From Rhodovulum bhavnagarense (GTDB lineage Bacteria; Pseudomonadota; Alphaproteobacteria; Rhodobacterales; Rhodobacteraceae): 64,000 nucleotides of DNA. The stretch covers positions 496,001 through 560,000 of the forward strand of contig NZ_SLXU01000001.1 of the NCBI RefSeq assembly GCF_004343505.1, written 5' to 3'. The notes beneath the pieces were generated by a model that worked only from the letters and a program-made list of their open reading frames with translations, was not told the origin of the DNA and did not search any database. The translations under genes and the position numbers were made by a program. This document shows, piece after piece, positions 1 to 64,000 of the stretch. Position 1 is the stretch's first letter, and each line of letters opens with the position of its first letter.

Positions 1-464
1 CGCTGCTGGCCGAACGGCCCGGCGCCACCGGCCTCGGCGTCGACATCTCCGAGGCTGCGCTGGCGGTTGCGCGAGACAACGCGGCGCGGCTGGAGGTCGG
101 GAGGGCGGATTTTCATCGGGCGGACTGGTTCGCGGGCATCACCGGGCGGTTCGACCTGATCGTATCCAATCCGCCTTATATCGCGCGTGACGAAATGCAG
201 GGCCTTGCCCCCGACCTCTTGCATGAACCGCGCGGCGCGCTGACCGACGAGGCGGACGGGCTGAACGCCTATCGCGCCATCGCCGGGGGTGTCGGCCATC
301 ATCTTGCGCCGGCCGGTCGGCTGCTGGTCGAAATCGGTGCGGGCCAGGCCGCGGGGGTCGGTGCGATCTTTGTGGCGGCCGGGCTTGAAATCCGGGCCGT
401 CCACCCCGACCTCGATGGCAGGGACCGCGTGGTCGAGGCCGCCATGCCGCGGCCAGGAGAGTAG
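1..464 (+). CDS. prmC: PrmC (HemK), release factor glutamine N5-methyltransferase, 5'-truncated
   Basis: This is the C-terminal part of an S-adenosylmethionine-dependent methyltransferase; the window edge removes the N-terminal half, and the reading frame begins at base 3. The NPPY catalytic motif, which positions the substrate glutamine amide, is encoded at 168-179 within SNPPYIARDE. It is followed by the family-typical stretch with HEPRGALT and, later, LVEIGAGQ. PrmC methylates the GGQ glutamine of release factors RF1 and RF2; an RF2 gene lies at 35.6 kb. In related genomes prfA lies just upstream of prmC, but that region is outside the window. The stop is TAG at 462-464. The call is secure despite the truncation. 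Confidence 0.93.
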   Translation, partial: LLAERPGATGLGVDISEAALAVARDNAARLEVGRADFHRADWFAGITGRFDLIVSNPPYIARDEMQGLAPDLLHEPRGALTDEADGLNAYRAIAGGVGHHLAPAGRLLVEIGAGQAAGVGAIFVAAGLEIRAVHPDLDGRDRVVEAAMPRPGE

Positions 465-707
465 CAGAAATGCGACGGCTTCGCCGTACGGCTCGGCAAA
501 TGGCCGCAGGTGGCGTATTTTACACTTGTCAGCGTCGGGCGGCCATGCTTAGTCAGAAGCGCGCTTGGAGGGGCCGGGGTGGCCCGCAGCGCAACAAAAG
601 CCAGACACAAGTCGGCACTTGAACACCGGACAGGGCACCTTTTCCGCCCGCGCGCGCCGCGGCTCCTGTCGGACAACGTCAAGACAAGGCTGGAAACCAG
701 ACTGAAC

Positions 708-1286
708 ATGAGATCATCCAAGTCACGTTCGCGCTCCAAGTCGAACCGTTCGCGGTCGATGGGCAATATCGTCAACCGCGTCTTCGACAGCTCCGGCCCG
801 GAGGGCAAGGTGCGCGGCACCCCGCAACAGATCATCGACAAGTACAACCAGCTTGCCCGAGATGCGCAATTGTCCAACGACCGGGTCGCTGCCGAGAACT
901 TCCAGCAGCATGCCGAGCATTACCTGCGCCTTCTCGGCGAGGCCCTGCGCGAGCAGGAAGCGCGCCGCGAACAGCAAGAGGCCCAGCAGGGCCGCGAACG
1001 TGGCCGCGCGCGCGAAAACGGCCCCGAGGACGATCAGCCCGCCCCTGAAACCCGGCGTGCCGACGATCCCGACACCGCCCCCGCCGTCCAGGACATGGCC
1101 GAGGGCGCAGAGGTGATCGAGTTCGCCGAAGGCGAAGAAGACAGCACGCTCGTCGACACGCCCGAGGAAAAACCCGCCCCCAAGGCCCGCCGCCCGCGCA
1201 AGCCGCGCAGCCCGGCAAGACCGGCCAGGGAAAGCGTTCGTGCCGAGGACCAGCCGACAGAGGCCGAAACCCCGGCCGCTGAATAG
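708..1286 (+). CDS. DUF4167 domain protein
   Basis: This gene encodes 192 residues. The start is ATG at 708, because the protein then opens with the very basic, serine-rich MRSSKSRSRSKSNRSRS tract typical of DUF4167 proteins. The domain follows (FDSSGPEGKVRGTPQQIIDK, then AENFQQHAEHYLRLL, roughly residues 22-85). The C-terminal half is low complexity, rich in E, A, P and R, and ends in a basic then acidic tail, so it is probably disordered. The function of DUF4167 is not established; the basic head suggests binding to nucleic acid or ribosomes, which is inference. The gene follows prmC, a neighbourhood common in alphaproteobacteria. A 243-base gap separates the two, in which I see no gene. 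Confidence 0.85.
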   Translation: MRSSKSRSRSKSNRSRSMGNIVNRVFDSSGPEGKVRGTPQQIIDKYNQLARDAQLSNDRVAAENFQQHAEHYLRLLGEALREQEARREQQEAQQGRERGRARENGPEDDQPAPETRRADDPDTAPAVQDMAEGAEVIEFAEGEEDSTLVDTPEEKPAPKARRPRKPRSPARPARESVRAEDQPTEAETPAAE

Positions 1287-1299
1287 CGCGGCCGCGGGA

Positions 1300-2139
1300 C
1301 TAGCCCGCCAACATCCGCGCCAGCGCACAGAATTGCGCGATCGAAATCTGTTCTGCCCGGTCGGTCGGTGCGATCCCCGCAGCTTCCAGAAGTCCCTCGA
1401 TCTCCGGCGAAAGTCCCTTCAGGCTGGCCCGCAACATCTTGCGCCTCTGCCCGAAGGCGGCTGCAACCACCCGCTCCAGCACTTCCGGATCGGCCGGGTA
1501 GCGCGGGGCGGGCAGGGCGGTCAGGTGAACCACCGCCGAGGCCACCTTGGGTGGCGGCGTGAATGCTTCGGGCGGTAGCCGCATCACGATCTTCGCATCG
1601 CTTCGCCATTGCGCCAGCACCGCCAACCGTCCATAGGCCTTCGATCCGGGCAGGGCCACGATCCTCTCGGCCACCTCGCGCTGGAACATCAGCGTCAGGC
1701 TTTCCCAGAAAGGTGGCCAATGCGCGGGTGTCAGCCAACGCACCAGCAATTCCGTGCCCACGTTATAGGGCAGGTTGGCAACGACCTTGATCGGCGGGCA
1801 TAAATGGGCTGTCACGTCCAGTCTCAGCGCATCGGCGTTGATCACCTCCAGCCGCCCGGGATAGGCGGCCGCGATCTCGGCCAGCGCGGGCAGGCAGCGC
1901 GCATCCTTTTCCACCGCGAGCACCCGGCGTGCGCCCTCGGCCAAAAGCCCCCGCGTCAAACCGCCCGGTCCCGGCCCCACCTCCAGCACATCCGCGCCGG
2001 CCAGTTCTCCGGCCGACCGGGCGATCTTGGCGGTCAGGTTCAGGTCCAGCAGGAAATTCTGCCCCAGTGCCTTCTTGGCGCTCAGCTCATGCGCCGCGAT
2101 CACCGCGCGCAAGGGGGGAAGGCCGTCGATCGCGCTCAT
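1300..2139 (-). CDS. rsmA: RsmA (KsgA), 16S rRNA adenine dimethyltransferase
   Basis: This gene encodes 279 residues. The protein dimethylates two adjacent adenines in the 3' terminal hairpin of 16S rRNA during late 30S assembly. The N-terminal [11 protein letters not shown] motif, the SAM-binding [13 protein letters not shown] stretch and the catalytic NLPYNV motif are all visible. The C-terminal part has the usual [11 protein letters not shown] helix. The start is ATG at 2139 ([17 protein letters not shown]); a longer in-frame extension to 2226 would overlap pdxA and looks non-coding. It is the last gene of the minus-strand envelope operon, 83 bases after pdxA, the same lptD-surA-pdxA-rsmA order as in Escherichia coli. 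Confidence 0.97.
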
Positions 2140-2222
2140 GGCTGTCCTTCTTCTTGGCTGAAATACCCGCCGGGGGTCCGGGGGTGGCAAACCCCCGGCG
2201 TCCTGCCAGGGGCGACGACCAC

Positions 2223-3197
2223 TCATCCGGCGCGCGCCCGCGCCATACGCGCCGCCATCTCCAGGGCGGCGATCAGACTTGACGGATCGGCGCGTCCCGT
2301 CCCCGCGATATCAAAGGCGGTGCCGTGATCTGGCGAGGTACGGATAAAGGGCAGGCCCAGCGTCACGTTTACGCCACCCGCGAAATCCAGCGTCTTGATC
2401 GGGATCAGCGCCTGGTCGTGATACATGCAGATCGCTGCGTCATAACCCGCGCGCGCGGCCGGGTGGAACATGGTGTCGGCCGAAAGCGGCCCGTCAATGC
2501 ACAGTCCATCTGCGCGCAACCGTTCCAGCGCCGGGACGATCAGGTCGATCTCTTCGCGTCCCATCGCGCCGCCTTCGCCTGCATGCGGGTTCAGGCCTGC
2601 CACGGCCAGCCGCGGCGCCGCGATGCCGAAATCTCGGATCAGCGCGGCATGGGTTATGCGGATTGTTTCGTTCAAAGCCCGCTCGGTCAGCGCGCCCGGC
2701 ACATCCCGTATCGCGATATGGATCGTCACCGGCACCACCCGGAGTGCCTCGCAGGCCAGCATCATCACCACCCGGTCCACGCCTGCCAGGTGCGCCAGGT
2801 ACTCGGTATGGCCGGGATAGGAAAAGCCCGCACCGTCCTGAAGCGCCTTCTTGTGGATCGGCGCGGTGCACAGCGCGCCCGCGCGTCCCGATTGTACAAG
2901 GTCCACTCCGCGGGCAATGGCCTCGATCACGCCGGCCGCGTTCTCGGGGGCAGGGCGGCCCGGCCTTGCCGGGGCGGGGAAATGCAATGGCAGCACCGGC
3001 AGCGCGCTCGCTGTGACATGCAGCGCCTCGGCGGGGTCGTGGATCTCGGCATGTGCGGTCCCCTCGGGCAGGTGTCGCGGATCACCGATCCATGCAAAGG
3101 GCAGACGCGCACCAAGGGTTTTCCAGGCCTTTACGGCGATCTCGGGGCCGATGCCCGAGGGTTCGCCACAGCTCATCACGATGGGACGTCCGGTCAT
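2223..3197 (-). CDS. pdxA: PdxA, 4-hydroxythreonine-4-phosphate dehydrogenase
   Basis: This gene encodes 324 residues. The enzyme oxidises 4-phosphohydroxy-L-threonine in DXP-dependent pyridoxal phosphate synthesis. The start [20 protein letters not shown] carries the family's opening GEP(S/A)GIGPE motif. The metal-binding histidines occur in [29 protein letters not shown] and the following ALIPIK segment, and the C-terminal [16 protein letters not shown] motif is intact. The ATG at 3197 overlaps the surA-like stop by four bases (ATGA), so translation is probably coupled. A longer in-frame extension upstream would lie inside the surA-like gene and was rejected. Confidence 0.97.
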
Positions 3198-4096
3198 GGT
3201 TCGCGGATGATCGCGGCGGCGCGCAGCTCTGCAAGATAGCTGTCGGCGTAGGATACGAGGCGCTGGTTTTGCAGCATCTGGCGAACCTGCCGACGGTCCA
3301 CGTCGCCCTCGCCCAGGTCCGGTGTGCGCGCGCACATCATGAGCAGCACCGTGGTTTCGGGCGTGCTGAGCCCCAGCGAGGTCTCGCCCTCGTCCAGGCG
3401 GGCGATCTCGCGCGCGATCGCCTCGGGCACCTCGCCCACGGCCCGTGTTTCGCGGATAAGCCTGTCCTCGGGCTGGCCGAGGGCCACGCCGAACAGGTCG
3501 TCGCAGGTGTCGATCTCGTGGCGCAGCTTTTCGGCGGCCGCGCGGGAGTTTCCGGGCATGAAGTAGCGTGCGTATTCCACCGCAACCGCGCGGTTTCCCG
3601 CGTTGTCCGATCCCTGGGCGGCCTGTGCGATCGCGCGGTCGATCTCGGCCTCTGTGATCTGCAGCCGGGGCGCAAAGCGGGCCTGTACCGCCTGCCGCCA
3701 TGCAATGCCCGAGCCCACGAAGTCGCGAAAGGTCTCTGGAGATATCCCCTGCTGGCCCAGCAATTCGATCAGTTTTTCGGTGGGCAGATTCCCGCGCGCG
3801 GCGAACTCGTCCATCCCGGCGCGCACCGCCTCATCATCCGGTATCGTGCCTGTCGCGCGTGCTGCCTGCATGCGCAGGCGGTCGTCGACAAGGAGGTCGA
3901 GTGACTTGTTCACCAATTCCTCGGGCGCGCCCAGCACGCGCATGAACCGTATCCGCTGGTCCAGCTCATAACCGGTGATAATGGTGTCGTTGACGATAAG
4001 ACGCGGCGCGAAAAGGCCGCCCTGCTGCGCCGTGCCTGGACCGGCCGTGATCAGGGCGAGGCCCGCCGCCGCCAGCCATAGCGTCACTCGCGTCAT
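3194..4096 (-). CDS. SurA-like periplasmic chaperone
   Basis: This gene encodes 300 residues. A signal peptide is visible (MTRVTLWLAAAGLALITAGPGTAQQ), followed by a SurA N-terminal chaperone domain opening with APRLIVNDTIITGYELDQRI. The region from about residue 160 to 270 sits where a parvulin peptidyl-prolyl isomerase domain belongs. It lacks the clear parvulin signature, so I read it as one degenerate parvulin-like domain, and isomerase activity is doubtful. SurA escorts outer-membrane beta-barrels to the BAM complex, and LptD, encoded directly upstream, is a known SurA client in E. coli. The gap to lptD is 25 bases and the stop overlaps pdxA by four bases. A longer start at 4180 would run into lptD. 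Confidence 0.85.
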   Translation of the reverse strand: MTRVTLWLAAAGLALITAGPGTAQQGGLFAPRLIVNDTIITGYELDQRIRFMRVLGAPEELVNKSLDLLVDDRLRMQAARATGTIPDDEAVRAGMDEFAARGNLPTEKLIELLGQQGISPETFRDFVGSGIAWRQAVQARFAPRLQITEAEIDRAIAQAAQGSDNAGNRAVAVEYARYFMPGNSRAAAEKLRHEIDTCDDLFGVALGQPEDRLIRETRAVGEVPEAIAREIARLDEGETSLGLSTPETTVLLMMCARTPDLGEGDVDRRQVRQMLQNQRLVSYADSYLAELRAAAIIREP

Positions 4097-4121
4097 GCTC
4101 TTCCTCCGTTCTGTCCCGGCA

Positions 4122-6287
4122 TCAGGGTGTGCAGCGCCGGGTATATTGGCCCGTGCCAGCCCCCGCGCCGAACCCGCCAAGCGAGACCGTCAGGCCGAAA
4201 TCGGTTGATGGGTCCACAGTAGTGGATGAGGTAAAGCGGCGCGAGAGGGAAAGATCGACCGTGATGCACTCGTTGCGGTATTCAAGGCCCAAGCTCGCAC
4301 TTGCGGTATCGCCTGCCACGAAATCATAGCGCCAGTCGGTCTTGCCGGTCCAGTTGTCGCGAAAACGATAGGCCGCGTCCAGCACCCATTCCGAGCGGTC
4401 CTCGGGGCGATTTTCCGCCAGGTTTGCCTCGGCCCAGAGAAGGCTTGAGCCAAGCTCCAGCCTGTCGGAAAACCAATCCACGCGCAGGTCGTTTCGCGTC
4501 ACCCCATTCCCGTCCAGCAGCATGCGATTGGCGAGGATCAGGTTGCCTGGAAGGTCGAGTTCGACCGCGGCCAGCCAATCCGAGTGAAGACCATCAAGCC
4601 CCGAACCGGGGGCAAACTGGCCGAGGTCCGCCTCGCGCCAGACCCGCCCGACGAGCAGCGCCAGAGACCAGCCGGAGGGATCGTGCCGGGTCCAGCCAAT
4701 ACCAAGATTGGCACGCAGGCCCGCCTCGCGCGCGTCTTCTCCGGCAAAGCGCGTCAGGGAAAACAGGTTCGCGTCGTCGAACTCCACCAGCACGCTGTCC
4801 TCGTTCGGGATGGTGCCGTCATCCTCGCGGCTCCAGGCCAATTGTACGACCGGTTCCAGCACATGGATTGCGCCGTCGCGCCCGGTCCGCGCCAGGGGCC
4901 AGCGCAACTCGACCGCGGCGGCCGGCGTCAGCCGCGTGGTCTCACCTGCAAGCAGGACATCGTCGGCCACTTTGACATGGTCAAGCGACAGTTCGGCAAG
5001 CCCGCCCAGAACCAGCCCCGGACCGATGACGCGCCGTCCTTCCCAATCGACGACGGCCGAGATGCGGCCGATATCGATCCCCTGTCCATAGGGATCGCCG
5101 TCGCCAAAGGGGACGCCGAGTGGCAGGTCGAACGCATCCTCCGAGCTGCGCCAGGCCCCATGCGCCGACAGTGTCAGCCCCGCGATTCCCCCCAGCCCCC
5201 GCGGTACGAAGCGGCGCCGGTAGACGAGATCGCCTACCAGCGCGGGTATCGTGGCGTTGGTTTCGGAATCGCGCAATGTCTTGAAATGCACGATATCGGC
5301 CGTGATCAACTCGTCCCTCCGGGCGCGGGTCAGCGATAGCGCGCTATCCAGCCGGTCCTTGTCGGAATAGTCGTAATCCAGCAGGTAGGCCGAGTCGGAA
5401 CTAGCCTCGATGTCATAGCTCAGCTTGAAATCTCGGGGCAGGTTGAACACGCCGTCCGCAAACAGGTAATAGCGCGTTTCTCCGTCCAGCAGGTCGTCGC
5501 GACTGATCGCGCCCTCGACGCGAAGATCGCCGCTTGCAAGCGCCTGACGGTAGCGCAATTCCAGCGTTCGGGTATTTCCGGTCGACAGGTATGGGGTAAG
5601 CGTGAGGTCTCGGTGCGGCCCGAGCTTGAGAAAGAAAGGTATCTTGAGCCCGGTGCCAAGCTGGTTGGTCGCGCGCAATTCGGGCACCAGAAACCCCGTG
5701 GCCCGCTTTAGCGTCGGATCGGGCAGGCGAAGGCGCGGCAGGTAAAAGACAGGCATGCCGGCAAGTTCGAGGCGTGCATGATCGAAATAGAGCTGTCTTT
5801 CTTCCTGGTCGTGGATGATCCGTCTGGCGCGGATCTGCCAAAGCGGAGTTTCCTGCATCGCGCAGACCCGGCAGGACGAGGCAACCGTCCGATCCAGCAG
5901 GGTGTATCGGCCGGCAACGCGCTGGATATCGGCGGCGGCGAGTTGCAACTGCTGGCGTAGAACCATCCTGGCAGAGTACAGGATTCCCTCGGTCAAATCG
6001 GTGGTTAGCGCAGCGCTATCGGCCAGCAATACCGTGTCCTTGCCGGTGATCAGAGCGATCGGTCCCTCGATGGACAGCGTTTCCGCGTTTCGGTCATAGA
6101 CCAGGCGGGCGGCGCGCAGCCGGGTGCCCTTGTAGACGATCTCGACATCGCCTTCGGCCACGAGCGTGGACATATCGCCCACGCTGATCCGGTCTGCGAC
6201 AAGTGTGGCGGGTTCTGGCATCTCCTGCCCGGTGACGGGCAGAGCCAGCGCGCAGAGCGCCGCCAACATGAGCAACAGCCGCCGCAT
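4122..6287 (-). CDS. lptD: LptD, outer-membrane LPS assembly translocon
   Basis: This gene encodes 721 residues. It opens with a signal peptide (MRRLLLMLAALCALALPVTG), followed by an OstA/LptA-like beta-jellyroll domain (about residues 25-135). Next comes the LptD beta-barrel, containing the family-typical RIIHDQEERQLYFDHARLEL and FYLPRLRLPDPTLKRATGFLVP stretches. An N-terminal cysteine pair (SCRVC) and cysteines near the C-terminus (NECITV and the final RRCTP) resemble the inter-domain disulfides needed for LptD folding in E. coli. The protein inserts LPS into the outer leaflet with LptE; no lptE is seen here. The start codon shares a base with the lptG stop (TGATG-type overlap), linking LPS export and insertion in one transcript. 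Confidence 0.95.
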   Translation of the reverse strand: MRRLLLMLAALCALALPVTGQEMPEPATLVADRISVGDMSTLVAEGDVEIVYKGTRLRAARLVYDRNAETLSIEGPIALITGKDTVLLADSAALTTDLTEGILYSARMVLRQQLQLAAADIQRVAGRYTLLDRTVASSCRVCAMQETPLWQIRARRIIHDQEERQLYFDHARLELAGMPVFYLPRLRLPDPTLKRATGFLVPELRATNQLGTGLKIPFFLKLGPHRDLTLTPYLSTGNTRTLELRYRQALASGDLRVEGAISRDDLLDGETRYYLFADGVFNLPRDFKLSYDIEASSDSAYLLDYDYSDKDRLDSALSLTRARRDELITADIVHFKTLRDSETNATIPALVGDLVYRRRFVPRGLGGIAGLTLSAHGAWRSSEDAFDLPLGVPFGDGDPYGQGIDIGRISAVVDWEGRRVIGPGLVLGGLAELSLDHVKVADDVLLAGETTRLTPAAAVELRWPLARTGRDGAIHVLEPVVQLAWSREDDGTIPNEDSVLVEFDDANLFSLTRFAGEDAREAGLRANLGIGWTRHDPSGWSLALLVGRVWREADLGQFAPGSGLDGLHSDWLAAVELDLPGNLILANRMLLDGNGVTRNDLRVDWFSDRLELGSSLLWAEANLAENRPEDRSEWVLDAAYRFRDNWTGKTDWRYDFVAGDTASASLGLEYRNECITVDLSLSRRFTSSTTVDPSTDFGLTVSLGGFGAGAGTGQYTRRCTP

Positions 6288-7387
6288 CAACCGTCCTCCA
6301 GTTGCAGCAGCACGCCAAGCGACATCAGGATACCGGCGGCAGGCGGGCTCCATGCGGCCAGCACGACCGGGATCTGTCCGATCTCTCCCAGCACCTGCGC
6401 GAAGTTGCGCAGGAAGAACAGCCCAAGCCCCAGCCCGAGCGCCAGCATCACCATCGTCCCGGTGCGCCCGAACCGGGTGTGGCGCATGGTGAAACTGGCC
6501 CCCAGCAGAACCATCGCCGCAAGCAACGCAGGTTGTGCGATTTCCATGTGCAACCAGACCTGGTGCATTCGCGCCGAGAAACCCGCGCGTTGTAGCCCCT
6601 CGATAAAGCCAGGCAATTCCCAGACCGGGATCGCGGCAGGGCTGGCAAAGCTGTCCCTGATCCTTTCGCGGGTCAGATCAGAGGGCAGCGCAAGACGACC
6701 ATGCAGGCCTGCCGCGGCCTCGGGGTTGGGAATGCCTGGGCCAAAATCCCAGCGTTTCGCATCCCGGATATCCCAGCCTTCGTCTGTCAGGGCGGCTCGG
6801 GCAGCCTCGATCCTCAGCCTCGGGCTGCCGTCGGGGGAAAAGCCAAGGAAGGTGACATCGGTGAATTCGGTGCCATCCGCGTTGGAGCGTGCGGCGCGGA
6901 TCACCATCTGTCCGCGCGCACTTCCCTGTCTTAGCCACAGCCCCTCTGGGCTGACCGAAAGGACCGAGGCATCTGAGCGGGCATAGCGGTTGGACACGAC
7001 GTCATATTTCTTGGCGGTCGCCGCGACGATCGGGTTGACAACCGCGACCGCGACCGTGCCCAGCACCAGCGCGGCCACCAGAGGCGCGGCAAGGCTGCGC
7101 AGGGCCGAGCGGCCCGCGGCGCGCGTGACCACCAGTTCCGAGGTGCGCGCGAGATCGAGAAACAGCGCCACCGTCGCCAGCAGGACGATCAGAGGCAAAA
7201 GCGCGTAAAGATCGCCTGGAACCTTGAGCGCCGAAAGGTGTAGCGCCTCTGCTGGCCCAATGACGCCGATCTCGAACCGGCGGAGCTGTTCGACCATGTC
7301 GATCAGCAAGAACAGGATCGCGAAAACGCCGCTCACCCCCAGAAACACGAGGGCGAACTTGCGCGCGAAATAGAGGTGTAAGGTCAT
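6287..7387 (-). CDS. lptG: LptG, LPS export ABC transporter permease
   Basis: This gene encodes 366 residues. LptG is an inner-membrane subunit of the LptB2FG complex that extracts LPS from the inner membrane. There is one N-terminal membrane helix (FARKFALVFLGVSGVFAILFLL), then a pair of helices with the conserved ELVVTRAAGRS coupling segment, a periplasmic jellyroll region, and three C-terminal helices (ending AAWSPPAAGILMSLGVLLQ). It belongs to the YjgP/YjgQ family. Its start overlaps the lptF stop by four bases and its stop overlaps the lptD start. The alternative upstream start at 7489 would lie inside lptF. Confidence 0.94.
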   Translation of the reverse strand: MTLHLYFARKFALVFLGVSGVFAILFLLIDMVEQLRRFEIGVIGPAEALHLSALKVPGDLYALLPLIVLLATVALFLDLARTSELVVTRAAGRSALRSLAAPLVAALVLGTVAVAVVNPIVAATAKKYDVVSNRYARSDASVLSVSPEGLWLRQGSARGQMVIRAARSNADGTEFTDVTFLGFSPDGSPRLRIEAARAALTDEGWDIRDAKRWDFGPGIPNPEAAAGLHGRLALPSDLTRERIRDSFASPAAIPVWELPGFIEGLQRAGFSARMHQVWLHMEIAQPALLAAMVLLGASFTMRHTRFGRTGTMVMLALGLGLGLFFLRNFAQVLGEIGQIPVVLAAWSPPAAGILMSLGVLLQLEDG

Positions 7388-8502
7388 GCCCGGGTCTCCC
7401 CCGGCAGGCGCCGCCGCCGGCCTGAGAGCGTGATCAGCAAGGCGCCCATCGCGATACCTAGGCCCGGTGCGAGGTAGCTGACCATCCACAGGCTTGCATC
7501 GCGCCTGGCCATATCGGCCGCAGAGTTGTCGACGAGGTGGACCCCGATCAACAGCACCACCGCCAGCGCGATCTGCCGTCCGACGCCAAACCGTGAAAAC
7601 CCGCCCAGCAAGAGCGCCCCATAACCGATCAACGCCCCTGCCACTGCGAGAAGAGGTGCGGAAAAGCGGGCATGGGCCTCTTGCAGAGCTTCGGCGCGCG
7701 TCGCCCCGGTCGCCCGCAGCAAGGCGTGTGGCGGATCAAGAAGCGTAAGCGTGGACTGGACCCTGAGCCGCTGTGGCTGGGGTACGCGGGCGGCCAGCAG
7801 AGCGCCAATATCATAGGTGAAATCGTCAAAACCCGCAGTCGACAGACGCCGCGTCTCATGGATGAGGACCTGCGCCATTCCGTCGAACATTACCAGCTTG
7901 GGGCCGGTCTCGCTCTCGACGAGCAGGGCGCGCTTGGCGGTGTAGGTGGTACGCCGGTCCTCGCGCCGCGCATCCGACAGGAACATGTCGCGCAATTCGC
8001 CCGCCGGGGTAATTTCGCGGATGTAAAACGTGATGCCGGGGGCGGGGTGGAGGAACTGCCCTTCTGACATGAACCGGGCGGTGATATCGCGAGAAATCTC
8101 GTTGCTTCGCTCGGAAAGCTGGGCCTGGCTGGCCGGCACCAAGGCATGGGTCAGAACCGAGGCGATCAGCGCCACGATCGCCCCGAAGACCAGCACTGGC
8201 CGCGCGAGCCGCCAGGGGCCGCAGCCGACCGCCTGCATCACAACCAGTTCGCTTTCGTTGGTCAAGCGGTTCATCACCTGGATCGTCCCGGCAAAGGCGG
8301 CCAGCGGTAGAACCAGGCGGATTATATTGGGCAGGCCGAGCGCGGTGAATTCAAGGAATACAAGCGCCGATTGCCCGTCGCCGATCAGTTGTTCAAACAG
8401 TTTGACCGCCTGGTTGAGCCAGTAGATCGACACCAGGACAAGCGCGAAGAAGCTGAACAAGATGGTCAGCTGCGACAGCATATATCTGTCGAATCTGGGC
8501 AC
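7384..8502 (-). CDS. lptF: LptF, LPS export ABC transporter permease
   Basis: This gene encodes 372 residues and is the first gene of the six-gene minus-strand operon lptF-lptG-lptD-surA-like-pdxA-rsmA. It shares the LptG plan: an N-terminal helix (MLSQLTILFSFFALVLVSIYWL), a membrane pair around LPLAAFAGTIQVMNRLTNESELVVMQAVG, a periplasmic domain (about residues 125-265) and C-terminal helices. The SELVVMQAVG coupling-helix sequence contacts the LptB ATPase in characterised homologues; lptB is not in this window. The 127-base gap to the divergent pepA must hold the operon promoter. Confidence 0.94.
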   Translation of the reverse strand: MPRFDRYMLSQLTILFSFFALVLVSIYWLNQAVKLFEQLIGDGQSALVFLEFTALGLPNIIRLVLPLAAFAGTIQVMNRLTNESELVVMQAVGCGPWRLARPVLVFGAIVALIASVLTHALVPASQAQLSERSNEISRDITARFMSEGQFLHPAPGITFYIREITPAGELRDMFLSDARREDRRTTYTAKRALLVESETGPKLVMFDGMAQVLIHETRRLSTAGFDDFTYDIGALLAARVPQPQRLRVQSTLTLLDPPHALLRATGATRAEALQEAHARFSAPLLAVAGALIGYGALLLGGFSRFGVGRQIALAVVLLIGVHLVDNSAADMARRDASLWMVSYLAPGLGIAMGALLITLSGRRRRLPGETRA

Positions 8503-8629
8503 TTATCCCCCCAAGGATAGCGGTTTCGCGAGACACTAGAACAATCGGCAGTGGTCGAAAACTGCTATCTGGTCAAGTTCGGGACAGAACACTAGGTAGA
8601 GGGCAACCAACCGGAATACGGAGCCAGCC

Positions 8630-10099
8630 ATGACCACGCCCATCGCCATCACCTTTGCCGAAACCGATCTAGACGCGATCCAGGCATCGCCGGGCCGGGT
8701 CGCGGTTCTGGTCGATGGCGAGGGGCGGCTTGATCCCGGTGCGCGGCGGGTCAATCGGCTCATGCGCGGGGCACTTGCGCGCTTTGTCGAAAGTGAGGCG
8801 TTTTCCAAGTTGAAACCGGGCGAGGCGGTCGCGCTGGCCTATCCGGCGGGCATGGCTGCGCAGGCAGTTGACGTGGTCAGGTTGGACCGGCGCCCCGCGC
8901 TGGACGAGGCCCGCAAGGCGGGCGCAGCACTGGCCCGTGCGCAGGGCAAGGCCGATCTCCTGGTGCTGGCCGGATCGAATTCCCGCGCCGGCGACATCGC
9001 CTTTGGCTTGGCATTGCGCGGCTACAGTTTCGATGCGCACAAGACCGGCGAAAAGGTCGTTCCGGGTGCCGTCAGGGTGATGGCCGCCAAGCCCGAAGAA
9101 ATCGCGGCCAAGGCCGGTCCCATGGCGGCAGTGGCCGAAGGCGTGTTCTTTACGCGCGACCTTGTGAACGAGCCTGCGAACATCCTGACCACCGACGATT
9201 TCGCAGCGCGTCTGGCCGCGATGCAGGAACTGGGGCTGGAGGTCGAAATCCTCGAAGAGGAAGATCTGGCAAAGCTCGGGATGCGGGCGTTGTTGGCGGT
9301 GGGCCAAGGTTCGGAGAGCCCCTCCAAGGTCGTGGTGATGCAGTGGCGCGGCGGTCCGGCCGACCAGGCGCCACTGGCGCTGGTCGGAAAGGGCGTTGTG
9401 TTCGATACCGGCGGCATCTCGATCAAGCCCGCGCAAGGCATGGAAGAGATGACCATGGACATGGGCGGCGCCGGTGTCGTGGCCGGGGTGATGCGCGCGC
9501 TGGCGCTGCGCAAGGCACGGGCCAACGTGGTGGGGCTGGTCGGATTGGTAGAAAACATGCCCGACGGTCGCGCGCAGCGCCCCGGCGATGTCGTCAGGAC
9601 GATGAAGGGCGACACGGTCGAGGTCATCAATACCGACGCCGAGGGCCGGTTGGTGCTGTGCGACGTTCTTTGGTACGCGCAGGAACGTTTTGCGCCGGCG
9701 GGGGTGATCGATCTTGCCACGCTGACCGGCGCGATCATCGTCGGGCTGGGGCACCACAATGCCGGTGTATTTTCCAACGACGACACGCTCTGCGCCGCGT
9801 TCCTCAAGGCCGCCGGGGCCGAGGGCGAAGGCGCATGGCGGATGCCGTTGGGCGCGGCCTATGATCGACAGCTTTCTTCGCAGATCGCCGATATGAAGAA
9901 CGTGGGCGGGCGCAGCGCCGGCTCGATCACCGCCGCGCAGTTCCTGCAACGCTTCGTCAAGGAGGGGTGCCCCTGGATTCATCTCGACATCGCGGGTGTT
10001 GCCCGCGTGAGCGAGGAGACGACGCTGGCGCCCAAGGGGGCGACAGGCTGGGGCGTGCTGGCCCTGAACCGCCTCGTGGCGGAACGATTCGAGATGTGA
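8630..10099 (+). CDS. pepA: Leucyl aminopeptidase (M17 family)
   Basis: This gene encodes 489 residues, the usual length for cytosolic M17 leucine aminopeptidases. The N-terminal macro-like domain is divergent. The C-terminal catalytic domain carries the two-metal ligands and catalytic lysine in GKGVVFDTGGISIKP, in MDMGGAG, and in the signature NTDAEGRLVL. The enzyme removes N-terminal amino acids from peptides; some homologues also bind DNA at recombination sites, which cannot be judged here. The start at 8630 has a GGAG about seven bases upstream. It is divergent from lptF and is followed by holC, an arrangement often seen in proteobacteria. Confidence 0.95.
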   Translation: MTTPIAITFAETDLDAIQASPGRVAVLVDGEGRLDPGARRVNRLMRGALARFVESEAFSKLKPGEAVALAYPAGMAAQAVDVVRLDRRPALDEARKAGAALARAQGKADLLVLAGSNSRAGDIAFGLALRGYSFDAHKTGEKVVPGAVRVMAAKPEEIAAKAGPMAAVAEGVFFTRDLVNEPANILTTDDFAARLAAMQELGLEVEILEEEDLAKLGMRALLAVGQGSESPSKVVVMQWRGGPADQAPLALVGKGVVFDTGGISIKPAQGMEEMTMDMGGAGVVAGVMRALALRKARANVVGLVGLVENMPDGRAQRPGDVVRTMKGDTVEVINTDAEGRLVLCDVLWYAQERFAPAGVIDLATLTGAIIVGLGHHNAGVFSNDDTLCAAFLKAAGAEGEGAWRMPLGAAYDRQLSSQIADMKNVGGRSAGSITAAQFLQRFVKEGCPWIHLDIAGVARVSEETTLAPKGATGWGVLALNRLVAERFEM

Positions 10100-10194
10100 T
10101 GTACTGGCGACCCGGTGCGTCCACGCGTGGTATGGCTCTCCGCCTGGCCATGCCGAATTCGTTCCGCTGATCCGTCACCGCAAGGATGCTGCCC

Positions 10195-10650
10195 ATGGGC
10201 ACCGCGCTGTTCTATCACCTGACCCGCCGCCCGCTTGAAGCGACCCTGCCAGTGCTTTTGGAGAAATCCCTTGCGGCAGGTTGGCGCGTGGCGGTGCGGG
10301 GAACGGATGAGAACCGGCTGGATTGGCTGGACGAGCGCCTCTGGATGGACGACGGGTTCCTGCCGCACGGCCGGGCGGGCACTGGTTTCGATGCCGATCA
10401 GCCCATTTTGCTCACCACCGGGCCGGAAATGTCTAATGATCCGGTCTGCCTGATGGCCATTGACGGAGCAGAGATCGAGCCAGAGCTGGCCAGGACGCTG
10501 GAGCGGGTCTGTATCCTGTTCGACGGTAACGATCCCGTGGCGCTGGACGATGCCCGTGCCCAATGGCGGGCGCTGACGGGTGCGGGAATCACTGCGCAAT
10601 ACTGGTCAGAGGAGTCGGGGCGCTGGGAAAAGAAGGCGGAAAGCGCCTGA
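10195..10650 (+). CDS. holC: DNA polymerase III chi subunit
   Basis: This gene encodes 151 residues. Chi links the clamp loader, through psi, to single-stranded DNA-binding protein at the replication fork. The opening MGTALFYHLTRRPLEATLPVLLEKSLAAGW matches the family N-terminus, and LDERLWMDDGFLPHG and RVCILFDGNDP are also typical. The start at 10195 is preferred over ATG 10186, because AAGGA at 10180-10184 then has normal spacing. The gene follows pepA by 95 bases. A perfect hairpin after the stop separates it from the converging mmsA. Confidence 0.92.
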   Translation: MGTALFYHLTRRPLEATLPVLLEKSLAAGWRVAVRGTDENRLDWLDERLWMDDGFLPHGRAGTGFDADQPILLTTGPEMSNDPVCLMAIDGAEIEPELARTLERVCILFDGNDPVALDDARAQWRALTGAGITAQYWSEESGRWEKKAESA

Positions 10651-10664
10651 GCCCCGCTATAGCA

Positions 10665-10694
10665 AGCCCCGCGAACCTTGCGATTCGCGGGGCT
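10665..10694. terminator. Hairpin between convergent holC and mmsA
   Basis: A perfect 11-base-pair inverted repeat (AGCCCCGCGAA at 10665-10675, TTCGCGGGGCT at 10684-10694) has an 8-base loop. It lies 14 bases after the holC stop and 29 bases before the mmsA stop. Neither side has a strong T-tract, so it may block read-through from both directions weakly or with help from Rho. Confidence 0.6.
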
Positions 10695-10723
10695 CCCTCC
10701 TCCCTGGAGGTGCAGATGGATAC

Positions 10724-12223
10724 TTAGTCCATCTGCTTGAAGTGAAACTCGCCGCCCTCTTTCAGGCCCGATGGCCAGCGCGAGGTCACCGTCTTTGTCC
10801 GCGTGTAGAAACGGAAGGCGTCGGTGCCATGCTGGTTCAGATCGCCAAAGCCCGATTTTTTCCAGCCGCCAAAGGTGTGATAGGCAAGCGGCACCGGGAT
10901 CGGCACGTTGATGCCGATCATGCCCACGTTGACCCGGGCAGCGAAATCGCGCGCGGTGTCGCCGTCGCGGGTGAAGATCGCGGTGCCGTTGCCGTATTCG
11001 TGGTCCATGGCGTAGCCAAGGGCCTCTTCGTAGGTCTGGGCGCGCACGGTAGACAGCACCGGGCCGAAAATCTCCTGCTTGTAGATCTCCATATCGGTCG
11101 TCACCTTGTCGAACAGGGTGGGGCCGACGAAATAGCCGCTTTCATAGCCCTGCAGCGTGAAGCCGCGGCCGTCCATGACCAGCTTGGCGCCCTGTTCCAC
11201 GCCGCTGTCGATCAGGCCCAGGACGCGTTCGCGGGCCTGCGCGGTGACCAGCGGGCCGTAATCCACGTCATTGCCCGAGGTATAGGGGCCGACCTTCAGC
11301 TTTTCGATGCGCGGCACCAGCTTTTCGATCAGGCGGTCGGCGGTCTCGTCGCCCACGGGTACCGCGACCGAGATCGCCATGCAGCGTTCGCCCGCCGCGC
11401 CATAGCCAGCACCCACCAGCGCGTCGGCGGCCTGGTCCATGTCGGCGTCGGGCATGATGATCATGTGGTTCTTGGCCCCGCCGAAACATTGCACGCGCTT
11501 GCCGTTGGAACAGCCGCGCCCGTAGATGTATTCGGCGATGGGGGTGGAACCGACGAAACCGATCGCCTGGATCGTGGGGTTGTCGAGGATGGCGTCGACT
11601 GCCTCCTTGTCGCCGTTGACGACCTGAAGGATTCCGTCGGGCAGGCCGGCCTCTTTCAACAATTCGGCCAGCATCAAGGGCACGGACGGGTCGCGTTCAC
11701 TGGGTTTCAGGATAAAGGCGTTCCCGCAGGCCAGCGCCGGGCCCATCTTCCACATCGGGATCATGGCAGGAAAGTTGAACGGCGTGATGCCCGCGACCAC
11801 GCCCAGCGGCTGGCGCATCGAATACATGTCGATGCCGGGGCCGGCGCTGTCGGTGAACTCGCCCTTCAGAAGGTGCGGGGCGCCGATGCAGAACTCGATC
11901 ACCTCGAGGCCGCGTTGCACGTCGCCCCTGGCGTCGGGGATGGTCTTGCCATGTTCCGCGGACAGCGCCTCGGCCAGCTTGTCCATGTCGCGATTCAGAA
12001 GCCGGACAAATTCCATCATCACCCGTGCCCGGCGCTGGGGGTTGGTGGCGCCCCAGGCGGGCTGGGCGGCCGCAGCGGCGGCAACGGCAGCATCAAGCTC
12101 GGCACCGGAGGCCAATGCCACGCGCGCCTGAACCTCGCCCAGCGCGGGGTTCATCACGTCGACAAAACGCCCCGATTGGCCTGCCACATGTTGGCCGTTG
12201 ATGAAATGGCCCAGCTGTTTCAT
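10724..12223 (-). CDS. mmsA: Methylmalonate-semialdehyde dehydrogenase (CoA-acylating)
   Basis: This gene encodes 499 residues. The enzyme oxidises methylmalonate semialdehyde (from valine) or malonate semialdehyde with CoA and NAD, giving propionyl-CoA or acetyl-CoA. The aldehyde-dehydrogenase fold is recognisable from GVVAGITPFNFPAMIPMWK, the nucleotide-binding GFVGSTPIAEYIY, and the catalytic cysteine in AAGERCMAIS. That cysteine context, with the absent general-base glutamate, is typical of the CoA-acylating MMSDH group. The start MKQLGHFINGQHV at 12223 is the usual one. The other valine-pathway genes (mmsB, hydrolase, acyl-CoA dehydrogenase) are 42-47 kb away. The divergent LysR gene 122 bases upstream may control mmsA. 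Confidence 0.95.
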   Translation of the reverse strand: MKQLGHFINGQHVAGQSGRFVDVMNPALGEVQARVALASGAELDAAVAAAAAAQPAWGATNPQRRARVMMEFVRLLNRDMDKLAEALSAEHGKTIPDARGDVQRGLEVIEFCIGAPHLLKGEFTDSAGPGIDMYSMRQPLGVVAGITPFNFPAMIPMWKMGPALACGNAFILKPSERDPSVPLMLAELLKEAGLPDGILQVVNGDKEAVDAILDNPTIQAIGFVGSTPIAEYIYGRGCSNGKRVQCFGGAKNHMIIMPDADMDQAADALVGAGYGAAGERCMAISVAVPVGDETADRLIEKLVPRIEKLKVGPYTSGNDVDYGPLVTAQARERVLGLIDSGVEQGAKLVMDGRGFTLQGYESGYFVGPTLFDKVTTDMEIYKQEIFGPVLSTVRAQTYEEALGYAMDHEYGNGTAIFTRDGDTARDFAARVNVGMIGINVPIPVPLAYHTFGGWKKSGFGDLNQHGTDAFRFYTRTKTVTSRWPSGLKEGGEFHFKQMD

Positions 12224-12278
12224 TCGTGTTCTCCCGGTCGTTCCCTTGCCCCCTAGGGCTGTCGCGATAAGGATAGCC

Positions 12279-12328
12279 TTGCAAAATTGCGGAGTGAAGC
12301 GGCAGTTTTCCAAAAGTGTTTTGCAAAA
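12279..12328. promoter_or_regulatory. Candidate LysR operator region between mmsA and its divergent regulator
   Basis: The 122-base divergent gap holds three related A/T-rich elements in otherwise GC-rich DNA: TTGCAAAA (12279-12286), TTTTCCAAAA (12306-12315) and the perfect palindrome TTTTGCAAAA (12319-12328). Clustered dyads of this kind between a LysR gene and a divergent target fit an autoregulatory LysR operator. The assignment is inference. Confidence 0.45.
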
Positions 12329-12345
12329 ATGACAGGATAGGGCCG

Positions 12346-13236
12346 ATGAACTGGGACGACATGCGCCTGTTTCTTGCGGTAGCACGTACCGAAAGCCTGA
12401 CAGCCGCCGGCAAGGCGCTGCGGTTGGACCCGGCCACGCTCGGGCGGCGTATCTCTCGGCTTGAGGATGTATTGGGGTGCGTGCTTTTTGTTCGGTCGCC
12501 GCGCGGTTACGGCATGACCGAGGCGGGAGAACGCCTGATGCTGCGTGCCGTGCAGGCCGAACAGGCGTTGAACGAGGGCATGGAGGATTTGCGCGGGCAG
12601 GAAGGGCAGTTGACAGGCTCTGTCCGCATCGGGGCGCCCGACGGGGTAGCGAATTTCCTGTTGCCGCAGGTTACGGCCGCGATTTGCGACGCCAATCCGG
12701 GACTTGAGGTGCAAATCGTGGCACAGCCGCGGATCTTCAACCTGTCACGTCGCGAGGCGGACATGGCGATTGCCGTCAGTCCGCCCAAGACAGGGCGCCT
12801 GAGCGTTCAGAGAATCACCGATTACCGTCTGCATCTTGCGGCGCATCGCGAATATCTTGCGCGCCATCCACCGATCCGCTCGTTGGCCGATGTCAGCGGG
12901 CACAGGATCGTGGGCTATATCCCTGACATGATTTTCGACAGCGAACTGGACTACCTGTCAGAGATCGGCGCCGAGCGGGTTGCGCTGGCGTCGAATTCGG
13001 TGGCGGTGCAATTGAACTGGCTGCGCGCGGGCGCGGGCCTGGGGATCGTGCATGATTTTGCAATGCCGTTTGCCGAGGGTGTGCAAAAGGTATTGCCCGA
13101 GGCGGTGCAGTTACGGCGTCGTTTCTATCTCGTGCGCTACGGGGATGATCGCAAGATCGCGCGGCTGTCGCGCTTCGCCGGACTGCTGGCCGAGGGGGTG
13201 CGGGCGGAACTGGCGCGGCTGGAGGCGCTGGCCTGA
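12346..13236 (+). CDS. LysR-family transcriptional regulator divergent from mmsA
   Basis: This gene encodes 296 residues. The N-terminal winged helix-turn-helix is clear (MNWDDMRLFLAVARTESLTAAGKAL, then DPATLGRRISRLEDVLG), followed by the periplasmic-binding-like effector domain from about residue 90. The start at 12346 gives the canonical LysR N-terminus. By position it may regulate mmsA, which fits the common divergent LysR-target arrangement; the effector cannot be read from the sequence. The AT-rich dyads just upstream are candidate binding sites. coaD follows in the same direction, 76 bases later and probably with its own signals. Confidence 0.9.
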   Translation: MNWDDMRLFLAVARTESLTAAGKALRLDPATLGRRISRLEDVLGCVLFVRSPRGYGMTEAGERLMLRAVQAEQALNEGMEDLRGQEGQLTGSVRIGAPDGVANFLLPQVTAAICDANPGLEVQIVAQPRIFNLSRREADMAIAVSPPKTGRLSVQRITDYRLHLAAHREYLARHPPIRSLADVSGHRIVGYIPDMIFDSELDYLSEIGAERVALASNSVAVQLNWLRAGAGLGIVHDFAMPFAEGVQKVLPEAVQLRRRFYLVRYGDDRKIARLSRFAGLLAEGVRAELARLEALA

Positions 13237-13312
13237 ATGGCAAGGACATGCTGCGCTTGCAAAATCGCGCGCAATATAGTTGCGTGCGCCAGAACCACCG
13301 CAGGAGGGTTTC

Positions 13313-13804
13313 ATGCGCATCGGTCTTTACCCTGGCACGTTCGACCCGGTCACCTTGGGCCATGTCGACATCATTACCCGCGCCTGCGCGCTGGTTGACA
13401 GGCTGGTGATCGGCGTCGCGATCAACCGCGACAAGGGGCCGCTTTTCAGCCTGGAAGAGCGTGTCGAGATGGTCGAGGCAGAATGTCGCAACTTGGGCCA
13501 GAAGACCGGGACCGAGATCGTCGCGCATCCTTTCGATAACCTGTTGATCGACTGTGCCCGCGATGTGGGCGCCACGATGATCGTGCGGGGTCTGCGCGCG
13601 GTTGCCGATTTCGAGTACGAATTCCAGATGGTCGGCATGAACCGCGCGCTGGATGCCTCGATCGAGACGGTATTCCTGATGGCCGATGCAAGGCGACAGG
13701 CAATTGCATCCAAACTGGTCAAGGAAATCGCGCGGTTGGGCGGCGATGTGTCCAGCTTTGTCACGCCCCATGTACGCGACAGGCTGGTGGCAAAGTTCAG
13801 CTAG
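13313..13804 (+). CDS. coaD: Phosphopantetheine adenylyltransferase
   Basis: This gene encodes 163 residues. It catalyses the fourth step of coenzyme A synthesis, transferring AMP to 4'-phosphopantetheine. The nucleotidyltransferase motif GTFDPVTLGH is at residues 8-17, and the second ATP-binding motif is present in the form ASKLVKEIARLGGDVS. The RGLRAVADFEYEFQM stretch is also diagnostic. The start at 13313 has an excellent AGGAGG at 13302-13307. Its TAG stop lies in an inverted repeat shared with the stop of the converging small membrane-protein gene. Confidence 0.97.
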   Translation: MRIGLYPGTFDPVTLGHVDIITRACALVDRLVIGVAINRDKGPLFSLEERVEMVEAECRNLGQKTGTEIVAHPFDNLLIDCARDVGATMIVRGLRAVADFEYEFQMVGMNRALDASIETVFLMADARRQAIASKLVKEIARLGGDVSSFVTPHVRDRLVAKFS

Positions 13805-13817
13805 GCTGTCAGCCTAG
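13801..13817. terminator. Short inverted repeat holding two convergent stop codons
   Basis: CTAGGCT-GTC-AGCCTAG is a perfect 7-base-pair dyad with a 3-base loop. The left arm contains the coaD TAG (13802-13804). The right arm contains, on the other strand, the TAG of the 47-residue gene (13814-13816). It may end both transcripts, though there is no T-tract. Confidence 0.5.
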
Positions 13818-13957
13818 CGCCAGAACGCCATGTATTCGATCAGGTCGGCAAGCTTTCGCGCCAGAAAGACCGAACCGGAAAATCCATTGAACAGGTAATC
13901 GATGGCAAAGGCCAGGGCGATGGACCCAAGCAGGATGATCGAGGTCGTGTTGTTCAT
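13814..13957 (-). CDS. Small single-pass membrane protein, conserved type, function unknown
   Basis: This gene encodes 47 residues. The protein reads MNNTTSIILLGSIALAFAIDY, then LFNGFSGSVFLARKLADLIE and the ending YMAFWR. The first 25 residues form one hydrophobic membrane helix; the remainder is a short amphipathic segment with an aromatic tail. AGGA sits two to three bases ahead of the ATG. I recall similar proteins of this length in Rhodobacteraceae but know no function. It converges on coaD with only nine bases between the stops. The 223-base gap upstream (13958-14180) holds its promoter and that of the divergent coiled-coil gene. Confidence 0.75.
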   Translation of the reverse strand: MNNTTSIILLGSIALAFAIDYLFNGFSGSVFLARKLADLIEYMAFWR

Positions 13958-14180
13958 TCCTGTTTCCCGCCGGTTTCGCATGGCCAGAACATGGCGCGCT
14001 CGGGCCCCGCAGGCATAGCAGCCCTGCCAGCGGACTCAAGCTTGCCCGGTAAGCCCTTGACCGCAAAGGGGGGCGCATTCCCTCGGGGCTTCGGATAAAA
14101 TTAGTGCAATGCTTCGCATGTCCGATTCGCAGTTCGGGCCGACGGGGTGGGGTAAACGGTAGGCCGGGGAACAGGCAGCG

Positions 14181-14669
14181 ATGAGCGATATTTCCGAACT
14201 GGAACGGCGGATCACCGCCGCGCTGGAGCGCATAGGGGCAGGGCTTGACGGGCTGGAGCGGATCGTGCCCGACCGCCCCGACGCCGCCGAACAAGAGGCG
14301 CTGCGCGAAGCGCTGGAGGCCGAGCGGACGGCCAATGCCCAGCTCAACGAACGCGTCAAGGCGATCCGGGAACGCCAGGAAAGCCATGTCGAGCGGCTTG
14401 AGGCACGGGCCGCCGAGATGAAACAGCGCGTCGAGACGCTTGAGGCCGAGATTGACCAGTTGCGCGCCGTGAACGCCCGCCTGCGCGAGACCAGCACGGC
14501 ATTGCGCGCGGCCAATGCCGAGGGCCTGGGGGATGCGCAGGCGATCGACGCCGCCATGCAGGCCGAACTTGATGCGTTGAATGCGCTGCGGGCGGGCGAC
14601 CGGGCCGAGCTTGAGGCGATCCTCGCAGAGATCGCGCCGCTGGCAGAAAAGGGAGAGGCCGATGCCTAA
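14181..14669 (+). CDS. Coiled-coil protein upstream of and overlapping zapA
   Basis: This gene encodes 162 residues. The protein is almost entirely predicted coiled coil: heptad-like runs of E, A, L and R from MSDISELERRITAALERIG to about residue 145, with no membrane segment or signal peptide. The stop overlaps the zapA start by eight bases (14662-14669), so the two are probably translated together. The fixed pairing with zapA suggests a partner in Z-ring assembly, perhaps bridging ZapA or FtsZ in the way ZapB does in enterobacteria. That role is inference, as no sequence signature of ZapB is evident. Length and composition are unlike any enzyme. Confidence 0.75.
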   Translation: MSDISELERRITAALERIGAGLDGLERIVPDRPDAAEQEALREALEAERTANAQLNERVKAIRERQESHVERLEARAAEMKQRVETLEAEIDQLRAVNARLRETSTALRAANAEGLGDAQAIDAAMQAELDALNALRAGDRAELEAILAEIAPLAEKGEADA

Positions 14670-15045
14670 CGTCGAGATCGAGATCGGCGGCCGTACCTAT
14701 GAGGTCGCCTGCAAGCAAGGCGAGGAATCCTATCTTCAGGCTGCGGCCAAGGCGCTGAATACCGAGGCCTCGGCCCTGGTTTCCCAGATCGGCCGGTTGC
14801 CAGAGGCGCGGATGCTGCTGATGGCGGGTCTGATGCTGGCCGACAGGACCGTCTCTCTGCAAGAGCGGGTTTCCGCGGCAGAGGCTCGGCTGGCCGAGTT
14901 GGAAAATATCCCGGCCCCCAAGCCCGAGAGGGTAGAGGTGCCGGTCATCCCGCGCGCCGTGACCGACAGCCTTGCAGAACTGGCAGCCCGTACCGAGGCG
15001 TTGGCCGAGCAGGTGGATGAAAAGCTGCGTTCCGAGGAAACCTAG
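14662..15045 (+). CDS. zapA: Cell division protein ZapA
   Basis: This gene encodes 127 residues. ZapA binds and cross-links FtsZ filaments. The N-terminal globular domain (MPNVEIEIGGRTYEVACKQGEESYL, then AAAKALN) and the central helix with RMLLMAGLMLADR are typical. A C-terminal coiled coil (about residues 70-127) mediates tetramers. The start at 14662 lies inside the end of the preceding coiled-coil gene. The stop overlaps that of the converging unknown gene by four bases. In many bacteria 6S RNA follows zapA; no such RNA is evident here, because the converging gene begins immediately. Confidence 0.92.
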   Translation: MPNVEIEIGGRTYEVACKQGEESYLQAAAKALNTEASALVSQIGRLPEARMLLMAGLMLADRTVSLQERVSAAEARLAELENIPAPKPERVEVPVIPRAVTDSLAELAARTEALAEQVDEKLRSEET

Positions 15046-15536
15046 CGCCGCAGCACCGTGATGAGTGCTTCAAGTGCCCGGCGCAGGGGATTGGGCGCGG
15101 TGATGTCACCCGGCTGTGGGTAATAGAACAGCCGTCCTGTTTCCACGTCTTCGACATACCCATCCATGCCATAGGCCAGCGGAAACAGCACGCTACGCGC
15201 CATCGTGGTGGCTGGAAGGAAGGGAGGGGCGCCCAATGCGTCGTAAATTTCCAGCCGCGCGGTACAACCGGCAAGCCGTTCGGCAAGGCGTGGCGGTACA
15301 TCGGAAGGCAGGCGACGGGCCAGCGCATCCGCATCTGCGGCCACTTGAGGATCACGCGCGATTTCCAGCGCGGCGGAGACGGGGCCGCGCAAATCGAGCT
15401 GAGCAACCCAGCCTTCGGTGTGGCGGTGCTGCGCGGACCTCACCTCGCATGCGAGTGGCCCGCGCAGATAGCGGGCCACTCGATCAAGGCTCAACTCATG
15501 CCCGGTCGGGCCGTACCAAAGGCGCGCGCGCAGCAT
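15042..15536 (-). CDS. Conserved-looking hypothetical protein
   Basis: This gene encodes 164 residues. I do not recognise the family. It is a soluble protein with no signal peptide or membrane helix. It opens MLRARLWYGPTGHELSLDRVARYLRGPLA and contains a central ARSVLFPLAYGMDGYVED and an aromatic FYYPQPGD stretch. It is the last gene of the minus-strand run purL-GNAT-bolA-grxD, starting eight bases after the grxD stop, so it is probably cotranscribed with the iron-sulfur/glutaredoxin genes. Codon use matches its neighbours. The four-base overlap with the zapA end argues that the stop position is real. Confidence 0.7.
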   Translation of the reverse strand: MLRARLWYGPTGHELSLDRVARYLRGPLACEVRSAQHRHTEGWVAQLDLRGPVSAALEIARDPQVAADADALARRLPSDVPPRLAERLAGCTARLEIYDALGAPPFLPATTMARSVLFPLAYGMDGYVEDVETGRLFYYPQPGDITAPNPLRRALEALITVLRR

Positions 15537-15544
15537 GGCTAACC

Positions 15545-15907
15545 TCAGCCGTTGGCAGCACGGATTTTTTCGGCAGCTTCCTTGTCATAGGCGACGCCCT
15601 TGTCGTCGAAAAGCTTGTCCAACTCGCCCGACAGGGTCATCTCGGTGATAATATCGCACCCGCCTACGAATTCGCCCTTGACGTAAAGCTGCGGAATCGT
15701 TGGCCAGTCAGAGAAATCCTTGATCCCTTGGCGAATATCCTCGTTTTCGAGAACATTCACATCCCTGAAGGCGACCCCCATGAAGCCGAGCACACTGGCG
15801 ACGCGGCTGGAAAAGCCGCACATCGGTGCGCTGGCGGTACCTTTCATGAAAAGCACGACATCGTTGTTCTCGATGGTTTGTTTGATCTGCGTTTCGGCGT
15901 CGGACAT
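15545..15907 (-). CDS. grxD: Monothiol glutaredoxin, Grx4/GrxD type
   Basis: This gene encodes 120 residues. The active site is CGFS (Cys30 in APMCGFSSRV), preceded by VVLFMKGTASAP. The glutathione-binding features WPTIPQLYVKGEFVGGCDI are intact. CGFS glutaredoxins form [2Fe-2S]-bridged complexes with BolA proteins and act in iron-sulfur cluster trafficking and iron sensing. Here the bolA gene ends five bases upstream, matching the known physical partnership. The ATG at 15907 is chosen over an in-frame GTG at 15916, which would overlap the bolA stop. Confidence 0.96.
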   Translation of the reverse strand: MSDAETQIKQTIENNDVVLFMKGTASAPMCGFSSRVASVLGFMGVAFRDVNVLENEDIRQGIKDFSDWPTIPQLYVKGEFVGGCDIITEMTLSGELDKLFDDKGVAYDKEAAEKIRAANG

Positions 15908-15912
15908 AGGGA

Positions 15913-16155
15913 TCACTCCGGGGCTTTGGTGGTCAGGGCAAGCGCATGGAGTGCCGCGTCGGCACCATCCATCTGCTCTTTCAGCGCGGCGTAAACTGCG
16001 CGCTGTTGCTGTACGCGGTTCATGCCGCGAAAGCCTTCGTCGATCACCTCGGCGGCGTAATGGTTCCCGTCGCCGGCGATGTCGGTAATTGTGATCTGCG
16101 CATCTGGGAATTTTGCGCGGATAAGGGATTCGATGTCTTCGGGCGCAATGGCCAT
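15913..16155 (-). CDS. BolA-family protein
   Basis: This gene encodes 80 residues. It has the BolA/IbaG fold signature: an N-terminal helix (MAIAPEDIESLIRAKFPDA), a central HYAAEVIDEGFRGMNRVQQQR with the conserved basic helix, and ALHALALTTKAPE at the end. BolA proteins pair with CGFS glutaredoxins, and grxD follows with a five-base gap. The short length and N-terminus place it nearer the IbaG/BolA2 group than E. coli BolA. The start MAIAPED at 16155 leaves a 62-base gap to the GNAT gene; a longer upstream frame was rejected. Confidence 0.92.
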   Translation of the reverse strand: MAIAPEDIESLIRAKFPDAQITITDIAGDGNHYAAEVIDEGFRGMNRVQQQRAVYAALKEQMDGADAALHALALTTKAPE

Positions 16156-16217
16156 TTGCGTGCGTCCTTCCTGTTGCCTCTCAAGATGTAAGGGAGGGTC
16201 GGGGCAGGGGCAAGCGG

Positions 16218-16700
16218 TCAGCGCCGCCACTCTTCGCGCAGCAGGCCATAAAGCATGAGATCGGCGATATCCCCAGCCGGCCGACCCCAGTGGCGGCGCA
16301 ACGTCCCCTCGTGGACGAACCCTGCCCGTGCATATGTTTTCTGTGCGCGCAGGTTGTCACCGGCAACGTCCAGCCAGATCCGCCGTGCCCCAAGCCTGTC
16401 GAAGCCGTGGGCGATCAACGCCCGCAGTAACGGTTTGCCCATGCCCGTGTCCGGCGAGGCCAGTGCCAGGCGGCGCAGTTCCACCCGGCCCGCGGGATTT
16501 CCAATCTCGGCGAACAGGGCAAAGCCCTGCGCCGCGCCGTCCTGTTCCCAGATCACCAGATCGCGGTCGGGGGCGGCGATATGCGCGGCCAGTGCCGCGT
16601 CATCCTCGTCGAGGATGAAGCGCGCGTTTTCCGGCCGCGCCGCGATGGCGTGGATGAAAGGAAAGTCGTCGCGCCTTGCTGGGCGGATGGAACCGGTCAT
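16218..16700 (-). CDS. GNAT-family N-acetyltransferase
   Basis: This gene encodes 160 residues. The acetyl-CoA-binding region is visible as VELRRLALASPDTGMGKPLLRAL (motif A, in a variant form without the full Q/RxxGxG/A), followed by RIWLDVAGDNLRAQKTYARAGFVHEG, typical of RimI/RimJ-like acetyltransferases. The substrate cannot be inferred. The ATG at 16700 is 13 bases after purL, suggesting cotranscription. The protein is soluble with no extra domain. Confidence 0.85.
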   Translation of the reverse strand: MTGSIRPARRDDFPFIHAIAARPENARFILDEDDAALAAHIAAPDRDLVIWEQDGAAQGFALFAEIGNPAGRVELRRLALASPDTGMGKPLLRALIAHGFDRLGARRIWLDVAGDNLRAQKTYARAGFVHEGTLRRHWGRPAGDIADLMLYGLLREEWRR

Positions 16701-16713
16701 TGGCCCCGCGCTA

Positions 16714-18873
16714 TCATCCGAGCGCGGCGGCGAAGGCGGTCCGGTAGCTGTCAGACAATTCGGCGAGCGGGGCCGCACTTCCGCCGAAGCTGACCATGTC
16801 GCCGCCGAACCGGCCGATGGTGGTCAGCGGCACGCCCGCCTTGCCCGCCTCGACCATAAGCGCCTCGGCCGCATCGAAGGTCGTCGCGACCAGGTAACGG
16901 GCCTGGTCCTCGCCGAACAGGCTGGGCGTATCGCTGGCATCCAGCGTGATGCCGATCCCAGCGGCCTCGGCCATCTCGAAGGCCGCCAGCGCGAGACCGC
17001 CATCCGCAAGGTCGGTCGCCGCCGCGATCAAGTGCCGGTTGGCGCGCAGGAATTCGCCGTTTCGCCGTTCGGCGGCAAGATCGACATGGGGCGCGTCCCC
17101 GTCTTCGCGGTTGAACACCTCCGCCAATAGTGCGGACTGGCCCAGATGCCCGGCGCTTTCCCCGATCAGCAGCGCCAGGTGGCCCTCCTCGGGCAGGCCC
17201 GAGATCAGGTCGTCGAGATGGGTCAACAACCCGACTGCGCCGATTGTGGGCGTGGGCAGGATCGGGGCGCCGTCCGTTTCATTGTAAAGCGACACGTTGC
17301 CCGACACGATCGGCATGTCCAGCGCTGAACAGGCCGCGCCGATGCCCTGGATCGCGCCGACGAACTGGCCCATGATTTCCGGTTTCTCGGGATTGCCGAA
17401 ATTCATGTTGTCGGTGGTGGCCAGCGGTTTCGCCCCTACCGCGCAGAGGTTGCGATACGCCTCGGCCACGGCCTGCTTGCCGCCCTCGACGGGGTTGGCG
17501 CGCACGTAACGCGGCGTCACGTCCGAGGTGAAGGCCAGCGCCTTGTCGGTCCCGTGCACCCGGATAACGCCCGCGCCCAGGCCGGGACGGCGGACCGTGT
17601 CGCCCATCACCTGGGTGTCGTATTGTTCATAGACCCAGTGTTTCGCGGCGTAGTTCGGGCTGGAAATCAGCGCCTTCAGCCCGTCTATGGGATCGATTCC
17701 CGGCACGTCGTCCATCGTGGGGGCAGGGGAAGTTTCGACCCAGGGGCGATCGTATTCGGGGGCCGATGAGGCGAGTTTCGACAGCGGCAGGTCAGCCCAG
17801 CATTTGCCCTGGTGCATGATCACGAAACGATCTTCTGGCAGGGTCTCACCGACGATGGCGAAATCCAGGTCCCACTTTTCAAAGATCGCGCGTGCCTCGG
17901 CCTCTTTCTCGGGACGCAGGACCATGAGCATCCGTTCCTGGCTTTCGGACAGCATCATTTCATAGGCGGTCATCGCGGTTTCGCGCTGGGGCACGGCGTC
18001 GAGATCGAGCCGGATGCCCAGGCCGCCCTTGTCGCCCATCTCGACGGCCGAACAGGTCAGCCCCGCGGCGCCCATGTCCTGAATGGAAATCACGGCACCC
18101 GAGGCCATGAGTTCGAGGCAGGCCTCCATCAATCGCTTCTCGGTAAAGGGGTCGCCGACCTGCACCGTGGGACGTTTCTCCTCGATGCCCTCGTCGAATT
18201 CAGCGCTGGCCATGGTTGCCCCGCCAACGCCGTCGCGGCCCGTCTTGGCGCCGAGATAGACGACCGGCATGCCGACGCCGCTGGCGGCCGAGTAGAAGAT
18301 CTTGTCCGCATCTGCCAAACCGGCGGCGAAGGCATTCACCAGGCAGTTGCCATTATAGGCGGGATGAAAACGCACCTCGCCGCCCACGGTCGGCACGCCG
18401 AAACAGTTGCCGTAGCCGCCCACGCCCTCGACCACGCCATGCACCAGTTGCCGCGTCTTGGGGTGATCGACCTGACCGAAGCTGAGAGCGTTCATCGCCG
18501 CGATGGGCCGCGCGCCCATGGTAAAGACGTCGCGCAGGATGCCGCCCACGCCGGTCGCCGCGCCCTGGTAGGGCTCGATGTAGCTGGGGTGGTTATGGCT
18601 CTCCATCTTGAACACCACCGCCTGGCCGTCGCCGATATCCACCACGCCCGCGTTTTCGCCGGGCCCACAGATCACCTGGGGGCCCTCCGTCGGCAGGGTG
18701 CGCAGCCATTTCTTCGACGATTTGTAGGAACAATGCTCGTTCCACATCGCCGAAAAGATGCCCAACTCGGTAAAGGTCGGCGCCCGGTTCAACAGCCGCA
18801 GGATCTCGGCATATTCGTCGGGCTTGAGGCCGTGGGCTGCAATCAGGTCCTCGGTGATCTCGGGCTCGGTCAT
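16714..18873 (-). CDS. purL: Phosphoribosylformylglycinamidine synthase, large subunit PurL
   Basis: This gene encodes 719 residues. It is the small-type PurL, which works with separate PurS and PurQ subunits and converts FGAR to FGAM in purine synthesis. The domain pattern is two AIRS-like halves. The first contains [24 protein letters not shown] and [21 protein letters not shown]; the second contains [14 protein letters not shown] and [14 protein letters not shown]. The start [16 protein letters not shown] at 18873 is the normal one; the longer frame runs back through a terminator. purS and purQ are not in the window. Downstream, within 13 bases, is a GNAT gene and then bolA-grxD. Confidence 0.97.
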
Positions 18874-19021
18874 GGTCGGGTCGACTCCTCGGCTGGATGG
18901 GCCCCGTTTAACGGGTAAGTGGCCGGGACGAAAGAGACCAGCGCAGTCCAGCATCGCGCATCGAATACCGCGCCAAACGATGATGGCCATCTGGCGGCAC
19001 GCGGCCGATTGCGGTGCGAAC

Positions 19022-19047
19022 AAAAAAAGGCCGAGCAGAGCTCGGCC
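19022..19047 (-). terminator. Intrinsic terminator on the minus strand
   Basis: GGCCGAGC (19029-19036) pairs perfectly with GCTCGGCC (19040-19047) across a three-base loop. On the minus strand it is followed directly by seven T residues (19022-19028). This is a textbook Rho-independent terminator. It ends whatever is transcribed leftward between the LysR gene and purL, and it isolates the purL promoter downstream. Confidence 0.85.
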
Positions 19048-19096
19048 CAAGTCCAACAGGGAGGTAAAGACGAAAACGCTGCTTTCGCCTTCGTGA
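19022..19096 (-). ncRNA. Candidate small RNA with anti-Shine-Dalgarno-like segment
   Basis: On the minus strand, a -10-like CATAAT (complement of 19102-19107) is followed about seven bases on by a roughly 75-base stretch ending in the terminator. The predicted RNA has a 5' hairpin closed by ACGAA/UUCGU with an inner GC-GAAA-GC tetraloop. A single-stranded segment with ACCUCCC (complement of 19060-19066) follows, then the terminator stem. CCUCCC can pair with Shine-Dalgarno sequences, as described for the CcsR/cuckoo RNAs of Rhodobacter. There is no reading frame of useful length. The -35 region is weak (TTGAAC with 15-base spacing). Alternatively this is just the 3' untranslated end of the LysR mRNA. 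The surrounding 18874-19179 gap (306 bases) contains nothing else I can support. Confidence 0.45.
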
Positions 19097-19179
19097 CGTC
19101 AATTATGCCTCAGGATTAGGCGGTTCAATACAAAAACATTCGGAACTCGAACATGCCCGTTATGCGTGTGACACATATC

Positions 19180-20085
19180 TCACATTTCGAGGCCGTCTTT
19201 TTGCCGCTGGCGCTGTTCGGTGATCTGTTCGAGGATGAACTCACGGAATGCGGCAATGCGGCGCGATGCGCGCAACTCTTCGGGATAGGCGAGGTAGACG
19301 GGAACCTCGTTCGATTCCACGCCATCAAGCACGCGCACGAGCTGCGGATGGTCTTCGGTCACGTAATCGGGCAGCACCCCGATGCCAAGCCCGTTCAACG
19401 TCGCCTGAAGCACGCCGAAATAGTTGTTCACGGTTAGCGTCGAACGGATCGAATGCGTCATCAGTTCATGCACCAGGCGCGCGCCGGCGCTGACTTGTGT
19501 CGAGGTGGTATTCTGACAAATCAACCGATGCGGGGCGAGGTCATCCATTGTTTCCGGTGTGCCATGGGCGTCCAGATAGGATTGCACCGCGTAAAGCCGC
19601 ATTCTGACGGTCATCAGGCGAAGTCGGACAAGGTCGGCCTGGCTGGGTTCTTTCATGCGGATGGCGACATCTGCCTCACGCATCGGCAGGTCGAGTACTT
19701 TTTCCTCAAGCATCAGATCGATCTTGAGATCGGGGTAGCGCCGATAAAGAAGCGGCAGGCGCTTGGCCAGCCAAAGCGAGCCGAACCCGGTGGTGGTTGT
19801 CACCCGCAGATCGCCGAATACTTCTTCCACACTGTCGCGAATGCGCGCGACGGCCGCATCCAGCCGCTTGTTCATCGCCGTGGTGGCGTCGAACAGCAGT
19901 TCGCCCTGTTCGGTCAGGATCAGCCCGCGGGCGTGCCGGTGAAACAGCGTGGTGCCCAAGCTTTCCTCAAGCGCGCGAATCTGCCGTGAAACGGCCGATT
20001 GCGACAGGTTCAACGTTTCGCCCGCATGGGTCAGGCTACCCGCATCCGCGACGGCGTGGAAAATTCTCAGCTTGTCCCAGTCCAT
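19180..20085 (-). CDS. LysR-family regulator divergent from indolepyruvate oxidoreductase
   Basis: This gene encodes 301 residues. The helix-turn-helix is clear in MDWDKLRIFHAVADAGSLTHAGETLNLSQSAVSRQIRALEESLG, and the effector domain follows from about residue 93. The start at 20085 gives the standard LysR N-terminus; a longer in-frame extension would read through the whole divergent promoter region. Its likely target is the divergent oxidoreductase gene, with a perfect T-N11-A-containing dyad between them. The C-terminus ends in QITEQRQRQKDGLEM. The ligand is unknown. Confidence 0.9.
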   Translation of the reverse strand: MDWDKLRIFHAVADAGSLTHAGETLNLSQSAVSRQIRALEESLGTTLFHRHARGLILTEQGELLFDATTAMNKRLDAAVARIRDSVEEVFGDLRVTTTTGFGSLWLAKRLPLLYRRYPDLKIDLMLEEKVLDLPMREADVAIRMKEPSQADLVRLRLMTVRMRLYAVQSYLDAHGTPETMDDLAPHRLICQNTTSTQVSAGARLVHELMTHSIRSTLTVNNYFGVLQATLNGLGIGVLPDYVTEDHPQLVRVLDGVESNEVPVYLAYPEELRASRRIAAFREFILEQITEQRQRQKDGLEM

Positions 20086-20191
20086 GGCCTTGATCCTAAC
20101 CGATCGCCGATCCGTCCGAAACCGATACCGTTCCGTCCTAGCGGTCGGGCCTTGGCGATTGCAAATGCATCTTGTCTGAAAATTCACTTTG

Positions 20192-20212
20192 TAGGTCATC
20201 GATTTTGACCTA
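20192..20212 (+). promoter_or_regulatory. Perfect dyad operator upstream of the oxidoreductase
   Basis: TAGGTCA (20192-20198) and TGACCTA (20206-20212) form a perfect 7-7-7 inverted repeat. It contains the LysR-type T-N11-A core (TCA-N7-TGA). It lies 41 bases before the ATG of the oxidoreductase and 107 bases from the LysR start. A LysR operator is the simplest reading. Confidence 0.65.
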
Positions 20213-20253
20213 ATGTTCGCCGCGAAGCAAGGCGACACCGAAGGAGGATCGGG

Positions 20254-23200
20254 ATGGGTTTGCAACAGATCAGCCTGAAGGACCGCTACGACCTGTTCAA
20301 ATCTACCGTGTTGTTGAACGGCACCCAGGCCCTCGTCCGGCTCATGCTGATGCAAAAGGCGCGCGACCGGACGGCGGGGCTGAACACTGCCGGTTATGTC
20401 ACCGGCTATCGCGGCTCGCCGCTGGGGGCGGTCGATATGCAGATGGCGCGCGCGGGCATGGAATTGCAGGCCGCCGACATCGTCTTTCAACCCGGCCTGA
20501 ACGAGGATCTGGCAGCCACCGCGCTATGGGGTACGCAACAGGCGGAACTGCGCGGTGAGGGGAAACATGACGGTGTCTTTGGCCTTTGGTACGGCAAGGG
20601 GCCGGGGGTGGACCGCTCGGGTGACGTGATGCGCCATGCCAACATGGCGGGTACCTCGCGCCATGGCGGGGTGATCATGGCCATGGGGGACGACCACACC
20701 GGCGAATCTTCGACCACCTGTCACCAGTCGGACTGGGCGATGGTGGACGCCTACATGCCGGTTCTCTCGCCTGCCGGGGTGCAGGAAATCCTGGATTACG
20801 GGCTTTACGGCTTTGCCCTGTCGCGCTTTGCAGGCGTCTGGGCCGGGCTGAAGCTGATGAAGGACACGGTTGAGGTGACATCCGTGGTCGATGGTCGCCC
20901 CGACCGGATGGCCTTTGTCACGCCGGAGTTCGACATGCCCGAGGGCGGGCTGAACATCCGGCTGGGCGATCACTGGGTCGCGCAAGAGGCCCGGATGATC
21001 GACCACAAGCGCTTCGCGGCCGAGGCTTTCGCCCATGCAAACCGCATCGACCGGCGCGTCTGGGGTAGGCCGGGGGCCAAGATCGGGCTGGTCGCGGCGG
21101 GCAAGAACTGGCTGGATCTGGTCCATGCGCTGGGCCTTCTGGGGATCGACGAGGCGCAGGCGGAACGGCTGGGGATCACCACCTACAAGGTTGGCCAGAC
21201 CTTCCCGCTGGACATGAAGGGCTTCACCGAGTTCGCCGAGGGGCTGGACCTGATCGTGGTGGTCGAGGAAAAGCGCAAGCTGATCGAGGTCCAGGCGAAA
21301 GAGGCGATCTTTCACAACCGCCGTGGCCGCCGGATCTATGGCTGGAAGAACGATCGCGACGAAGAGCTTTTCCCTACGCGCTATGCGCTGGACCCGGTGA
21401 TGATCGCCGAAAAGCTGGGCGCTATACTGATCGAGGAAGGCCGCGGGAGCGAGGCCCTGCGCGCGGCGCTGGCCCGCATCGAGGAAAGCCGCCGCGCAGA
21501 CAATGCCGAGGAACTGGCCGCCCGGCTGCCCTATTTCTGCGCCGGCTGCCCGCACAACACATCGACGAAACTGCCCGAGGGCTCGCGCGCCTATGCCGGG
21601 ATCGGCTGCCACATCATGGCGATGTGGATGGATCGCGAAACCAGCGGCTATACCCATATGGGGGCCGAAGGCGTGAACTGGGTGGGCGAGGCGCCGTTCT
21701 CGACGCGCGCGCACGTGTTCCAGAATATCGGCGATGGAACCTATAACCATTCGGGACGCCTGGCCATTCATGCCGCCATCGCCGCGAATACCAACATCAC
21801 CTACAAGATCCTTTACAACGATGCGGTTGCGATGACGGGAGGGCAGGGCAACGACGGTGGTCTGTCTGCGCAACAGATCGTGGCCGAGCTGGTGGCCGCA
21901 GGCATTAAAAAGGTCGAGGTCGTCTATGATGAAAAAGAGGATATAGATCCGCGCAGCTTCCCGGCCGGGGTCGTCTGCCATCCGCGGGCCGACCTGATGG
22001 CAGTGCAGGAAAAGTTGCGGGAAATCAGTGGCGTGACGGCCATCGTTTACGTTCAGACCTGCGCCGCCGAAAAGCGGCGCCGGCGCAAGCGCGGCACCTT
22101 TCCCGACCCCGATACGCGGGTCTTCATCAATACCGATGTCTGCGAGGGCTGCGGCGATTGCGGGGTTCAGTCCAACTGCGTGGCCATCGTGCCGGTGGAC
22201 ACCGAACTGGGCCGCAAGCGCGCCATCGACCAGTCCGCCTGCAACAAGGATTTTTCCTGCCTGCAGGGGTTCTGCCCGTCCTTCGTGACCCTGAAGGGGG
22301 CGAAGCTGCGCAAGCAGGCCAGCGCCGAGGTCGAAATCGGCGCCTTGCCAGAGCCCGCGCTTCCCGAAATCGAGGGCACCCACAACCTGGTGATCACCGG
22401 GGTGGGCGGCACCGGCGCGGTGACCATCGGCGCGATCCTTGCCATGGCGGCCCATCTCGACGGCAAGGGCGCAGGCATGATGGAAATGGCCGGCCTCGCC
22501 CAGAAGGGCGGCGCGGTGCATATCCATTGCCGGATCGCCAACCGGCCCGAGGACATCGCCGCGATCCGGGTCGCAACCGGCGAGGCCGACGCGGTGATCG
22601 GCGGCGATCTGGTTGTCACCGCAGGCGCAAAGACCATCGGGTTGATGACCACGGGGCGCACGGGGGCCGTGGTCAACAACCACGATATCGTCACCGGCGC
22701 CTTCACCCGCGATCCCGAATTCCGAATTCCCTCCGATGGGTTGCAGGTTGCACTTGAGGCTCGCCTGAAGGATCGGGTGACATTTTTCGATGCCACCGAG
22801 CTTGCCCGGCGCCTGATGGGCGACACGATCTTTGCCAACATGATCGTCACCGGGGCGGCATGGCAACACGGATTGATCCCGCTCAGTTTCGAGGCGATCG
22901 ACAAGGCGATCGAACTGAATGGCGCGGGTGTTGAGGGCAATCGCCGCGCGTTCGAGATCGGTCGCTGGGCGGTGCTGCACGCGGCAGAGGCTGTGGCGCT
23001 GACCACGGCGCGGACGGTTGAAAAACCCAAAAGCCTGGAAGAACAGATCGCCTTCCGCGCCGATCATCTGCGCGCCTACCAGTCGGCCCGGCTTTCACGA
23101 CGCTATCGCCGTCTGGTGGCGCGGGCCGACGACCCCGCCCTGCGCGCGGCGATCGCAAGGGGCTATCACAAGCTGCTCGCCTACAAGGATGAGTACGAGG

Positions 23201-23658
23201 TTGCCCGGCTGCATCTGCAAACAGCCGACAAGGCGCGGGCCGAATTTGACGGCGCGTTGCAGATCACATGGCACCTTGCGCCACCTTTCATGCCTGGCAA
23301 GGATGCGCAGGGACGGCCGGTGAAACGTGCATACGGGCCGGCGGTCGAGTATCTGTTCCGCGTGCTGGCCGGGATGCGCCGGGTGCGCGGCACGCCGCTG
23401 GATCCCTTTGGCTGGCAGGATGAGCGGCGGCGCGAACGTGCGCTGATACGGCAATACGAGGCCGATATGCGCGAGGTGCTGGCGATGCAGGGCCCGGCGA
23501 CGCGGGAGGCGGCCATTGCACTGGCCGAATTGCCGCTGTCTATTCGGGGGTTCGGTCCAGTCAAACTGGCCGCCGAGGCCAAGGCGGCCGAACAGCGCCT
23601 GACCCTTTTGGCAGAGATCCGAGCGGCGGGGGGCGCCCCGCGCGCGGTGGCAGCCTAG
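20254..23658 (+). CDS. Fused indolepyruvate ferredoxin oxidoreductase (IorA-IorB type)
   Basis: This gene encodes 1134 residues, a natural fusion of alpha and beta-type subunits. Enzymes of this kind oxidatively decarboxylate aryl or branched 2-oxo acids to acyl-CoA, reducing ferredoxin. The N-terminal pyrimidine-type domain includes GYRGSPLGAVDM. The thiamine diphosphate motif is IGDGTYNHSG near residue 493, followed by LYNDAVAMTGGQ. An iron-sulfur motif CEGCGDCGVQSNC starts near residue 630. The gamma-type domain starts near residue 709 with LVITGVGGTGAVT. AAGGAGGA precedes the start with good spacing. Substrate specificity (indolepyruvate, phenylpyruvate or other) cannot be read from the sequence. 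Confidence 0.93.
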   Translation: MGLQQISLKDRYDLFKSTVLLNGTQALVRLMLMQKARDRTAGLNTAGYVTGYRGSPLGAVDMQMARAGMELQAADIVFQPGLNEDLAATALWGTQQAELRGEGKHDGVFGLWYGKGPGVDRSGDVMRHANMAGTSRHGGVIMAMGDDHTGESSTTCHQSDWAMVDAYMPVLSPAGVQEILDYGLYGFALSRFAGVWAGLKLMKDTVEVTSVVDGRPDRMAFVTPEFDMPEGGLNIRLGDHWVAQEARMIDHKRFAAEAFAHANRIDRRVWGRPGAKIGLVAAGKNWLDLVHALGLLGIDEAQAERLGITTYKVGQTFPLDMKGFTEFAEGLDLIVVVEEKRKLIEVQAKEAIFHNRRGRRIYGWKNDRDEELFPTRYALDPVMIAEKLGAILIEEGRGSEALRAALARIEESRRADNAEELAARLPYFCAGCPHNTSTKLPEGSRAYAGIGCHIMAMWMDRETSGYTHMGAEGVNWVGEAPFSTRAHVFQNIGDGTYNHSGRLAIHAAIAANTNITYKILYNDAVAMTGGQGNDGGLSAQQIVAELVAAGIKKVEVVYDEKEDIDPRSFPAGVVCHPRADLMAVQEKLREISGVTAIVYVQTCAAEKRRRRKRGTFPDPDTRVFINTDVCEGCGDCGVQSNCVAIVPVDTELGRKRAIDQSACNKDFSCLQGFCPSFVTLKGAKLRKQASAEVEIGALPEPALPEIEGTHNLVITGVGGTGAVTIGAILAMAAHLDGKGAGMMEMAGLAQKGGAVHIHCRIANRPEDIAAIRVATGEADAVIGGDLVVTAGAKTIGLMTTGRTGAVVNNHDIVTGAFTRDPEFRIPSDGLQVALEARLKDRVTFFDATELARRLMGDTIFANMIVTGAAWQHGLIPLSFEAIDKAIELNGAGVEGNRRAFEIGRWAVLHAAEAVALTTARTVEKPKSLEEQIAFRADHLRAYQSARLSRRYRRLVARADDPALRAAIARGYHKLLAYKDEYEVARLHLQTADKARAEFDGALQITWHLAPPFMPGKDAQGRPVKRAYGPAVEYLFRVLAGMRRVRGTPLDPFGWQDERRRERALIRQYEADMREVLAMQGPATREAAIALAELPLSIRGFGPVKLAAEAKAAEQRLTLLAEIRAAGGAPRAVAA

Positions 23659-23741
23659 AGATATCGGGAATCCTTTGCGCCGCGCCCGTTTTGGTATAGC
23701 CCCGCTCTGTCCGGCGCGAGACTGGGGGCTGGAGACATGCG

Positions 23742-24614
23742 ATGCGCAACGACGTCGCGCGCGACATAAGTTACGCTGGCTCGGCCCGCACAATCGGCGG
23801 GCGGGCTATGATCCGGGTCGTGGAAAACGCGACCGGTCGGATCGGGCTTATACGCCGGGCTCGCGGCTACGAGGCCGAGATCGAGGCCGGGCGCGATTTC
23901 TGGGACGTAATGGTGGAGCGCTATGGGCTTTGTCTTGACCTTGCCGGAGGCAGCCTTGACCATATCCCCGCCCAAGGGCCGCTGATCCTGATCGCCAATC
24001 ATCCCTATGGTATCCTCGACGGGTTGATGATGGGCCATATCCTGTCGCGTGTCCGAGGCGATTTCCGTATCCTCGCCAACTCGGTCTTTCGCAAGGCCGA
24101 GGCGCTCAGCGGAGTGGTTCTGCCGATCAGTTTCGACGACACCCGTGCCGCGTTGGCCGAGAACTTGGCGACGCGCCGCGCGGCGCTTGACCACCTCGCC
24201 CAAGGCGGGGCCATTGGCGTCTTTCCCGGCGGCACTGTCTCGACGGCGCTGAAACCCTTTTCCTGCCCGATGGACCCAAGCTGGCGAGGTTTTACCGCGC
24301 GGATGGTGGTCAAATCGCGGGCCGCCATTGTGCCGGTCTATTTTGACGGTCACAATTCGCGCCTGTTCCAGTTGGCCAGCCATCTGCATTCCACTCTGCG
24401 CCTGGCGCTTTTGATCAAGGAGTTCCGCGCCCGCGTCGACGAGCCGGTGCGCGTCGTGATCGGACAACCGATCGCGCGGGCACGGCTTGACGCGCTTGGG
24501 GGGAATACCAAAGCGATGATGGATTTCCTGCGCAAGGCGACCTATGAATTGTCGCCGAGGCCTCTGAAGTCGTTCGATTACGGCTATGAGTTCGATCACA
24601 GGCACAGGGCATGA
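23742..24614 (+). CDS. Lysophospholipid/1-acylglycerol-3-phosphate acyltransferase family protein
   Basis: This gene encodes 290 residues. The PlsC-type acyltransferase motif occurs as NHPYGILD near residue 86, a variant of NHx4D. It is followed by the [13 protein letters not shown] substrate-binding block and [18 protein letters not shown]. The protein probably transfers an acyl chain to a glycerolipid or ornithine lipid; OlsA-like and haemolysin-like acyltransferases share this pattern, and the acceptor is uncertain. There is no strong membrane helix, so it may be peripheral. The end lies four bases before the murI start used here, suggesting coupling. The gap from the oxidoreductase is 83 bases. 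Confidence 0.85.
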
Positions 24615-24618
24615 GACA

Positions 24619-25431
24619 ATGGCGGTTGGTGTTTTCGATTCCGGTCTGGGCGGTCTGACGGTGCTGGACGCGGTTGCGCGTCGTTTGCCCGAGGTTCCGT
24701 TCGTCTATTTTGGCGACAACGCGCATGCGCCCTATGGCACCCGCGATGCCGAGGATGTCTATCACCTGACCACCGAAGCAGTGACGCGGCTGTTCGATTC
24801 GGGGTGCGACCTGGTGATCCTGGCCTGCAACACCGCGTCCGCGGCCGCGCTTCGCCGGATGCAGGAAAGCTGGATTCCAGAGGGCAAGCGCGTGCTGGGT
24901 GTTTTCGTGCCCCTCATCGAGGCCCTGACCGAACGGCAATGGGGCGACAATTCTCCCCCCCGCGAGGTTGCGGTGAAACATGTCGCGCTGTTTGCCACGC
25001 CCGCGACGGTGGCCTCCCGCGCGTTCCAGCGGGAACTGGCCTTCCGCGCCATTGGCGTGGATGTCGAGGCCCAGCCCTGCGGCGGGCTGGTCGATGCAAT
25101 CGAGGCCGGCGACGAGATGCTGGCAGAGGCCCTGGTGCGATCCCATGTCGAGGCGCTGAAGCGGCGGATGCCGCACCCGCAGGCGGCGATCCTGGGCTGT
25201 ACCCACTACCCGTTGATGGAGCACGCCTTTCAGCAGGCCCTGGGCTCGCAGGTCAAGGTCTATTCGCAGGCCGATCTCGTGGCCGAAAGCCTCGCCGATT
25301 ACCTGGTACGCCACCCCGACATGCTGGGAAGTGGCACGCAAAGGATGTTTCTGACGACTGGCGATCCGACGATCGTGTCCGACAAGGCATCGCAATTCCT
25401 GCACCGGCGCATCGAATTTCGCGCCGCATGA
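24619..25431 (+). CDS. murI: Glutamate racemase
   Basis: This gene encodes 270 residues. The enzyme makes D-glutamate for peptidoglycan from L-glutamate without a cofactor. The two catalytic cysteines are present in VILACNTAS and [13 protein letters not shown], with the aspartate-serine pair in [13 protein letters not shown] and [14 protein letters not shown] 24619 gives the standard N-terminus MAVGVFDSG; an in-frame ATG at 24586 would add 11 residues overlapping the acyltransferase gene. No strong ribosome site is visible, consistent with coupling to the upstream gene. Confidence 0.96.
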
Positions 25432-25484
25432 TTGCGGTGCCGCATTCATGCGCCTAAACTCCTTGAAACGCTGCGGAAAGAACC

Positions 25485-26513
25485 ATGACCTACAAGATCG
25501 CCATTCTGGGCGCCTCTGGCTATACCGGGGCGGAACTCGTGCGCCTGATCGCCACTCATCCGGGGATGGAGATCGTCGCGCTTTCGGGTGAACGCAAGGC
25601 AGGGTTGGCGATGTCCGCGGTGTTTCCACACTTGCGTCACCTCGATCTGCCCGACCTCGTCAAGATCGAGGAAATCGATTTCGCAGGTGTCGATCTGGCC
25701 TTTTGCGCGCTGCCGCATGCGACAAGCCAGGCGGTCATCAAGCAATTACCGAGCAACCTTAAGGTGGTCGACCTGTCCGCCGATTTCCGGCTGCGCGACC
25801 CGGTGGCCTATGAAAAATGGTATGGCAAGCCCCACGCAGCGCTGGAGTTGCAGAAAGAGGCCGTCTACGGCCTGACCGAATTCTACCGCGAAGATATCCG
25901 CTCTGCGCGTCTTGTCGCGGGCACGGGCTGTAACGCAGCGGCCGGTCAATATGCCCTGCGCCCGCTGATCTCGGCGGGGGTGATCGACCTGGACGATATC
26001 GTGATGGATCTCAAGGCCGGGGTATCCGGTGCGGGCCGCGCGTTGAAGGAAAACCTGCTGCACGCGGAACTTTCCGAGGGATTCCATGCCTATTCGGTGG
26101 GCGGTACGCACAGGCATCTGGGCGAGTTCGACCAGGAGTTTTCCGCGCTCGCCGGCCGACCGGTCGAGGTGCAGTTTACCCCCCATCTGATTCCCGCCAA
26201 CCGGGGCATTCTCGTGACCACCTATCTGAAAGGTGATCCGGGACAGGTGCATGAATGCTTGGCAACGGCCTATGAAGATGAGACTTTCATACAGGTTTTG
26301 CCGATGGGCGAGCATCCTTCGACCAGGGCCGTGCGCGGTTCGAATTTCGTTCACCTGGGTGTTGTTGGCGACCGGAGGCCAGGGCGGGCGATCGTGATCG
26401 TGGCGCTGGACAACCTGGCGAAAGGGTCCTCGGGGCAGGCGATTCAGAACGCCAACCTGATGTTGGGGATCGCGGAGGAGACGGGGCTGATGCTGGCCCC
26501 CTGCTTCCCCTGA
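25485..26513 (+). CDS. argC: N-acetyl-gamma-glutamyl-phosphate reductase
   Basis: This gene encodes 342 residues. The enzyme catalyses NADPH-dependent reduction in the third step of arginine synthesis. The Rossmann motif [15 protein letters not shown] is at the N-terminus. The catalytic cysteine lies in [16 protein letters not shown], which differs from the common PGCYPT form but retains the cysteine; the [11 protein letters not shown] block is intact. It is followed 13 bases later by ccmE, an unrelated function, so the pair may share a transcript. Confidence 0.96.
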
Positions 26514-26526
26514 TGGAGAAGAAAAG

Positions 26527-26991
26527 ATGCGTGGATTGAAAAAACAGCGGCGGATTCAGATCATCGTGGTGGCCTTCGTGGCACTGGCCCTGTCGACCGG
26601 GTTGGTCGGCTATGCGATGAGGGACGGGATCAACTTTTTCCGCTCGCCCAGCCAGATCGCAGAGGCACCGCCCGCCCCGACTGAGACCTTCCGTATCGGC
26701 GGCCTCGTCGAGGCCGGAAGCCTGCAACGCGGGCAGGGCGAAACCATACGTTTCAACGTGACCGATGGCGGCGCAACTGTGCCTGTCAGCTTTACCGGCG
26801 TGTTGCCCGATCTCTTTGCCGAGAACCAGGGGATGATCGGCACCGGGCAACTTGTCGACGGCGTGTTCGTGGCCAAGGAAATCCTGGCCAAGCATGACGA
26901 GAGCTACATGCCCAAAGAGGTCGTTGATGCGCTCAAGGAGCAGGGCGTCTATCGCCACATGGAAGAGGACACCGCACCGAGCGGTACCTAA
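26527..26991 (+). CDS. ccmE: CcmE, periplasmic haem chaperone for cytochrome c maturation
   Basis: This gene encodes 154 residues. An N-terminal membrane anchor (QIIVVAFVALALSTGLVGYA) precedes an OB-fold periplasmic domain. The haem-binding histidine is His123 in AKHDESYMPKE, with Tyr127 as the axial tyrosine, matching the HxxxY motif. CcmE receives haem from CcmABCD and hands it to CcmF/CcmH, both encoded 2-4 kb downstream on the other strand. A strong hairpin follows the stop. Confidence 0.96.
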   Translation: MRGLKKQRRIQIIVVAFVALALSTGLVGYAMRDGINFFRSPSQIAEAPPAPTETFRIGGLVEAGSLQRGQGETIRFNVTDGGATVPVSFTGVLPDLFAENQGMIGTGQLVDGVFVAKEILAKHDESYMPKEVVDALKEQGVYRHMEEDTAPSGT

Positions 26992-27021
26992 CAGCCTCGT
27001 TAACCGATCTCGTTGACAGTT

Positions 27022-27051
27022 CCCCCGGTCTGAAACATCGACCGGGGGTTT
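27022..27051 (+). terminator. Terminator-like hairpin directly ahead of the muramidase start
   Basis: CCCCCGGTC (27022-27030) pairs perfectly with GACCGGGGG (27040-27048) across a nine-base loop, then TTTG. It can end the argC-ccmE transcript. Its right arm includes GGGGG at 27044-27048, the only plausible ribosome site for the muramidase ATG at 27055, so the same structure could block translation of the lysis genes. A TTGACA lies just upstream at 27013-27018. Confidence 0.65.
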
Positions 27052-27054
27052 GTC

Positions 27055-27666
27055 ATGAAGACAGTCCAGGAACTTGCCCGCGCGATCGTGGCGCGCGAGG
27101 GCGGCTATGTGAACGATCCAGACGATCCGGGGGGCGCGACGAACCATGGCGTGACACTGGCCACGATGCGCGGGCTGGGTATCGACCTGACCGACGATGG
27201 GCAGATTGACACGCGTGATGTGAGGGCGTTGGAACCCGATCAGGCGGTGGCAATTTTCGTGGAGCATTATTTTCGCGCTCCCCGGATCGAGTTGTTGCCA
27301 GAGCCGTTACAGCCGGGCGTTTTCGACATGTATGTGAACGCCAGCGCCAATGCCGTGCGGATTTTGCAACGTCTGTTGAACGAGATGGGGCAGGCGGTGC
27401 GCGTGGATGGTGTGATAGGACCGCAGACGGCGGAGGGGGCACGGGCCGCGGCACGGGCCGCGCCGAACCACATTGCCGATGCCTATGGAATAGCCCGTCG
27501 CAATTATTACTACGCGCTGGCCGATAGGCGCCCGGCCAGTCGCAAATATGCCCGCCGCCGCGATGGTGGAAAGGGCGGCTGGATTTTGAGGGCTGAGGAA
27601 TTCATTTCGCCTCGCTACCATCTGAGCGAGGCCGATCATCGTGCGCGGGTGGCGGCATGGGACTGA
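27055..27666 (+). CDS. Holin-associated N-acetylmuramidase (GH108-type endolysin)
   Basis: This gene encodes 203 residues. The glycoside hydrolase 108 motif EGGYVNDPDDPGGATNHGVT carries the catalytic glutamate at residue 15. A peptidoglycan-binding-like domain follows (VDGVIGPQTAEGARAA). There is no signal peptide, so export must depend on the holin encoded next, whose start overlaps by ten bases. In Rhodobacter capsulatus an endolysin-holin pair of this kind, away from the structural genes, releases the gene transfer agent. The location between ccmE and other housekeeping genes, with no phage structural genes nearby, fits that system better than a prophage. Confidence 0.85.
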   Translation: MKTVQELARAIVAREGGYVNDPDDPGGATNHGVTLATMRGLGIDLTDDGQIDTRDVRALEPDQAVAIFVEHYFRAPRIELLPEPLQPGVFDMYVNASANAVRILQRLLNEMGQAVRVDGVIGPQTAEGARAAARAAPNHIADAYGIARRNYYYALADRRPASRKYARRRDGGKGGWILRAEEFISPRYHLSEADHRARVAAWD

Positions 27667-28196
27667 TTGACGGGGTTTTCGAAACCGTTTTCGGTGCGGG
27701 GCGCAACGCGATAGCCGAAACGGCCGAGGTGTTTCGGATCAATGCCGATTCCGCCGATGCCCGCGCGGCAGAGGCCCAGGCTGCGGCGCTTGCCCAGTTC
27801 GCCCGCGAATTCGGCCAGCCCTCGCGTAGCCCGTTCGATCGGGTGATCGACGGGCTGAACCGGTTACCGCGCCCCGCGCTGGCACTGGGAACGGTCGGGC
27901 TGATGGTGGCGGCGATGGTCGATCCGGTCTGGTTCGCGACGCGGATGCAGGGGTTGTCGCTGGTTCCCGAGCCTCTTTGGTGGTTGCTGGGCGCAATCGT
28001 GAGCTTTTATTTCGGGGCGCGCCACCAGGCCAAGGGACAGGAATTTCAACGCGCATTGGCCGCCACGCTGGCGCAGGCCCCGGTGGTGGCGCAAAATATC
28101 GCGGCGTTGCGTGTGTCCCCCGCGACCTCTGCCCCCGCTGAACCAGTTGCTACGGCTCCCAATGCCGCGCTCGCGGATTGGCGCGCGCAGTCCTAA
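27657..28196 (+). CDS. Holin-family protein (likely gene-transfer-agent lysis cassette)
   Basis: This gene encodes 179 residues. The N-terminal half is an amphipathic, alanine-rich region (VFGAGRNAIAETAEVFRINADSADARAAEAQAA), followed by two membrane segments around residues 75-95 (ALALGTVGLMVAAMVDPVWF) and 103-121 (PLWWLLGAIVSFYFGARH). A hydrophilic C-terminal tail rich in A and P completes it. It overlaps the muramidase by ten bases, a tight lysis-cassette arrangement. The protein would permeabilise the inner membrane to let the muramidase reach the wall. The stop overlaps that of the converging hydratase gene by four bases. Confidence 0.8.
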   Translation: MGLIDGVFETVFGAGRNAIAETAEVFRINADSADARAAEAQAAALAQFAREFGQPSRSPFDRVIDGLNRLPRPALALGTVGLMVAAMVDPVWFATRMQGLSLVPEPLWWLLGAIVSFYFGARHQAKGQEFQRALAATLAQAPVVAQNIAALRVSPATSAPAEPVATAPNAALADWRAQS

Positions 28197-28969
28197 CGCC
28201 CTTCAAAGCGCGGGCGGCGCTTTTCAAGAAAGGCGACCACGCCTTCCTTGAAATCATGTGTCGCCCCGCACAGCCCCTGCAGTTCGGCTTCCAGCGAAAG
28301 CTGCGACTCGAGGTCATTGGCAAAAGAGGCGCGTATCGCCCGTTTCAACTGTTGGTAGGCCACTGTCGGCCCCTGGGCAAGCAACGCGGCGCGGGCGCGC
28401 CAATGAGCGTCGAACCCGTCCTCGGGGACAGCCTCCCAGATCATTCCCCATTCTGCGGCCTGCCGCGCCGGAACCGGCTCTGCAAACAGGGCCGTGCCCA
28501 TCGCGCGGGCAAACCCCACCTGACGAGGCAACCAATAGGTGCCGCCCGCATCCGGTATCAGCCCGATCCGTGTAAAGGCCTGTAGGAATATTGCGGCCTC
28601 GGAGGCGATCACGACATCGGCCGCCAGCGCCAGGTTCGCGCCGGCCCCGGCCGCCGGCCCGTTGACGGCGGCAATGGTCGGGATCGGGCAGTCGAACAAT
28701 GCCCTCAGCATCGGTTCATATTCATCGCGCAAGGTGCGTTCGAGGTCGATATTGGCGACATTCGCACCGTCGCCCAGATCCTGCCCCGAACAAAAGGCAC
28801 GCCCCGCGCCTGTCAGCACAAGAACCCGCGCATGATCTGGCGCCTCGCGTACCGCATCGAGGATTTCGGCACGCATCTGGGTGTTGAGCGCGTTCATCAC
28901 CTCTGGACGGTTCAGCTTGAGCACCGCCACGTCGTTTTCGACCGTCAGATCAATTACCTTGTAGACCAT
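28193..28969 (-). CDS. PaaG-like enoyl-CoA hydratase/isomerase
   Basis: This gene encodes 258 residues of the crotonase superfamily. GAGRAFCSGQDLGDG, NGPAAGAGANLALAADVVIA and RIGLIPDAGGTYWLPR closely follow the PaaG pattern, including Asp rather than Glu in the GLIPDAGG loop. PaaG isomerises the ring epoxide in phenylacetate breakdown, but paralogues act in fatty-acid oxidation, and no other paa gene is in the window. The start MVYKVIDLTVENDVA at 28969 is preferred over a longer frame to 29038. The gap to ccmH is 87 bases. Confidence 0.85.
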   Translation of the reverse strand: MVYKVIDLTVENDVAVLKLNRPEVMNALNTQMRAEILDAVREAPDHARVLVLTGAGRAFCSGQDLGDGANVANIDLERTLRDEYEPMLRALFDCPIPTIAAVNGPAAGAGANLALAADVVIASEAAIFLQAFTRIGLIPDAGGTYWLPRQVGFARAMGTALFAEPVPARQAAEWGMIWEAVPEDGFDAHWRARAALLAQGPTVAYQQLKRAIRASFANDLESQLSLEAELQGLCGATHDFKEGVVAFLEKRRPRFEGR

Positions 28970-29056
28970 TGCCGAACTCCTTTCCGGTCGCGTGCGCGTT
29001 ACCTTACAAGGATCGCAGGCGCGGAAAAGAGGCGACAAACGGGCGGATAGCTGAGA

Positions 29057-29518
29057 TCAGCGCCCCAGGATTTCCTTCAGCCGTGCCTCTTCATCCGGGC
29101 TTAGCTGCTCGGGGGCGGTAATGGAGCGACGATTACGACCGCGAATATAGAAAAGGGCCACGCCGAAACCGATCAACAACATTGCCGGTCCGGCGATGTA
29201 GAGGAGCAGGTTGGACCCTGTCACGGTGGGTTTCAGCAAGACGTATTCGCCATAGCGGTCGACGAGGTAATCGATCGTCTCCTCATTGCTGTCCCCCGCG
29301 GCGATCCGGTCGCGCACGAGCACGCGCAGTTCTTTGGCCAGCGATGCGTTCGAATCGTCGATATTCTCGTTGCGGCAGACCAGGCAGCGCAGTTCCTTCG
29401 ATACCTCGCGGGCGCGGGCCTCAAGTGCCGGGTCGTCCAGCATTTCCGAGGGTTCCACGGCAATAGCCGGCCCCGCAAGCATCAGCGACAAGACGAGGAT
29501 CAGACGTTTGAACATCAT
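29057..29518 (-). CDS. ccmH: CcmH, cytochrome c maturation thioredoxin-like protein
   Basis: This gene encodes 153 residues. A signal peptide (MMFKRLILVLSLMLAGPAIA) is followed by the CcmH domain with the redox motif LRCLVCRNENIDDSNASLA, which reduces the apocytochrome CXXCH cysteines. A membrane helix follows (LLLYIAGPAMLLIGFGVALFYI), then a short cytoplasmic tail. It lacks the TPR extension of E. coli CcmH, matching the short alphaproteobacterial Ccl2/CycL form. It starts two bases after the ccmF stop, so ccmF-ccmH is an operon. Confidence 0.95.
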   Translation of the reverse strand: MMFKRLILVLSLMLAGPAIAVEPSEMLDDPALEARAREVSKELRCLVCRNENIDDSNASLAKELRVLVRDRIAAGDSNEETIDYLVDRYGEYVLLKPTVTGSNLLLYIAGPAMLLIGFGVALFYIRGRNRRSITAPEQLSPDEEARLKEILGR

Positions 29519-29520
29519 GC

Positions 29521-31497
29521 TTACTCCGCCGGCATTGGGGCCGCGCCCCGTTCCTTGCGCGCACCGGCGGCGACGCGCACGCGCCGGTCGCTGAGGCTTA
29601 GCATCCCGCCCAGCGCCATGATCAGGGCACCGGCCCAGATCCAGTTCGCGAGAGGCTTTATATAGGTACGGATCGCCCAGCCACCGCCATCCTGCGGGTC
29701 GCCGATGGCAATGTAGATATCGCGAAGCAGCCCGTTATCCAGCGCAGCCTCGGTTGTCGGCATGCCAGCCACGGGATAGACCCTCTTTTCGGGCAATAGC
29801 GTGGCAACCTGTTCATCGTTCTTCCATGCCGATACCGTCGCCGTCGTCGAGATGTAGTTCGGTCCCTCGATCCGTTCGACCGTTTCCAACACGATTTCGT
29901 ATTGGCCGACTTCGAACCGCTCGCCCAATTGAGCCACGCGGATATCTTCTTGTTGCCAGGCCAGCATGCCAGCGATCCCGACCATAGTGATCCCCAGCCC
30001 CGAATGGGCCACCGCCTTGCCCCAATCCGACCGGGGCAGGCGCGTCATGCGCAACAGCTTGCCCGCGACGGGCCCGCGACCGGCCCTGATCCACAGGTCG
30101 ACAAATGCGCCAGATACCAGCCATGCGCCCAGCGCCACGCCAACCGGGCCCAGCGCGGAGCGACCCGTTTGCAGGGCAAAGACAAGCCCCCCAAGCGCGA
30201 CGGCCAGCACCAGCGCCGGTGCCATCTGACGCAGCGCGCGCCCCATGCGGGCGCGTTTCCACGGCATCACCGCGCCGATCGGCAGGATCAACCCAAGCGC
30301 CACCATGAACGGGGTGAAGGCCATGTTGAAAAACGGCGCTCCGACCGAGAGTTTGCGGTCAAATGCCATCTCGGCGACCAGCGGCCAGATCGTGCCGATG
30401 AACACGACGAAGGCAGAGACAGCCAGCAGGATGTTATTGAATACAAGAGCAGATTCGCGACTTACTAGTCCAAAGACGCCTTTTGCCTCCATCGCGCTGG
30501 CCCGAGCCGCATATAGGGTCAATGCGCCCCCCATGAACACGCCCAGGATCAACAGCAGGAACACGCCACGCGTGGGATCGGTGGCAAAGGCATGAACCGA
30601 GGTGATGATGCCCGATCGGGTGATGAACGCGCCGACCAGCGAAAAGCCGAAGGCGACGATGGCCAGAAGGATGGTCCAGCTTTTCAGCGACTCCCGCTTT
30701 TCCACGACGATGGCGGAATGCAGCAGGGCGGCCGCGATCAGCCATGGCATGAAACTGGCGTTTTCTACCGGGTCCCAGAACCAGAAGCCGCCCCAACCAA
30801 GTTCGTAGTACGCCCACCATGATCCCAGCGCGATACCGATCGTCAGGCAGATCCACGCCGCCAACGTCCAGGGGCGCACCCAACGGCCCCAGGCCGCGTC
30901 AACGCGCCCCTCTATCAGTGCGGCCACCGCGAAGGAGAAGCAGATCGAAAGACCAACATAGCCGAGATACAGGAAAGGTGGGTGAAAGGCGAGGCCGGGG
31001 TCCTGCAGCAGCGGGTTCAGATCCTGCCCGTCAAAGGGCGGTACTGCAAGGCGTTCGAATGGGTTCGAGGTAAACAGCACGAATGCCATGAAAGCCGCGC
31101 CGATCGAGCCTTGCACCGCCAGGACGCGGGCACGAAGCGTCGGCGGCAGTCCGCCTCCGAACCACGCCGCCATCGCGCCGAACAGCGTCACGATCAGCAC
31201 CCACAAGAGCATGGAGCCCTCGTGATTTCCCCAAACACCCGAAACCTTGTAGATCATCGGTTTCAGCGTGTGCGAGTTTGCCACAACGACGCTAAGCGAA
31301 AAGTCCGAACTGACAAAGGCATAGGTCAGCGCGCCAAAGGATAGTGCGACCAGCAGGAACTGCGCTATCGCGGCCGGTTCGGCCATGGCCATCCAGCCGC
31401 TCCAGCCCTTGTGAGCGCCGATGAGAGGAATCACCATCTGCACCAGCGAGACGGCGAAGGCGAGGGTCAGGGCAAAGTGGCCAAGCTCGATAATCAT
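29521..31497 (-). CDS. ccmF: CcmF, haem lyase subunit of cytochrome c maturation
   Basis: This gene encodes 658 residues of a multi-spanning inner-membrane protein. The tryptophan-rich haem-handling motif is GWGGFWFWDPVENASFMPWL, and the upstream KVSGVWGNHEGSMLLWVL block is also diagnostic. About 13-15 hydrophobic segments and a periplasmic loop near residue 540-610 are visible. CcmF ligates haem to apocytochromes with CcmH and CcmI; no ccmI is seen nearby. Photosynthetic growth requires cytochromes c, which links this locus to the light-harvesting genes at the right end. The 150-base gap to amiC holds divergent promoters. Confidence 0.96.
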   Translation of the reverse strand: MIIELGHFALTLAFAVSLVQMVIPLIGAHKGWSGWMAMAEPAAIAQFLLVALSFGALTYAFVSSDFSLSVVVANSHTLKPMIYKVSGVWGNHEGSMLLWVLIVTLFGAMAAWFGGGLPPTLRARVLAVQGSIGAAFMAFVLFTSNPFERLAVPPFDGQDLNPLLQDPGLAFHPPFLYLGYVGLSICFSFAVAALIEGRVDAAWGRWVRPWTLAAWICLTIGIALGSWWAYYELGWGGFWFWDPVENASFMPWLIAAALLHSAIVVEKRESLKSWTILLAIVAFGFSLVGAFITRSGIITSVHAFATDPTRGVFLLLILGVFMGGALTLYAARASAMEAKGVFGLVSRESALVFNNILLAVSAFVVFIGTIWPLVAEMAFDRKLSVGAPFFNMAFTPFMVALGLILPIGAVMPWKRARMGRALRQMAPALVLAVALGGLVFALQTGRSALGPVGVALGAWLVSGAFVDLWIRAGRGPVAGKLLRMTRLPRSDWGKAVAHSGLGITMVGIAGMLAWQQEDIRVAQLGERFEVGQYEIVLETVERIEGPNYISTTATVSAWKNDEQVATLLPEKRVYPVAGMPTTEAALDNGLLRDIYIAIGDPQDGGGWAIRTYIKPLANWIWAGALIMALGGMLSLSDRRVRVAAGARKERGAAPMPAE

Positions 31498-31647
31498 GAT
31501 GTCGTTCTAACCCTCGTCCCGCGCCGCGCCAATGGGATTTGCGCGCCGCCCTGATCCCGGTGACGCAATCGTGAGCGTCGCGTCAAGGCGGGTTGCGCCC
31601 CGGGGTAGCTGGGCTAACCTTGTGACGGGCAACGATAGCGGGCGATC

Positions 31648-32886
31648 ATGCATGTTCCTTTTACCGTGGGCCGGGCGCTTGGGGCGCTGGCGCTCTGGGT
31701 TCTCGTGGCTATCCCTTCGGGGGCACAGGATCTAAGCGCGCTGGCGCGCCCCGACATGGCGCGCTCTGCGATCGTTGGCCTGTCCGGCGGGGGCGTGAAA
31801 TTGACGCTGGATCTCAGCCAGCCGGTCCCTTACCGCCTTTTCACGCTGGCCGATCCGCCCAGGCTTGTCGCCGATTTCCGCGAGGTAGATTGGCGCGGGG
31901 CCGACGCAGTTGACCTGATCCGGACTGACAGGGTGGATACTGCGCGGGCAGGTGTCGTGCGGCCGGGCTGGTCGCGGCTGGTGCTTGCGCTGAGGGGGCC
32001 GCTGGCCGTTCACAGCGCCGAGATGCGTTCCGATCCTGTCACCGGGCGCGCGCGCCTGACACTGGATCTCTTGCCCGTCGATCCCGAGAGTTTTGCGGCT
32101 CAAGCCCGCGTGCCGCAAACCGCGCTTTGGGGTCTTCCAGAGCCCGAAACCCTGCCGCCGCCACGTCGTCGTCCCGATGGCACGCGGCCCGTTCGGGTGG
32201 TTCTTGATCCCGGCCATGGCGGAATTGATCCAGGCGCCGAGCACGCGGATGTGCGCGAGGCCGACCTTATGTTGAGTTTCGGCCGAGAGTTGCGCGATGC
32301 GCTGCGCCGGGCGGGGTTCGAGGTGGTGATGACGCGGGATGCCGATATTTTCGTGCCGCTGGAAACCCGGATCGATATTGCGCGCCGCGCTCATGCGGAT
32401 GTGTTCCTGTCGCTGCATGCCGATGCGCTGGCAGATGGGCACGCTTCGGGGGCCACGATCTATACCCTTTCCGAGACCGCATCGGACAAGGCGTCAGCTC
32501 TGCTGGCCGAACGGCATGACCGTGATGCCCTGCTGGCGGGTGTGGACCTTTCGGGTCAGGATGACGTGATCGCCAAGGTCCTTATGGATCTCGCCCGGAC
32601 AGAGACCACGCCGCGCACCGACAGGCTTGCCGATGCGCTGGTGGCGGGGTTGAAACAGCATGCCGGGCATCTGTACAAGAAACCGCGCCTTTCGGCGAGT
32701 TTTTCCGTGCTCAAGGCACCGGATATTCCCTCTGTGTTGATCGAACTGGGCTTCCTGTCTTCGGCAGGGGATCGCGATCGCCTGTCCTCGCCCGAATGGC
32801 GTCAGAAAGCGGCAAGGGGAATCGTCGCCGCACTGGTCGACTGGGCGGCAGAGGATGCCGCGCAGGCGGGTCTGTTGCGGCGTTGA
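31648..32886 (+). CDS. N-acetylmuramoyl-L-alanine amidase, AmiC type
   Basis: This gene encodes 412 residues. A signal peptide (GALALWVLVAIPSGAQD) precedes an AMIN domain (about residues 40-130), which binds envelope components at the septum. The Amidase_3 domain follows from about residue 185: VVLDPGHGGIDPGAEH supplies the first zinc histidine, READLML the glutamate, DVFLSLHADA the second histidine, and VLIELGFLS the catalytic glutamate. The enzyme cleaves septal peptidoglycan during daughter cell separation. PBP1A follows 125 bases downstream, grouping cell-wall cleavage with synthesis. Confidence 0.94.
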   Translation: MHVPFTVGRALGALALWVLVAIPSGAQDLSALARPDMARSAIVGLSGGGVKLTLDLSQPVPYRLFTLADPPRLVADFREVDWRGADAVDLIRTDRVDTARAGVVRPGWSRLVLALRGPLAVHSAEMRSDPVTGRARLTLDLLPVDPESFAAQARVPQTALWGLPEPETLPPPRRRPDGTRPVRVVLDPGHGGIDPGAEHADVREADLMLSFGRELRDALRRAGFEVVMTRDADIFVPLETRIDIARRAHADVFLSLHADALADGHASGATIYTLSETASDKASALLAERHDRDALLAGVDLSGQDDVIAKVLMDLARTETTPRTDRLADALVAGLKQHAGHLYKKPRLSASFSVLKAPDIPSVLIELGFLSSAGDRDRLSSPEWRQKAARGIVAALVDWAAEDAAQAGLLRR

Positions 32887-33011
32887 GGGGATCGCTCCCG
32901 CGGAAGTGAGAGTAAAACCGCCCGCAGCGCCTGAAATTCCGGCAGCACCGCTTTGACCGGCGGGTGCGTCACGCGTATACAGGGCCGACCAGAAATCGGG
33001 GGGCACGGCGC

Positions 33012-35525
33012 GTGGTCCGGTTCATTTTTTCCTTTCTCGGGGCGGTCATCAGTTTCCTGACCCTCGGCTTTCTGGCCGGGGTGCTCATGATCGGGGCGAT
33101 CTTCTGGATGTATGCCCGAGATCTACCCGACCACGAGGATCTTGCCACATACGAACCCAAGACGATCAGCCGCATCTACTCTGGCGAGGGGCGATTGATC
33201 GATGAATTCGCCGATGAACGGCGCCTTTTCGCGCCTGCCGACGAGATGCCGGATCTCGTGAAAAACGCCTTTATTTCGGCGGAGGACAAGAATTTCTACA
33301 GCCATCACGGCTATGATGCCCGCGGGATCGCGGCCGCTGTGATCGACGCGGTCAAAAGCAGGGGGCAGAACGTGCGCGGGGCCTCCACCATCACCCAGCA
33401 GGTGATGAAGAACTTCCTGCTTGGGGGCGAACGCACCGGCGAGCGCAAGGTCAAGGAACTCATCCTCGCTACACGCATCGAAGAGACGCTGTCCAAGGAC
33501 GAGATCCTGGAACTTTATCTCAACGAGATCTTCCTTGGGCAGAATTCTTATGGCGTGGCTGCCGCCGCGCAGACCTATTTCAACAAGACCTTGGCCCAGT
33601 TGCGCCCCGAAGAGGCCGCCTATCTGGCCGCTCTGCCCAAGGCGCCCTCGCGCTATCACCCGGTGCGCGAATATGATCGCGCACTGGAACGACGCAATTT
33701 CGTGCTGCGCGAGATGTTCGAGAACGGATATCTCGACGAGCCGGCCTACCAGGCCGCCCGTTCTGCGCCGCTCAGGACGGTTCAGAACGGCGACTATCCA
33801 CCATTCGCCGCAAGCCTTCCGCCGCGCGATTATTTCACGGATGAAATCCGCCGGCAGTTGAGCGCCGATTTCGGCGAGGGAGAGTTTTTCGGCGGTGGCC
33901 TAAGTATCCGCGCCACGATCGACCCCGAGCTTCAGGCCGCGGCCGCGCGCGAACTGCGCCTGGGGCTTGAGCAGTACGACCGCGGCCAGGGGGGGTGGCG
34001 TGGCACAGGCAAGGCGATCGACGTGGGTTTGCTGAATGACGAAACGCGATGGCGCGAGGCGCTTGGCGCAACCGATGTCGCGCGCGATATCGATCTGGGC
34101 GGGCGCTGGCATCCGGCGGTCGTGCTGGATGTCGAGGATCAGCGCCTTGTGATCGGCGTCGAGGATGTCGAGGGTCACGTCGAGGTTCCGCGCAAGGACA
34201 TCGCTTGGATGCGCGGCACGTTTTTCGACAATTTCAAGCCGGGCGATGTTGTCCATGTCCGGCGCATGACCGACGACGATGGCAGTTTCCTGAGATGGAG
34301 CCTGCGGCAGGTTCCCGAAATCCAGGGCGGTTTCGTCGCGATGGATGTCAATACCGGCCGGGTTCTGGCGATGCAGGGCGGGTTTTCCTACCAGCATTCG
34401 GTTTTCAACCGCGCCACGCAGGCCACGCGCCAGCCCGGGTCGTCCTTCAAGCCTTTCGTCTATGCCGCAGCGCTGGATAGCGGCTATTCGCCCGCGACAA
34501 TCGTCATAGACGCCCCGATCGAGGTCGATACGGGCGAGGGGATATGGCGCCCGCGCAATGCCTCGAACAAGTTCTATGGGCCTACCCCCTTGCGCACCGG
34601 GATCGAGCAGTCGCGCAACCTGATGACCGTGCGACTTGCCAAGGAGGTGGGAATGGAAACGGTCGCCCACTATGCCGAGCGATTTGGCGTGTATGACCGG
34701 CTTGAGCCCTATCTTGCCAACGCCCTGGGCAGTCAGGAATCCACCGTGTACCGGATGGTCGCGGCCTATGCGATGTTTGCCAATGGCGGCGAACGGGTGG
34801 AACCGACGTTGGTCGACCGGGTTCAGGATCGGTGGGGCAGGACGATCTATCGCCACGATCCGCGCCGCTGCGTCGAATGCAGCGACCCCGAACTGCCTGA
34901 AGGCCGCGCGCCGAGACTGGAATCGGATCGCGAGCGGGTGATGAACGCGATCACCGCCTACCAGTTGACCTCGATGATGCGCGGGGTCGTCGAACGCGGC
35001 ACCGCGGCGGGCAAGATCGACCTTGGCGTGCCCACCGCGGGCAAGACCGGCACCACCAATGATGCCCGCGATGTCTGGTTCGTGGGCTTTACCTCGAATA
35101 TCGTGGCGGGGTGCTACATGGGCTTCGACCAGCCGCGCAGCCTTGGTCGCGGAGCCTATGGCGGCACGATGTGCGCGCCGGTCTTCGACGGCTTCATGCA
35201 GGTCGCGACCGAAAAATACGGGGGCGGGCCGTTCAAGGTGCCGCCAGGGGGACGTTTCATCAAGATCGACCGTTATTCCGGCGCCCGCCTGCCTGACGAT
35301 GCACAGGGCCCCAACGTGGTGGCAGAGTATTTCCGCGATGGCGAGGAGCCGATCTTTGGCGTCGGGGCCTGGATCGATGGCGGCTTTGCGATGGGGTCCG
35401 ACCTGCCGTTGTTCGAACCCGGCGAGGTCGACCAGGCACGGGAGGTAACGACCTCGACGGGCCGCAAGGCCACAGTGGGACCCAAGGCCAATTTCGGCAC
35501 GCTTTCGTCGGGCGGGCTTTACTAA
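33012..35525 (+). CDS. Penicillin-binding protein 1A (bifunctional)
   Basis: This gene encodes 837 residues. A GTG start at 33012 is preferred, giving MVRFIFSFLGAV with a GGGGGG ribosome site; an ATG at 32964 would add 16 residues without a good site. A membrane anchor (residues 1-35) precedes the glycosyltransferase domain (AEDKNFYSHHGYDARGI, STITQQVMKNFLL) and the transpeptidase domain. The transpeptidase motifs are QPGSSFKPF (SxxK), EQSRNLM (SxN) and AGKTGTTND (KTG). An inserted OB-like region lies between them. It polymerises and cross-links peptidoglycan. prfB follows 65 bases later. Confidence 0.95.
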   Translation: MVRFIFSFLGAVISFLTLGFLAGVLMIGAIFWMYARDLPDHEDLATYEPKTISRIYSGEGRLIDEFADERRLFAPADEMPDLVKNAFISAEDKNFYSHHGYDARGIAAAVIDAVKSRGQNVRGASTITQQVMKNFLLGGERTGERKVKELILATRIEETLSKDEILELYLNEIFLGQNSYGVAAAAQTYFNKTLAQLRPEEAAYLAALPKAPSRYHPVREYDRALERRNFVLREMFENGYLDEPAYQAARSAPLRTVQNGDYPPFAASLPPRDYFTDEIRRQLSADFGEGEFFGGGLSIRATIDPELQAAAARELRLGLEQYDRGQGGWRGTGKAIDVGLLNDETRWREALGATDVARDIDLGGRWHPAVVLDVEDQRLVIGVEDVEGHVEVPRKDIAWMRGTFFDNFKPGDVVHVRRMTDDDGSFLRWSLRQVPEIQGGFVAMDVNTGRVLAMQGGFSYQHSVFNRATQATRQPGSSFKPFVYAAALDSGYSPATIVIDAPIEVDTGEGIWRPRNASNKFYGPTPLRTGIEQSRNLMTVRLAKEVGMETVAHYAERFGVYDRLEPYLANALGSQESTVYRMVAAYAMFANGGERVEPTLVDRVQDRWGRTIYRHDPRRCVECSDPELPEGRAPRLESDRERVMNAITAYQLTSMMRGVVERGTAAGKIDLGVPTAGKTGTTNDARDVWFVGFTSNIVAGCYMGFDQPRSLGRGAYGGTMCAPVFDGFMQVATEKYGGGPFKVPPGGRFIKIDRYSGARLPDDAQGPNVVAEYFRDGEEPIFGVGAWIDGGFAMGSDLPLFEPGEVDQAREVTTSTGRKATVGPKANFGTLSSGGLY

Positions 35526-35590
35526 GCTTGCCCGTCCCGCCGCCAGCGGCTATCACCCCGGTCTGAACGACAGGCAACGAGGCATCGCTT

Positions 35591-36718
35591 ATGCGTGCAG
35601 AGGCGCAGAACACCGTTGAGGATATCCGTAAATCGCTGACCCTTCTGGCCCAGCGCTTGGACTGGACGACGGCCGAACACCGGCTGGAAGAGTTCAACGC
35701 GATGACCGAGGATCCCGATCTGTGGAACGATCCCGAGCGGGCGCAAAAGCTGATGCGCGACCGCCAGGCGCTGTTGGACGCGATTTCCACCTACAAGGGC
35801 ATTTCCCAAGAGCTTGAGGATAATATCGAGCTGATCGAACTGGGCGAGATGGAGAAGGATACAGAGGTCGTGCGCGAGGCCGAGGCCGCGCTCAAGGCGC
35901 TGCGGGAAAAGGCCGCGCAAAAGGAACTGGAGGCGCTGCTCGATGGCGAGGCGGATGCCAACGACACGTTCCTCGAAATCAATTCCGGTGCCGGAGGCAC
36001 GGAAAGCTGTGACTGGGCCTCGATGCTGGCGCGGATGTATGTGCGCTGGGCGGAAAAGCACGGCTACAAGGTCGAGTTGCAATCCGAGTCGCCAGGCGAA
36101 GAGGCGGGGATCAAATCCGCGACCTACAAGATCTCGGGCCACAATGCTTATGGCTGGCTGAAATCGGAGTCGGGCGTTCACCGCCTGGTACGGATCTCGC
36201 CCTATGACAGCGCGGCGCGGCGGCATACCTCGTTCTCGTCGGTCTGGGTCTACCCGGTCGTTGACGACAACATCGAGATCGAGGTGAACCCGTCCGATAT
36301 CCGGGTCGATACCTATCGGTCCTCGGGGGCGGGCGGACAGCACGTCAACACCACCGACTCGGCGGTGCGGATCACCCACATCCCCACCGGAATCGTGGTG
36401 ACCAGTTCGGAAAAATCCCAGCACCAGAACCGCGACATTGCCATGAAGGCACTGAAATCCCGGCTTTATCAGATGGAATTGGACAAACGGAACGCTGACA
36501 TCCAGGCCCAGCACGAAGCCAAGGGAGAGGCGGGGTGGGGTAACCAGATCCGGTCCTATGTCCTGCAACCCTACCAGATGGTAAAGGATCTGCGCACCAG
36601 CGTCGAAACCTCTGATACCCAGGGCGTGCTGGACGGTGATCTCGACCAGTTCATGGCAGCCACCTTGGCGCTGAAAGTATCCGGAAAGAGCCGCGCCGAG
36701 GCGCAGGCCGACGACTGA
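35591..36718 (+). CDS. prfB: Peptide chain release factor 2, without programmed frameshift
   Basis: This gene encodes 375 residues. The GGQ loop ([14 protein letters not shown]) is intact, and the stop-recognition tripeptide appears as SPY in [12 protein letters not shown], where E. coli has SPF. The whole gene is one uninterrupted frame from ATG 35591, so the internal UGA and +1 frameshift that autoregulates many prfB genes is missing. RF2 ends translation at UGA and UAA. Its GGQ glutamine is the substrate of PrmC, whose gene is at the left end. Confidence 0.97.
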
Positions 36719-36765
36719 CAAGTGTCGGGTCAGCTTTTACAGAATTAGGTTTCGGGCCCTGCAGG

Positions 36766-36785
36766 GGCGGGTAATCCGCCTTTCC
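36766..36785 (+). terminator. Weak terminator after prfB
   Basis: GGCGG (36766-36770) and CCGCC (36776-36780) pair across GTAAT and are followed by TTTCC. The stem is short but well placed, 47 bases after the prfB stop and before the converging bactofilin gene. Confidence 0.45.
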
Positions 36786-36809
36786 TCGGCTTTACGAGAG
36801 TCACCGGCC

Positions 36810-36848
36810 AGACAAGACAAAGCCGACACGGGAAGTTCCCGCGCCGGC
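36810..36848 (-). terminator. Intrinsic terminator of the bactofilin operon
   Basis: On the minus strand a 13-base-pair stem (arms 36836-36848 and 36822-36834, including two G-U pairs) surrounds a minimal loop. It is followed by the T-rich TTTGTCTTGTCT (36810-36821). It lies about 30 bases after the bactofilin stop. Confidence 0.65.
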
Positions 36849-36876
36849 CATGCCATGAAACCCGTTCTTCCCGATA

Positions 36877-37416
36877 TCACCCCTTCGGGGCGGTGTCCGA
36901 CGGTTTCGCGGCGGGGGCGGCCTGTTTCGGCTGTGCCTGCGGCTGCGGCACCGGTTTGCGCCCGGTGTTCAGCGGATCGTCCTGGCGCTGTACCGAGCCT
37001 TCGAAATGGGCTCCGCTTTCGATGGCGATGGTCTTGTGGATGATGTCGCCCTCGACCCGCGCGGTCGAGGTCAGGCGTACCTTTAGACCCCGAACCCGGC
37101 CGATAACACGGCCGTTGATGACAACATCATCGGCCACGCATTCGCCGCGCACGGTGGCATTCTCGCCCACCGTCAAAAGATGCGCGTTGATATCGCCGTC
37201 GATCGTGCCCTCGACCTGGATATCGCCGGTCGTCTTGAGATTGCCGGTCACGACGAGGTCCGAGGACAGCATCGAGGCGGGCGGTTTTGCCTTGGGCGTG
37301 CTTGCCGCGGGAATATCGCCGGCCGGGCGAGGCGCGGAAGACGATTCCGGCAGTTTCGGTTTGTCCGACGCGCCGGCCTTGGGGCCGGGCTCGTTGATCC
37401 TGCTTTTAGAAAACAT
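36877..37416 (-). CDS. Bactofilin-type polymer-forming cytoskeletal protein
   Basis: This gene encodes 179 residues. The central domain (about residues 48-140) is the bactofilin beta-helix, with repeats such as LVVTGNLKTTGDIQVEGTIDGDI and GENATVRGECVADDVVINGRV. The flanks are proline- and lysine-rich and disordered. Bactofilins form filaments that localise cell-wall enzymes. The start overlaps the end of the M23 peptidase gene by 11 bases, a pairing seen in several bacteria where bactofilin scaffolds an M23 endopeptidase. A strong terminator follows. Confidence 0.92.
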   Translation of the reverse strand: MFSKSRINEPGPKAGASDKPKLPESSSAPRPAGDIPAASTPKAKPPASMLSSDLVVTGNLKTTGDIQVEGTIDGDINAHLLTVGENATVRGECVADDVVINGRVIGRVRGLKVRLTSTARVEGDIIHKTIAIESGAHFEGSVQRQDDPLNTGRKPVPQPQAQPKQAAPAAKPSDTAPKG

Positions 37417-38746
37417 TTCTGGCTGCCTTGATATAGGTCATCGGGTTCACGGGTTTACCGTCGACGCGCACCTCGTAATGCAGATGGGTGCCAGTCGAGC
37501 GTCCGGAATTTCCCATATCACCGATGCGATCCCCGCGCGAGACCCTTTGCCCGACCTTGACCCGGATCGAGGACAGGTGTGCATACCGGGTTTCAAGTCC
37601 GAATTCATGGCGGATACGGATCATCCGGCCATAGCCCGAAACCCAGCCGGCCTTTTCCACTATCCCATCGGCGGTGGCGTAGATCGGCGTGCCGTGGCCC
37701 GATGCGAAATCGACGCCCTCGTGCATCCTGTATGTTCCGCTGGTGGGATGGCGCCGCATCCCGAACGGGCTTGTGAACCTGTAGGCTGAGCGCAGCGGTT
37801 GTGCAAAGGGAAGCTTTTCGGCGGCGATGCGGTAAAGATTGATATCGTCAAGCCGCGACAGGACGGCCTGGGCGCGCAACTCTTCGGCGCTGGCCTCGGC
37901 GTTACCCTTCGACGACACCGCCACCGCGGTCAGCGGCCCGCCGGTGCCCGAATAGCCCCGGCGCACCTTGTCGATCAGGTCATCGGTAGACAGGCCTGCC
38001 GAACGGAACATCTTGTCGAGCGGCGCAATCGAAACGGACAGCGCCTCTTCGAGCGAGGAAAAGATGCGGTCGTTGCGTTCGCGCAGCAACTCATGCTCAT
38101 AGGCGAGGGCCTCGGCAAGTTCGTAGGCGGCAGAGGCATCGGCGGCCATGGTTTCGCGCTCTGTCACGGCCAGGTTCAGAGCGTCCGACAGAAAGGCGAG
38201 AGTGGCCTCCATATCCGCGCGATGAAGCCCATCGGTCGTTTCCGGCGTTGCGCCGTCAAGCCGCGCCTCAAGCTCGGCGGCGGTCTCGCGCAGTCTGTCG
38301 CGTTCCGACAGGGTCTTTCGCAGGGTTGACTGGATCACCCCGATGCCGGTCTCTAGCTCGCGCCGGCGTTCTTCCGAGGCCAGCAGTTCGGACTGCATCT
38401 TTGAAACTTCGGCCATCGCCACGTTAAAGCGATCCTGCGCGGCACGAACCTCAAGGGCATAAGCGTCACGCTCTGCGGTGACATCATCCAGCCATGTCTG
38501 GTAAAGCGCCTGTTCGCGCTTGGCCAGTTCACGCAGGCTGGATGCGCCGACCCCGTCCATCAGGATCAGCGCCGTCGCGATCATCGCCCAGGCCACCATC
38601 GCGGCGCTGCCGGCAAATCCCACCATTTGCGCCAGTGGAGAGATGCGAACAAAACGTGTTGCCTGTTCCGATCTCAGAAACAGCCGTTGTTCAGGAAGAT
38701 AGCGCTCCAGCGCCACGTTGATGCGGTGAACAAATCGCCCCGTCAA
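37406..38746 (-). CDS. M23-family peptidoglycan endopeptidase with coiled coil
   Basis: This gene encodes 446 residues. I choose TTG at 38746, because the protein then starts TGRFVHRINVALERYLPEQRL after a GAGG-type ribosome site and no in-frame ATG is well placed; the start is uncertain. A membrane helix (MVGFAGSAAMVAWAMIATALIL, near residue 40) precedes a long coiled coil (about residues 75-190) and a C-terminal LytM domain. The LytM zinc ligands are in MHEGVDFASGHGTPIYA and STGTHLHYEVRV. It probably trims peptidoglycan cross-links under bactofilin control. The gap to bcp is 215 bases. Confidence 0.9.
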   Translation of the reverse strand: MTGRFVHRINVALERYLPEQRLFLRSEQATRFVRISPLAQMVGFAGSAAMVAWAMIATALILMDGVGASSLRELAKREQALYQTWLDDVTAERDAYALEVRAAQDRFNVAMAEVSKMQSELLASEERRRELETGIGVIQSTLRKTLSERDRLRETAAELEARLDGATPETTDGLHRADMEATLAFLSDALNLAVTERETMAADASAAYELAEALAYEHELLRERNDRIFSSLEEALSVSIAPLDKMFRSAGLSTDDLIDKVRRGYSGTGGPLTAVAVSSKGNAEASAEELRAQAVLSRLDDINLYRIAAEKLPFAQPLRSAYRFTSPFGMRRHPTSGTYRMHEGVDFASGHGTPIYATADGIVEKAGWVSGYGRMIRIRHEFGLETRYAHLSSIRVKVGQRVSRGDRIGDMGNSGRSTGTHLHYEVRVDGKPVNPMTYIKAARNVF

Positions 38747-38961
38747 AGCCCCAGCCTCATCTGCCCGTTTTTTCCAGATCAGACATGCCCTACAAGGCCG
38801 CCTTGATAGCGTTTGCCTAGCCAGCATGCCGTCCGCTTGCAAGTTTTTATACTTGTTTAACCGGAAACCGCTGATCTGAACAGACAAATCGGCAAGATAC
38901 CGCCGATCGGTCGGGGCATGGGGCAGTCAAGGGCGCTGGTCCGCGCCCCGCGCGGCAGCGC

Positions 38962-39423
38962 CTAAAGCGCGCGCACAGCCTCAAGCACCTCCTCGGCATG
39001 GCCGGGCACCTTGACCTTGCGCCAGATCCGCGCGACCCGACCTTCGCGATCGATCAGGAAGGTGCTGCGCTCGATGCCCATGTAATTTTTGCCATACATG
39101 GATTTCGCGACCCAGGTGCCGAAACGTTCGCAGACATCGCTCGCCTCGTCGGACAAGAGGGGCACCGACAATGCGTGCTTGCAGCGGAACTTGTCGTGTT
39201 TTGCCAAGCTATCCTTGGAGATGCCGAACACTCGCGCCCCGGCGGCCTCGAATTCGGGCAACATGCCAGAGAAGGCGATGGCTTCCTTCGTGCAGCCGGG
39301 CGTGTCATCCTTGGGATAGAAATAGAGAACCACGGGCGCGGGGCGCAGGGCTGAAAGCGTGACCTCAGCACCACCATCCTGGGGCAGGGTAAAATCGGGG
39401 GCGGTCTGGCCGATGTCGATCAT
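38962..39423 (-). CDS. bcp: Thioredoxin-dependent peroxiredoxin Bcp (PrxQ)
   Basis: This gene encodes 153 residues. The peroxidatic cysteine is in YPKDDTPGCTKEAIAFSG. The PrxQ resolving cysteine five residues on is absent, since position CTKEA lacks a second Cys; a later cysteine at KFRCKHALS or DVCERF may serve. The protein reduces hydroperoxides using thioredoxin. The start MIDIGQTAPDFTLP at 39423 is standard. A much longer open frame upstream on this strand is an artefact of the AsmA-like gene. The 123-base gap to that gene holds divergent promoters. Confidence 0.95.
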   Translation of the reverse strand: MIDIGQTAPDFTLPQDGGAEVTLSALRPAPVVLYFYPKDDTPGCTKEAIAFSGMLPEFEAAGARVFGISKDSLAKHDKFRCKHALSVPLLSDEASDVCERFGTWVAKSMYGKNYMGIERSTFLIDREGRVARIWRKVKVPGHAEEVLEAVRAL

Positions 39424-39546
39424 GGCGGTCTTGTTCCTGGGGTTTGAGTGGGTCTGAAAAGAAAATGACGCGATGCGCCAGACAATAGGTGCGATGCGCA
39501 AGCAGGCAAGCAGGCGCCGGCCGTGCCGGACCCGGAACCATTTGGA

Positions 39547-42500
39547 ATGACCGAGCAAGACAGACAGAGATACCCGAACCCGGACCAGTTGCATCGCCGT
39601 TTCGGCCTGTGGCTTTTGCTGAGTCTCGCCATGCTGGCGGGGTTGGCGGGGCTGGGTGGGCTTGCGTTGACAGGGCGTATGGTGGCGATGCCTGACTGGG
39701 TCACCGCCAGGATCGAGGCAAGGCTGAACGCCGAACTGGCCCCAGCCGCGCTGGGGCTTGAGGGTGTGGAGGTGATGGTCTCGCGCGCGACCGGAGTGCG
39801 GGTAAAATTCACCGGTGTCACGGTGATCGACGCGGCAGGGCGTTACATCGCCCGGTTGCCCGAACTCGATGCCGATATTTCGCCGCGCGCGCTGGCCGAG
39901 GGGCGTCTTGGCCTGCGCCGCGTGGCGCTGGGCGGGGCAGAGGTAACGCTGCGGCGGGCGCCCGACGGCCGGTTCGATCTTGCGCTGGGTGCCGCCACGA
40001 CGCCGATCAGCGCGGCACGCAGTCTTGCGGAACTTCTGGATGAACTTGACCGCGCGCTTGGCAGGCCGGGTCTTGCCGATATCGAGGCATTGAGCATCGA
40101 GTCGCTGGCGCTGAGCTTCGAGGATGCCCGCGCGGGGCGCATGTGGCGGCTGGAAGGGGGGCTGTTGACGGTCGAACAGGATGCCCGCGAGGTCGCATTG
40201 CGCGCCTTTTTCTCGCTGCGCGGGGCGGACGACATCCAGTCTGAACTGGCCTTCAGCTTCGTATCGGGCAAGGGTAGCCCGGCGGCCCGCTTTTCGGCCA
40301 ACTTTTCGGATGTTCCGGCGGCGGATGTGGCCAGCCAGTCTCCGGCGCTGGCCGCGCTGGCGCTGCTTGATGCGCCGATTTCGGGGGCCGTGCGCAGCGA
40401 GATGTCGCCCAGCGGGCTTTTGGGGCCGCTCAACGCGACGCTGGAAATCGGCGCTGGCCTTTTGCGCCCGGCGGGCGGCGCGCCGCCGATCCGGTTTTCG
40501 GCCGGCAAGTCCTATTTTACCTACGATCCTGACAATCGCCGGCTGAACCTCGACCAGATCGCGCTGGATACCGCCGTGCTGCGCCTGACTGCCGAGGGCC
40601 ATGCCTATCTCGAAGGCATGGCAAGCGGGTGGCCCGATCGGCTGGTCGGTCAACTGGCGTTTCGTTCGGTGGCGCTGGACCCGGCGGGTATGTTCGAGCG
40701 CCCCGTTGTCTTTGACGGCGGGGCGATGGACATCAGGATCGATCTCGATCCGCTGATCGCGACAGTTGGGCAGGCGGTGCTGCTGGAGGGCGGGCGCGCC
40801 TATCGGATCAACGGCACCGTGCGCGCGCGGCCCGAGGGTTGGCAGGTGGCGATGGATGCCCGGATCGACGAGCTCGACGAGACGCGACTTTTGTCGCTCT
40901 GGCCGGTCGATCTTGTGCCCGAAACCCGCGAGTGGTTCGCGCGGAACGTGCTCTCGGCCAAGCTTGGGGATATTCGCGTCGCAGTGCGGCACAGGCCGGG
41001 AAAACGCGCCGAGCTGACGCTTGCGCATGAGTTCCGCGAGACCGAGCTGCGCTATCTTGCCACCATGCCGCCGATCAGCGGGGGGGCTGGCTATGCCATG
41101 CTGCACGGCGCGGCTTATACGCTGGTCGTTGAAAAGGGCACAGTACGTGCGCCCGATGGCGGAATGCTGGATTTGGCCGGCTCGGTCATGCAGGTGCCCG
41201 ATGTAACCAGCGGCAAGACCCCGCCTGCCGAGTTCACACTCAAGGCCACCAGCACCATCCCCTCGGTCCTGTCGTTGCTGGATCTGCCGCCACTTCGTAT
41301 CGCCTCGGGCGCCGGGATCGGCCCGGATATGGTCACGGGCCGGGCCGAGGTGCGGGCGGTCTTGCGTATGCCGCTTAAGAACGGGCTGATCCCCGATGAC
41401 GTGGACTATGACGTCAGTGCGATCCTGAGCGATCTCGGCTCGGACAGCCTGATTCCAGGCCTGCCCCTTTTTGCCGACCGGCTGGACCTTGGCGCGCGAC
41501 CCGACGCGATCTCGATCCGGGGCGATGCGCGGTTGGCGGGCATCCCGCTGAGCGGCAGATGGCAGATGGTGCGCGATGATCGTGGCGAGATGCAGGCCGG
41601 CGTGACGGGTCGTCTCGCGCTGTCGTGGGATACCGCCGCGGCGCTCGGGCTTGAGATGCCTGCGGGCAGCCTCTCGGGAGAGGCAGAGGGCCGGTTCCGC
41701 GTCGAGCTGCCGCGCACCGGCAAATCCCGGTTCACGCTCGAGTCCGATCTCAAGGGGCTGTCGGTTGCCCTGCCGGGTTTTGGCGTGAGCAAGGCTGCCT
41801 CGACCGCAGGCACTTTGTCGCTGCGCGGTGATCTTGGCGGGACGGGCGCGATCGACCTGCTGACGCTGTCCTTGCCGGGCCTGCATGCCGAAGGGGGGGG
41901 GCGGCTTTCGGTCGATGGTGGCCTTGCCGAGGCCCGTTTCGAGCGGGTGATGCTGGGCGATTGGCTGGATGCGACAGTGGTTCTGACCGGGCAGGGCGCC
42001 GGTCGTGGGCCGCGCGTGGCGATTGCCGGCGGGATGGTTGATCTGCGCGGGCGTGAGTTGAGCGGGGTGGGTGCGCTACCCGCGGGCGGCGATGGACAAA
42101 GTATCGACCTGGCGCTGGATCGGCTGCGGATCAGCGATGCGATGGAGATCACGCAGGTAAAGGGGCGGCTGTCTACGCTTGGTGGGCTCAGCGGGCAACT
42201 TGCCGGGCGGATGGGCGGGACGACGCCGGTCACGCTGACTCTTGTTCCTGCCGCGGGAGGCGGTACCGCCTTGCGCCTGCGTTCTGCGCGTGGTGGCGAG
42301 GCTCTGCGCGATGCGGGTGTCTTTGCCCGCGCGCGTGGCGGTGACCTCGATATTGTCCTGCATCCCACCGGCTTGCCCGGCGGGTATGACGGCCAGCTTC
42401 GGCTGACGGGTGCGAACCTCAAGGGGATGCCGGTGCTGACGGAACTGTTGAGCGCGGTGTCGGTCGTCGGAATCCTGGAACTGATGGAGGGCGAGGGCCT

Positions 42501-42837
42501 GGTCTTTTCAGAGATCGAGGCGCGCTTCGGGTTGACGCCGGATCATGTCGAGATCAGGAACGCCTCTGCGATCGGGCCGTCACTGGGCGTCTCGCTTGAC
42601 GGGGTCTACGGCTTTGGGAGCAACCGGCTGGACATGCGTGGTGTGATTTCTCCGATCTACCTGCTGAACTCGGTGGGCTCGGTCCTGACCCGCAAGGGCG
42701 AGGGGTTGTTCGGCTTTTCCTTTCGCGTGACCGGAAATGCCGACAGCCCGCAAGTTCGTGTCAACCCTTTATCGATCCTGACGCCGGGGATGTTTCGCGA
42801 AATATTTCGCGGCGCGGCGCCGAAGGTGCAGCAATGA
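39547..42837 (+). CDS. AsmA-like/YhdP-type envelope protein (DUF3971)
   Basis: This gene encodes 1096 residues. One N-terminal membrane helix ([20 protein letters not shown], residues 27-46) anchors a very long periplasmic domain of repetitive beta structure, with recurring LDLGAR, LSGRWQ and ISLRGD-like strands. The C-terminal part resembles AsmA_2. YhdP and relatives carry phospholipids from the inner to the outer membrane, so a lipid-bridge role is likely but inferred. The stop overlaps queA by four bases (ATGA). The start MTEQDRQRY at 39547 has no strong ribosome site, and an ATG at 39523 is possible. Confidence 0.85.
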
Positions 42838-43943
42838 AACTGTCCGATTTCGATTTCGATCTTCCCGAGGTGCTGATTGCGACCCGTCCCGCGCGCCCGC
42901 GCTCTGCCGCGCGGTTGCTGGTGGCCGAGGGCGATGCGATGCGCGACCTGCACGTATACGACCTGGTGAAGGTCTTGCGCCCCGGAGATCGATTGGTGCT
43001 GAACGATACCCGCGTCATTCCCGCGCGTCTGAGCGGTGCGCGGACCCGCGAGTCCGGCCAAGGGCCGGTGACGGCGCGGATCGAGGTGACGCTGATGGAG
43101 CCCGCGCCCGTGGGACGCTGGCGGGCGATGGCCCGCCCCCTGCGCAAGCTCAGGCCGGGAGAGCGGATCGTCTTTTCCGAGGCGCTGTCGGCCGAGGTCG
43201 TTGAGCGCGGCCCCGAGGATGTCACGCTGGCCTTCAACCTTGAGGGTGAGGCATTCGAGGCCGCCCTTGCCGAGGCCGGAGCGATGCCGTTGCCGCCCTA
43301 TATCGCGGCCCGGCGCGCGGCGGATGCGCAGGATCGGGACGATTACCAGACCGTCTGGGCCACGCGCCCCGGCGCGGTGGCCGCGCCGACCGCGTCGTTG
43401 CATTTCGACCCGCCGCTGTTGCAGGCGCTGGCCGGGCGGGGTGTTCTGTTCACCCATGTCACGCTGCATGTCGGGGCGGGGACATTCCTGCCGGTTAAGG
43501 TCGATGACGTTGAAGATCACAAGATGCACGCCGAATGGGGCGAGGTCACCGAGACGGCTGCGGCCGAGATCAATTCGACCCGTGCCGCCGGGGGGCGGAT
43601 CATCCCCGTTGGTACCACCGCGCTGCGCCTGATCGAAAGCGCGGCCGCCCCGGACGGCACCGTGCACCCTTGGCAGGGCGAGACCGATATCTTTATCCGC
43701 CCCGGCTATCGCTTTCGCGTGGCTGACGGGTTGATGACCAATTTCCACCTGCCCAAATCCACGCTGATGATGCTGGTTTCCGCGCTGATGGGAACTGATC
43801 GTATCCGCCGCCTTTACGCCCATGCCATAAAGACGGGGTATCGGTTCTTCTCCTATGGTGACGCCTCGTTGCTGGTCCCCGAGGATGAAACACGACACGG
43901 GCAGGTCGCAGAGAGACAACACCGCGGCGGTGCCCCCGCCTAG
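42834..43943 (+). CDS. queA: QueA, tRNA preQ1-34 S-adenosylmethionine ribosyltransferase-isomerase
   Basis: This gene encodes 369 residues. The enzyme adds the ribosyl group from SAM to preQ1 in tRNA to form epoxyqueuosine. The N-terminus [29 protein letters not shown] and the [39 protein letters not shown] and [20 protein letters not shown] blocks are diagnostic. It is translationally coupled to the AsmA-like gene upstream. The other queuosine genes are not in the window. Confidence 0.97.
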
Positions 43944-43979
43944 TCAGGCAGCCGGGAGACAGGAAAGGACGGGCACGAC

Positions 43980-45257
43980 GTGGTTCAGGTACTGGCAAGT
44001 TCTTGGGCATTGCTGCTGGGCATGCTGTTGCTGATGGTCGGCAATGGTATCCAGGGTACGCTTCTGGGTATTCGCGGCGGGATCGAGGGATTTTCGACCT
44101 TCGAGATGTCGCTGGTGATGTCGGCCTATTTCGTGGGCTTCCTCGGGGGCTCGCGCCTGGCGCCCGGACTCATCCGGCGGGTGGGGCATATCCGGGTCTT
44201 TGCCGCGCTTGCCTCGCTCATCTCGGCGGTGCTGATCCTGTACCCGGCGCTGGCCCATCCGATTTCCTGGACCATCGGCCGGGTGCTGATCGGGTTCTGT
44301 TTCTCGGCGGTTTACGTGACCGCTGAAAGTTGGCTGAACAACTCTGTCACCAACGAAACGCGCGGCCAGGCGCTGTCGCTTTACATGATCGTTCAGATGG
44401 CCGGCATCGTCAGCGCTCAGGGCCTTCTGTTGGTGGCCGATCCGGGGGGGTTCATCCTTTTCATCATCCCCTCGGTGCTGGTGTCGATCTCTTTCGCGCC
44501 GATCCTTCTGTCGGTCAGCCCGACGCCGGCCTTCGAAACGACCAAGCCGATGTCCCTGCGGGAACTGGTTCGTATCTCGCCCACGGGGGCGGTCGGCATG
44601 TTCCTGATGGGCGGTGTCTACTCGGCGCTGTTCGGGATGGCCTCGGTCTTTGGGACCGAGGCGGGGATGTCGGTCGCCGAGATTTCGGGGTTTATCGCGG
44701 CGATCTATATCGGCGGGCTGTTGTTCCAGTTTCCCATCGGCTGGTTGTCTGACAGGATGGACCGCCGGACCCTGATCGTGGCCGCTGCCGCGACGGGGGG
44801 CGCAGCCTCTGCCGCGGCCATGGCCGTAGGGGGCAGTTTCGCCGCGCTGGCGGTGGCGGGGATGCTGGTGGGCGGGATGTCGAACCCGCTTTATGCGTTG
44901 TTGATCGCCTACACCAACGACTATCTCGATCGCGAGGATATGGCCGCGGCCTCGGGCGGGATGCTGTTCATCAACGGGGTGGGGGCGATCATCGGCCCGA
45001 TCCTGACCGGCTGGATGATGGGGGTGATCGGGCCGCAGGGCTTTTTCCTGTTCGTCTCGATCCTGATGCTGTCGCTTGCCGCCTACGCCGCCTACCGGAT
45101 GACCCAGCGCGCCGCCGTCCCGGTTGACGAGACCGCGCCTTATGCGCCGGTCCTGCCCACCGCCAGCCCGGTCGCTGTCGAGGTAGCCCAGGAGGTCGCC
45201 ATAGAGAATGCAGAAGAGGCCGCAGATGACGCTTCGCCGTCCCCTCCCAACCCGTGA
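43980..45257 (+). CDS. Major facilitator superfamily transporter
   Basis: This gene encodes 425 residues. A GTG at 43980 is used because the hydrophobic first helix begins at once (VQVLASSWALLLGMLLLMVG). Twelve hydrophobic segments are visible; the loop between helices 2 and 3 carries GGSRLAPGLIRRVGHIRVF, and the mid-protein loop has GWLSDRMDRRTLIV, both MFS signatures. The acidic C-terminal tail (VEVAQEVAIENAEEAADD) is cytoplasmic. The substrate is not evident. It follows queA by 36 bases. Confidence 0.88.
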   Translation: MVQVLASSWALLLGMLLLMVGNGIQGTLLGIRGGIEGFSTFEMSLVMSAYFVGFLGGSRLAPGLIRRVGHIRVFAALASLISAVLILYPALAHPISWTIGRVLIGFCFSAVYVTAESWLNNSVTNETRGQALSLYMIVQMAGIVSAQGLLLVADPGGFILFIIPSVLVSISFAPILLSVSPTPAFETTKPMSLRELVRISPTGAVGMFLMGGVYSALFGMASVFGTEAGMSVAEISGFIAAIYIGGLLFQFPIGWLSDRMDRRTLIVAAAATGGAASAAAMAVGGSFAALAVAGMLVGGMSNPLYALLIAYTNDYLDREDMAAASGGMLFINGVGAIIGPILTGWMMGVIGPQGFFLFVSILMLSLAAYAAYRMTQRAAVPVDETAPYAPVLPTASPVAVEVAQEVAIENAEEAADDASPSPPNP

Positions 45258-45330
45258 AGCGCTTGCGCCCACATTCTTAATCTGAAACGATCCTGACGAC
45301 GGCGAACAGGGTTTGGGCAGGAGGAGAAAC

Positions 45331-45909
45331 ATGTCGCGCCAAGAAGAGATCATCCGCTTCTGGCTGGAGGACGTGGGGGCAAAGGGCTGGTACGCGGCCG
45401 ATCCGCAGATCGATGCCGAGATCGTCACCCGTTTCAAGCCCGACTGGGAAGCCGCCCATGCGGGCGATCTGCATGACTGGCCGACCAATCCGCAAGGGAC
45501 GCTTGCCTTTCTGATCCTGACCGACCAGTTTCCGCGCAACATGTTCCGCGGGGACTGGCGGGCCTTTGCCACCGATGCGCTGGCAAGGGCGGCGGCGAAA
45601 CAGGCAATCGACCAAGGGTTCGACACCCGCTATCCCGAGCCCGAGCGGCAATTCTTCTACATGCCACTCATGCATTCGGAATGCCTGATGGACCAGGACC
45701 GTTGCGTGCGCCTGATGCTGACGCGGATGTCCCAGACGGGGACGGAAAACCTGCTTCATGCCAAGGCGCACCGGGAACTCATCCGACGCTTCGGACGTTT
45801 TCCGTTCCGTAACGACGCGCTGCATCGCGGTTCATCCGACGAGGAACGGGCATTCCTCGATGCGGGGGGCTATGGCGCCTGCGTGGCAGAGATGCGCGCC
45901 ACGATCTGA
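45331..45909 (+). CDS. DUF924 family protein
   Basis: This gene encodes 192 residues. The start at 45331 (MSRQEEIIRFWLEDVGAKGWY) has AGGAGGAG with ideal spacing. Characteristic blocks are TLAFLILTDQFPRNMFRG and FFYMPLMHSECLMDQDRCV, with a helical repeat-like fold. The molecular function of DUF924 proteins is not known. lpdA follows 60 bases later. The protein is soluble and has no signal peptide. Confidence 0.88.
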   Translation: MSRQEEIIRFWLEDVGAKGWYAADPQIDAEIVTRFKPDWEAAHAGDLHDWPTNPQGTLAFLILTDQFPRNMFRGDWRAFATDALARAAAKQAIDQGFDTRYPEPERQFFYMPLMHSECLMDQDRCVRLMLTRMSQTGTENLLHAKAHRELIRRFGRFPFRNDALHRGSSDEERAFLDAGGYGACVAEMRATI

Positions 45910-45969
45910 ACCCTTTCCACCGCGCCCGCGTGCGGTGCGACCGTTTTCAACGTGACAGGAGCCCGCGCC

Positions 45970-47364
45970 ATGGCCACGAAGAGTTTCGACATGATCGTGA
46001 TCGGGGCTGGCCCCGGGGGATATGTCGCCGCGATCCGCGGCGCACAGCTTGGCCTGAACGTCGCGCTTGTCGAACGTGAAAACCTGGGCGGCATCTGCCT
46101 GAACTGGGGGTGTATCCCCACCAAGGCGCTGTTGCGTTCCGCCGAGGTTTTTCACCTGATGCATCGCGCCGCAGAGTTCGGGTTATCCGCCGAAAGGATC
46201 GGCTATGACCTCGACGCGGTGGTGAAGCGCTCGCGAAAGGTGGCACGGCAGCTCAGCTCCGGGGTGGCCCATCTTCTGAAAAAGAACAAGGTCAGTGTGA
46301 TCATGGGCGAGGCGGCGCTGTCGGCCCGTGGCTGCGTTAAGGTGACAACCGAACAAGGGGTGCAAGACCTGACCGCGCCGGCTATCGTGCTGGCCACGGG
46401 GGCACGCGCCCGTCGCTTGCCGGGCCTGGAACCTGATGGCAAGAGGGTCTGGGGGTATCGCCACGCGCTGCAACCGCCCCATGAGCCAAGGAAATTGCTT
46501 GTTATCGGATCGGGCGCGATCGGGATAGAATTCGCAACTTTCTTCAACACGCTGGGCGCCAAAACCACCGTGGTCGAGGTGATGGAGCGTATCCTGCCGG
46601 TCGAGGATGCCGAGATCGCGGCGCTTGCGAAGAAGCAGTTCGAGAAACAGGGGATGACAATTCACGAGGGCACGACGGTCAAGCATCTGGATCGCCGTGA
46701 CGACGGCGTGACCGCCCATCTGGACCACGGCGGCAACGTTGAAAGGATCGAGGTCGATACAGTGATCTCGGCGGTCGGCATCGTGGGTAATGTCGAGGAT
46801 CTCGGGCTTGAGGCGCTGGGCGTCAGGATAGAGCGCACCCATGTCGTGACTGACGAATTCTGTCGCACCGGGGTCGAGGGGCTTTATGCCATTGGCGACG
46901 TGGCCGGGGCGCCGTGGCTGGCACACAAGGCCAGCCACGAGGGCGTGATGGTGGCAGAACTGATCGCGGGGGGCCATCCTCATCCCGTCAGGCCCGAGGC
47001 AATCGCCGGCTGCACCTATTGCACCCCGCAGATCGCCAGCGTCGGGTTGACCGAGGCGCAGGCGAAAGAGCAGGGGTTCGACGTCAAGGTCGGCCGCTTT
47101 CCGTTTGTCGGCAATGGCAAGGCGATCGCGCTGGGCGAACCCGAGGGTCTGGTAAAGACGGTATTCGATGCGACGACCGGCGCGCTTTTGGGGGCGCACA
47201 TGATCGGCGCAGAGGTGACCGAGCTGATCCAGGGCTACGTGGTCGGCCGCAAGCTGGAAACCACCGAGGCCGAGTTGATGGAAACGGTTTTCCCCCATCC
47301 CACCCTCAGCGAGATGATGCATGAAAGCGTGCTGGATGCCTGGGACAGGGCGATCCATTTCTAG
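45970..47364 (+). CDS. lpdA: Dihydrolipoyl dehydrogenase (E3)
   Basis: This gene encodes 464 residues. E3 reoxidises dihydrolipoamide in 2-oxo acid dehydrogenase complexes and the glycine cleavage system, using FAD and NAD. The FAD site is [21 protein letters not shown], the redox disulfide GGICLNWGCIPTKALL, the NAD site VIGSGAIGIEFATFF, and the C-terminal catalytic histidine is in FPHPTLSEMMHES. The insert HRAAEFGLSAERIGYDL is typical of the alphaproteobacterial form. No E1 or E2 genes adjoin it, so the complex it serves is unknown. Confidence 0.94.
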   Translation: MATKSFDMIVIGAGPGGYVAAIRGAQLGLNVALVERENLGGICLNWGCIPTKALLRSAEVFHLMHRAAEFGLSAERIGYDLDAVVKRSRKVARQLSSGVAHLLKKNKVSVIMGEAALSARGCVKVTTEQGVQDLTAPAIVLATGARARRLPGLEPDGKRVWGYRHALQPPHEPRKLLVIGSGAIGIEFATFFNTLGAKTTVVEVMERILPVEDAEIAALAKKQFEKQGMTIHEGTTVKHLDRRDDGVTAHLDHGGNVERIEVDTVISAVGIVGNVEDLGLEALGVRIERTHVVTDEFCRTGVEGLYAIGDVAGAPWLAHKASHEGVMVAELIAGGHPHPVRPEAIAGCTYCTPQIASVGLTEAQAKEQGFDVKVGRFPFVGNGKAIALGEPEGLVKTVFDATTGALLGAHMIGAEVTELIQGYVVGRKLETTEAELMETVFPHPTLSEMMHESVLDAWDRAIHF

Positions 47365-47418
47365 CCGGGCCGCCAGTGCCTACCCAGCCCGTGCGCACCC
47401 AAAAAGATTCGGAGGACG

Positions 47419-47793
47419 TTACCTTTCTACAGGTAATCCGGCCCCCTGCCATTCGCGGAAGGCGCCAAGGTTGTAGACCTTGTCATATCCCAGCTTTTTC
47501 ATCGTCCGCGCGGCCATTCTGGATCGCGCACCGTTTTCACAATACAAAACATAGCTTTTAGCACGATCAAAGACCGGGTCATGGTCGGGGCTTTTCTCAT
47601 CCGCCCTCTGGCGGATCGAGGCAAGGGGCACCTTCAGCGCGCCCTCGCACTTGCCTGATCGGGCGATCTCGCGCGGTTCGCGCACATCGACCAGCACGAT
47701 CCTGCCTTTCCGGGCCAAGCGCCATGCATCGACAGGGGACATTTCGTCGACTGGAGGAAATATCTTTTTGAAAAAGGACCCGGGATTGAACAA
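47419..47793 (-). CDS. Rhodanese-like protein, first tandem copy
   Basis: This gene encodes 124 residues. TTG at 47793 is the likely start: GGAGG lies seven bases upstream, and the product then aligns end to end with its neighbour, both 124 residues, both opening MF and both having the active cysteine at residue 85. The active loop is CENGARS, keeping the arginine of the sulfur-binding loop. There is an N-terminal hydrophobic patch (NPGSFFKKIFPPV) but no signal peptide. It probably carries or transfers sulfane sulfur; the acceptor is unknown. The stop lies 54 bases from the converging lpdA. Confidence 0.82.
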   Translation of the reverse strand: MFNPGSFFKKIFPPVDEMSPVDAWRLARKGRIVLVDVREPREIARSGKCEGALKVPLASIRQRADEKSPDHDPVFDRAKSYVLYCENGARSRMAARTMKKLGYDKVYNLGAFREWQGAGLPVER

Positions 47794-47882
47794 GCTCCAT
47801 CCTCCGGTTTCGAGGTTTCGGCAGGTTTGGCCGTCGCACGCTGTGGGGTGGGGCGGCCGTACCCGCCTGGCCGCGCCTGTTT

Positions 47883-48257
47883 CTAACGCTCCAACGGCAG
47901 CTTGGCGTTCAGCCATTCGCGGAAGGCGCCCATGTTGTAGACGTCCTTGTAGCCCATCTTGAGCAACATGCGCGCCGCGGCCAACGCGTCATTCCCGGTC
48001 TCGCAATAGACGGCATAGGTCTTTTCGGGATCGAAGGCGGGATCGTAATGCGGACCGCCCCGGTTGGCTGCATGCCGGACCATGTGCATGGGGATATGGA
48101 TCGCCCCCTTGCATTTGCCAAAGCGTCGTATTTCGTGTTCGGCACGCACGTCGATCAGCACGATTTCTCCCTTTTCGGCGAATTCCGCGGCCTCGCGGGC
48201 ACGGATTTCCTCGACATAGGGGTATACCTTGCCCATGAGTTCGACCCATTTGAACAT
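47883..48257 (-). CDS. Rhodanese-like protein, second tandem copy
   Basis: This gene encodes 124 residues and is a clear duplicate of the next gene downstream, 89 bases away. Shared features are [22 protein letters not shown] (versus RIVLVDVREPREIARSGKCEGA) and the identical VYN(L/M)GAFREW ending. The active loop here is CETGNDA: Cys85 is kept but the loop arginine is replaced by Asp, so sulfur chemistry may differ. AGGAGG precedes ATG 48257. It is divergent from uvrA with a 176-base gap. Confidence 0.86.
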
Positions 48258-48353
48258 GGCGCGTCCTCCTGTTGCTCGCCCTTGGGCGCGACTATAAGTG
48301 CCCGTGGCCGATTGTTAAGCCGCAATCGCAAGACAGGGCGCCGCAGGGCGGGT

Positions 48354-48368
48354 GTTCGCATCCTGTTC
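48354..48368 (+). promoter_or_regulatory. LexA box upstream of uvrA
   Basis: GTTC (48354-48357), seven bases, GTTC (48365-48368) exactly matches the alphaproteobacterial LexA operator GTTC-N7-GTTC. It is 66 bases before the uvrA ATG, in the position expected of an SOS operator. Confidence 0.8.
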
Positions 48369-48433
48369 CGTTTTTCCGGTTGGGAATCGGGCGCGTATCC
48401 CCTATCTGTTCAACGGATATTCCGGGGACAGTC

Positions 48434-51292
48434 ATGGCCGATTTGAAACGGATCGAGGTGCGCGGCGCGCGCGAACACAATCTCAAGGGCATCGATGTGG
48501 ATATCCCGCGCGATGCGCTGGTGGTGATTACCGGGCTGTCGGGCTCGGGCAAGTCCAGCCTTGCCTTTGACACGATCTATGCCGAGGGACAGCGCCGCTA
48601 TGTCGAGAGTCTGTCGGCCTATGCGCGACAGTTCCTCGACATGATGCAAAAGCCGGACGTCGACCATATCTCGGGCCTCAGCCCCGCGATCTCGATCGAG
48701 CAGAAGACGACCAGCAAGAATCCGCGTTCGACCGTGGGGACGGTCACGGAAATCTATGACTACCTGCGCCTTTTGTTCGCCCGCGCGGGCACGCCCTACA
48801 GCCCTGCCACGGGCCTGCCCATCGAGGCGCAACAGGTGCAGGACATGGTCGACCGCGTCATGGCGATGGAAGAGGGCACCCGCGCCTATCTGCTGGCCCC
48901 GATCATCCGCGACCGCAAGGGCGAGTATCGCAAGGAATTCATTGAGTTGCGCAAGCAGGGGTTCCAGAGGGTCAAGGTGGATGGACAGTTCCACGATCTG
49001 GACGAACCGCCCAGCCTGGACAAGAAGTTCCGCCACGACATCGACGTGGTGGTGGACCGGATCGTGGTGAAAGAAGGGATTGAAACCCGTTTGGCAGATT
49101 CTTTCCGCACAGCGCTGGATCTTGCCGACGGCATCGCGATCATGGAAACCGCCCCGCGCGAGGGCGACCCCGAGCGCCATACGTTCAGCGAGAATTTCGC
49201 CTGTCCCGTCAGTGGATTTACCATCCCCGAAATCGAGCCGCGGCTGTTTTCGTTCAACGCCCCTTTCGGCGCCTGTCCCGATTGCGATGGGCTGGGGGTC
49301 GAGCTTTTCTTCGATGAACGTCTGGTTGTGCCCGACGCGGCGCTGACCGTCTATGACGGGGCCATCGCGCCCTGGCGCAAGGGCAAGTCGCCCTATTTCC
49401 GCCAAACGATCGAGGCCATCGCGAAGCATTACGAGTTCGACAAGGATACCGCGTGGAAAGATCTTCCCTCCCATGTCAAACAGGTGTTCCTCTATGGCTC
49501 GGGGGACGATGAAATCCCGTTCCGCTATGACGAGGGCGGGCGCGTCTACACCGTGACCCGCCCCTTCGAGGGGGTGATCCCCAACATGGAACGCCGCTAT
49601 CGCGAGACCGATAGCAACTGGGTGCGTGAGGAGTTCGAACGCTATCAGAACAACCGCCCCTGCCATAGCTGCGGCGGTTACCGCCTGCGACCAGAAGCCT
49701 TGGCGGTAAAGATCGCCGGGCTGCATGTCGGCGAGGTGGTGCAGATGTCGATCCGCGAGGCCCATGACTGGTGCCGGCAGGTGCCCGACAGCCTGTCGAA
49801 ACAGAAGAACGAAATCGCCCGCGCGATCCTGAAGGAAATTCGCGAACGCCTCGGCTTTCTGGTCAATGTGGGGCTGGATTACCTGACGCTGTCGCGCAAT
49901 GCGGGTACGTTGTCGGGCGGCGAAAGCCAGCGCATCCGGCTGGCCAGCCAGATCGGTAGCGGGCTGACCGGGGTGCTGTACGTTCTGGACGAACCCTCGA
50001 TCGGGTTGCACCAGCGAGATAACGGGCGGCTGTTGCAGACGCTTAAGAACCTGCGCGACCAGGGCAATAGTGTGCTGGTGGTCGAACATGACGAGGAAGC
50101 GATCCGCGAGGCCGATTACGTCCTGGACATCGGCCCAGGGGCCGGCGTGCATGGCGGACAGATCGTGGCCCAGGGCACGCCCGCCGAAATCGCGGCTGAT
50201 GCAGCCTCTTTGACCGGGCAATACCTGTCGGGCAGCCGGGAAATCCCCGTGCCCGCCGAACGCCGCCCCGGCAATGGCAAGACATTGACCGTGGTCAAGG
50301 CCACCGGCAACAACCTCAAGGACGTCACCGTCGATTTCCCGCTGGGCAAGTTCGTCTGCGTCACCGGCGTGTCGGGCGGCGGCAAGTCGACCCTGACCAT
50401 CGAGACCCTGTTCAAGACCGCCAGCATGCGCCTGAACGGGGCGCGCCAGACGCCCGCGCCCTGCGAAACGATCAAGGGCCTTCAGCTCCTTGACAAGGTC
50501 ATCGACATCGACCAGCGGCCTATCGGCCGCACGCCCCGGTCAAACCCTGCCACCTATACCGGCGCCTTCACGCCAATCCGCGACTGGTTCGCCGGCCTGC
50601 CCGAGGCCAAGGCGCGCGGCTATAAACCAGGGCGCTTCAGCTTCAACGTCAAAGGCGGGCGCTGCGAGGCGTGCCAGGGGGATGGTGTCATCAAGATCGA
50701 GATGCATTTCCTGCCCGATGTCTATGTCACGTGCGAAACCTGTCATGGGGCCCGCTATAACCGCGAAACCCTTGAGATTCAGTTCAAGGGAAAGTCCATC
50801 GCCGACGTTCTGGACATGACGGTCGAGGACGCGCAGGAGTTCTTCAAGGCGGTGCCGTCGATCCGCGAAAAGATGGATGCGCTGGCGCGTGTGGGCCTTG
50901 GTTATATCAAGGTGGGCCAGCAGGCCACAACGCTATCGGGCGGCGAGGCGCAGCGGGTCAAGCTGTCAAAGGAACTCAGCAAACGCGCGACGGGCCGCAC
51001 GCTTTACATCCTCGATGAACCGACAACTGGGCTGCATTTCGAGGATGTGAAGAAACTGCTGGAGGTGCTGCATGAACTGGTCGATCAGGGCAACAGCGTG
51101 GTGGTGATCGAGCACAATCTCGACGTCATCAAGACCGCGGACTGGATCATAGATATCGGACCCGAGGGGGGGGATGGCGGCGGACAGATCGTGGCAGAGG
51201 GCCCCCCCGAAGAGGTGGCCGCCGTCGAGCGTAGCCATACCGGGCGCTACCTGAAAGAGATGTTGAAACCCCGGCGCCACGCTGCGGAATAG
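48434..51292 (+). CDS. uvrA: Excinuclease ABC subunit A
   Basis: This gene encodes 952 residues. UvrA recognises bulky DNA damage with UvrB. Two ABC ATPase modules are present: Walker [15 protein letters not shown] and [15 protein letters not shown], signatures [12 protein letters not shown] and [12 protein letters not shown]. In the first zinc region the pattern is CPVS (residues 257-260) rather than CPxC, followed by CPDC (280-283), so one ligand is serine. The second zinc module (CEAC, CETC) is intact. ATG 48434 ([20 protein letters not shown]) is the standard start. The stop is one base from that of the converging Hint-domain gene. A LexA box precedes the gene. Confidence 0.97.
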
Positions 51293-51293
51293 A

Positions 51294-52874
51294 TCAGGCC
51301 GCGCGCGCCAGAACACGAGCCTCGAATCCGCGCAGGGTCGGGCGGGCCGGGGGGCCGTAGCCTGCCCATGTCTCGGGGTCGAGTTGCGGGAAAAGCGCGA
51401 GGATCTCGGCCTGCACCGCGGCGTCGAACCCGGCCATGGTCATCGGGCCGGGCAGATAACTTTCGCTCCAGACGCCATGGGCGCGCACGATCTGGTGGCA
51501 GTCGAACAGCATATGGTAATAAGTAACGTTGCCGGGGTAGGCCACGACGTGGATGCCGCTGAACTCTGCCAGATCCCGGGCGCGGGCCAGGACCTCGGGG
51601 TCGCCGAATAACAGTTCTGCCTGCGCATGTTCGATCAGGATGCAATGCTGTTGCGATACCCACAGATCCCGGGTCGCGCCTAGCCGTCCGCGCGCGATGC
51701 GCACCGGGGCGTGTCGGCCCTCTGCCGGAACGGTTGATCCGCCGATCCAGCGGATCGGTTGCGCCCCGTGATCGCGGGTCAGCACCAGGTCGCCGGCGCG
51801 CAGGTTCTCGACCCGTCTCGGGCCATCGGGCGTGTCGATCAGGGTGCCGCCGACGAAACAGGGCATCTGGTTGATCTTGACGATGCCGCGATCAGCGTTG
51901 CCGGTGTCATCGCTGATCGAGTAGTTGAAATAGACCGTCTCGATGTCGCCATCGCCCTGGATGGTAAAGGTGCCATCCGCGTTCAGCGTCACGCTCTGGC
52001 CTGTGCCCAGCGTGAGGCTGTCGCCCGCAGTGACCGCAACCCCGTTGATATGGGTCACCGTCAGCGTGCCCTGACCGATATCGTTGTCCAGCACGTCGAT
52101 TACGCGTGCCTCGTCTGGGCCCAGCCTGACCTCGTCATCCAGCGCGATGATCTTGGTCTGGGCGCTGTTGCCCGCGATCAGAACCGAGGTGTCATACTGG
52201 TCGTCCAGCACGTCGGCCACGCCGATGATCAGGGTGTTGACCTCTCCGGCATTGACCGGTGCATTGAATGACAGGGTGACGGTAAACCCGTCCATCTCGG
52301 TGTTGAACTGGTCGCCGGTATTGTCGATGTAGAGGTTGGCGGTGTCATCGCCGTTGATGTTGTTCACCGAGGCGGTGCCGTTGCCGATGGTGATCGTTGC
52401 TTGCACCCCGTTTACCCAGGCGCCGACAACATCGTTATACTGGCTGTTGACCCATTCGGGATATTCCTCCGAGGCGATTACGAAATCGAGGGTCAGCATC
52501 TCCCCGTCGGGGATGAAATCGATTTCGAGAAAGGCCGCGTCATAGGTCGCTGTGCCCGCCAGCGAGTTGAAAAGCGGGTTTCCGTTCGGACCCGATGTAT
52601 TGGTCGAGGTGGTCGTGGACTGGTTGGTGTTGGATGAACTCCACCAGTTGCCGCGATTGGTGAAGTCGTCGACGCGGCCGGTGCTGAGGATGACACCGGA
52701 ATCCCCGGGCGCCACGCCCGGGCTGATCGTGTCTGCATCCGTATAGATGCCCGATGATCGGGCGTCGCCGGTATAGCTTGCCGAAACGACCGTGACCCCA
52801 TCACCGAAGATTTCATTCGCCATTTCCTCGGCAGTTGCCTGCCGATCAATGGGCAATTCCCTCGCGATTGCCAT
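51294..52874 (-). CDS. Choice-of-anchor L and Hint-domain protein
   Basis: This gene encodes 526 residues. The N-terminal half (about 1-225) matches the choice-of-anchor L pattern, with ASEEYPEWVNSQYNDVVGAWVNG and many D/N/G-rich strands. A cadherin/VCBS-like segment (about 240-345) follows with GTLTVTHINGVAV and LNADGTFTIQGDGDIE. A Hint (hedgehog/intein) domain starts near residue 350 with CFVGGTLIDTPDGPRRVENL and continues to RDLWVSQQHCILIE. There is no N-terminal signal peptide; the acidic repeats suggest type I or other secretion. Hint domains can self-splice or autoprocess, but the catalytic steps here are unproven. Function is unknown. Confidence 0.85.
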   Translation of the reverse strand: MAIARELPIDRQATAEEMANEIFGDGVTVVSASYTGDARSSGIYTDADTISPGVAPGDSGVILSTGRVDDFTNRGNWWSSSNTNQSTTTSTNTSGPNGNPLFNSLAGTATYDAAFLEIDFIPDGEMLTLDFVIASEEYPEWVNSQYNDVVGAWVNGVQATITIGNGTASVNNINGDDTANLYIDNTGDQFNTEMDGFTVTLSFNAPVNAGEVNTLIIGVADVLDDQYDTSVLIAGNSAQTKIIALDDEVRLGPDEARVIDVLDNDIGQGTLTVTHINGVAVTAGDSLTLGTGQSVTLNADGTFTIQGDGDIETVYFNYSISDDTGNADRGIVKINQMPCFVGGTLIDTPDGPRRVENLRAGDLVLTRDHGAQPIRWIGGSTVPAEGRHAPVRIARGRLGATRDLWVSQQHCILIEHAQAELLFGDPEVLARARDLAEFSGIHVVAYPGNVTYYHMLFDCHQIVRAHGVWSESYLPGPMTMAGFDAAVQAEILALFPQLDPETWAGYGPPARPTLRGFEARVLARAA

Positions 52875-53044
52875 GACTTGCTCTGCCTCGTGCCATCCCG
52901 TTTGGTCGGGGTCGGCAACTTATTGTTTCAGGCAGAAATGGAGTCTGAATGTGGCAATTTTGGGGCGCGTTGTCTCAAAGGTGTTAAATTTTGTCTCTTG
53001 TGGTTTATGTCGCTCGTCAGGGTGATGAGGGCATGACGAGGTTA

Positions 53045-53089
53045 CGGGCCGATCCCCCGCACCCGTAGACGGGTGCCGAGGGCGGCCCG
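53045..53089 (-). terminator. Nested stem-loop after the first DUF2892 gene
   Basis: An outer CGGGCC/GGCCCG pair (53045-53050 with 53084-53089) encloses a perfect inner hairpin GCACCCGT-AG-ACGGGTGC (53059-53076). It lies 15 bases after the DUF2892 stop on the minus strand. No T-tract follows, so it may be a Rho-dependent end or a 3' stabiliser. Confidence 0.5.
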
Positions 53090-53103
53090 ATCCGGCGGTG
53101 TGC

Positions 53104-53307
53104 CTAGTGCGTCTTGCAGGTCTTTATTCCCACGATCGAGTATAGCGGGCAGGTCGCCAGAACGCCGGTCGCCAGCGGAATGACCCCCAGCCAATAAGCG
53201 TAGCGTAGTACCGAGTCGGAATCGTTGAGGAAAAAGCCTGCGATCAGGCCTACGCCTACGATGATCCGGGAAATGCGGTCGATGCCGCCCACGTTCTTTT
53301 CAAACAT
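53104..53307 (-). CDS. DUF2892 (YgaP-like membrane) protein, copy 1
   Basis: This gene encodes 67 residues. It opens MFEKNVGGIDRISRIIVGV and contains two membrane segments (IIVGVGLIAGFFL and WLGVIPLATGVLATCPLY). The final CPLYSIVGIKTC keeps the two cysteines typical of the family. DUF2892 is the membrane part of E. coli YgaP, where it is fused to a rhodanese domain. Here it stands alone, 154 bases from a related copy. AGGAGG lies upstream of ATG 53307. Confidence 0.87.
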   Translation of the reverse strand: MFEKNVGGIDRISRIIVGVGLIAGFFLNDSDSVLRYAYWLGVIPLATGVLATCPLYSIVGIKTCKTH

Positions 53308-53461
53308 TCAGCTACCTCCTGTTGCGGTAGGGCCGTGGCATGGCCCAGCCGGGTGACGATGACCCATCATAACACATGGCGCCGTGGCCGGGCCACGACG
53401 CCATGCGAATACATCGTCTTTCACCGCGCCGCATCAAGATGGGCGCGACCGCTCGGGACGC

Positions 53462-53656
53462 TTAGTCCTTCGGGCAGGTGTTCAGACCGATCACGTTGTA
53501 CAGCGGGCAGGATTTCATCAGGCCGGTGGCCAGCGGCACGATGCCCAGCAGCCAGATCCAGCTGGGATCGGTGAGGAACGCCCACATCAGCAGCATGACA
53601 GCGCCAATGACGATGCGGGCGGTGCGGTCCATGCCGCCAACGTTCTGTTTGAACAT
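53462..53656 (-). CDS. DUF2892 (YgaP-like membrane) protein, copy 2
   Basis: This gene encodes 64 residues. It is close to the neighbouring copy: MFKQNVGGMDRTARIVIGAV at the start, IPLATGLMKSCPLYNVIGLNTC at the end, and two membrane segments between. The pair probably arose by duplication. Because rhodanese and DUF2892 domains are fused in YgaP, the two free rhodanese genes at 47.4-48.3 kb are possible partners, though they are 5 kb away. The Crp-Fnr gene lies 96 bases upstream on the same strand. Confidence 0.87.
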   Translation of the reverse strand: MFKQNVGGMDRTARIVIGAVMLLMWAFLTDPSWIWLLGIVPLATGLMKSCPLYNVIGLNTCPKD

Positions 53657-53687
53657 GAGGTTTCTCCAACTCTCGGGAATAGATAAC

Positions 53688-53706
53688 CGCCCGACTCATT
53701 CGGGCG
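53688..53706 (-). terminator. Hairpin between the Crp-Fnr gene and DUF2892 copy 2
   Basis: CGCCCGA (53688-53694) and TCGGGCG (53700-53706) form a perfect 7-base-pair stem with a 5-base loop. It lies 47 bases after the Crp-Fnr stop and before DUF2892 copy 2. No T-tract follows, so termination is only suggested. Confidence 0.45.
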
Positions 53707-53743
53707 TATGACAGGACGATGACGCAAGGCGGGCGCGCTGTCT

Positions 53744-53756
53744 GTGACTCAGTCAC
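53744..53756. promoter_or_regulatory. Palindrome GTGACTCAGTCAC
   Basis: A perfect 6-1-6 palindrome overlaps the Crp-Fnr stop codon, 88 bases ahead of DUF2892 copy 2. It resembles Crp half-sites (TGTGA and TCAC) but has five bases between them rather than six. It could be a target of the adjacent regulator; this is inference. Confidence 0.35.
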
Positions 53757-54412
53757 GAAGCGGTGCCGGTCGCGGCCAGTTGCGCCAGCCCGGCCGGATC
53801 GGTCAGTGTGACCACGCCCCGGTCAAGCCGCACCAGCCCCCCCTTTGCCAGCGCATCCAGCCGACGGGACACCACCTCGCGCGCGGTGCCGATTCGGGTG
53901 GCGATTTCATGGTGCGTGGCATGAACCGCGCCATTCTCGGCTCTTTCAAGAAGGTCGGCGGCCAGCCGGCTTTCGACCTTTTGAAAGGCGACCCTTTCGA
54001 GCAGGGACATGACCGATTGCAGCCTCTGCGCGAAGGCTCCGAAGACGAAATGGCGAAAGGTCGGGGACTGGTCCATGAGCGCGAGAAACATCTCGCGCGG
54101 CAGCAGGACAGCCTCGCAATTGCTGACGGTTACTGCTTCGCCGGTGTAATCTTCGCCCCCCAAAAGTCCTAGCGTTGATTGCACGCAGGACTGTCCCGGC
54201 TCGATCCCGTATAGCAGGATCTCGCGCCCCGTTGGGCCGATCAGGAAGACATCGACCCTGCCCGACAAGAGGATCGTGAATCCGCGCGCGGCCTCGCCGG
54301 GGCAGAACAGCACCTTGCCCTTGGGCAGGCGCAGGATGGGCAGGTTTTCGAGCCGGGCGGCGATGCCCGGCTCCAGCCCTTCCAGTCCGGTTGCGCGCGC
54401 GATCCAGCTCAT
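53753..54412 (-). CDS. Crp/Fnr-family transcriptional regulator
   Basis: This gene encodes 219 residues. An N-terminal cyclic-nucleotide-binding-like domain (about residues 15-125, with GFTILLSGRVDVFLIGPTGREI) is followed by a Crp-type helix-turn-helix (THHEIATRIGTAREVVSRRLDAL). The few cysteines (FCPGE, SCVQS, NCEAV) do not form an FNR iron-sulfur cluster motif, so it is not an oxygen sensor of that type. Its start overlaps the mmsB stop by four bases, so it belongs to the valine-catabolic operon. The ligand is unknown. Confidence 0.9.
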   Translation of the reverse strand: MSWIARATGLEGLEPGIAARLENLPILRLPKGKVLFCPGEAARGFTILLSGRVDVFLIGPTGREILLYGIEPGQSCVQSTLGLLGGEDYTGEAVTVSNCEAVLLPREMFLALMDQSPTFRHFVFGAFAQRLQSVMSLLERVAFQKVESRLAADLLERAENGAVHATHHEIATRIGTAREVVSRRLDALAKGGLVRLDRGVVTLTDPAGLAQLAATGTAS

Positions 54413-55281
54413 CCCCGGCCGCGCCTTTCGAACCGCGGCAGCATCGCGGAAAAGTCGCGCCCCGCGCCGTCCTCTTGTTCGACGAAGGCGGCGTAAAGCT
54501 CGGCCGCGCGGGTGCCCATGGGCGTGTCGGCGTCCACCGCCTCGGCTGCCTGGCGGGCCAGGCGCAAATCTTTCAACATCAGATCCGCGGCAAAGCCTGG
54601 TTTGTAGTCATTGTCGGCCGGACTTTGCGGGCCGACGCCGGGGGCGGGGCAATAGGCGTTCATGCTCCAGCTATAGCCCGACGAGGTGGAGACCACGTCG
54701 AACATCTTTTCCCGATCCAGCCCTAGCTTGTCGGCCAGGGCAAAGGCCTCGCAGGTCACGATCATCGTGGCGCCCAGGATCATGTTGTTGCAGATCTTGG
54801 CCGATTGCCCGGCGCCCGAGGCGCCGCAATGCACCGCCTTCTGGCCCATGATGTCGAACAGCGGCTTGACCTTGGCGAAGGCCTCTTCGCTGCCGCCGGC
54901 CATGAAGGTCAGGGTTCCGGCCGTGGCGCCGCCGACGCCGCCCGAAACCGGCGCATCGACCGCGCCAATGCCCACCCCCGCGGCTTGTTCGGCCACCGCG
55001 CGGGCGCTGTCGACATCGACGGTGGAACAGTCCAGATGCACCGCGCCCTGGTCCATCCCCGGCAGGATCTCGTCCGCCACCTTTCGCAGGATCGCACCAT
55101 TGGGCAGCATGGTGATGACCACGTCCTGCCCCTTGGCGGCCTCGGCCGCACTGGCCGCTGCCGTCACGCCCTCGGGGCAGAGGGCGGCCAGGTCGAAGCC
55201 CGTCACCGCATGTCCCGCCTTGGCAAGGTTGGCGGCCATCGGCGCGCCCATGTTGCCCAACCCGATAAACCCGATCTTCAT
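54409..55281 (-). CDS. mmsB: 3-Hydroxyisobutyrate dehydrogenase
   Basis: This gene encodes 290 residues. The enzyme oxidises 3-hydroxyisobutyrate to methylmalonate semialdehyde with NAD in valine breakdown. The opening IGFIGLGNMGAPMAANLAKAG is the dinucleotide site, DAPVSGGVGGATAGTLTFMAGG the substrate loop, and the catalytic lysine lies in GAGQSAKICNNMILG. The product is the substrate of MmsA, encoded at 10.7 kb. The start overlaps the hydrolase stop and the stop overlaps the Crp-Fnr start, both by four bases. Confidence 0.95.
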   Translation of the reverse strand: MKIGFIGLGNMGAPMAANLAKAGHAVTGFDLAALCPEGVTAAASAAEAAKGQDVVITMLPNGAILRKVADEILPGMDQGAVHLDCSTVDVDSARAVAEQAAGVGIGAVDAPVSGGVGGATAGTLTFMAGGSEEAFAKVKPLFDIMGQKAVHCGASGAGQSAKICNNMILGATMIVTCEAFALADKLGLDREKMFDVVSTSSGYSWSMNAYCPAPGVGPQSPADNDYKPGFAADLMLKDLRLARQAAEAVDADTPMGTRAAELYAAFVEQEDGAGRDFSAMLPRFERRGRG

Positions 55282-56324
55282 GTCAATTCCTCCTCCAGAT
55301 CCAGCCCGTCATCCCCCAGCGGCGCCAGCATCTGCGCCACCTCTTCTTGCGAAACGGCGGTCAAGGCGTGATGGCGCCAGCTTGGGCTGCGATCCTTGTC
55401 GATAATGGCGGCGCGCACACCTTCGAGAAAGTCCGAATGTTGCGGCGCGCGGTAAGTGAAACGGTATTCCAGCGCAAGCGCGTCGCGGATCGTGGCCCGT
55501 GGGGTCAGACGGTTCTGCATCTCGATCGTGCAAGCGATGGCCAGCGGGCTGCCGCGGCCCAGGCGTGTCAGCGTATCTGCGGCAAAATCGGACCCGTCCG
55601 CCTGCAAGGCTGTTACGATCGCGGATAAAGTGCGGGGAGCGAACAGGCGGTCAACCTCCTGCTGCAACGCGGGCAGATCGCCTTGCGGCGCGCTGGTCGC
55701 GGCCCTCAAAACCGCATCCGCATCCCCGGTTTCAACCAGTTCGGCGCTCAGCGCGGGCCAGTCGGCCTCGGGCACGAAATGATCGGCGAACCCGGCATGG
55801 ATCGCGTCACCCGGCCCCATTCGGCGCCCGGTTACGCCCAGGTAGACCCCCAACCTTCCCGGTGCATGTGCCAAGAGGCCCGAGCCGCCCACATCCGGCA
55901 CCAGCCCTATGCCGCATTCTGGCATCGCAACCTGCGCGGTTTCGCCCACCACCCGGTGCGATCCGTGACACCCCACGCCGACGCCCCCGCCCATGGTGAA
56001 GCCCTGCATCAGGCTGATCACGGGTTTGGGGTATTCGGCGATCTTGGCGTTCATCCGGTATTCGTCGCGCCAGAATTTCTGGCCATAGGCGTAATCGCCC
56101 TTGGTGCCGGTTTCATACATCACGGCGATGTCGCCGCCCGCGCAGAAGGCCCGGTCGCCCGCGGCGTCGATCAACATCAGCGCGACAGAGTCGTCGTCCC
56201 GCCACCGGTCCAGCGCCGCCTCGATCTCAAGGCACATCGGATAGGTCAGCGCGTTCAGCGCCTTGGGCCGGTTCAGCGTGATCCGGCCCGCGCGTCCCTC
56301 CTTGCGGATCTCGATATCGCTCAT
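55278..56324 (-). CDS. 3-Hydroxyisobutyryl-CoA hydrolase
   Basis: This gene encodes 348 residues of the crotonase superfamily. AFCAGGDIAVMYETG and FTMGGGVGVGCHGSHRVVGETAQVAMPECGIGLVPDVGGSGLL follow the HIBCH pattern, with the MPECGIGLVPD loop carrying the catalytic glutamate. The longer C-terminal extension (to about 348 residues) is typical of HIBCH rather than hydratases. It frees 3-hydroxyisobutyrate for MmsB. ATG 56324 overlaps the dehydrogenase stop by four bases; a longer frame upstream was rejected. Confidence 0.93.
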   Translation of the reverse strand: MSDIEIRKEGRAGRITLNRPKALNALTYPMCLEIEAALDRWRDDDSVALMLIDAAGDRAFCAGGDIAVMYETGTKGDYAYGQKFWRDEYRMNAKIAEYPKPVISLMQGFTMGGGVGVGCHGSHRVVGETAQVAMPECGIGLVPDVGGSGLLAHAPGRLGVYLGVTGRRMGPGDAIHAGFADHFVPEADWPALSAELVETGDADAVLRAATSAPQGDLPALQQEVDRLFAPRTLSAIVTALQADGSDFAADTLTRLGRGSPLAIACTIEMQNRLTPRATIRDALALEYRFTYRAPQHSDFLEGVRAAIIDKDRSPSWRHHALTAVSQEEVAQMLAPLGDDGLDLEEELT

Positions 56325-57466
56325 CCGCGCGCCTCCAGCATCTGTCGGGCCACGATCAGGCGCATGATCTCGTTGGTGCCCTCCAGGATCTGGTGTACCC
56401 GCAGGTCGCGCACGATCTTTTCGATCCCGTAATCGGCCAGATAGCCATAGCCGCCATGCAGTTGCAGGCACTGGTCGGCCACGCGACTGCCGGCCTCGGT
56501 CACGAATTTCTTGGCCATGGCGCAGAATTTCGTCGCGTCCGGCGCGCCCTGGTCCAGTTTCCACGCGGCCTGCCGCAGGAAGGTGCGGGCTGCCTGCAGC
56601 TCGATCTCGCAATCGGCCAGGCGGAATTGCAGTGCCTGGAACTGGTCGATGGGGCGGCCGAAGGCCTTGCGCTCGCCCATATAGGTCAGCGTGGCGTCCA
56701 GCGCGGCCTGTGCGGCACCCAGCGAACAGGCCGCGATATTCAGCCGCCCGCCATCAAGCCCCATCATCGCGTATCTGAAGCCCTTGCCTTCCTCGCCCAG
56801 CAGGTTCGCCGCCGGAACCGCGCAGCCGTCGAACTGGACCTGCCGCGTGGGTTGGGACCGCCAGCCCATCTTGGCCTCCAACCCGCCAAAGGACAGGCCC
56901 TCGGCCCCGTCCTCGACGATCAGAGAGGAAATCCCGCGCGGCCCGTCCTCGCCCGTGCGGGCCATCACGATATAAGCGTCCGAATAGCCGCCACCGGAGA
57001 TGAACGCCTTGGTCCCGGTCAGGGCATAGCCGTCATTCGTCCGTTCGGCCCGGGTTTTCAGCGCCGCCGCATCCGATCCCGATCCCGGTTCGGTCAGGCA
57101 ATAGGAAAACACCTTGTCCATGGTCAGCGCTGGCGCAAGGAACCGGTCCTTGACATCGTCGCTGCCGAAGCTGTCCAGCATCTTGGCGCACATGTTGTGG
57201 ATCGACAGGAAGGCCGCGACCGAGGGACAAGCCATCGAAAGCGCCTCGAAGACCAGCGTTGCATCCAGTCGCGTGAGACCCGAGCCGCCCGATTCCTCGC
57301 GCACGTAAAGCCCGGCAAAGCCCAACTCGGCCAGTTTCGGCCACAGTTCTTTCGGGATGGTGCCGTCATCTTCCCATTTCTGCGCGAAGGGGGCGATCAT
57401 TTCTGCCCCGAAGGCGCGCGCCATGTCGAAAATCGCGACCTGTTCCTCGGTCAGTGCGAAATCCAT
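56321..57466 (-). CDS. Acyl-CoA dehydrogenase, probable isobutyryl-CoA dehydrogenase
   Basis: This gene encodes 381 residues. The fold is a standard FAD-dependent acyl-CoA dehydrogenase: YCLTEPGSGSDAAALKTRAER binds FAD, and the catalytic glutamate is in VHQILEGTNEIMRLIVAR near the C-terminus. Placement directly before a 3-hydroxyisobutyryl-CoA hydrolase and mmsB makes isobutyryl-CoA the likely substrate. It is the first gene of the four-gene operon. A dyad TGAACACCCGTTCA lies just upstream of the ATG. A GGAGGAGG-type ribosome site precedes the start. Confidence 0.92.
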   Translation of the reverse strand: MDFALTEEQVAIFDMARAFGAEMIAPFAQKWEDDGTIPKELWPKLAELGFAGLYVREESGGSGLTRLDATLVFEALSMACPSVAAFLSIHNMCAKMLDSFGSDDVKDRFLAPALTMDKVFSYCLTEPGSGSDAAALKTRAERTNDGYALTGTKAFISGGGYSDAYIVMARTGEDGPRGISSLIVEDGAEGLSFGGLEAKMGWRSQPTRQVQFDGCAVPAANLLGEEGKGFRYAMMGLDGGRLNIAACSLGAAQAALDATLTYMGERKAFGRPIDQFQALQFRLADCEIELQAARTFLRQAAWKLDQGAPDATKFCAMAKKFVTEAGSRVADQCLQLHGGYGYLADYGIEKIVRDLRVHQILEGTNEIMRLIVARQMLEARG

Positions 57467-57488
57467 CTCTGCCTCCTCCCGGTATTAT

Positions 57489-57502
57489 TGAACACCCGTT
57501 CA
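57489..57502. promoter_or_regulatory. Candidate operator of the valine-catabolic operon
   Basis: TGAAC (57489-57493) and GTTCA (57498-57502) are perfect inverted arms with a four-base centre. The site is 23 bases before the acyl-CoA dehydrogenase ATG, inside the 71-base gap that must contain the promoter. TGAAC-N4-GTTCA dyads are common TetR-family operators for acyl-CoA genes; the regulator here is unknown. Confidence 0.5.
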
Positions 57503-57537
57503 TTTGACAGGTCCGCCAAAGGGATTGCAAGCAGCCC

Positions 57538-58668
57538 TCACAGGTCGGCGTTGTATTCCTCGATGAGGGAATGGATCACCGCGCGCACGGCGTCGTCGGG
57601 CGTGCCCCCGGCCGCGATGGCGTTGGCATGCACATGGCGCTGGCGGTCGGCGCTGGTGCCATCGGCGATGACGTCGCGCGCGGCATGCACCTCGTCAAGA
57701 CAGCCCAGGGCGGCGGCATCGCGCTCGACCAGCGCGATCAGTTCTTCCAGCAGGTCTGGAAACGGCACCAGCGCCTTGCGACCGAAATCAATCAACCCCT
57801 CGGTGATGCCGTAACGCTGTGCGCGCCAGCGGTTTTCCCCGATCAGGAAACGTTCATAGACGCGCCAGCGCTGGTTTTGTCCGGCCAGCCGCCACAGCAT
57901 CCGCGCGATGCACTGGGTCAACGCGGCGATGGACAAGGCATGGTCCAGCCGGGGCGAGACATCGCAAATGCGCGCCTCGATCGTGGGAAACCGTGCCGAG
58001 GGGCGCAAGTCCCACCAGATGCGGCTTGCATCCTCGATAAGGCCCAGGGACACCAGGGTACCCACGGAACGTTTGTAATCCGACCAGCTTTCGAACCGGG
58101 GCGGCAGGCCGGTGCGGGGCAGGTTGTCGAACACCGTCAGCCGGTACGAGGCCAGCCCAGTATCCAACCCCTGCCAGAATGGCGATGAGGCAGACATCGC
58201 CAGAAGATGCGGCAGGAAATACGACATCTGCGCCATCAGGTCGATGCGCTGGTCCTTGTCCGGCACGCCGACATGCACATGCATTCCGCAGATCAGCATC
58301 CGCCTCGCCACGCCGGCCAGTGCCTTTTCCAGATCGTTATACCTGTCCTTGTCGGTGTGATGTTGCTGTTTCCAGTCGGCGGCGGGGTGGCAAGACACCG
58401 CGATCGGAGCCAGCCCGTGGTGCGCGGCATTCCTGGCGACCGTGGCGCGCAGGCGCCTGAGGTCGTCGCGGGCCTGCGGGACGGTCGTACAGACGCGCGT
58501 ACCCACCTCGATCTGGCATTGCAGGAATTCCGGCGTGACCTGGTCGCCCAACTCGGCGATGCAGTCCTGCATCAAACCCTTCGGGGCCTCGGCCAACGCG
58601 CAGGTCTCGACGTCGACAAGGAGGTATTCCTCCTCGATCCCGATGGTGAATTCGGGCGTTTCGGCCAT
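57538..58668 (-). CDS. YbdK-family carboxylate-amine ligase (glutamate-cysteine ligase-like)
   Basis: This gene encodes 376 residues. ATG 58668 gives [19 protein letters not shown], and IGIEEEYLL is the family's ATP/metal-binding opening. [22 protein letters not shown] and [13 protein letters not shown] are also typical. E. coli YbdK has weak gamma-glutamylcysteine ligase activity, but the true substrate of most family members is unknown. It precedes the valine operon by 71 bases on the same strand, though a dedicated operator suggests separate transcription. Confidence 0.88.
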
Positions 58669-58752
58669 GCCGTTCCTCCGGCGAGGCATGAATTTCCTGA
58701 CCAGCAAAACAGACCTGCCCGCTTGCGGCAAGTCCGAAGGCAGGGCAGGGGA

Positions 58753-59334
58753 TCAGCGCGTCAGGATCATCCTGTCGCTGACGAACTCGATCCGGCCGAA
58801 GCGGTTCAGATAGGCCATGCCCAGCAGGGAGTCATCCATCGTTCCGCCATTGACGAAGGCGCGCACACGGTTGTCCACGATGGGGCCCAGCCGCATTTCG
58901 TCAAGGCGCACCCGCGCGGTCGACACTACCCCGTTGGCGGTGCGTGCCTCGCCAAGATAAGGCAGCGTTTCGGGGTCCAGCCCTACGCGCGCGGCGTCCT
59001 TGCGGGTCAGCACCACATCGGTTGCACCGGTATCCACCACGAAACGCACCGGCGCCCCGTTCACCAGGATTGTCAGGTAATAATGGCCATCCGGCGCACG
59101 GGGCACCTCGATCTTGCGCGCCTCGGCAAAGATCGCCTGCCTGGGGGCGATCGTCTGGCGGATGTCGGACCACAGCCCCAGGCCCGCGATCACCCCCAAA
59201 AAGATCAGCGCCCAGATCGCCGCCTGTTGCGACAGCCTGCCCAGCCGCTGACGGTTCTCAACGAGGAAATAGCCGCCGATGGCCGCGCCCAGCAGGATCA
59301 GGTAGATGAGACGTCCGAAATCGTCGCCGTTCAT
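58753..59334 (-). CDS. Retropepsin-like aspartic protease, membrane anchored
   Basis: This gene encodes 193 residues. Two N-terminal membrane helices (LIYLILLGAAIGGYFL and AAIWALIFLGVIAGLGLW) precede a single retropepsin-like domain with the active-site motif VRFVVDTGATDVVLTRKDA and the typical SLLGMAYLNRF near the end. As for retroviral proteases, one domain implies a homodimer. It belongs to the TIGR02281-type group common in alphaproteobacteria, whose substrates are unknown. The gaps to its neighbours are 84 and 61 bases. Confidence 0.88.
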   Translation of the reverse strand: MNGDDFGRLIYLILLGAAIGGYFLVENRQRLGRLSQQAAIWALIFLGVIAGLGLWSDIRQTIAPRQAIFAEARKIEVPRAPDGHYYLTILVNGAPVRFVVDTGATDVVLTRKDAARVGLDPETLPYLGEARTANGVVSTARVRLDEMRLGPIVDNRVRAFVNGGTMDDSLLGMAYLNRFGRIEFVSDRMILTR

Positions 59335-59395
59335 GCCGATACCCTCAGGAGTTCAACCCGTCATATAGGGGCGGAAACGCGCCGCGCGAGGGGCC

Positions 59396-60016
59396 TTAGC
59401 CCGGGGCAAGTCCGAAATCGGCAAGCCCGTCCAGAACGAACTGTACCGACAGCGCCGCCAGAAGCATCCCCAGCAGGCGCGTGACAACGTTTATGCCGGT
59501 GCGGCCAAGAGCCCTTTCCAGAACCCCCGCGGCCAGGAACAGTACCAAGACCAGCCCGATCACCGCCACCATCACCAGGTGCACGCCCAGCATGGCCCAC
59601 GGATCGCGTCCGACCGCTCCGTTCAGCAGGATCATCGTTGCCATCGCGCCGGGCCCCGCGATCAACGGCGTGGCGAGCGGAAAGACCGAAGGATCGGGCC
59701 TGTCGTCATGGGCCTGGTCCTCGCGCCGCTTGGTGCGACGTTCGAACAGCATCTCCAGCGCTGTCAGGAATAACAGGATGCCGCCGGCGATGCGGAAGGC
59801 GGGCATCGAGATTCCGACAAAGGTCAGCACCGCTTCGCCGAGCACGCCAAAGAGTGTCAGCAGACCCACCGCGATGCCGGCGGATCGCAGGGCGATGGCA
59901 CGCCTCTCCGCGGCTGGGGTGCCCGCGGTCACCGCCACGAATAGCGGTGCCAGGCCGATCGGATCAATGATCACGAACAGCGTGACAAAGGCGCTGATGT
60001 AGAATGACAACTCCAC
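59396..60016 (-). CDS. MarC-family integral membrane protein
   Basis: This gene encodes 206 residues with six hydrophobic segments. FVTLFVIIDPIGLAPLFVAVT at the N-terminus and PLIAGPGAMATMILL in the middle are the MarC signatures. A cytoplasmic charged loop (FERRTKRREDQAHDDRPD) divides the two three-helix halves. The transport function of MarC proteins is not established, and the name's link to multiple antibiotic resistance is not supported. The start lies three bases after the ABC-F stop, so the two are cotranscribed. Confidence 0.9.
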   Translation of the reverse strand: MELSFYISAFVTLFVIIDPIGLAPLFVAVTAGTPAAERRAIALRSAGIAVGLLTLFGVLGEAVLTFVGISMPAFRIAGGILLFLTALEMLFERRTKRREDQAHDDRPDPSVFPLATPLIAGPGAMATMILLNGAVGRDPWAMLGVHLVMVAVIGLVLVLFLAAGVLERALGRTGINVVTRLLGMLLAALSVQFVLDGLADFGLAPG

Positions 60017-60019
60017 TTT

Positions 60020-61867
60020 CTAGATCTCTGTTTTCTCAAGATTTTCAAGGGCCGTCATCCACAGACCCTCGGCCCGTTCCATGGCCTCTTCGATCTCGGC
60101 GAACTTGCGTTGCCAAAGCAACCTCTCATCCTCGCGCGCGCCGTCGTAAAGATCCGGCTCTGCCAGTTTCCCGGCCAGTTTCTCACGCATCTCTGTCAAC
60201 TTTTCGACCCGTGCCTCGCATTTTCGCACCTCGGCGCGTAGCGCCTGCACCTCGTTGCGGCCGGGGCGCCGGGGTGAGGATTTCGTGACTTGCGGTTTTG
60301 CGGGCGTGTCGGTTGCCAGCAGCATCCGACGATAGGCATCCAGATCGTCATCATAGGGCGCCACGCGTCCGCCTTGCACCAGCCACAGCCGGTCGGCCAC
60401 CAGCGACAGAAGATGCATGTCATGACTGACGAGTATCACCGCCCCGCCATAGGCGTTCAACGCCTGGGCCAGGGCCTCGCGGCTTTCGATATCGAGGTGG
60501 TTCGTGGGTTCGTCGAGGATCAGCAGGTGGGGCGCGTCGAGCGTGGCCAGCAACAGCGACAATCGTGCCTTTTGCCCGCCCGATAGCTTGGCAACCGCCG
60601 TTTCGGCCTGGTCGGCGCCCAGCCCGAACCCGGCCAGTCGCGCGCGCAGCTTGGCGGGCGCTTCTTCGGGGCGTTCGCGGCGGATATGATCGAGGGGCGT
60701 TTCGTCCAGGTGCAATTCGTCGACCTGGTGCTGGGCGAAATAGCCGATGCGCAGTTTCGTTGCGCTGGTCACGCGCCCGCCCATCGCGGGCAACCGGCCA
60801 GACAGCAGTTTCGAAAGCGTCGACTTGCCCTCGCCGTTACGGCCCAAAAGCGCGATCCTGTCATCCTGGTCGATGCGCAAGCTCAACCGGGACAAGACCG
60901 GCTTGCCGTCATAGCCCACGCTTGCGCTTTCCAGCGCGACGATGGGCGGGGACAACTCGTCGGGGGCGGGGAAGGTAAAGACGGTGCGCGCCGCCTCTTC
61001 GGGGGCGGCGATGATGTCCATCTTTTCCAGCATCTTCAGCCGGGATTGCGCCTGTTTGGCCTTGGTGGCCTTGGCGCGGAACCGGTCGACGAAACTTTGC
61101 AGATGGGCGCGCCGGGCCTCCTGCTTCTTGGCCTCGGCGGCTTGCACCGCGCGGCTGGCGGCACGGGCGCGCGCAAAGCTGTCGTAGCCGCCTGTGTAAA
61201 GCGTCAGCTTGCGGTTCTCGAGGTGCAGGATATGGCCCACCGCGCGGTTCAGCAGGTCGCGGTCGTGCGAGATCAGGATCACCGTGTGCGGATAGCGGGC
61301 AAGATAACCCTCAAGCCACAAGGCACCTTCGAGATCGAGATAGTTGGTCGGCTCGTCCAGGAGCAGAATGTCGGGACGTGCAAACAGCACACCGGCCAGG
61401 GCCACGCGCATCCGCCATCCGCCCGAAAAGGCGCGGCATGGCATCGCCTGTTCGGCCTCGGTGAAGCCCAGGCCCTTGAGAATCGCCGCCGCGCGCCCCT
61501 CGGCGCCCCAGGCGTCGATATCGGCCAGCCGGGTCTGAATCTCGGCGATCCGGTGCGGGTCGGTGGCGGTGTCGGCCTCGGCCAGCAGGCTGGCGCGTTC
61601 GGAATCGGCGGCCAGAACGGTATCGATCAGGGAATCATCGGTCGCGGGCGCCTCTTGCGCCACGCCGCCGATGCGGGCGCGCGGGGGCAGGGCAATCTCG
61701 CCCGATTCGAGCGTCAGCTCGCCCCGGATCAGGCGGAACAGCGTGGTCTTGCCCGCGCCGTTGCGACCGACAAGGCCCACCTTGTGCCCATCGGGAATAA
61801 CGGCCGAGGCCGCGTCAAATAGCGGGCGGCCCTCGATGGCATAGGAAATGTCGTTGATACGCAGCAT
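60020..61867 (-). CDS. ABC-F family ATPase
   Basis: This gene encodes 615 residues with two ABC modules and no membrane domain. Walker A motifs are GRNGAGKTTLFRL and GRNGEGKSTLSKL; signatures are FSGGWRMRVALA and LSGGQKARLSLL. The linker between them (about residues 235-305, with RAKATKAKQAQSRLKMLEKM) is the P-site interaction motif region, and a C-terminal coiled coil (RAEVRKCEARVEKLTEMREKL) follows. The architecture is nearest E. coli YheS/Uup, which act on the ribosome. It faces ndk across a 122-base gap. Confidence 0.93.
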   Translation of the reverse strand: MLRINDISYAIEGRPLFDAASAVIPDGHKVGLVGRNGAGKTTLFRLIRGELTLESGEIALPPRARIGGVAQEAPATDDSLIDTVLAADSERASLLAEADTATDPHRIAEIQTRLADIDAWGAEGRAAAILKGLGFTEAEQAMPCRAFSGGWRMRVALAGVLFARPDILLLDEPTNYLDLEGALWLEGYLARYPHTVILISHDRDLLNRAVGHILHLENRKLTLYTGGYDSFARARAASRAVQAAEAKKQEARRAHLQSFVDRFRAKATKAKQAQSRLKMLEKMDIIAAPEEAARTVFTFPAPDELSPPIVALESASVGYDGKPVLSRLSLRIDQDDRIALLGRNGEGKSTLSKLLSGRLPAMGGRVTSATKLRIGYFAQHQVDELHLDETPLDHIRRERPEEAPAKLRARLAGFGLGADQAETAVAKLSGGQKARLSLLLATLDAPHLLILDEPTNHLDIESREALAQALNAYGGAVILVSHDMHLLSLVADRLWLVQGGRVAPYDDDLDAYRRMLLATDTPAKPQVTKSSPRRPGRNEVQALRAEVRKCEARVEKLTEMREKLAGKLAEPDLYDGAREDERLLWQRKFAEIEEAMERAEGLWMTALENLEKTEI

Positions 61868-61989
61868 GGGGCGGGTGTGCCGCAGCCGCCGCGCCCCGTC
61901 AATCGCGGCTTTTCAAGTGGCAGACCCCATGCTAGCAGGGCCGCGATTTATCACCGCCGCGACCCTCGCGGCGTTCAGGAGGACGAAAA

Positions 61990-62412
61990 ATGGCGATTCA
62001 ACGCACGTTCAGCATCATCAAGCCCGACGCGACCGCCCGCAACCTGACCGGCGCGATCAACGCCAAGCTGGAGGCCGCCGGCCTGCGCATCATCGCGCAA
62101 AAGCGGATCCACCTGACTCAGGCGCAGGCCGGCGTGTTCTATGCCGTGCACAAAGAGCGTCCCTTCTACGGCGAACTTTGCGAATTCATGGCCTCGGGCC
62201 CGATTGTTGTTCAGGTTCTGGAAGGTGAGGACGCAATCGCGAAGAATCGCGAAGTGATGGGGGCAACCAACCCCGCCGAGGCCGCCGAGGGTACGATCCG
62301 CAAGGAATTCGCGCTGTCGATCGGCGAGAACTCTGTCCATGGCTCGGACGCAGAGGACACCGCCAAGGAAGAAATCGCCTATTTCTTCTCGGGACTCGAA
62401 CTGGTCGGTTGA
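61990..62412 (+). CDS. ndk: Nucleoside diphosphate kinase
   Basis: This gene encodes 140 residues. The enzyme equilibrates nucleoside di- and triphosphates through a phosphohistidine. [19 protein letters not shown] opens the fold, and the catalytic histidine lies in the motif [19 protein letters not shown] lies ten bases before the ATG. The gene has its own strong terminator and is divergent from the ABC-F gene. Confidence 0.97.
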
Positions 62413-62452
62413 TCCGCGGCGCATCTTGGCGCGCTTGAATTAGACTGATTCG

Positions 62453-62485
62453 AGGGCCGTTCCTTGGGGAGCGGCCCTTTATTTT
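62453..62485 (+). terminator. Rho-independent terminator of ndk
   Basis: AGGGCCGTTCC (62453-62463) pairs with GGAGCGGCCCT (62468-62478), with one G-U pair and a four-base loop. It is followed by a T-rich TTATTTT. It lies 40 bases after the ndk stop and is the clearest plus-strand terminator in the window. Confidence 0.88.
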
Positions 62486-62736
62486 GTCCCGGCGCGGGGG
62501 CTGCCTGTCCGAATCTGGCGATTTTTCCTGTCCCGGCGCCCCGGCCCGAGTCACATGGCAGGCCGCGGAACGGGTATATCTGAGGGCCTGATCGTGCCGT
62601 TTCGGGGGCTTTCAGGCGCGGCCTGCGGCCGCAGCGCGTCAACCTGTCATCACCTCCGCAAAGAGGTATCAGCCTGTGGTGCCCCGGATGCCTGGTCTGG
62701 GCGCGGCGCCTTGGTACCGCTTGCGCAGATCAAGGC
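62486..62736. other. Non-coding gap between ndk and the light-harvesting locus
   Basis: This stretch lies between two facing terminators and I see no gene, repeat or promoter in it. A plus-strand open frame starting at 62555 runs antisense through the repeat protein gene and lacks a ribosome site. Confidence 0.6.
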
Positions 62737-62737
62737 C

Positions 62738-62782
62738 ATAAAAGAAAGCGCCCGCGCGGGCCATACGGGCCGGCGCGGGCGC
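62738..62782 (-). terminator. Rho-independent terminator of the triple-repeat gene
   Basis: On the minus strand GCGCCCGCGC-type arms (62767-62782 and 62748-62762) form a stem of about 15 pairs with one mismatch and a four-base loop, followed by TTTCTTTTAT (62738-62747). It lies 18 bases after the gene's stop, which supports that gene being expressed. Confidence 0.85.
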
Positions 62783-62800
62783 AAATGTGATGGCGGCGCG

Positions 62801-63127
62801 TTACTGAACGTGCGCCGCGATGCCGTAATAGGCGCGTTTGGACAGCAGTTTCCAGCCCATCCAGCTCGACAGGGGCGTGGGGTTGCTGGTCGTCAATTCG
62901 ACATGACCCTCGCCCGTTCCGCCAAGTACCGGCCAGTTCATAGCGCTGGACAGCGGCGTGGGATTGCCGGTCGTCAGTTCGACCTGACGGGTGTTTTTCG
63001 ACAGGCAGTCGACACCTAGCATGTCAGAAAACGGCGTGGAGCTGGCGCTGCGGTCAAAGGTGACATCGGTCATGCGGTCCTTGCTGGACAGCTTCGGAAG
63101 CCAGTCGTCCCAGATATACTTGGTCAT
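62801..63127 (-). CDS. Unrecognised triple-repeat protein divergent from pucBA
   Basis: This gene encodes 108 residues. I do not recognise the family. After a tryptophan-rich head (MTKYIWDDWLPKLSSKDRM), three copies of a 26-27-residue unit follow, at about residues 22-47, 49-74 and 76-101. Copies 2 and 3 share VELTT(G/S)NPTPLSSxMxW; copy 1 is degenerate (SSTPFSDMLG). The tail is basic and aromatic (KLLSKRAYYGIAAHVQ). There is no clear membrane helix or signal peptide. AGGAGG lies four bases before ATG 63127 and a strong terminator follows the stop. Its position beside pucBA suggests a light-harvesting accessory, perhaps a linker or a gamma-like subunit comparable in size to PucE of Rhodobacter capsulatus. 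That is inference; I could not match the sequence. Confidence 0.75.
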   Translation of the reverse strand: MTKYIWDDWLPKLSSKDRMTDVTFDRSASSTPFSDMLGVDCLSKNTRQVELTTGNPTPLSSAMNWPVLGGTGEGHVELTTSNPTPLSSWMGWKLLSKRAYYGIAAHVQ

Positions 63128-63253
63128 GTTTCCTCCTGGTTCATGCTCGCGCATCGTTGCAGGTCGAGCGGGTGCGTTTGAGGCCCGACGAGAACGACAT
63201 ATTCCAAGTCGGCGCGCCCCATTACCCCACCATGTCACGAAAAATTCAATGGC

Positions 63254-63273
63254 GCTGACCGTCGCAGGTCAGC
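63254..63273. promoter_or_regulatory. Inverted repeat in the puc divergent region
   Basis: GCTGACC (63254-63260) and GGTCAGC (63267-63273) are perfect arms around GTCGCA. The centre GCG...GTCGC loosely resembles RegA/PrrA half-sites. It sits about midway between the two divergent start codons and could serve either direction. The regulator is not identified. Confidence 0.4.
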
Positions 63274-63334
63274 CTTGCGCCGCCCGGTCGCATTGCGCGG
63301 GTTTGGATCGATATGTCGCACGATTTGAGGGGTC

Positions 63335-63352
63335 TGTAAGGCTGCGTTGACA
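63335..63352 (+). promoter_or_regulatory. PpsR/CrtJ-type site overlapping the pucB -35 box
   Basis: TGT (63335-63337), twelve bases, ACA (63350-63352) exactly matches the TGT-N12-ACA recognised by PpsR/CrtJ, the aerobic repressor of photosynthesis genes. Its right end lies in TTGACA (63347-63352), a perfect -35 hexamer, so binding would block RNA polymerase directly. Confidence 0.75.
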
Positions 63353-63516
63353 TTGCCAACGTCAACTTCTTGTGACATCGTTTGTTCGTGACGATGCCGG
63401 GCATGTAACGCCCTGGACGCAAGATCAGGACCAAGTGTTCATATCCGGCCATTGTCGACATCGAGTGCAGGTTCTGCACGCAACGCAGTCGAAAACCATA
63501 TTGGGGAGACGACAAT

Positions 63517-63672
63517 ATGACTGACGATATGGACAAGGTCTGGCCGACCGGCCTGACGCTCGCCGAAGCTGAAGAGGTGCACAAGCAGCTCATCGACGGC
63601 ACCCGTGTGTTCGGCGCGATCGCGCTGTTCGCGCACTTCCTGGCCGCCGTTGCCACGCCGTGGCTCGGCTAA
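63517..63672 (+). CDS. pucB: LH2 (B800-850 type) light-harvesting beta chain
   Basis: This gene encodes 51 residues. The chain resembles Rhodobacter capsulatus Puc[21 protein letters not shown], then [20 protein letters not shown] and [11 protein letters not shown]. The membrane helix carries His40, which ligates the B850 bacteriochlorophyll; His22 lies in the polar head near the membrane surface. The C-terminal ATPWLG is conserved. GGGGAG precedes the ATG. pucA follows after 23 bases. The PpsR-type site upstream indicates light and oxygen control. Confidence 0.96.
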
Positions 63673-63695
63673 ACAAACCAAGGAGGACCTAGGTT

Positions 63696-63851
63696 ATGAA
63701 CAACGCGAAAATGTGGCTGGTCGTTAAGCCGACCGTGGGCATCCCGCTCTTCCTGACGGCCGTCGCCCTCAGCTCGTTCCTGGTGCATGCTGGCCTGGTG
63801 CTGAACACCACCTGGATCGGCGACTACCACAACGGCACCTCGGCCGAGTAA
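63696..63851 (+). CDS. pucA: LH2 light-harvesting alpha chain
   Basis: This gene encodes 51 residues. MNNAKMWLVVKPTVGIPLFL, then TAVALSSFLVHAGLVLNTTW and IGDYHNGTSAE, closely follow R. capsulatus PucA. His31 ligates B850. The C-terminal hydrogen-bond donors to the B850 acetyl groups appear as Tyr44-His45, where Rhodobacter has Tyr-Tyr or Tyr-Trp. The C-terminus is short, lacking the alanine-valine tail seen in R. capsulatus. AGGAGG lies nine bases before the ATG. pucC is expected next but would be past the window edge. Confidence 0.96.
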   Translation: MNNAKMWLVVKPTVGIPLFLTAVALSSFLVHAGLVLNTTWIGDYHNGTSAE

Positions 63852-63883
63852 TAGCCCTTGTGCTAGACATCATACTTTCGCTG

Positions 63884-63942
63884 CGGGCCGAATGGCCCGG
63901 GCGAGGGGATACGCGAAGGCCGGGGCATCTGCCTCGGCCTTT
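63884..63942 (+). terminator. Paired hairpins after pucA
   Basis: CGGGCC-GAAT-GGCCCG (63884-63899) is followed by a 12-base-pair stem (63916-63927 with 63930-63941, one G-U pair, innermost pairs open) and TTT. In R. capsulatus comparable structures after pucA end or protect the abundant pucBA message while letting some transcription reach pucC. The same role is likely here. Confidence 0.65.
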
Positions 63943-64000
63943 GCACACCTGAGACGGGGTTCGGGCGCGGCTGGAACCGCGTTCGGTTTTCCGGCAGACA

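Follow-up and report, generated by a model that had tools for sequence, protein, structure and literature searches.

The LH2 antenna of the textbooks consists of alpha and beta polypeptides and pigments, its gamma polypeptide having been reported as a peculiarity of Rhodopseudomonas. The gene pucC encodes an LH2 assembly factor and, in Rhodobacter capsulatus, puc operon genes located after pucC provide the accessory LH2 proteins PucE and PucD. Gamma of Rps. palustris LH2 is described as an extended ribbon near the cytoplasmic side, which encloses six of the nine alpha-beta pairs and possesses six repeats, the serine of each ligating one extra BChl a; the same paper states that gamma is found only in Rhodopseudomonas (PMC9618040). 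The protein is present in the PDB as chain S of 7zcu (97 residues, 16-residue period) and also in 7zdi, 7ze3 and 7ze8. It corresponds to RPA1495, a locus number close to those of pucBe and pucAe (RPA1491/1492), according to PMC5069747. The LH1 gamma and gamma-like polypeptides (Blastochloris; Rhodopila globiformis) are likewise accessory polypeptides of light-harvesting rings, the one of Rhodopila globiformis being a 22-residue hydrophobic integral membrane peptide (PMC9640540).

Here, we analyzed a 64,000-nucleotide stretch of Rhodovulum bhavnagarense DNA (contig NZ_SLXU01000001.1, positions 496,001 to 560,000; hereafter the window), in which a tandem-repeat protein is encoded beside pucBA. 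Because other bacterial families encode its relatives next to these antenna genes, this protein is probably an overlooked part, or an assembly helper, of the LH2 antenna. Unlike the Rhodopila peptide, it carries repeats, and its hydrophilic character (GRAVY -0.40) speaks against a single hydrophobic transmembrane segment.

The repeat-protein gene and its locus

The gene is located at positions 62801-63127 on the minus strand, from an ATG start to a stop codon at 62801-62803. The length of 108 residues is counted from the ATG, an upstream GTG being given as the start in the automatic ORF list. The frame is open and, as stated in a preliminary description of this DNA, the protein presents three repeats, with TP dipeptides at residues 31, 57 and 84. 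With coordinates derived from the frame, unit 1 (residues 20-46, core STPFSDMLG) lies at 62990..63070, unit 2 (residues 46-72, core NPTPLSSAMNWPVL) at 62912..62992 and unit 3 (residues 73-99, core NPTPLSSWMGWKLL) at 62831..62911, all on the minus strand. The duplication is indeed visible at the DNA level, copies 2 and 3 sharing 45 of 60 bases at an offset of 81 compared to at most 32 in 500 codon shuffles.

We compared the protein with several collections. Pfam and PHROGs gave zero matches, the stress domain PF11181 discussed below included, and the best E-values in NCBIfam (0.03) and in the PDB (0.059) were insignificant. Neither the window protein nor one of its relatives from outside the genus had a match at E<=0.1 in a plasmid collection. 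An AlphaFold2 model of the window protein, computed with two sequences, had a pLDDT of 30 and was uninformative. Among the matches listed in a search of open-licence papers, no title or abstract opening described this gene or its relatives. Nevertheless, the frame at 62801-63127 is a real gene, since the protein, which belongs to class A of its family, had matches in 16/16 Rhodovulum genomes and the dN/dS values were 0.13, 0.23, 0.25 and 0.27 in four close pairs. Over all 120 pairs, many of which are saturated, pN/pS had a median of 0.67 and a maximum of 1.0.

The gene is transcribed divergently from pucB (LH2 beta, 63517-63672) and pucA (LH2 alpha, 63696-63851), which both lie on the plus strand and both score over the PF00556 cut-off, confirming the layout first described. 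It has a consensus ribosome-binding site, AGGAGG at 63132..63137 (minus strand), as had been noted. For the terminator attributed to the gene, we recovered a strong terminator-like hairpin with a U-tract on the minus strand (62740..62782; fold of -39.4 kcal/mol, z -3.84) which lies past the stop codon and is followed by UUUCUUUU, though it is absent from the list produced by the simple terminator scan. In the intergenic region between the repeat-protein gene and pucB, we observed a TGT-N12-ACA pattern at 63335..63352 (no strand assigned), which we take to be a PpsR/CrtJ-type consensus. This pattern was found in 15/15 class A/pucB intergenic regions. The nine sites within the window, compared to a mean of 4.7 in shuffles, are near chance; it is the conservation of the site that counts, and not the number of sites in the window.

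Conservation within Rhodovulum

A scan of GTDB genome contigs gave a single relative, in Rhodovulum adriaticum DSM 2781 (85% identical). All 16 Rhodovulum genomes contain reaction-centre genes and four LH gene matches each, and together they hold 55 members of the family, two to four per genome. Sorted by sequence, these members comprise 15 of class A, one A-like (in genome G003), 24 of class B/C, 13 of class D and two others, and their common repeat is about VELxTxNPTPLSSxMGWPLLSxRK. The class A gene is divergent from pucBA in 15/16 genomes, and the other 40 of the 55 members are not beside puc genes. In the remaining genome, G003, no class A gene adjoins pucBA and the A-like gene is located elsewhere. 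Of the 15 puc-linked class A loci, 14 also have ndk nearby; therefore, the linkage between class A and pucBA within the genus is probably one inherited arrangement.

The preliminary description had considered the repeat duplication fairly recent. This view had to be abandoned: each of the 16 proteins of class A or A-like type contains the repeat units, the middle unit being degenerate in genome G008, and the duplication is thus older than the genus. The mean identities between genomes agree with this dating (0.61 for repeat 2 with repeat 2, 0.68 for repeat 3 with repeat 3 and 0.55 for repeat 2 with repeat 3, in a count where the G008 units are mis-assigned).

puc-linked relatives outside the genus

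We then searched for relatives at increasing taxonomic distance. In a sample of 394 genomes of the window's family, convincing matches were limited to two, both of this genus, and 292 genomes of its order gave no further match at E<=1e-4. Weak family matches outside the genus (three with E of 5e-4 to 9e-3, and 13 with E of 4e-4 to 1e-2) were short, several of them with stops, and were treated as noise. When 398 genomes of the phylum were searched with a repeat profile (A1), two from outside the genus matched at E<=1e-4, G604 (7.4e-6) and G815; the latter was rejected for an in-frame stop and no puc genes. The G604 gene sits between pucA and pucC (PF00556, PF03209) and encodes a protein of 246 residues, about 100 N-terminal ones followed by repeats such as NPAPLSSLFGMKTLT. 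Proteins of this type, called X hereafter, were found in 4/12 genomes of the G604 family and in 6/61 of its order, those four included. A class-wide X search matched 14/367 genomes, namely the window's own, ten with an X containing repeats (G604 included) and three that were dropped: G1148 and G1328 have the N-terminal-type domain only, with no repeats and no puc genes found, and the G1091 match is an unrelated frame. In all, we retained 15 distinct X genes with repeats, under ten family labels (loci L120, L129-L131, L137, L138, L152-L159 and L161).

In these other families of the class, X adjoins pucBA in 15/15 loci. Judged from profiles and gene order, a repeat family linked to LH2 genes thus spans several families of the class Alphaproteobacteria. 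The expectation that homologues always adjoin pucBA holds for X and for class A (15/16 genomes), and fails for the 40 other members within the genus. Thirteen of the 15 loci have X between pucBA and pucC, with all these genes on one strand; in L152, X and pucC are about 2.2 kb apart, with other ORFs in the gap, and L157 and L158 carry another pucBA pair after X. The X repeats of L157 and L158 include GEPKL units, which bear some likeness to GEPLI in gamma of Rps. palustris. In L159, close to the end of a contig, X and pucBA converge. In L161 (genome G1103, 8079-9421), X is divergent from pucBA as in the window, the pucBA products are close to those of the window (78% and 64% identity), and two TGTN12ACA sites lie between X and pucBA, one of them 79 bases before X. 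This layout could be an intermediate step linking the operon to the divergent arrangement. The TGTN12ACA pattern was observed within 400 bases before pucB in 12/15 X loci.

Of the 14 X loci that have a pucC in the vicinity, 13 (L120, L129-L131, L137, L138, L152-L158) carry a peptide deformylase-like gene directly after pucC, and PF01327 was confirmed in the two that were tested. L161 has no such gene, a weaker one (40%) was found near pucB in L159, and three Rhodovulum genomes tested gave no deformylase-like match. In LH2, the modified Met1 of the alpha polypeptide ligates B800; a dedicated deformylase may therefore govern that end. Concerning the N-terminal domain of X, two of six members showed a weak likeness to the YflT heat-induced stress domain (PF11181; best E 0.0079, a match that does not pass the cut-off).

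To relate the window protein to X, we compared their profiles. By hhalign, class A (16 sequences) and X (4 sequences) aligned with a probability of 96.8 and an E-value of 2.9e-10 over 72 columns, all within the repeats. In the window's genome, the X profile had the window gene as its one match (E 2.6e-4, with 7 of the 15 candidates scored), aligning at positions 151-232 of 234 only, with the X N-terminal domain missing. The window protein shows the repeat type [ND]P[TA]PLSS..G..LLS of the PLSS-repeat, puc-linked family formed by X and class A, and its gene adjoins pucBA as the others do; the definition used does not include the N-terminal domain. The STPFSD of window unit 1 resembles PSPLSD, the first unit of X, and the later X units have NPAPLSS. 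Since the repeats are compositionally biased, profile scores alone are insufficient to prove the relation; it is convincing because the linkage to pucBA is shared and was not used in the searches. The two types differ in that X has about 100 extra N-terminal residues and lies mostly inside the operon (mostly pucB-pucA-X-pucC-deformylase), whereas the gene of the window is transcribed away from pucBA, in a genome that also encodes paralogues.

Comparison with the LH2 gamma polypeptide

Gamma and the proteins described here are all short, LH2-linked tandem-repeat proteins. The gamma repeats, EYKGxSGxPLI with Ser ligands, differ from those of the window protein, which have 26-27 residues with PTPLSS and Trp, and X differs from gamma by its extra N-terminal domain. 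The 16-residue period of gamma, one per alpha-beta pair, is shared by X and not by the window class. Indeed, the spacings between GxxLL cores of X (n=42) were of 15-16 residues in 19 cases and of 32 in nine, i.e. 28/42, and pooled identity peaked at lags 16 (z 14.9) and 32 (z 14.6), these z values being inflated by related sequences. Steps of 25-26 residues are also present in X of L137, L138 and L153. Class A and class B/C of the window's genus step by 26-27 residues (lag 26, z 29.8; lag 27, z 20.1), and show a smaller peak at 16-17 (z 5.7-7.2). A G-x-P-L-[LI] core, in a pattern that also accepts K and V at the fourth place, is likewise common to gamma and X, and is enriched relative to controls: using this pattern, which was chosen after the sequences of both gamma and X had been seen, we counted six cores in 91 residues of gamma, 12 in 1399 residues of six X, 26 in 6440 residues of the 55 genus members and 41 in 121743 residues of controls.

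Profiles and shuffles gave no homology between gamma and the window protein or the class A profile. For X, the signal by hhalign was at most weak (probability 17.7, E 0.0014). The X score for gamma (profiles A5 and A6) was attained 0 and 1 times in 2000 residue shuffles, and 37 and 82 times in 2000 period-preserving shuffles. When the X profile was searched against the PDB, gamma was not among the matches at E<=10. With these tests failed or weak, we do not accept homology to gamma, nor do we claim that the protein is gamma.

Possible role in LH2

We estimate at roughly 85% the probability that the window gene and X serve LH2. We lean, by a little, towards a service as a ring-binding component similar to gamma, an analogy that is plausible as a hypothesis and has the solved LH2 repeat ribbon as its mechanistic precedent. 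The window protein would then be a short form of X, deprived of the N-terminal domain and encoded divergently from pucBA, and the repeat protein would bind the LH2 ring, lying along it in an extended form. A role for repeat Ser or Trp residues in holding extra bacteriochlorophyll is speculative. The earlier suggestion of an LH2 linker is strongly supported in its linkage part by the 15/15 X loci beside pucBA; its binding part is kept here as a proposal.

Alternatively, the repeats could transiently hold several nascent alpha/beta polypeptides or rings and pass them to PucC, in which case the protein would be an LH2 assembly or targeting factor absent from the finished ring. The position of X before pucC and the deformylase-like gene, a context of maturation genes found in 13/15 X loci, makes an assembly role possible, and the faint YflT likeness of its N-terminal domain points in the same direction. 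However, X has the repeat period of a known structural ribbon and, in Rhodovulum, the gene lies on the side of pucBA opposite to pucC, lacks the X N-terminal domain and is found in genomes without a deformylase-like match (three tested). Overall, we regard an assembly factor as the main alternative, less likely than a ring-binding component. The family might also have a general, perhaps stress-related function in the genus, its puc neighbourhood being an accident of inherited synteny. This would agree with the 40 of 55 members located elsewhere, with the presumed resemblance of class B promoters to heat-shock promoters, and with a linkage that probably goes back to one event within the genus, as ndk beside class A indicates. 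Such an accident is hard to square with X being beside pucBA in every locus of the other families, the divergent X of G1103 included, and we regard it as improbable.

Divergent transcription from a shared region is common for regulators, and the arrangement of the window gene could accordingly suit a regulator of puc expression or a light/redox sensor for the LH2 level. Yet family searches matched no DNA-binding or sensor domain in the window protein or X, the repeats are short and most X genes are inside the operon, which leaves a regulatory role very improbable. Returning to the ring-binding reading, a broader version can be formulated: many Alphaproteobacteria would possess LH2 rings with a ribbon subunit of a second class, so far unrecognised and either independent of gamma or very distant from it, whose 16- or 26-residue repeats would each clasp alpha-beta pairs and ligate extra bacteriochlorophyll, and Rhodovulum would have multiplied this subunit into a few paralogues serving different rings or stress conditions. 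We propose this version tentatively, as its correctness is doubtful. That several families encode a repeat protein next to pucBA suggests a wider occurrence of ring-binding ribbons, or of dedicated assembly proteins, than has been thought, and class A and X provide concrete genes for testing LH2 assembly, its sizing and the supply of extra pigment.

Paralogues in Rhodovulum

The 40 members located away from puc genes showed no TGT-N12-ACA pattern within 350 bases upstream (0/40, the start codons of L045 and L086 being mis-set). Among the loci listed around these paralogues, no common function of the neighbouring genes was seen by eye. Upstream of 12/24 class B/C members, we found a CTTG-N16-20-CCAT element, compared to 8/667 control upstream regions; the pattern was framed after the alignment had been seen, and the members are related to each other. 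Ten of the 12 cases fall among the 14 members assigned by eye to class B. The element resembles, in our judgement, heat-shock promoters. It lies 77-82 bases before the class B start in L059, L061, L064, L068, L071, L072, L074, L077, L078 and L082, and a conserved GACGCGGCGAAAA-like block precedes it in class B. In three class B members (L064, L071 and L078), the first repeats are replaced by N-terminal tandem units of about 10 residues, TNPQVETKTF-like. The class D paralogues (L045, L054, L055, L057, L083, L088-L091) have a basic C-terminus, RRRSKTRLRTG-like, and their neighbours include one or two genes for HAD phosphatases, likened by eye to gph and cbbY.
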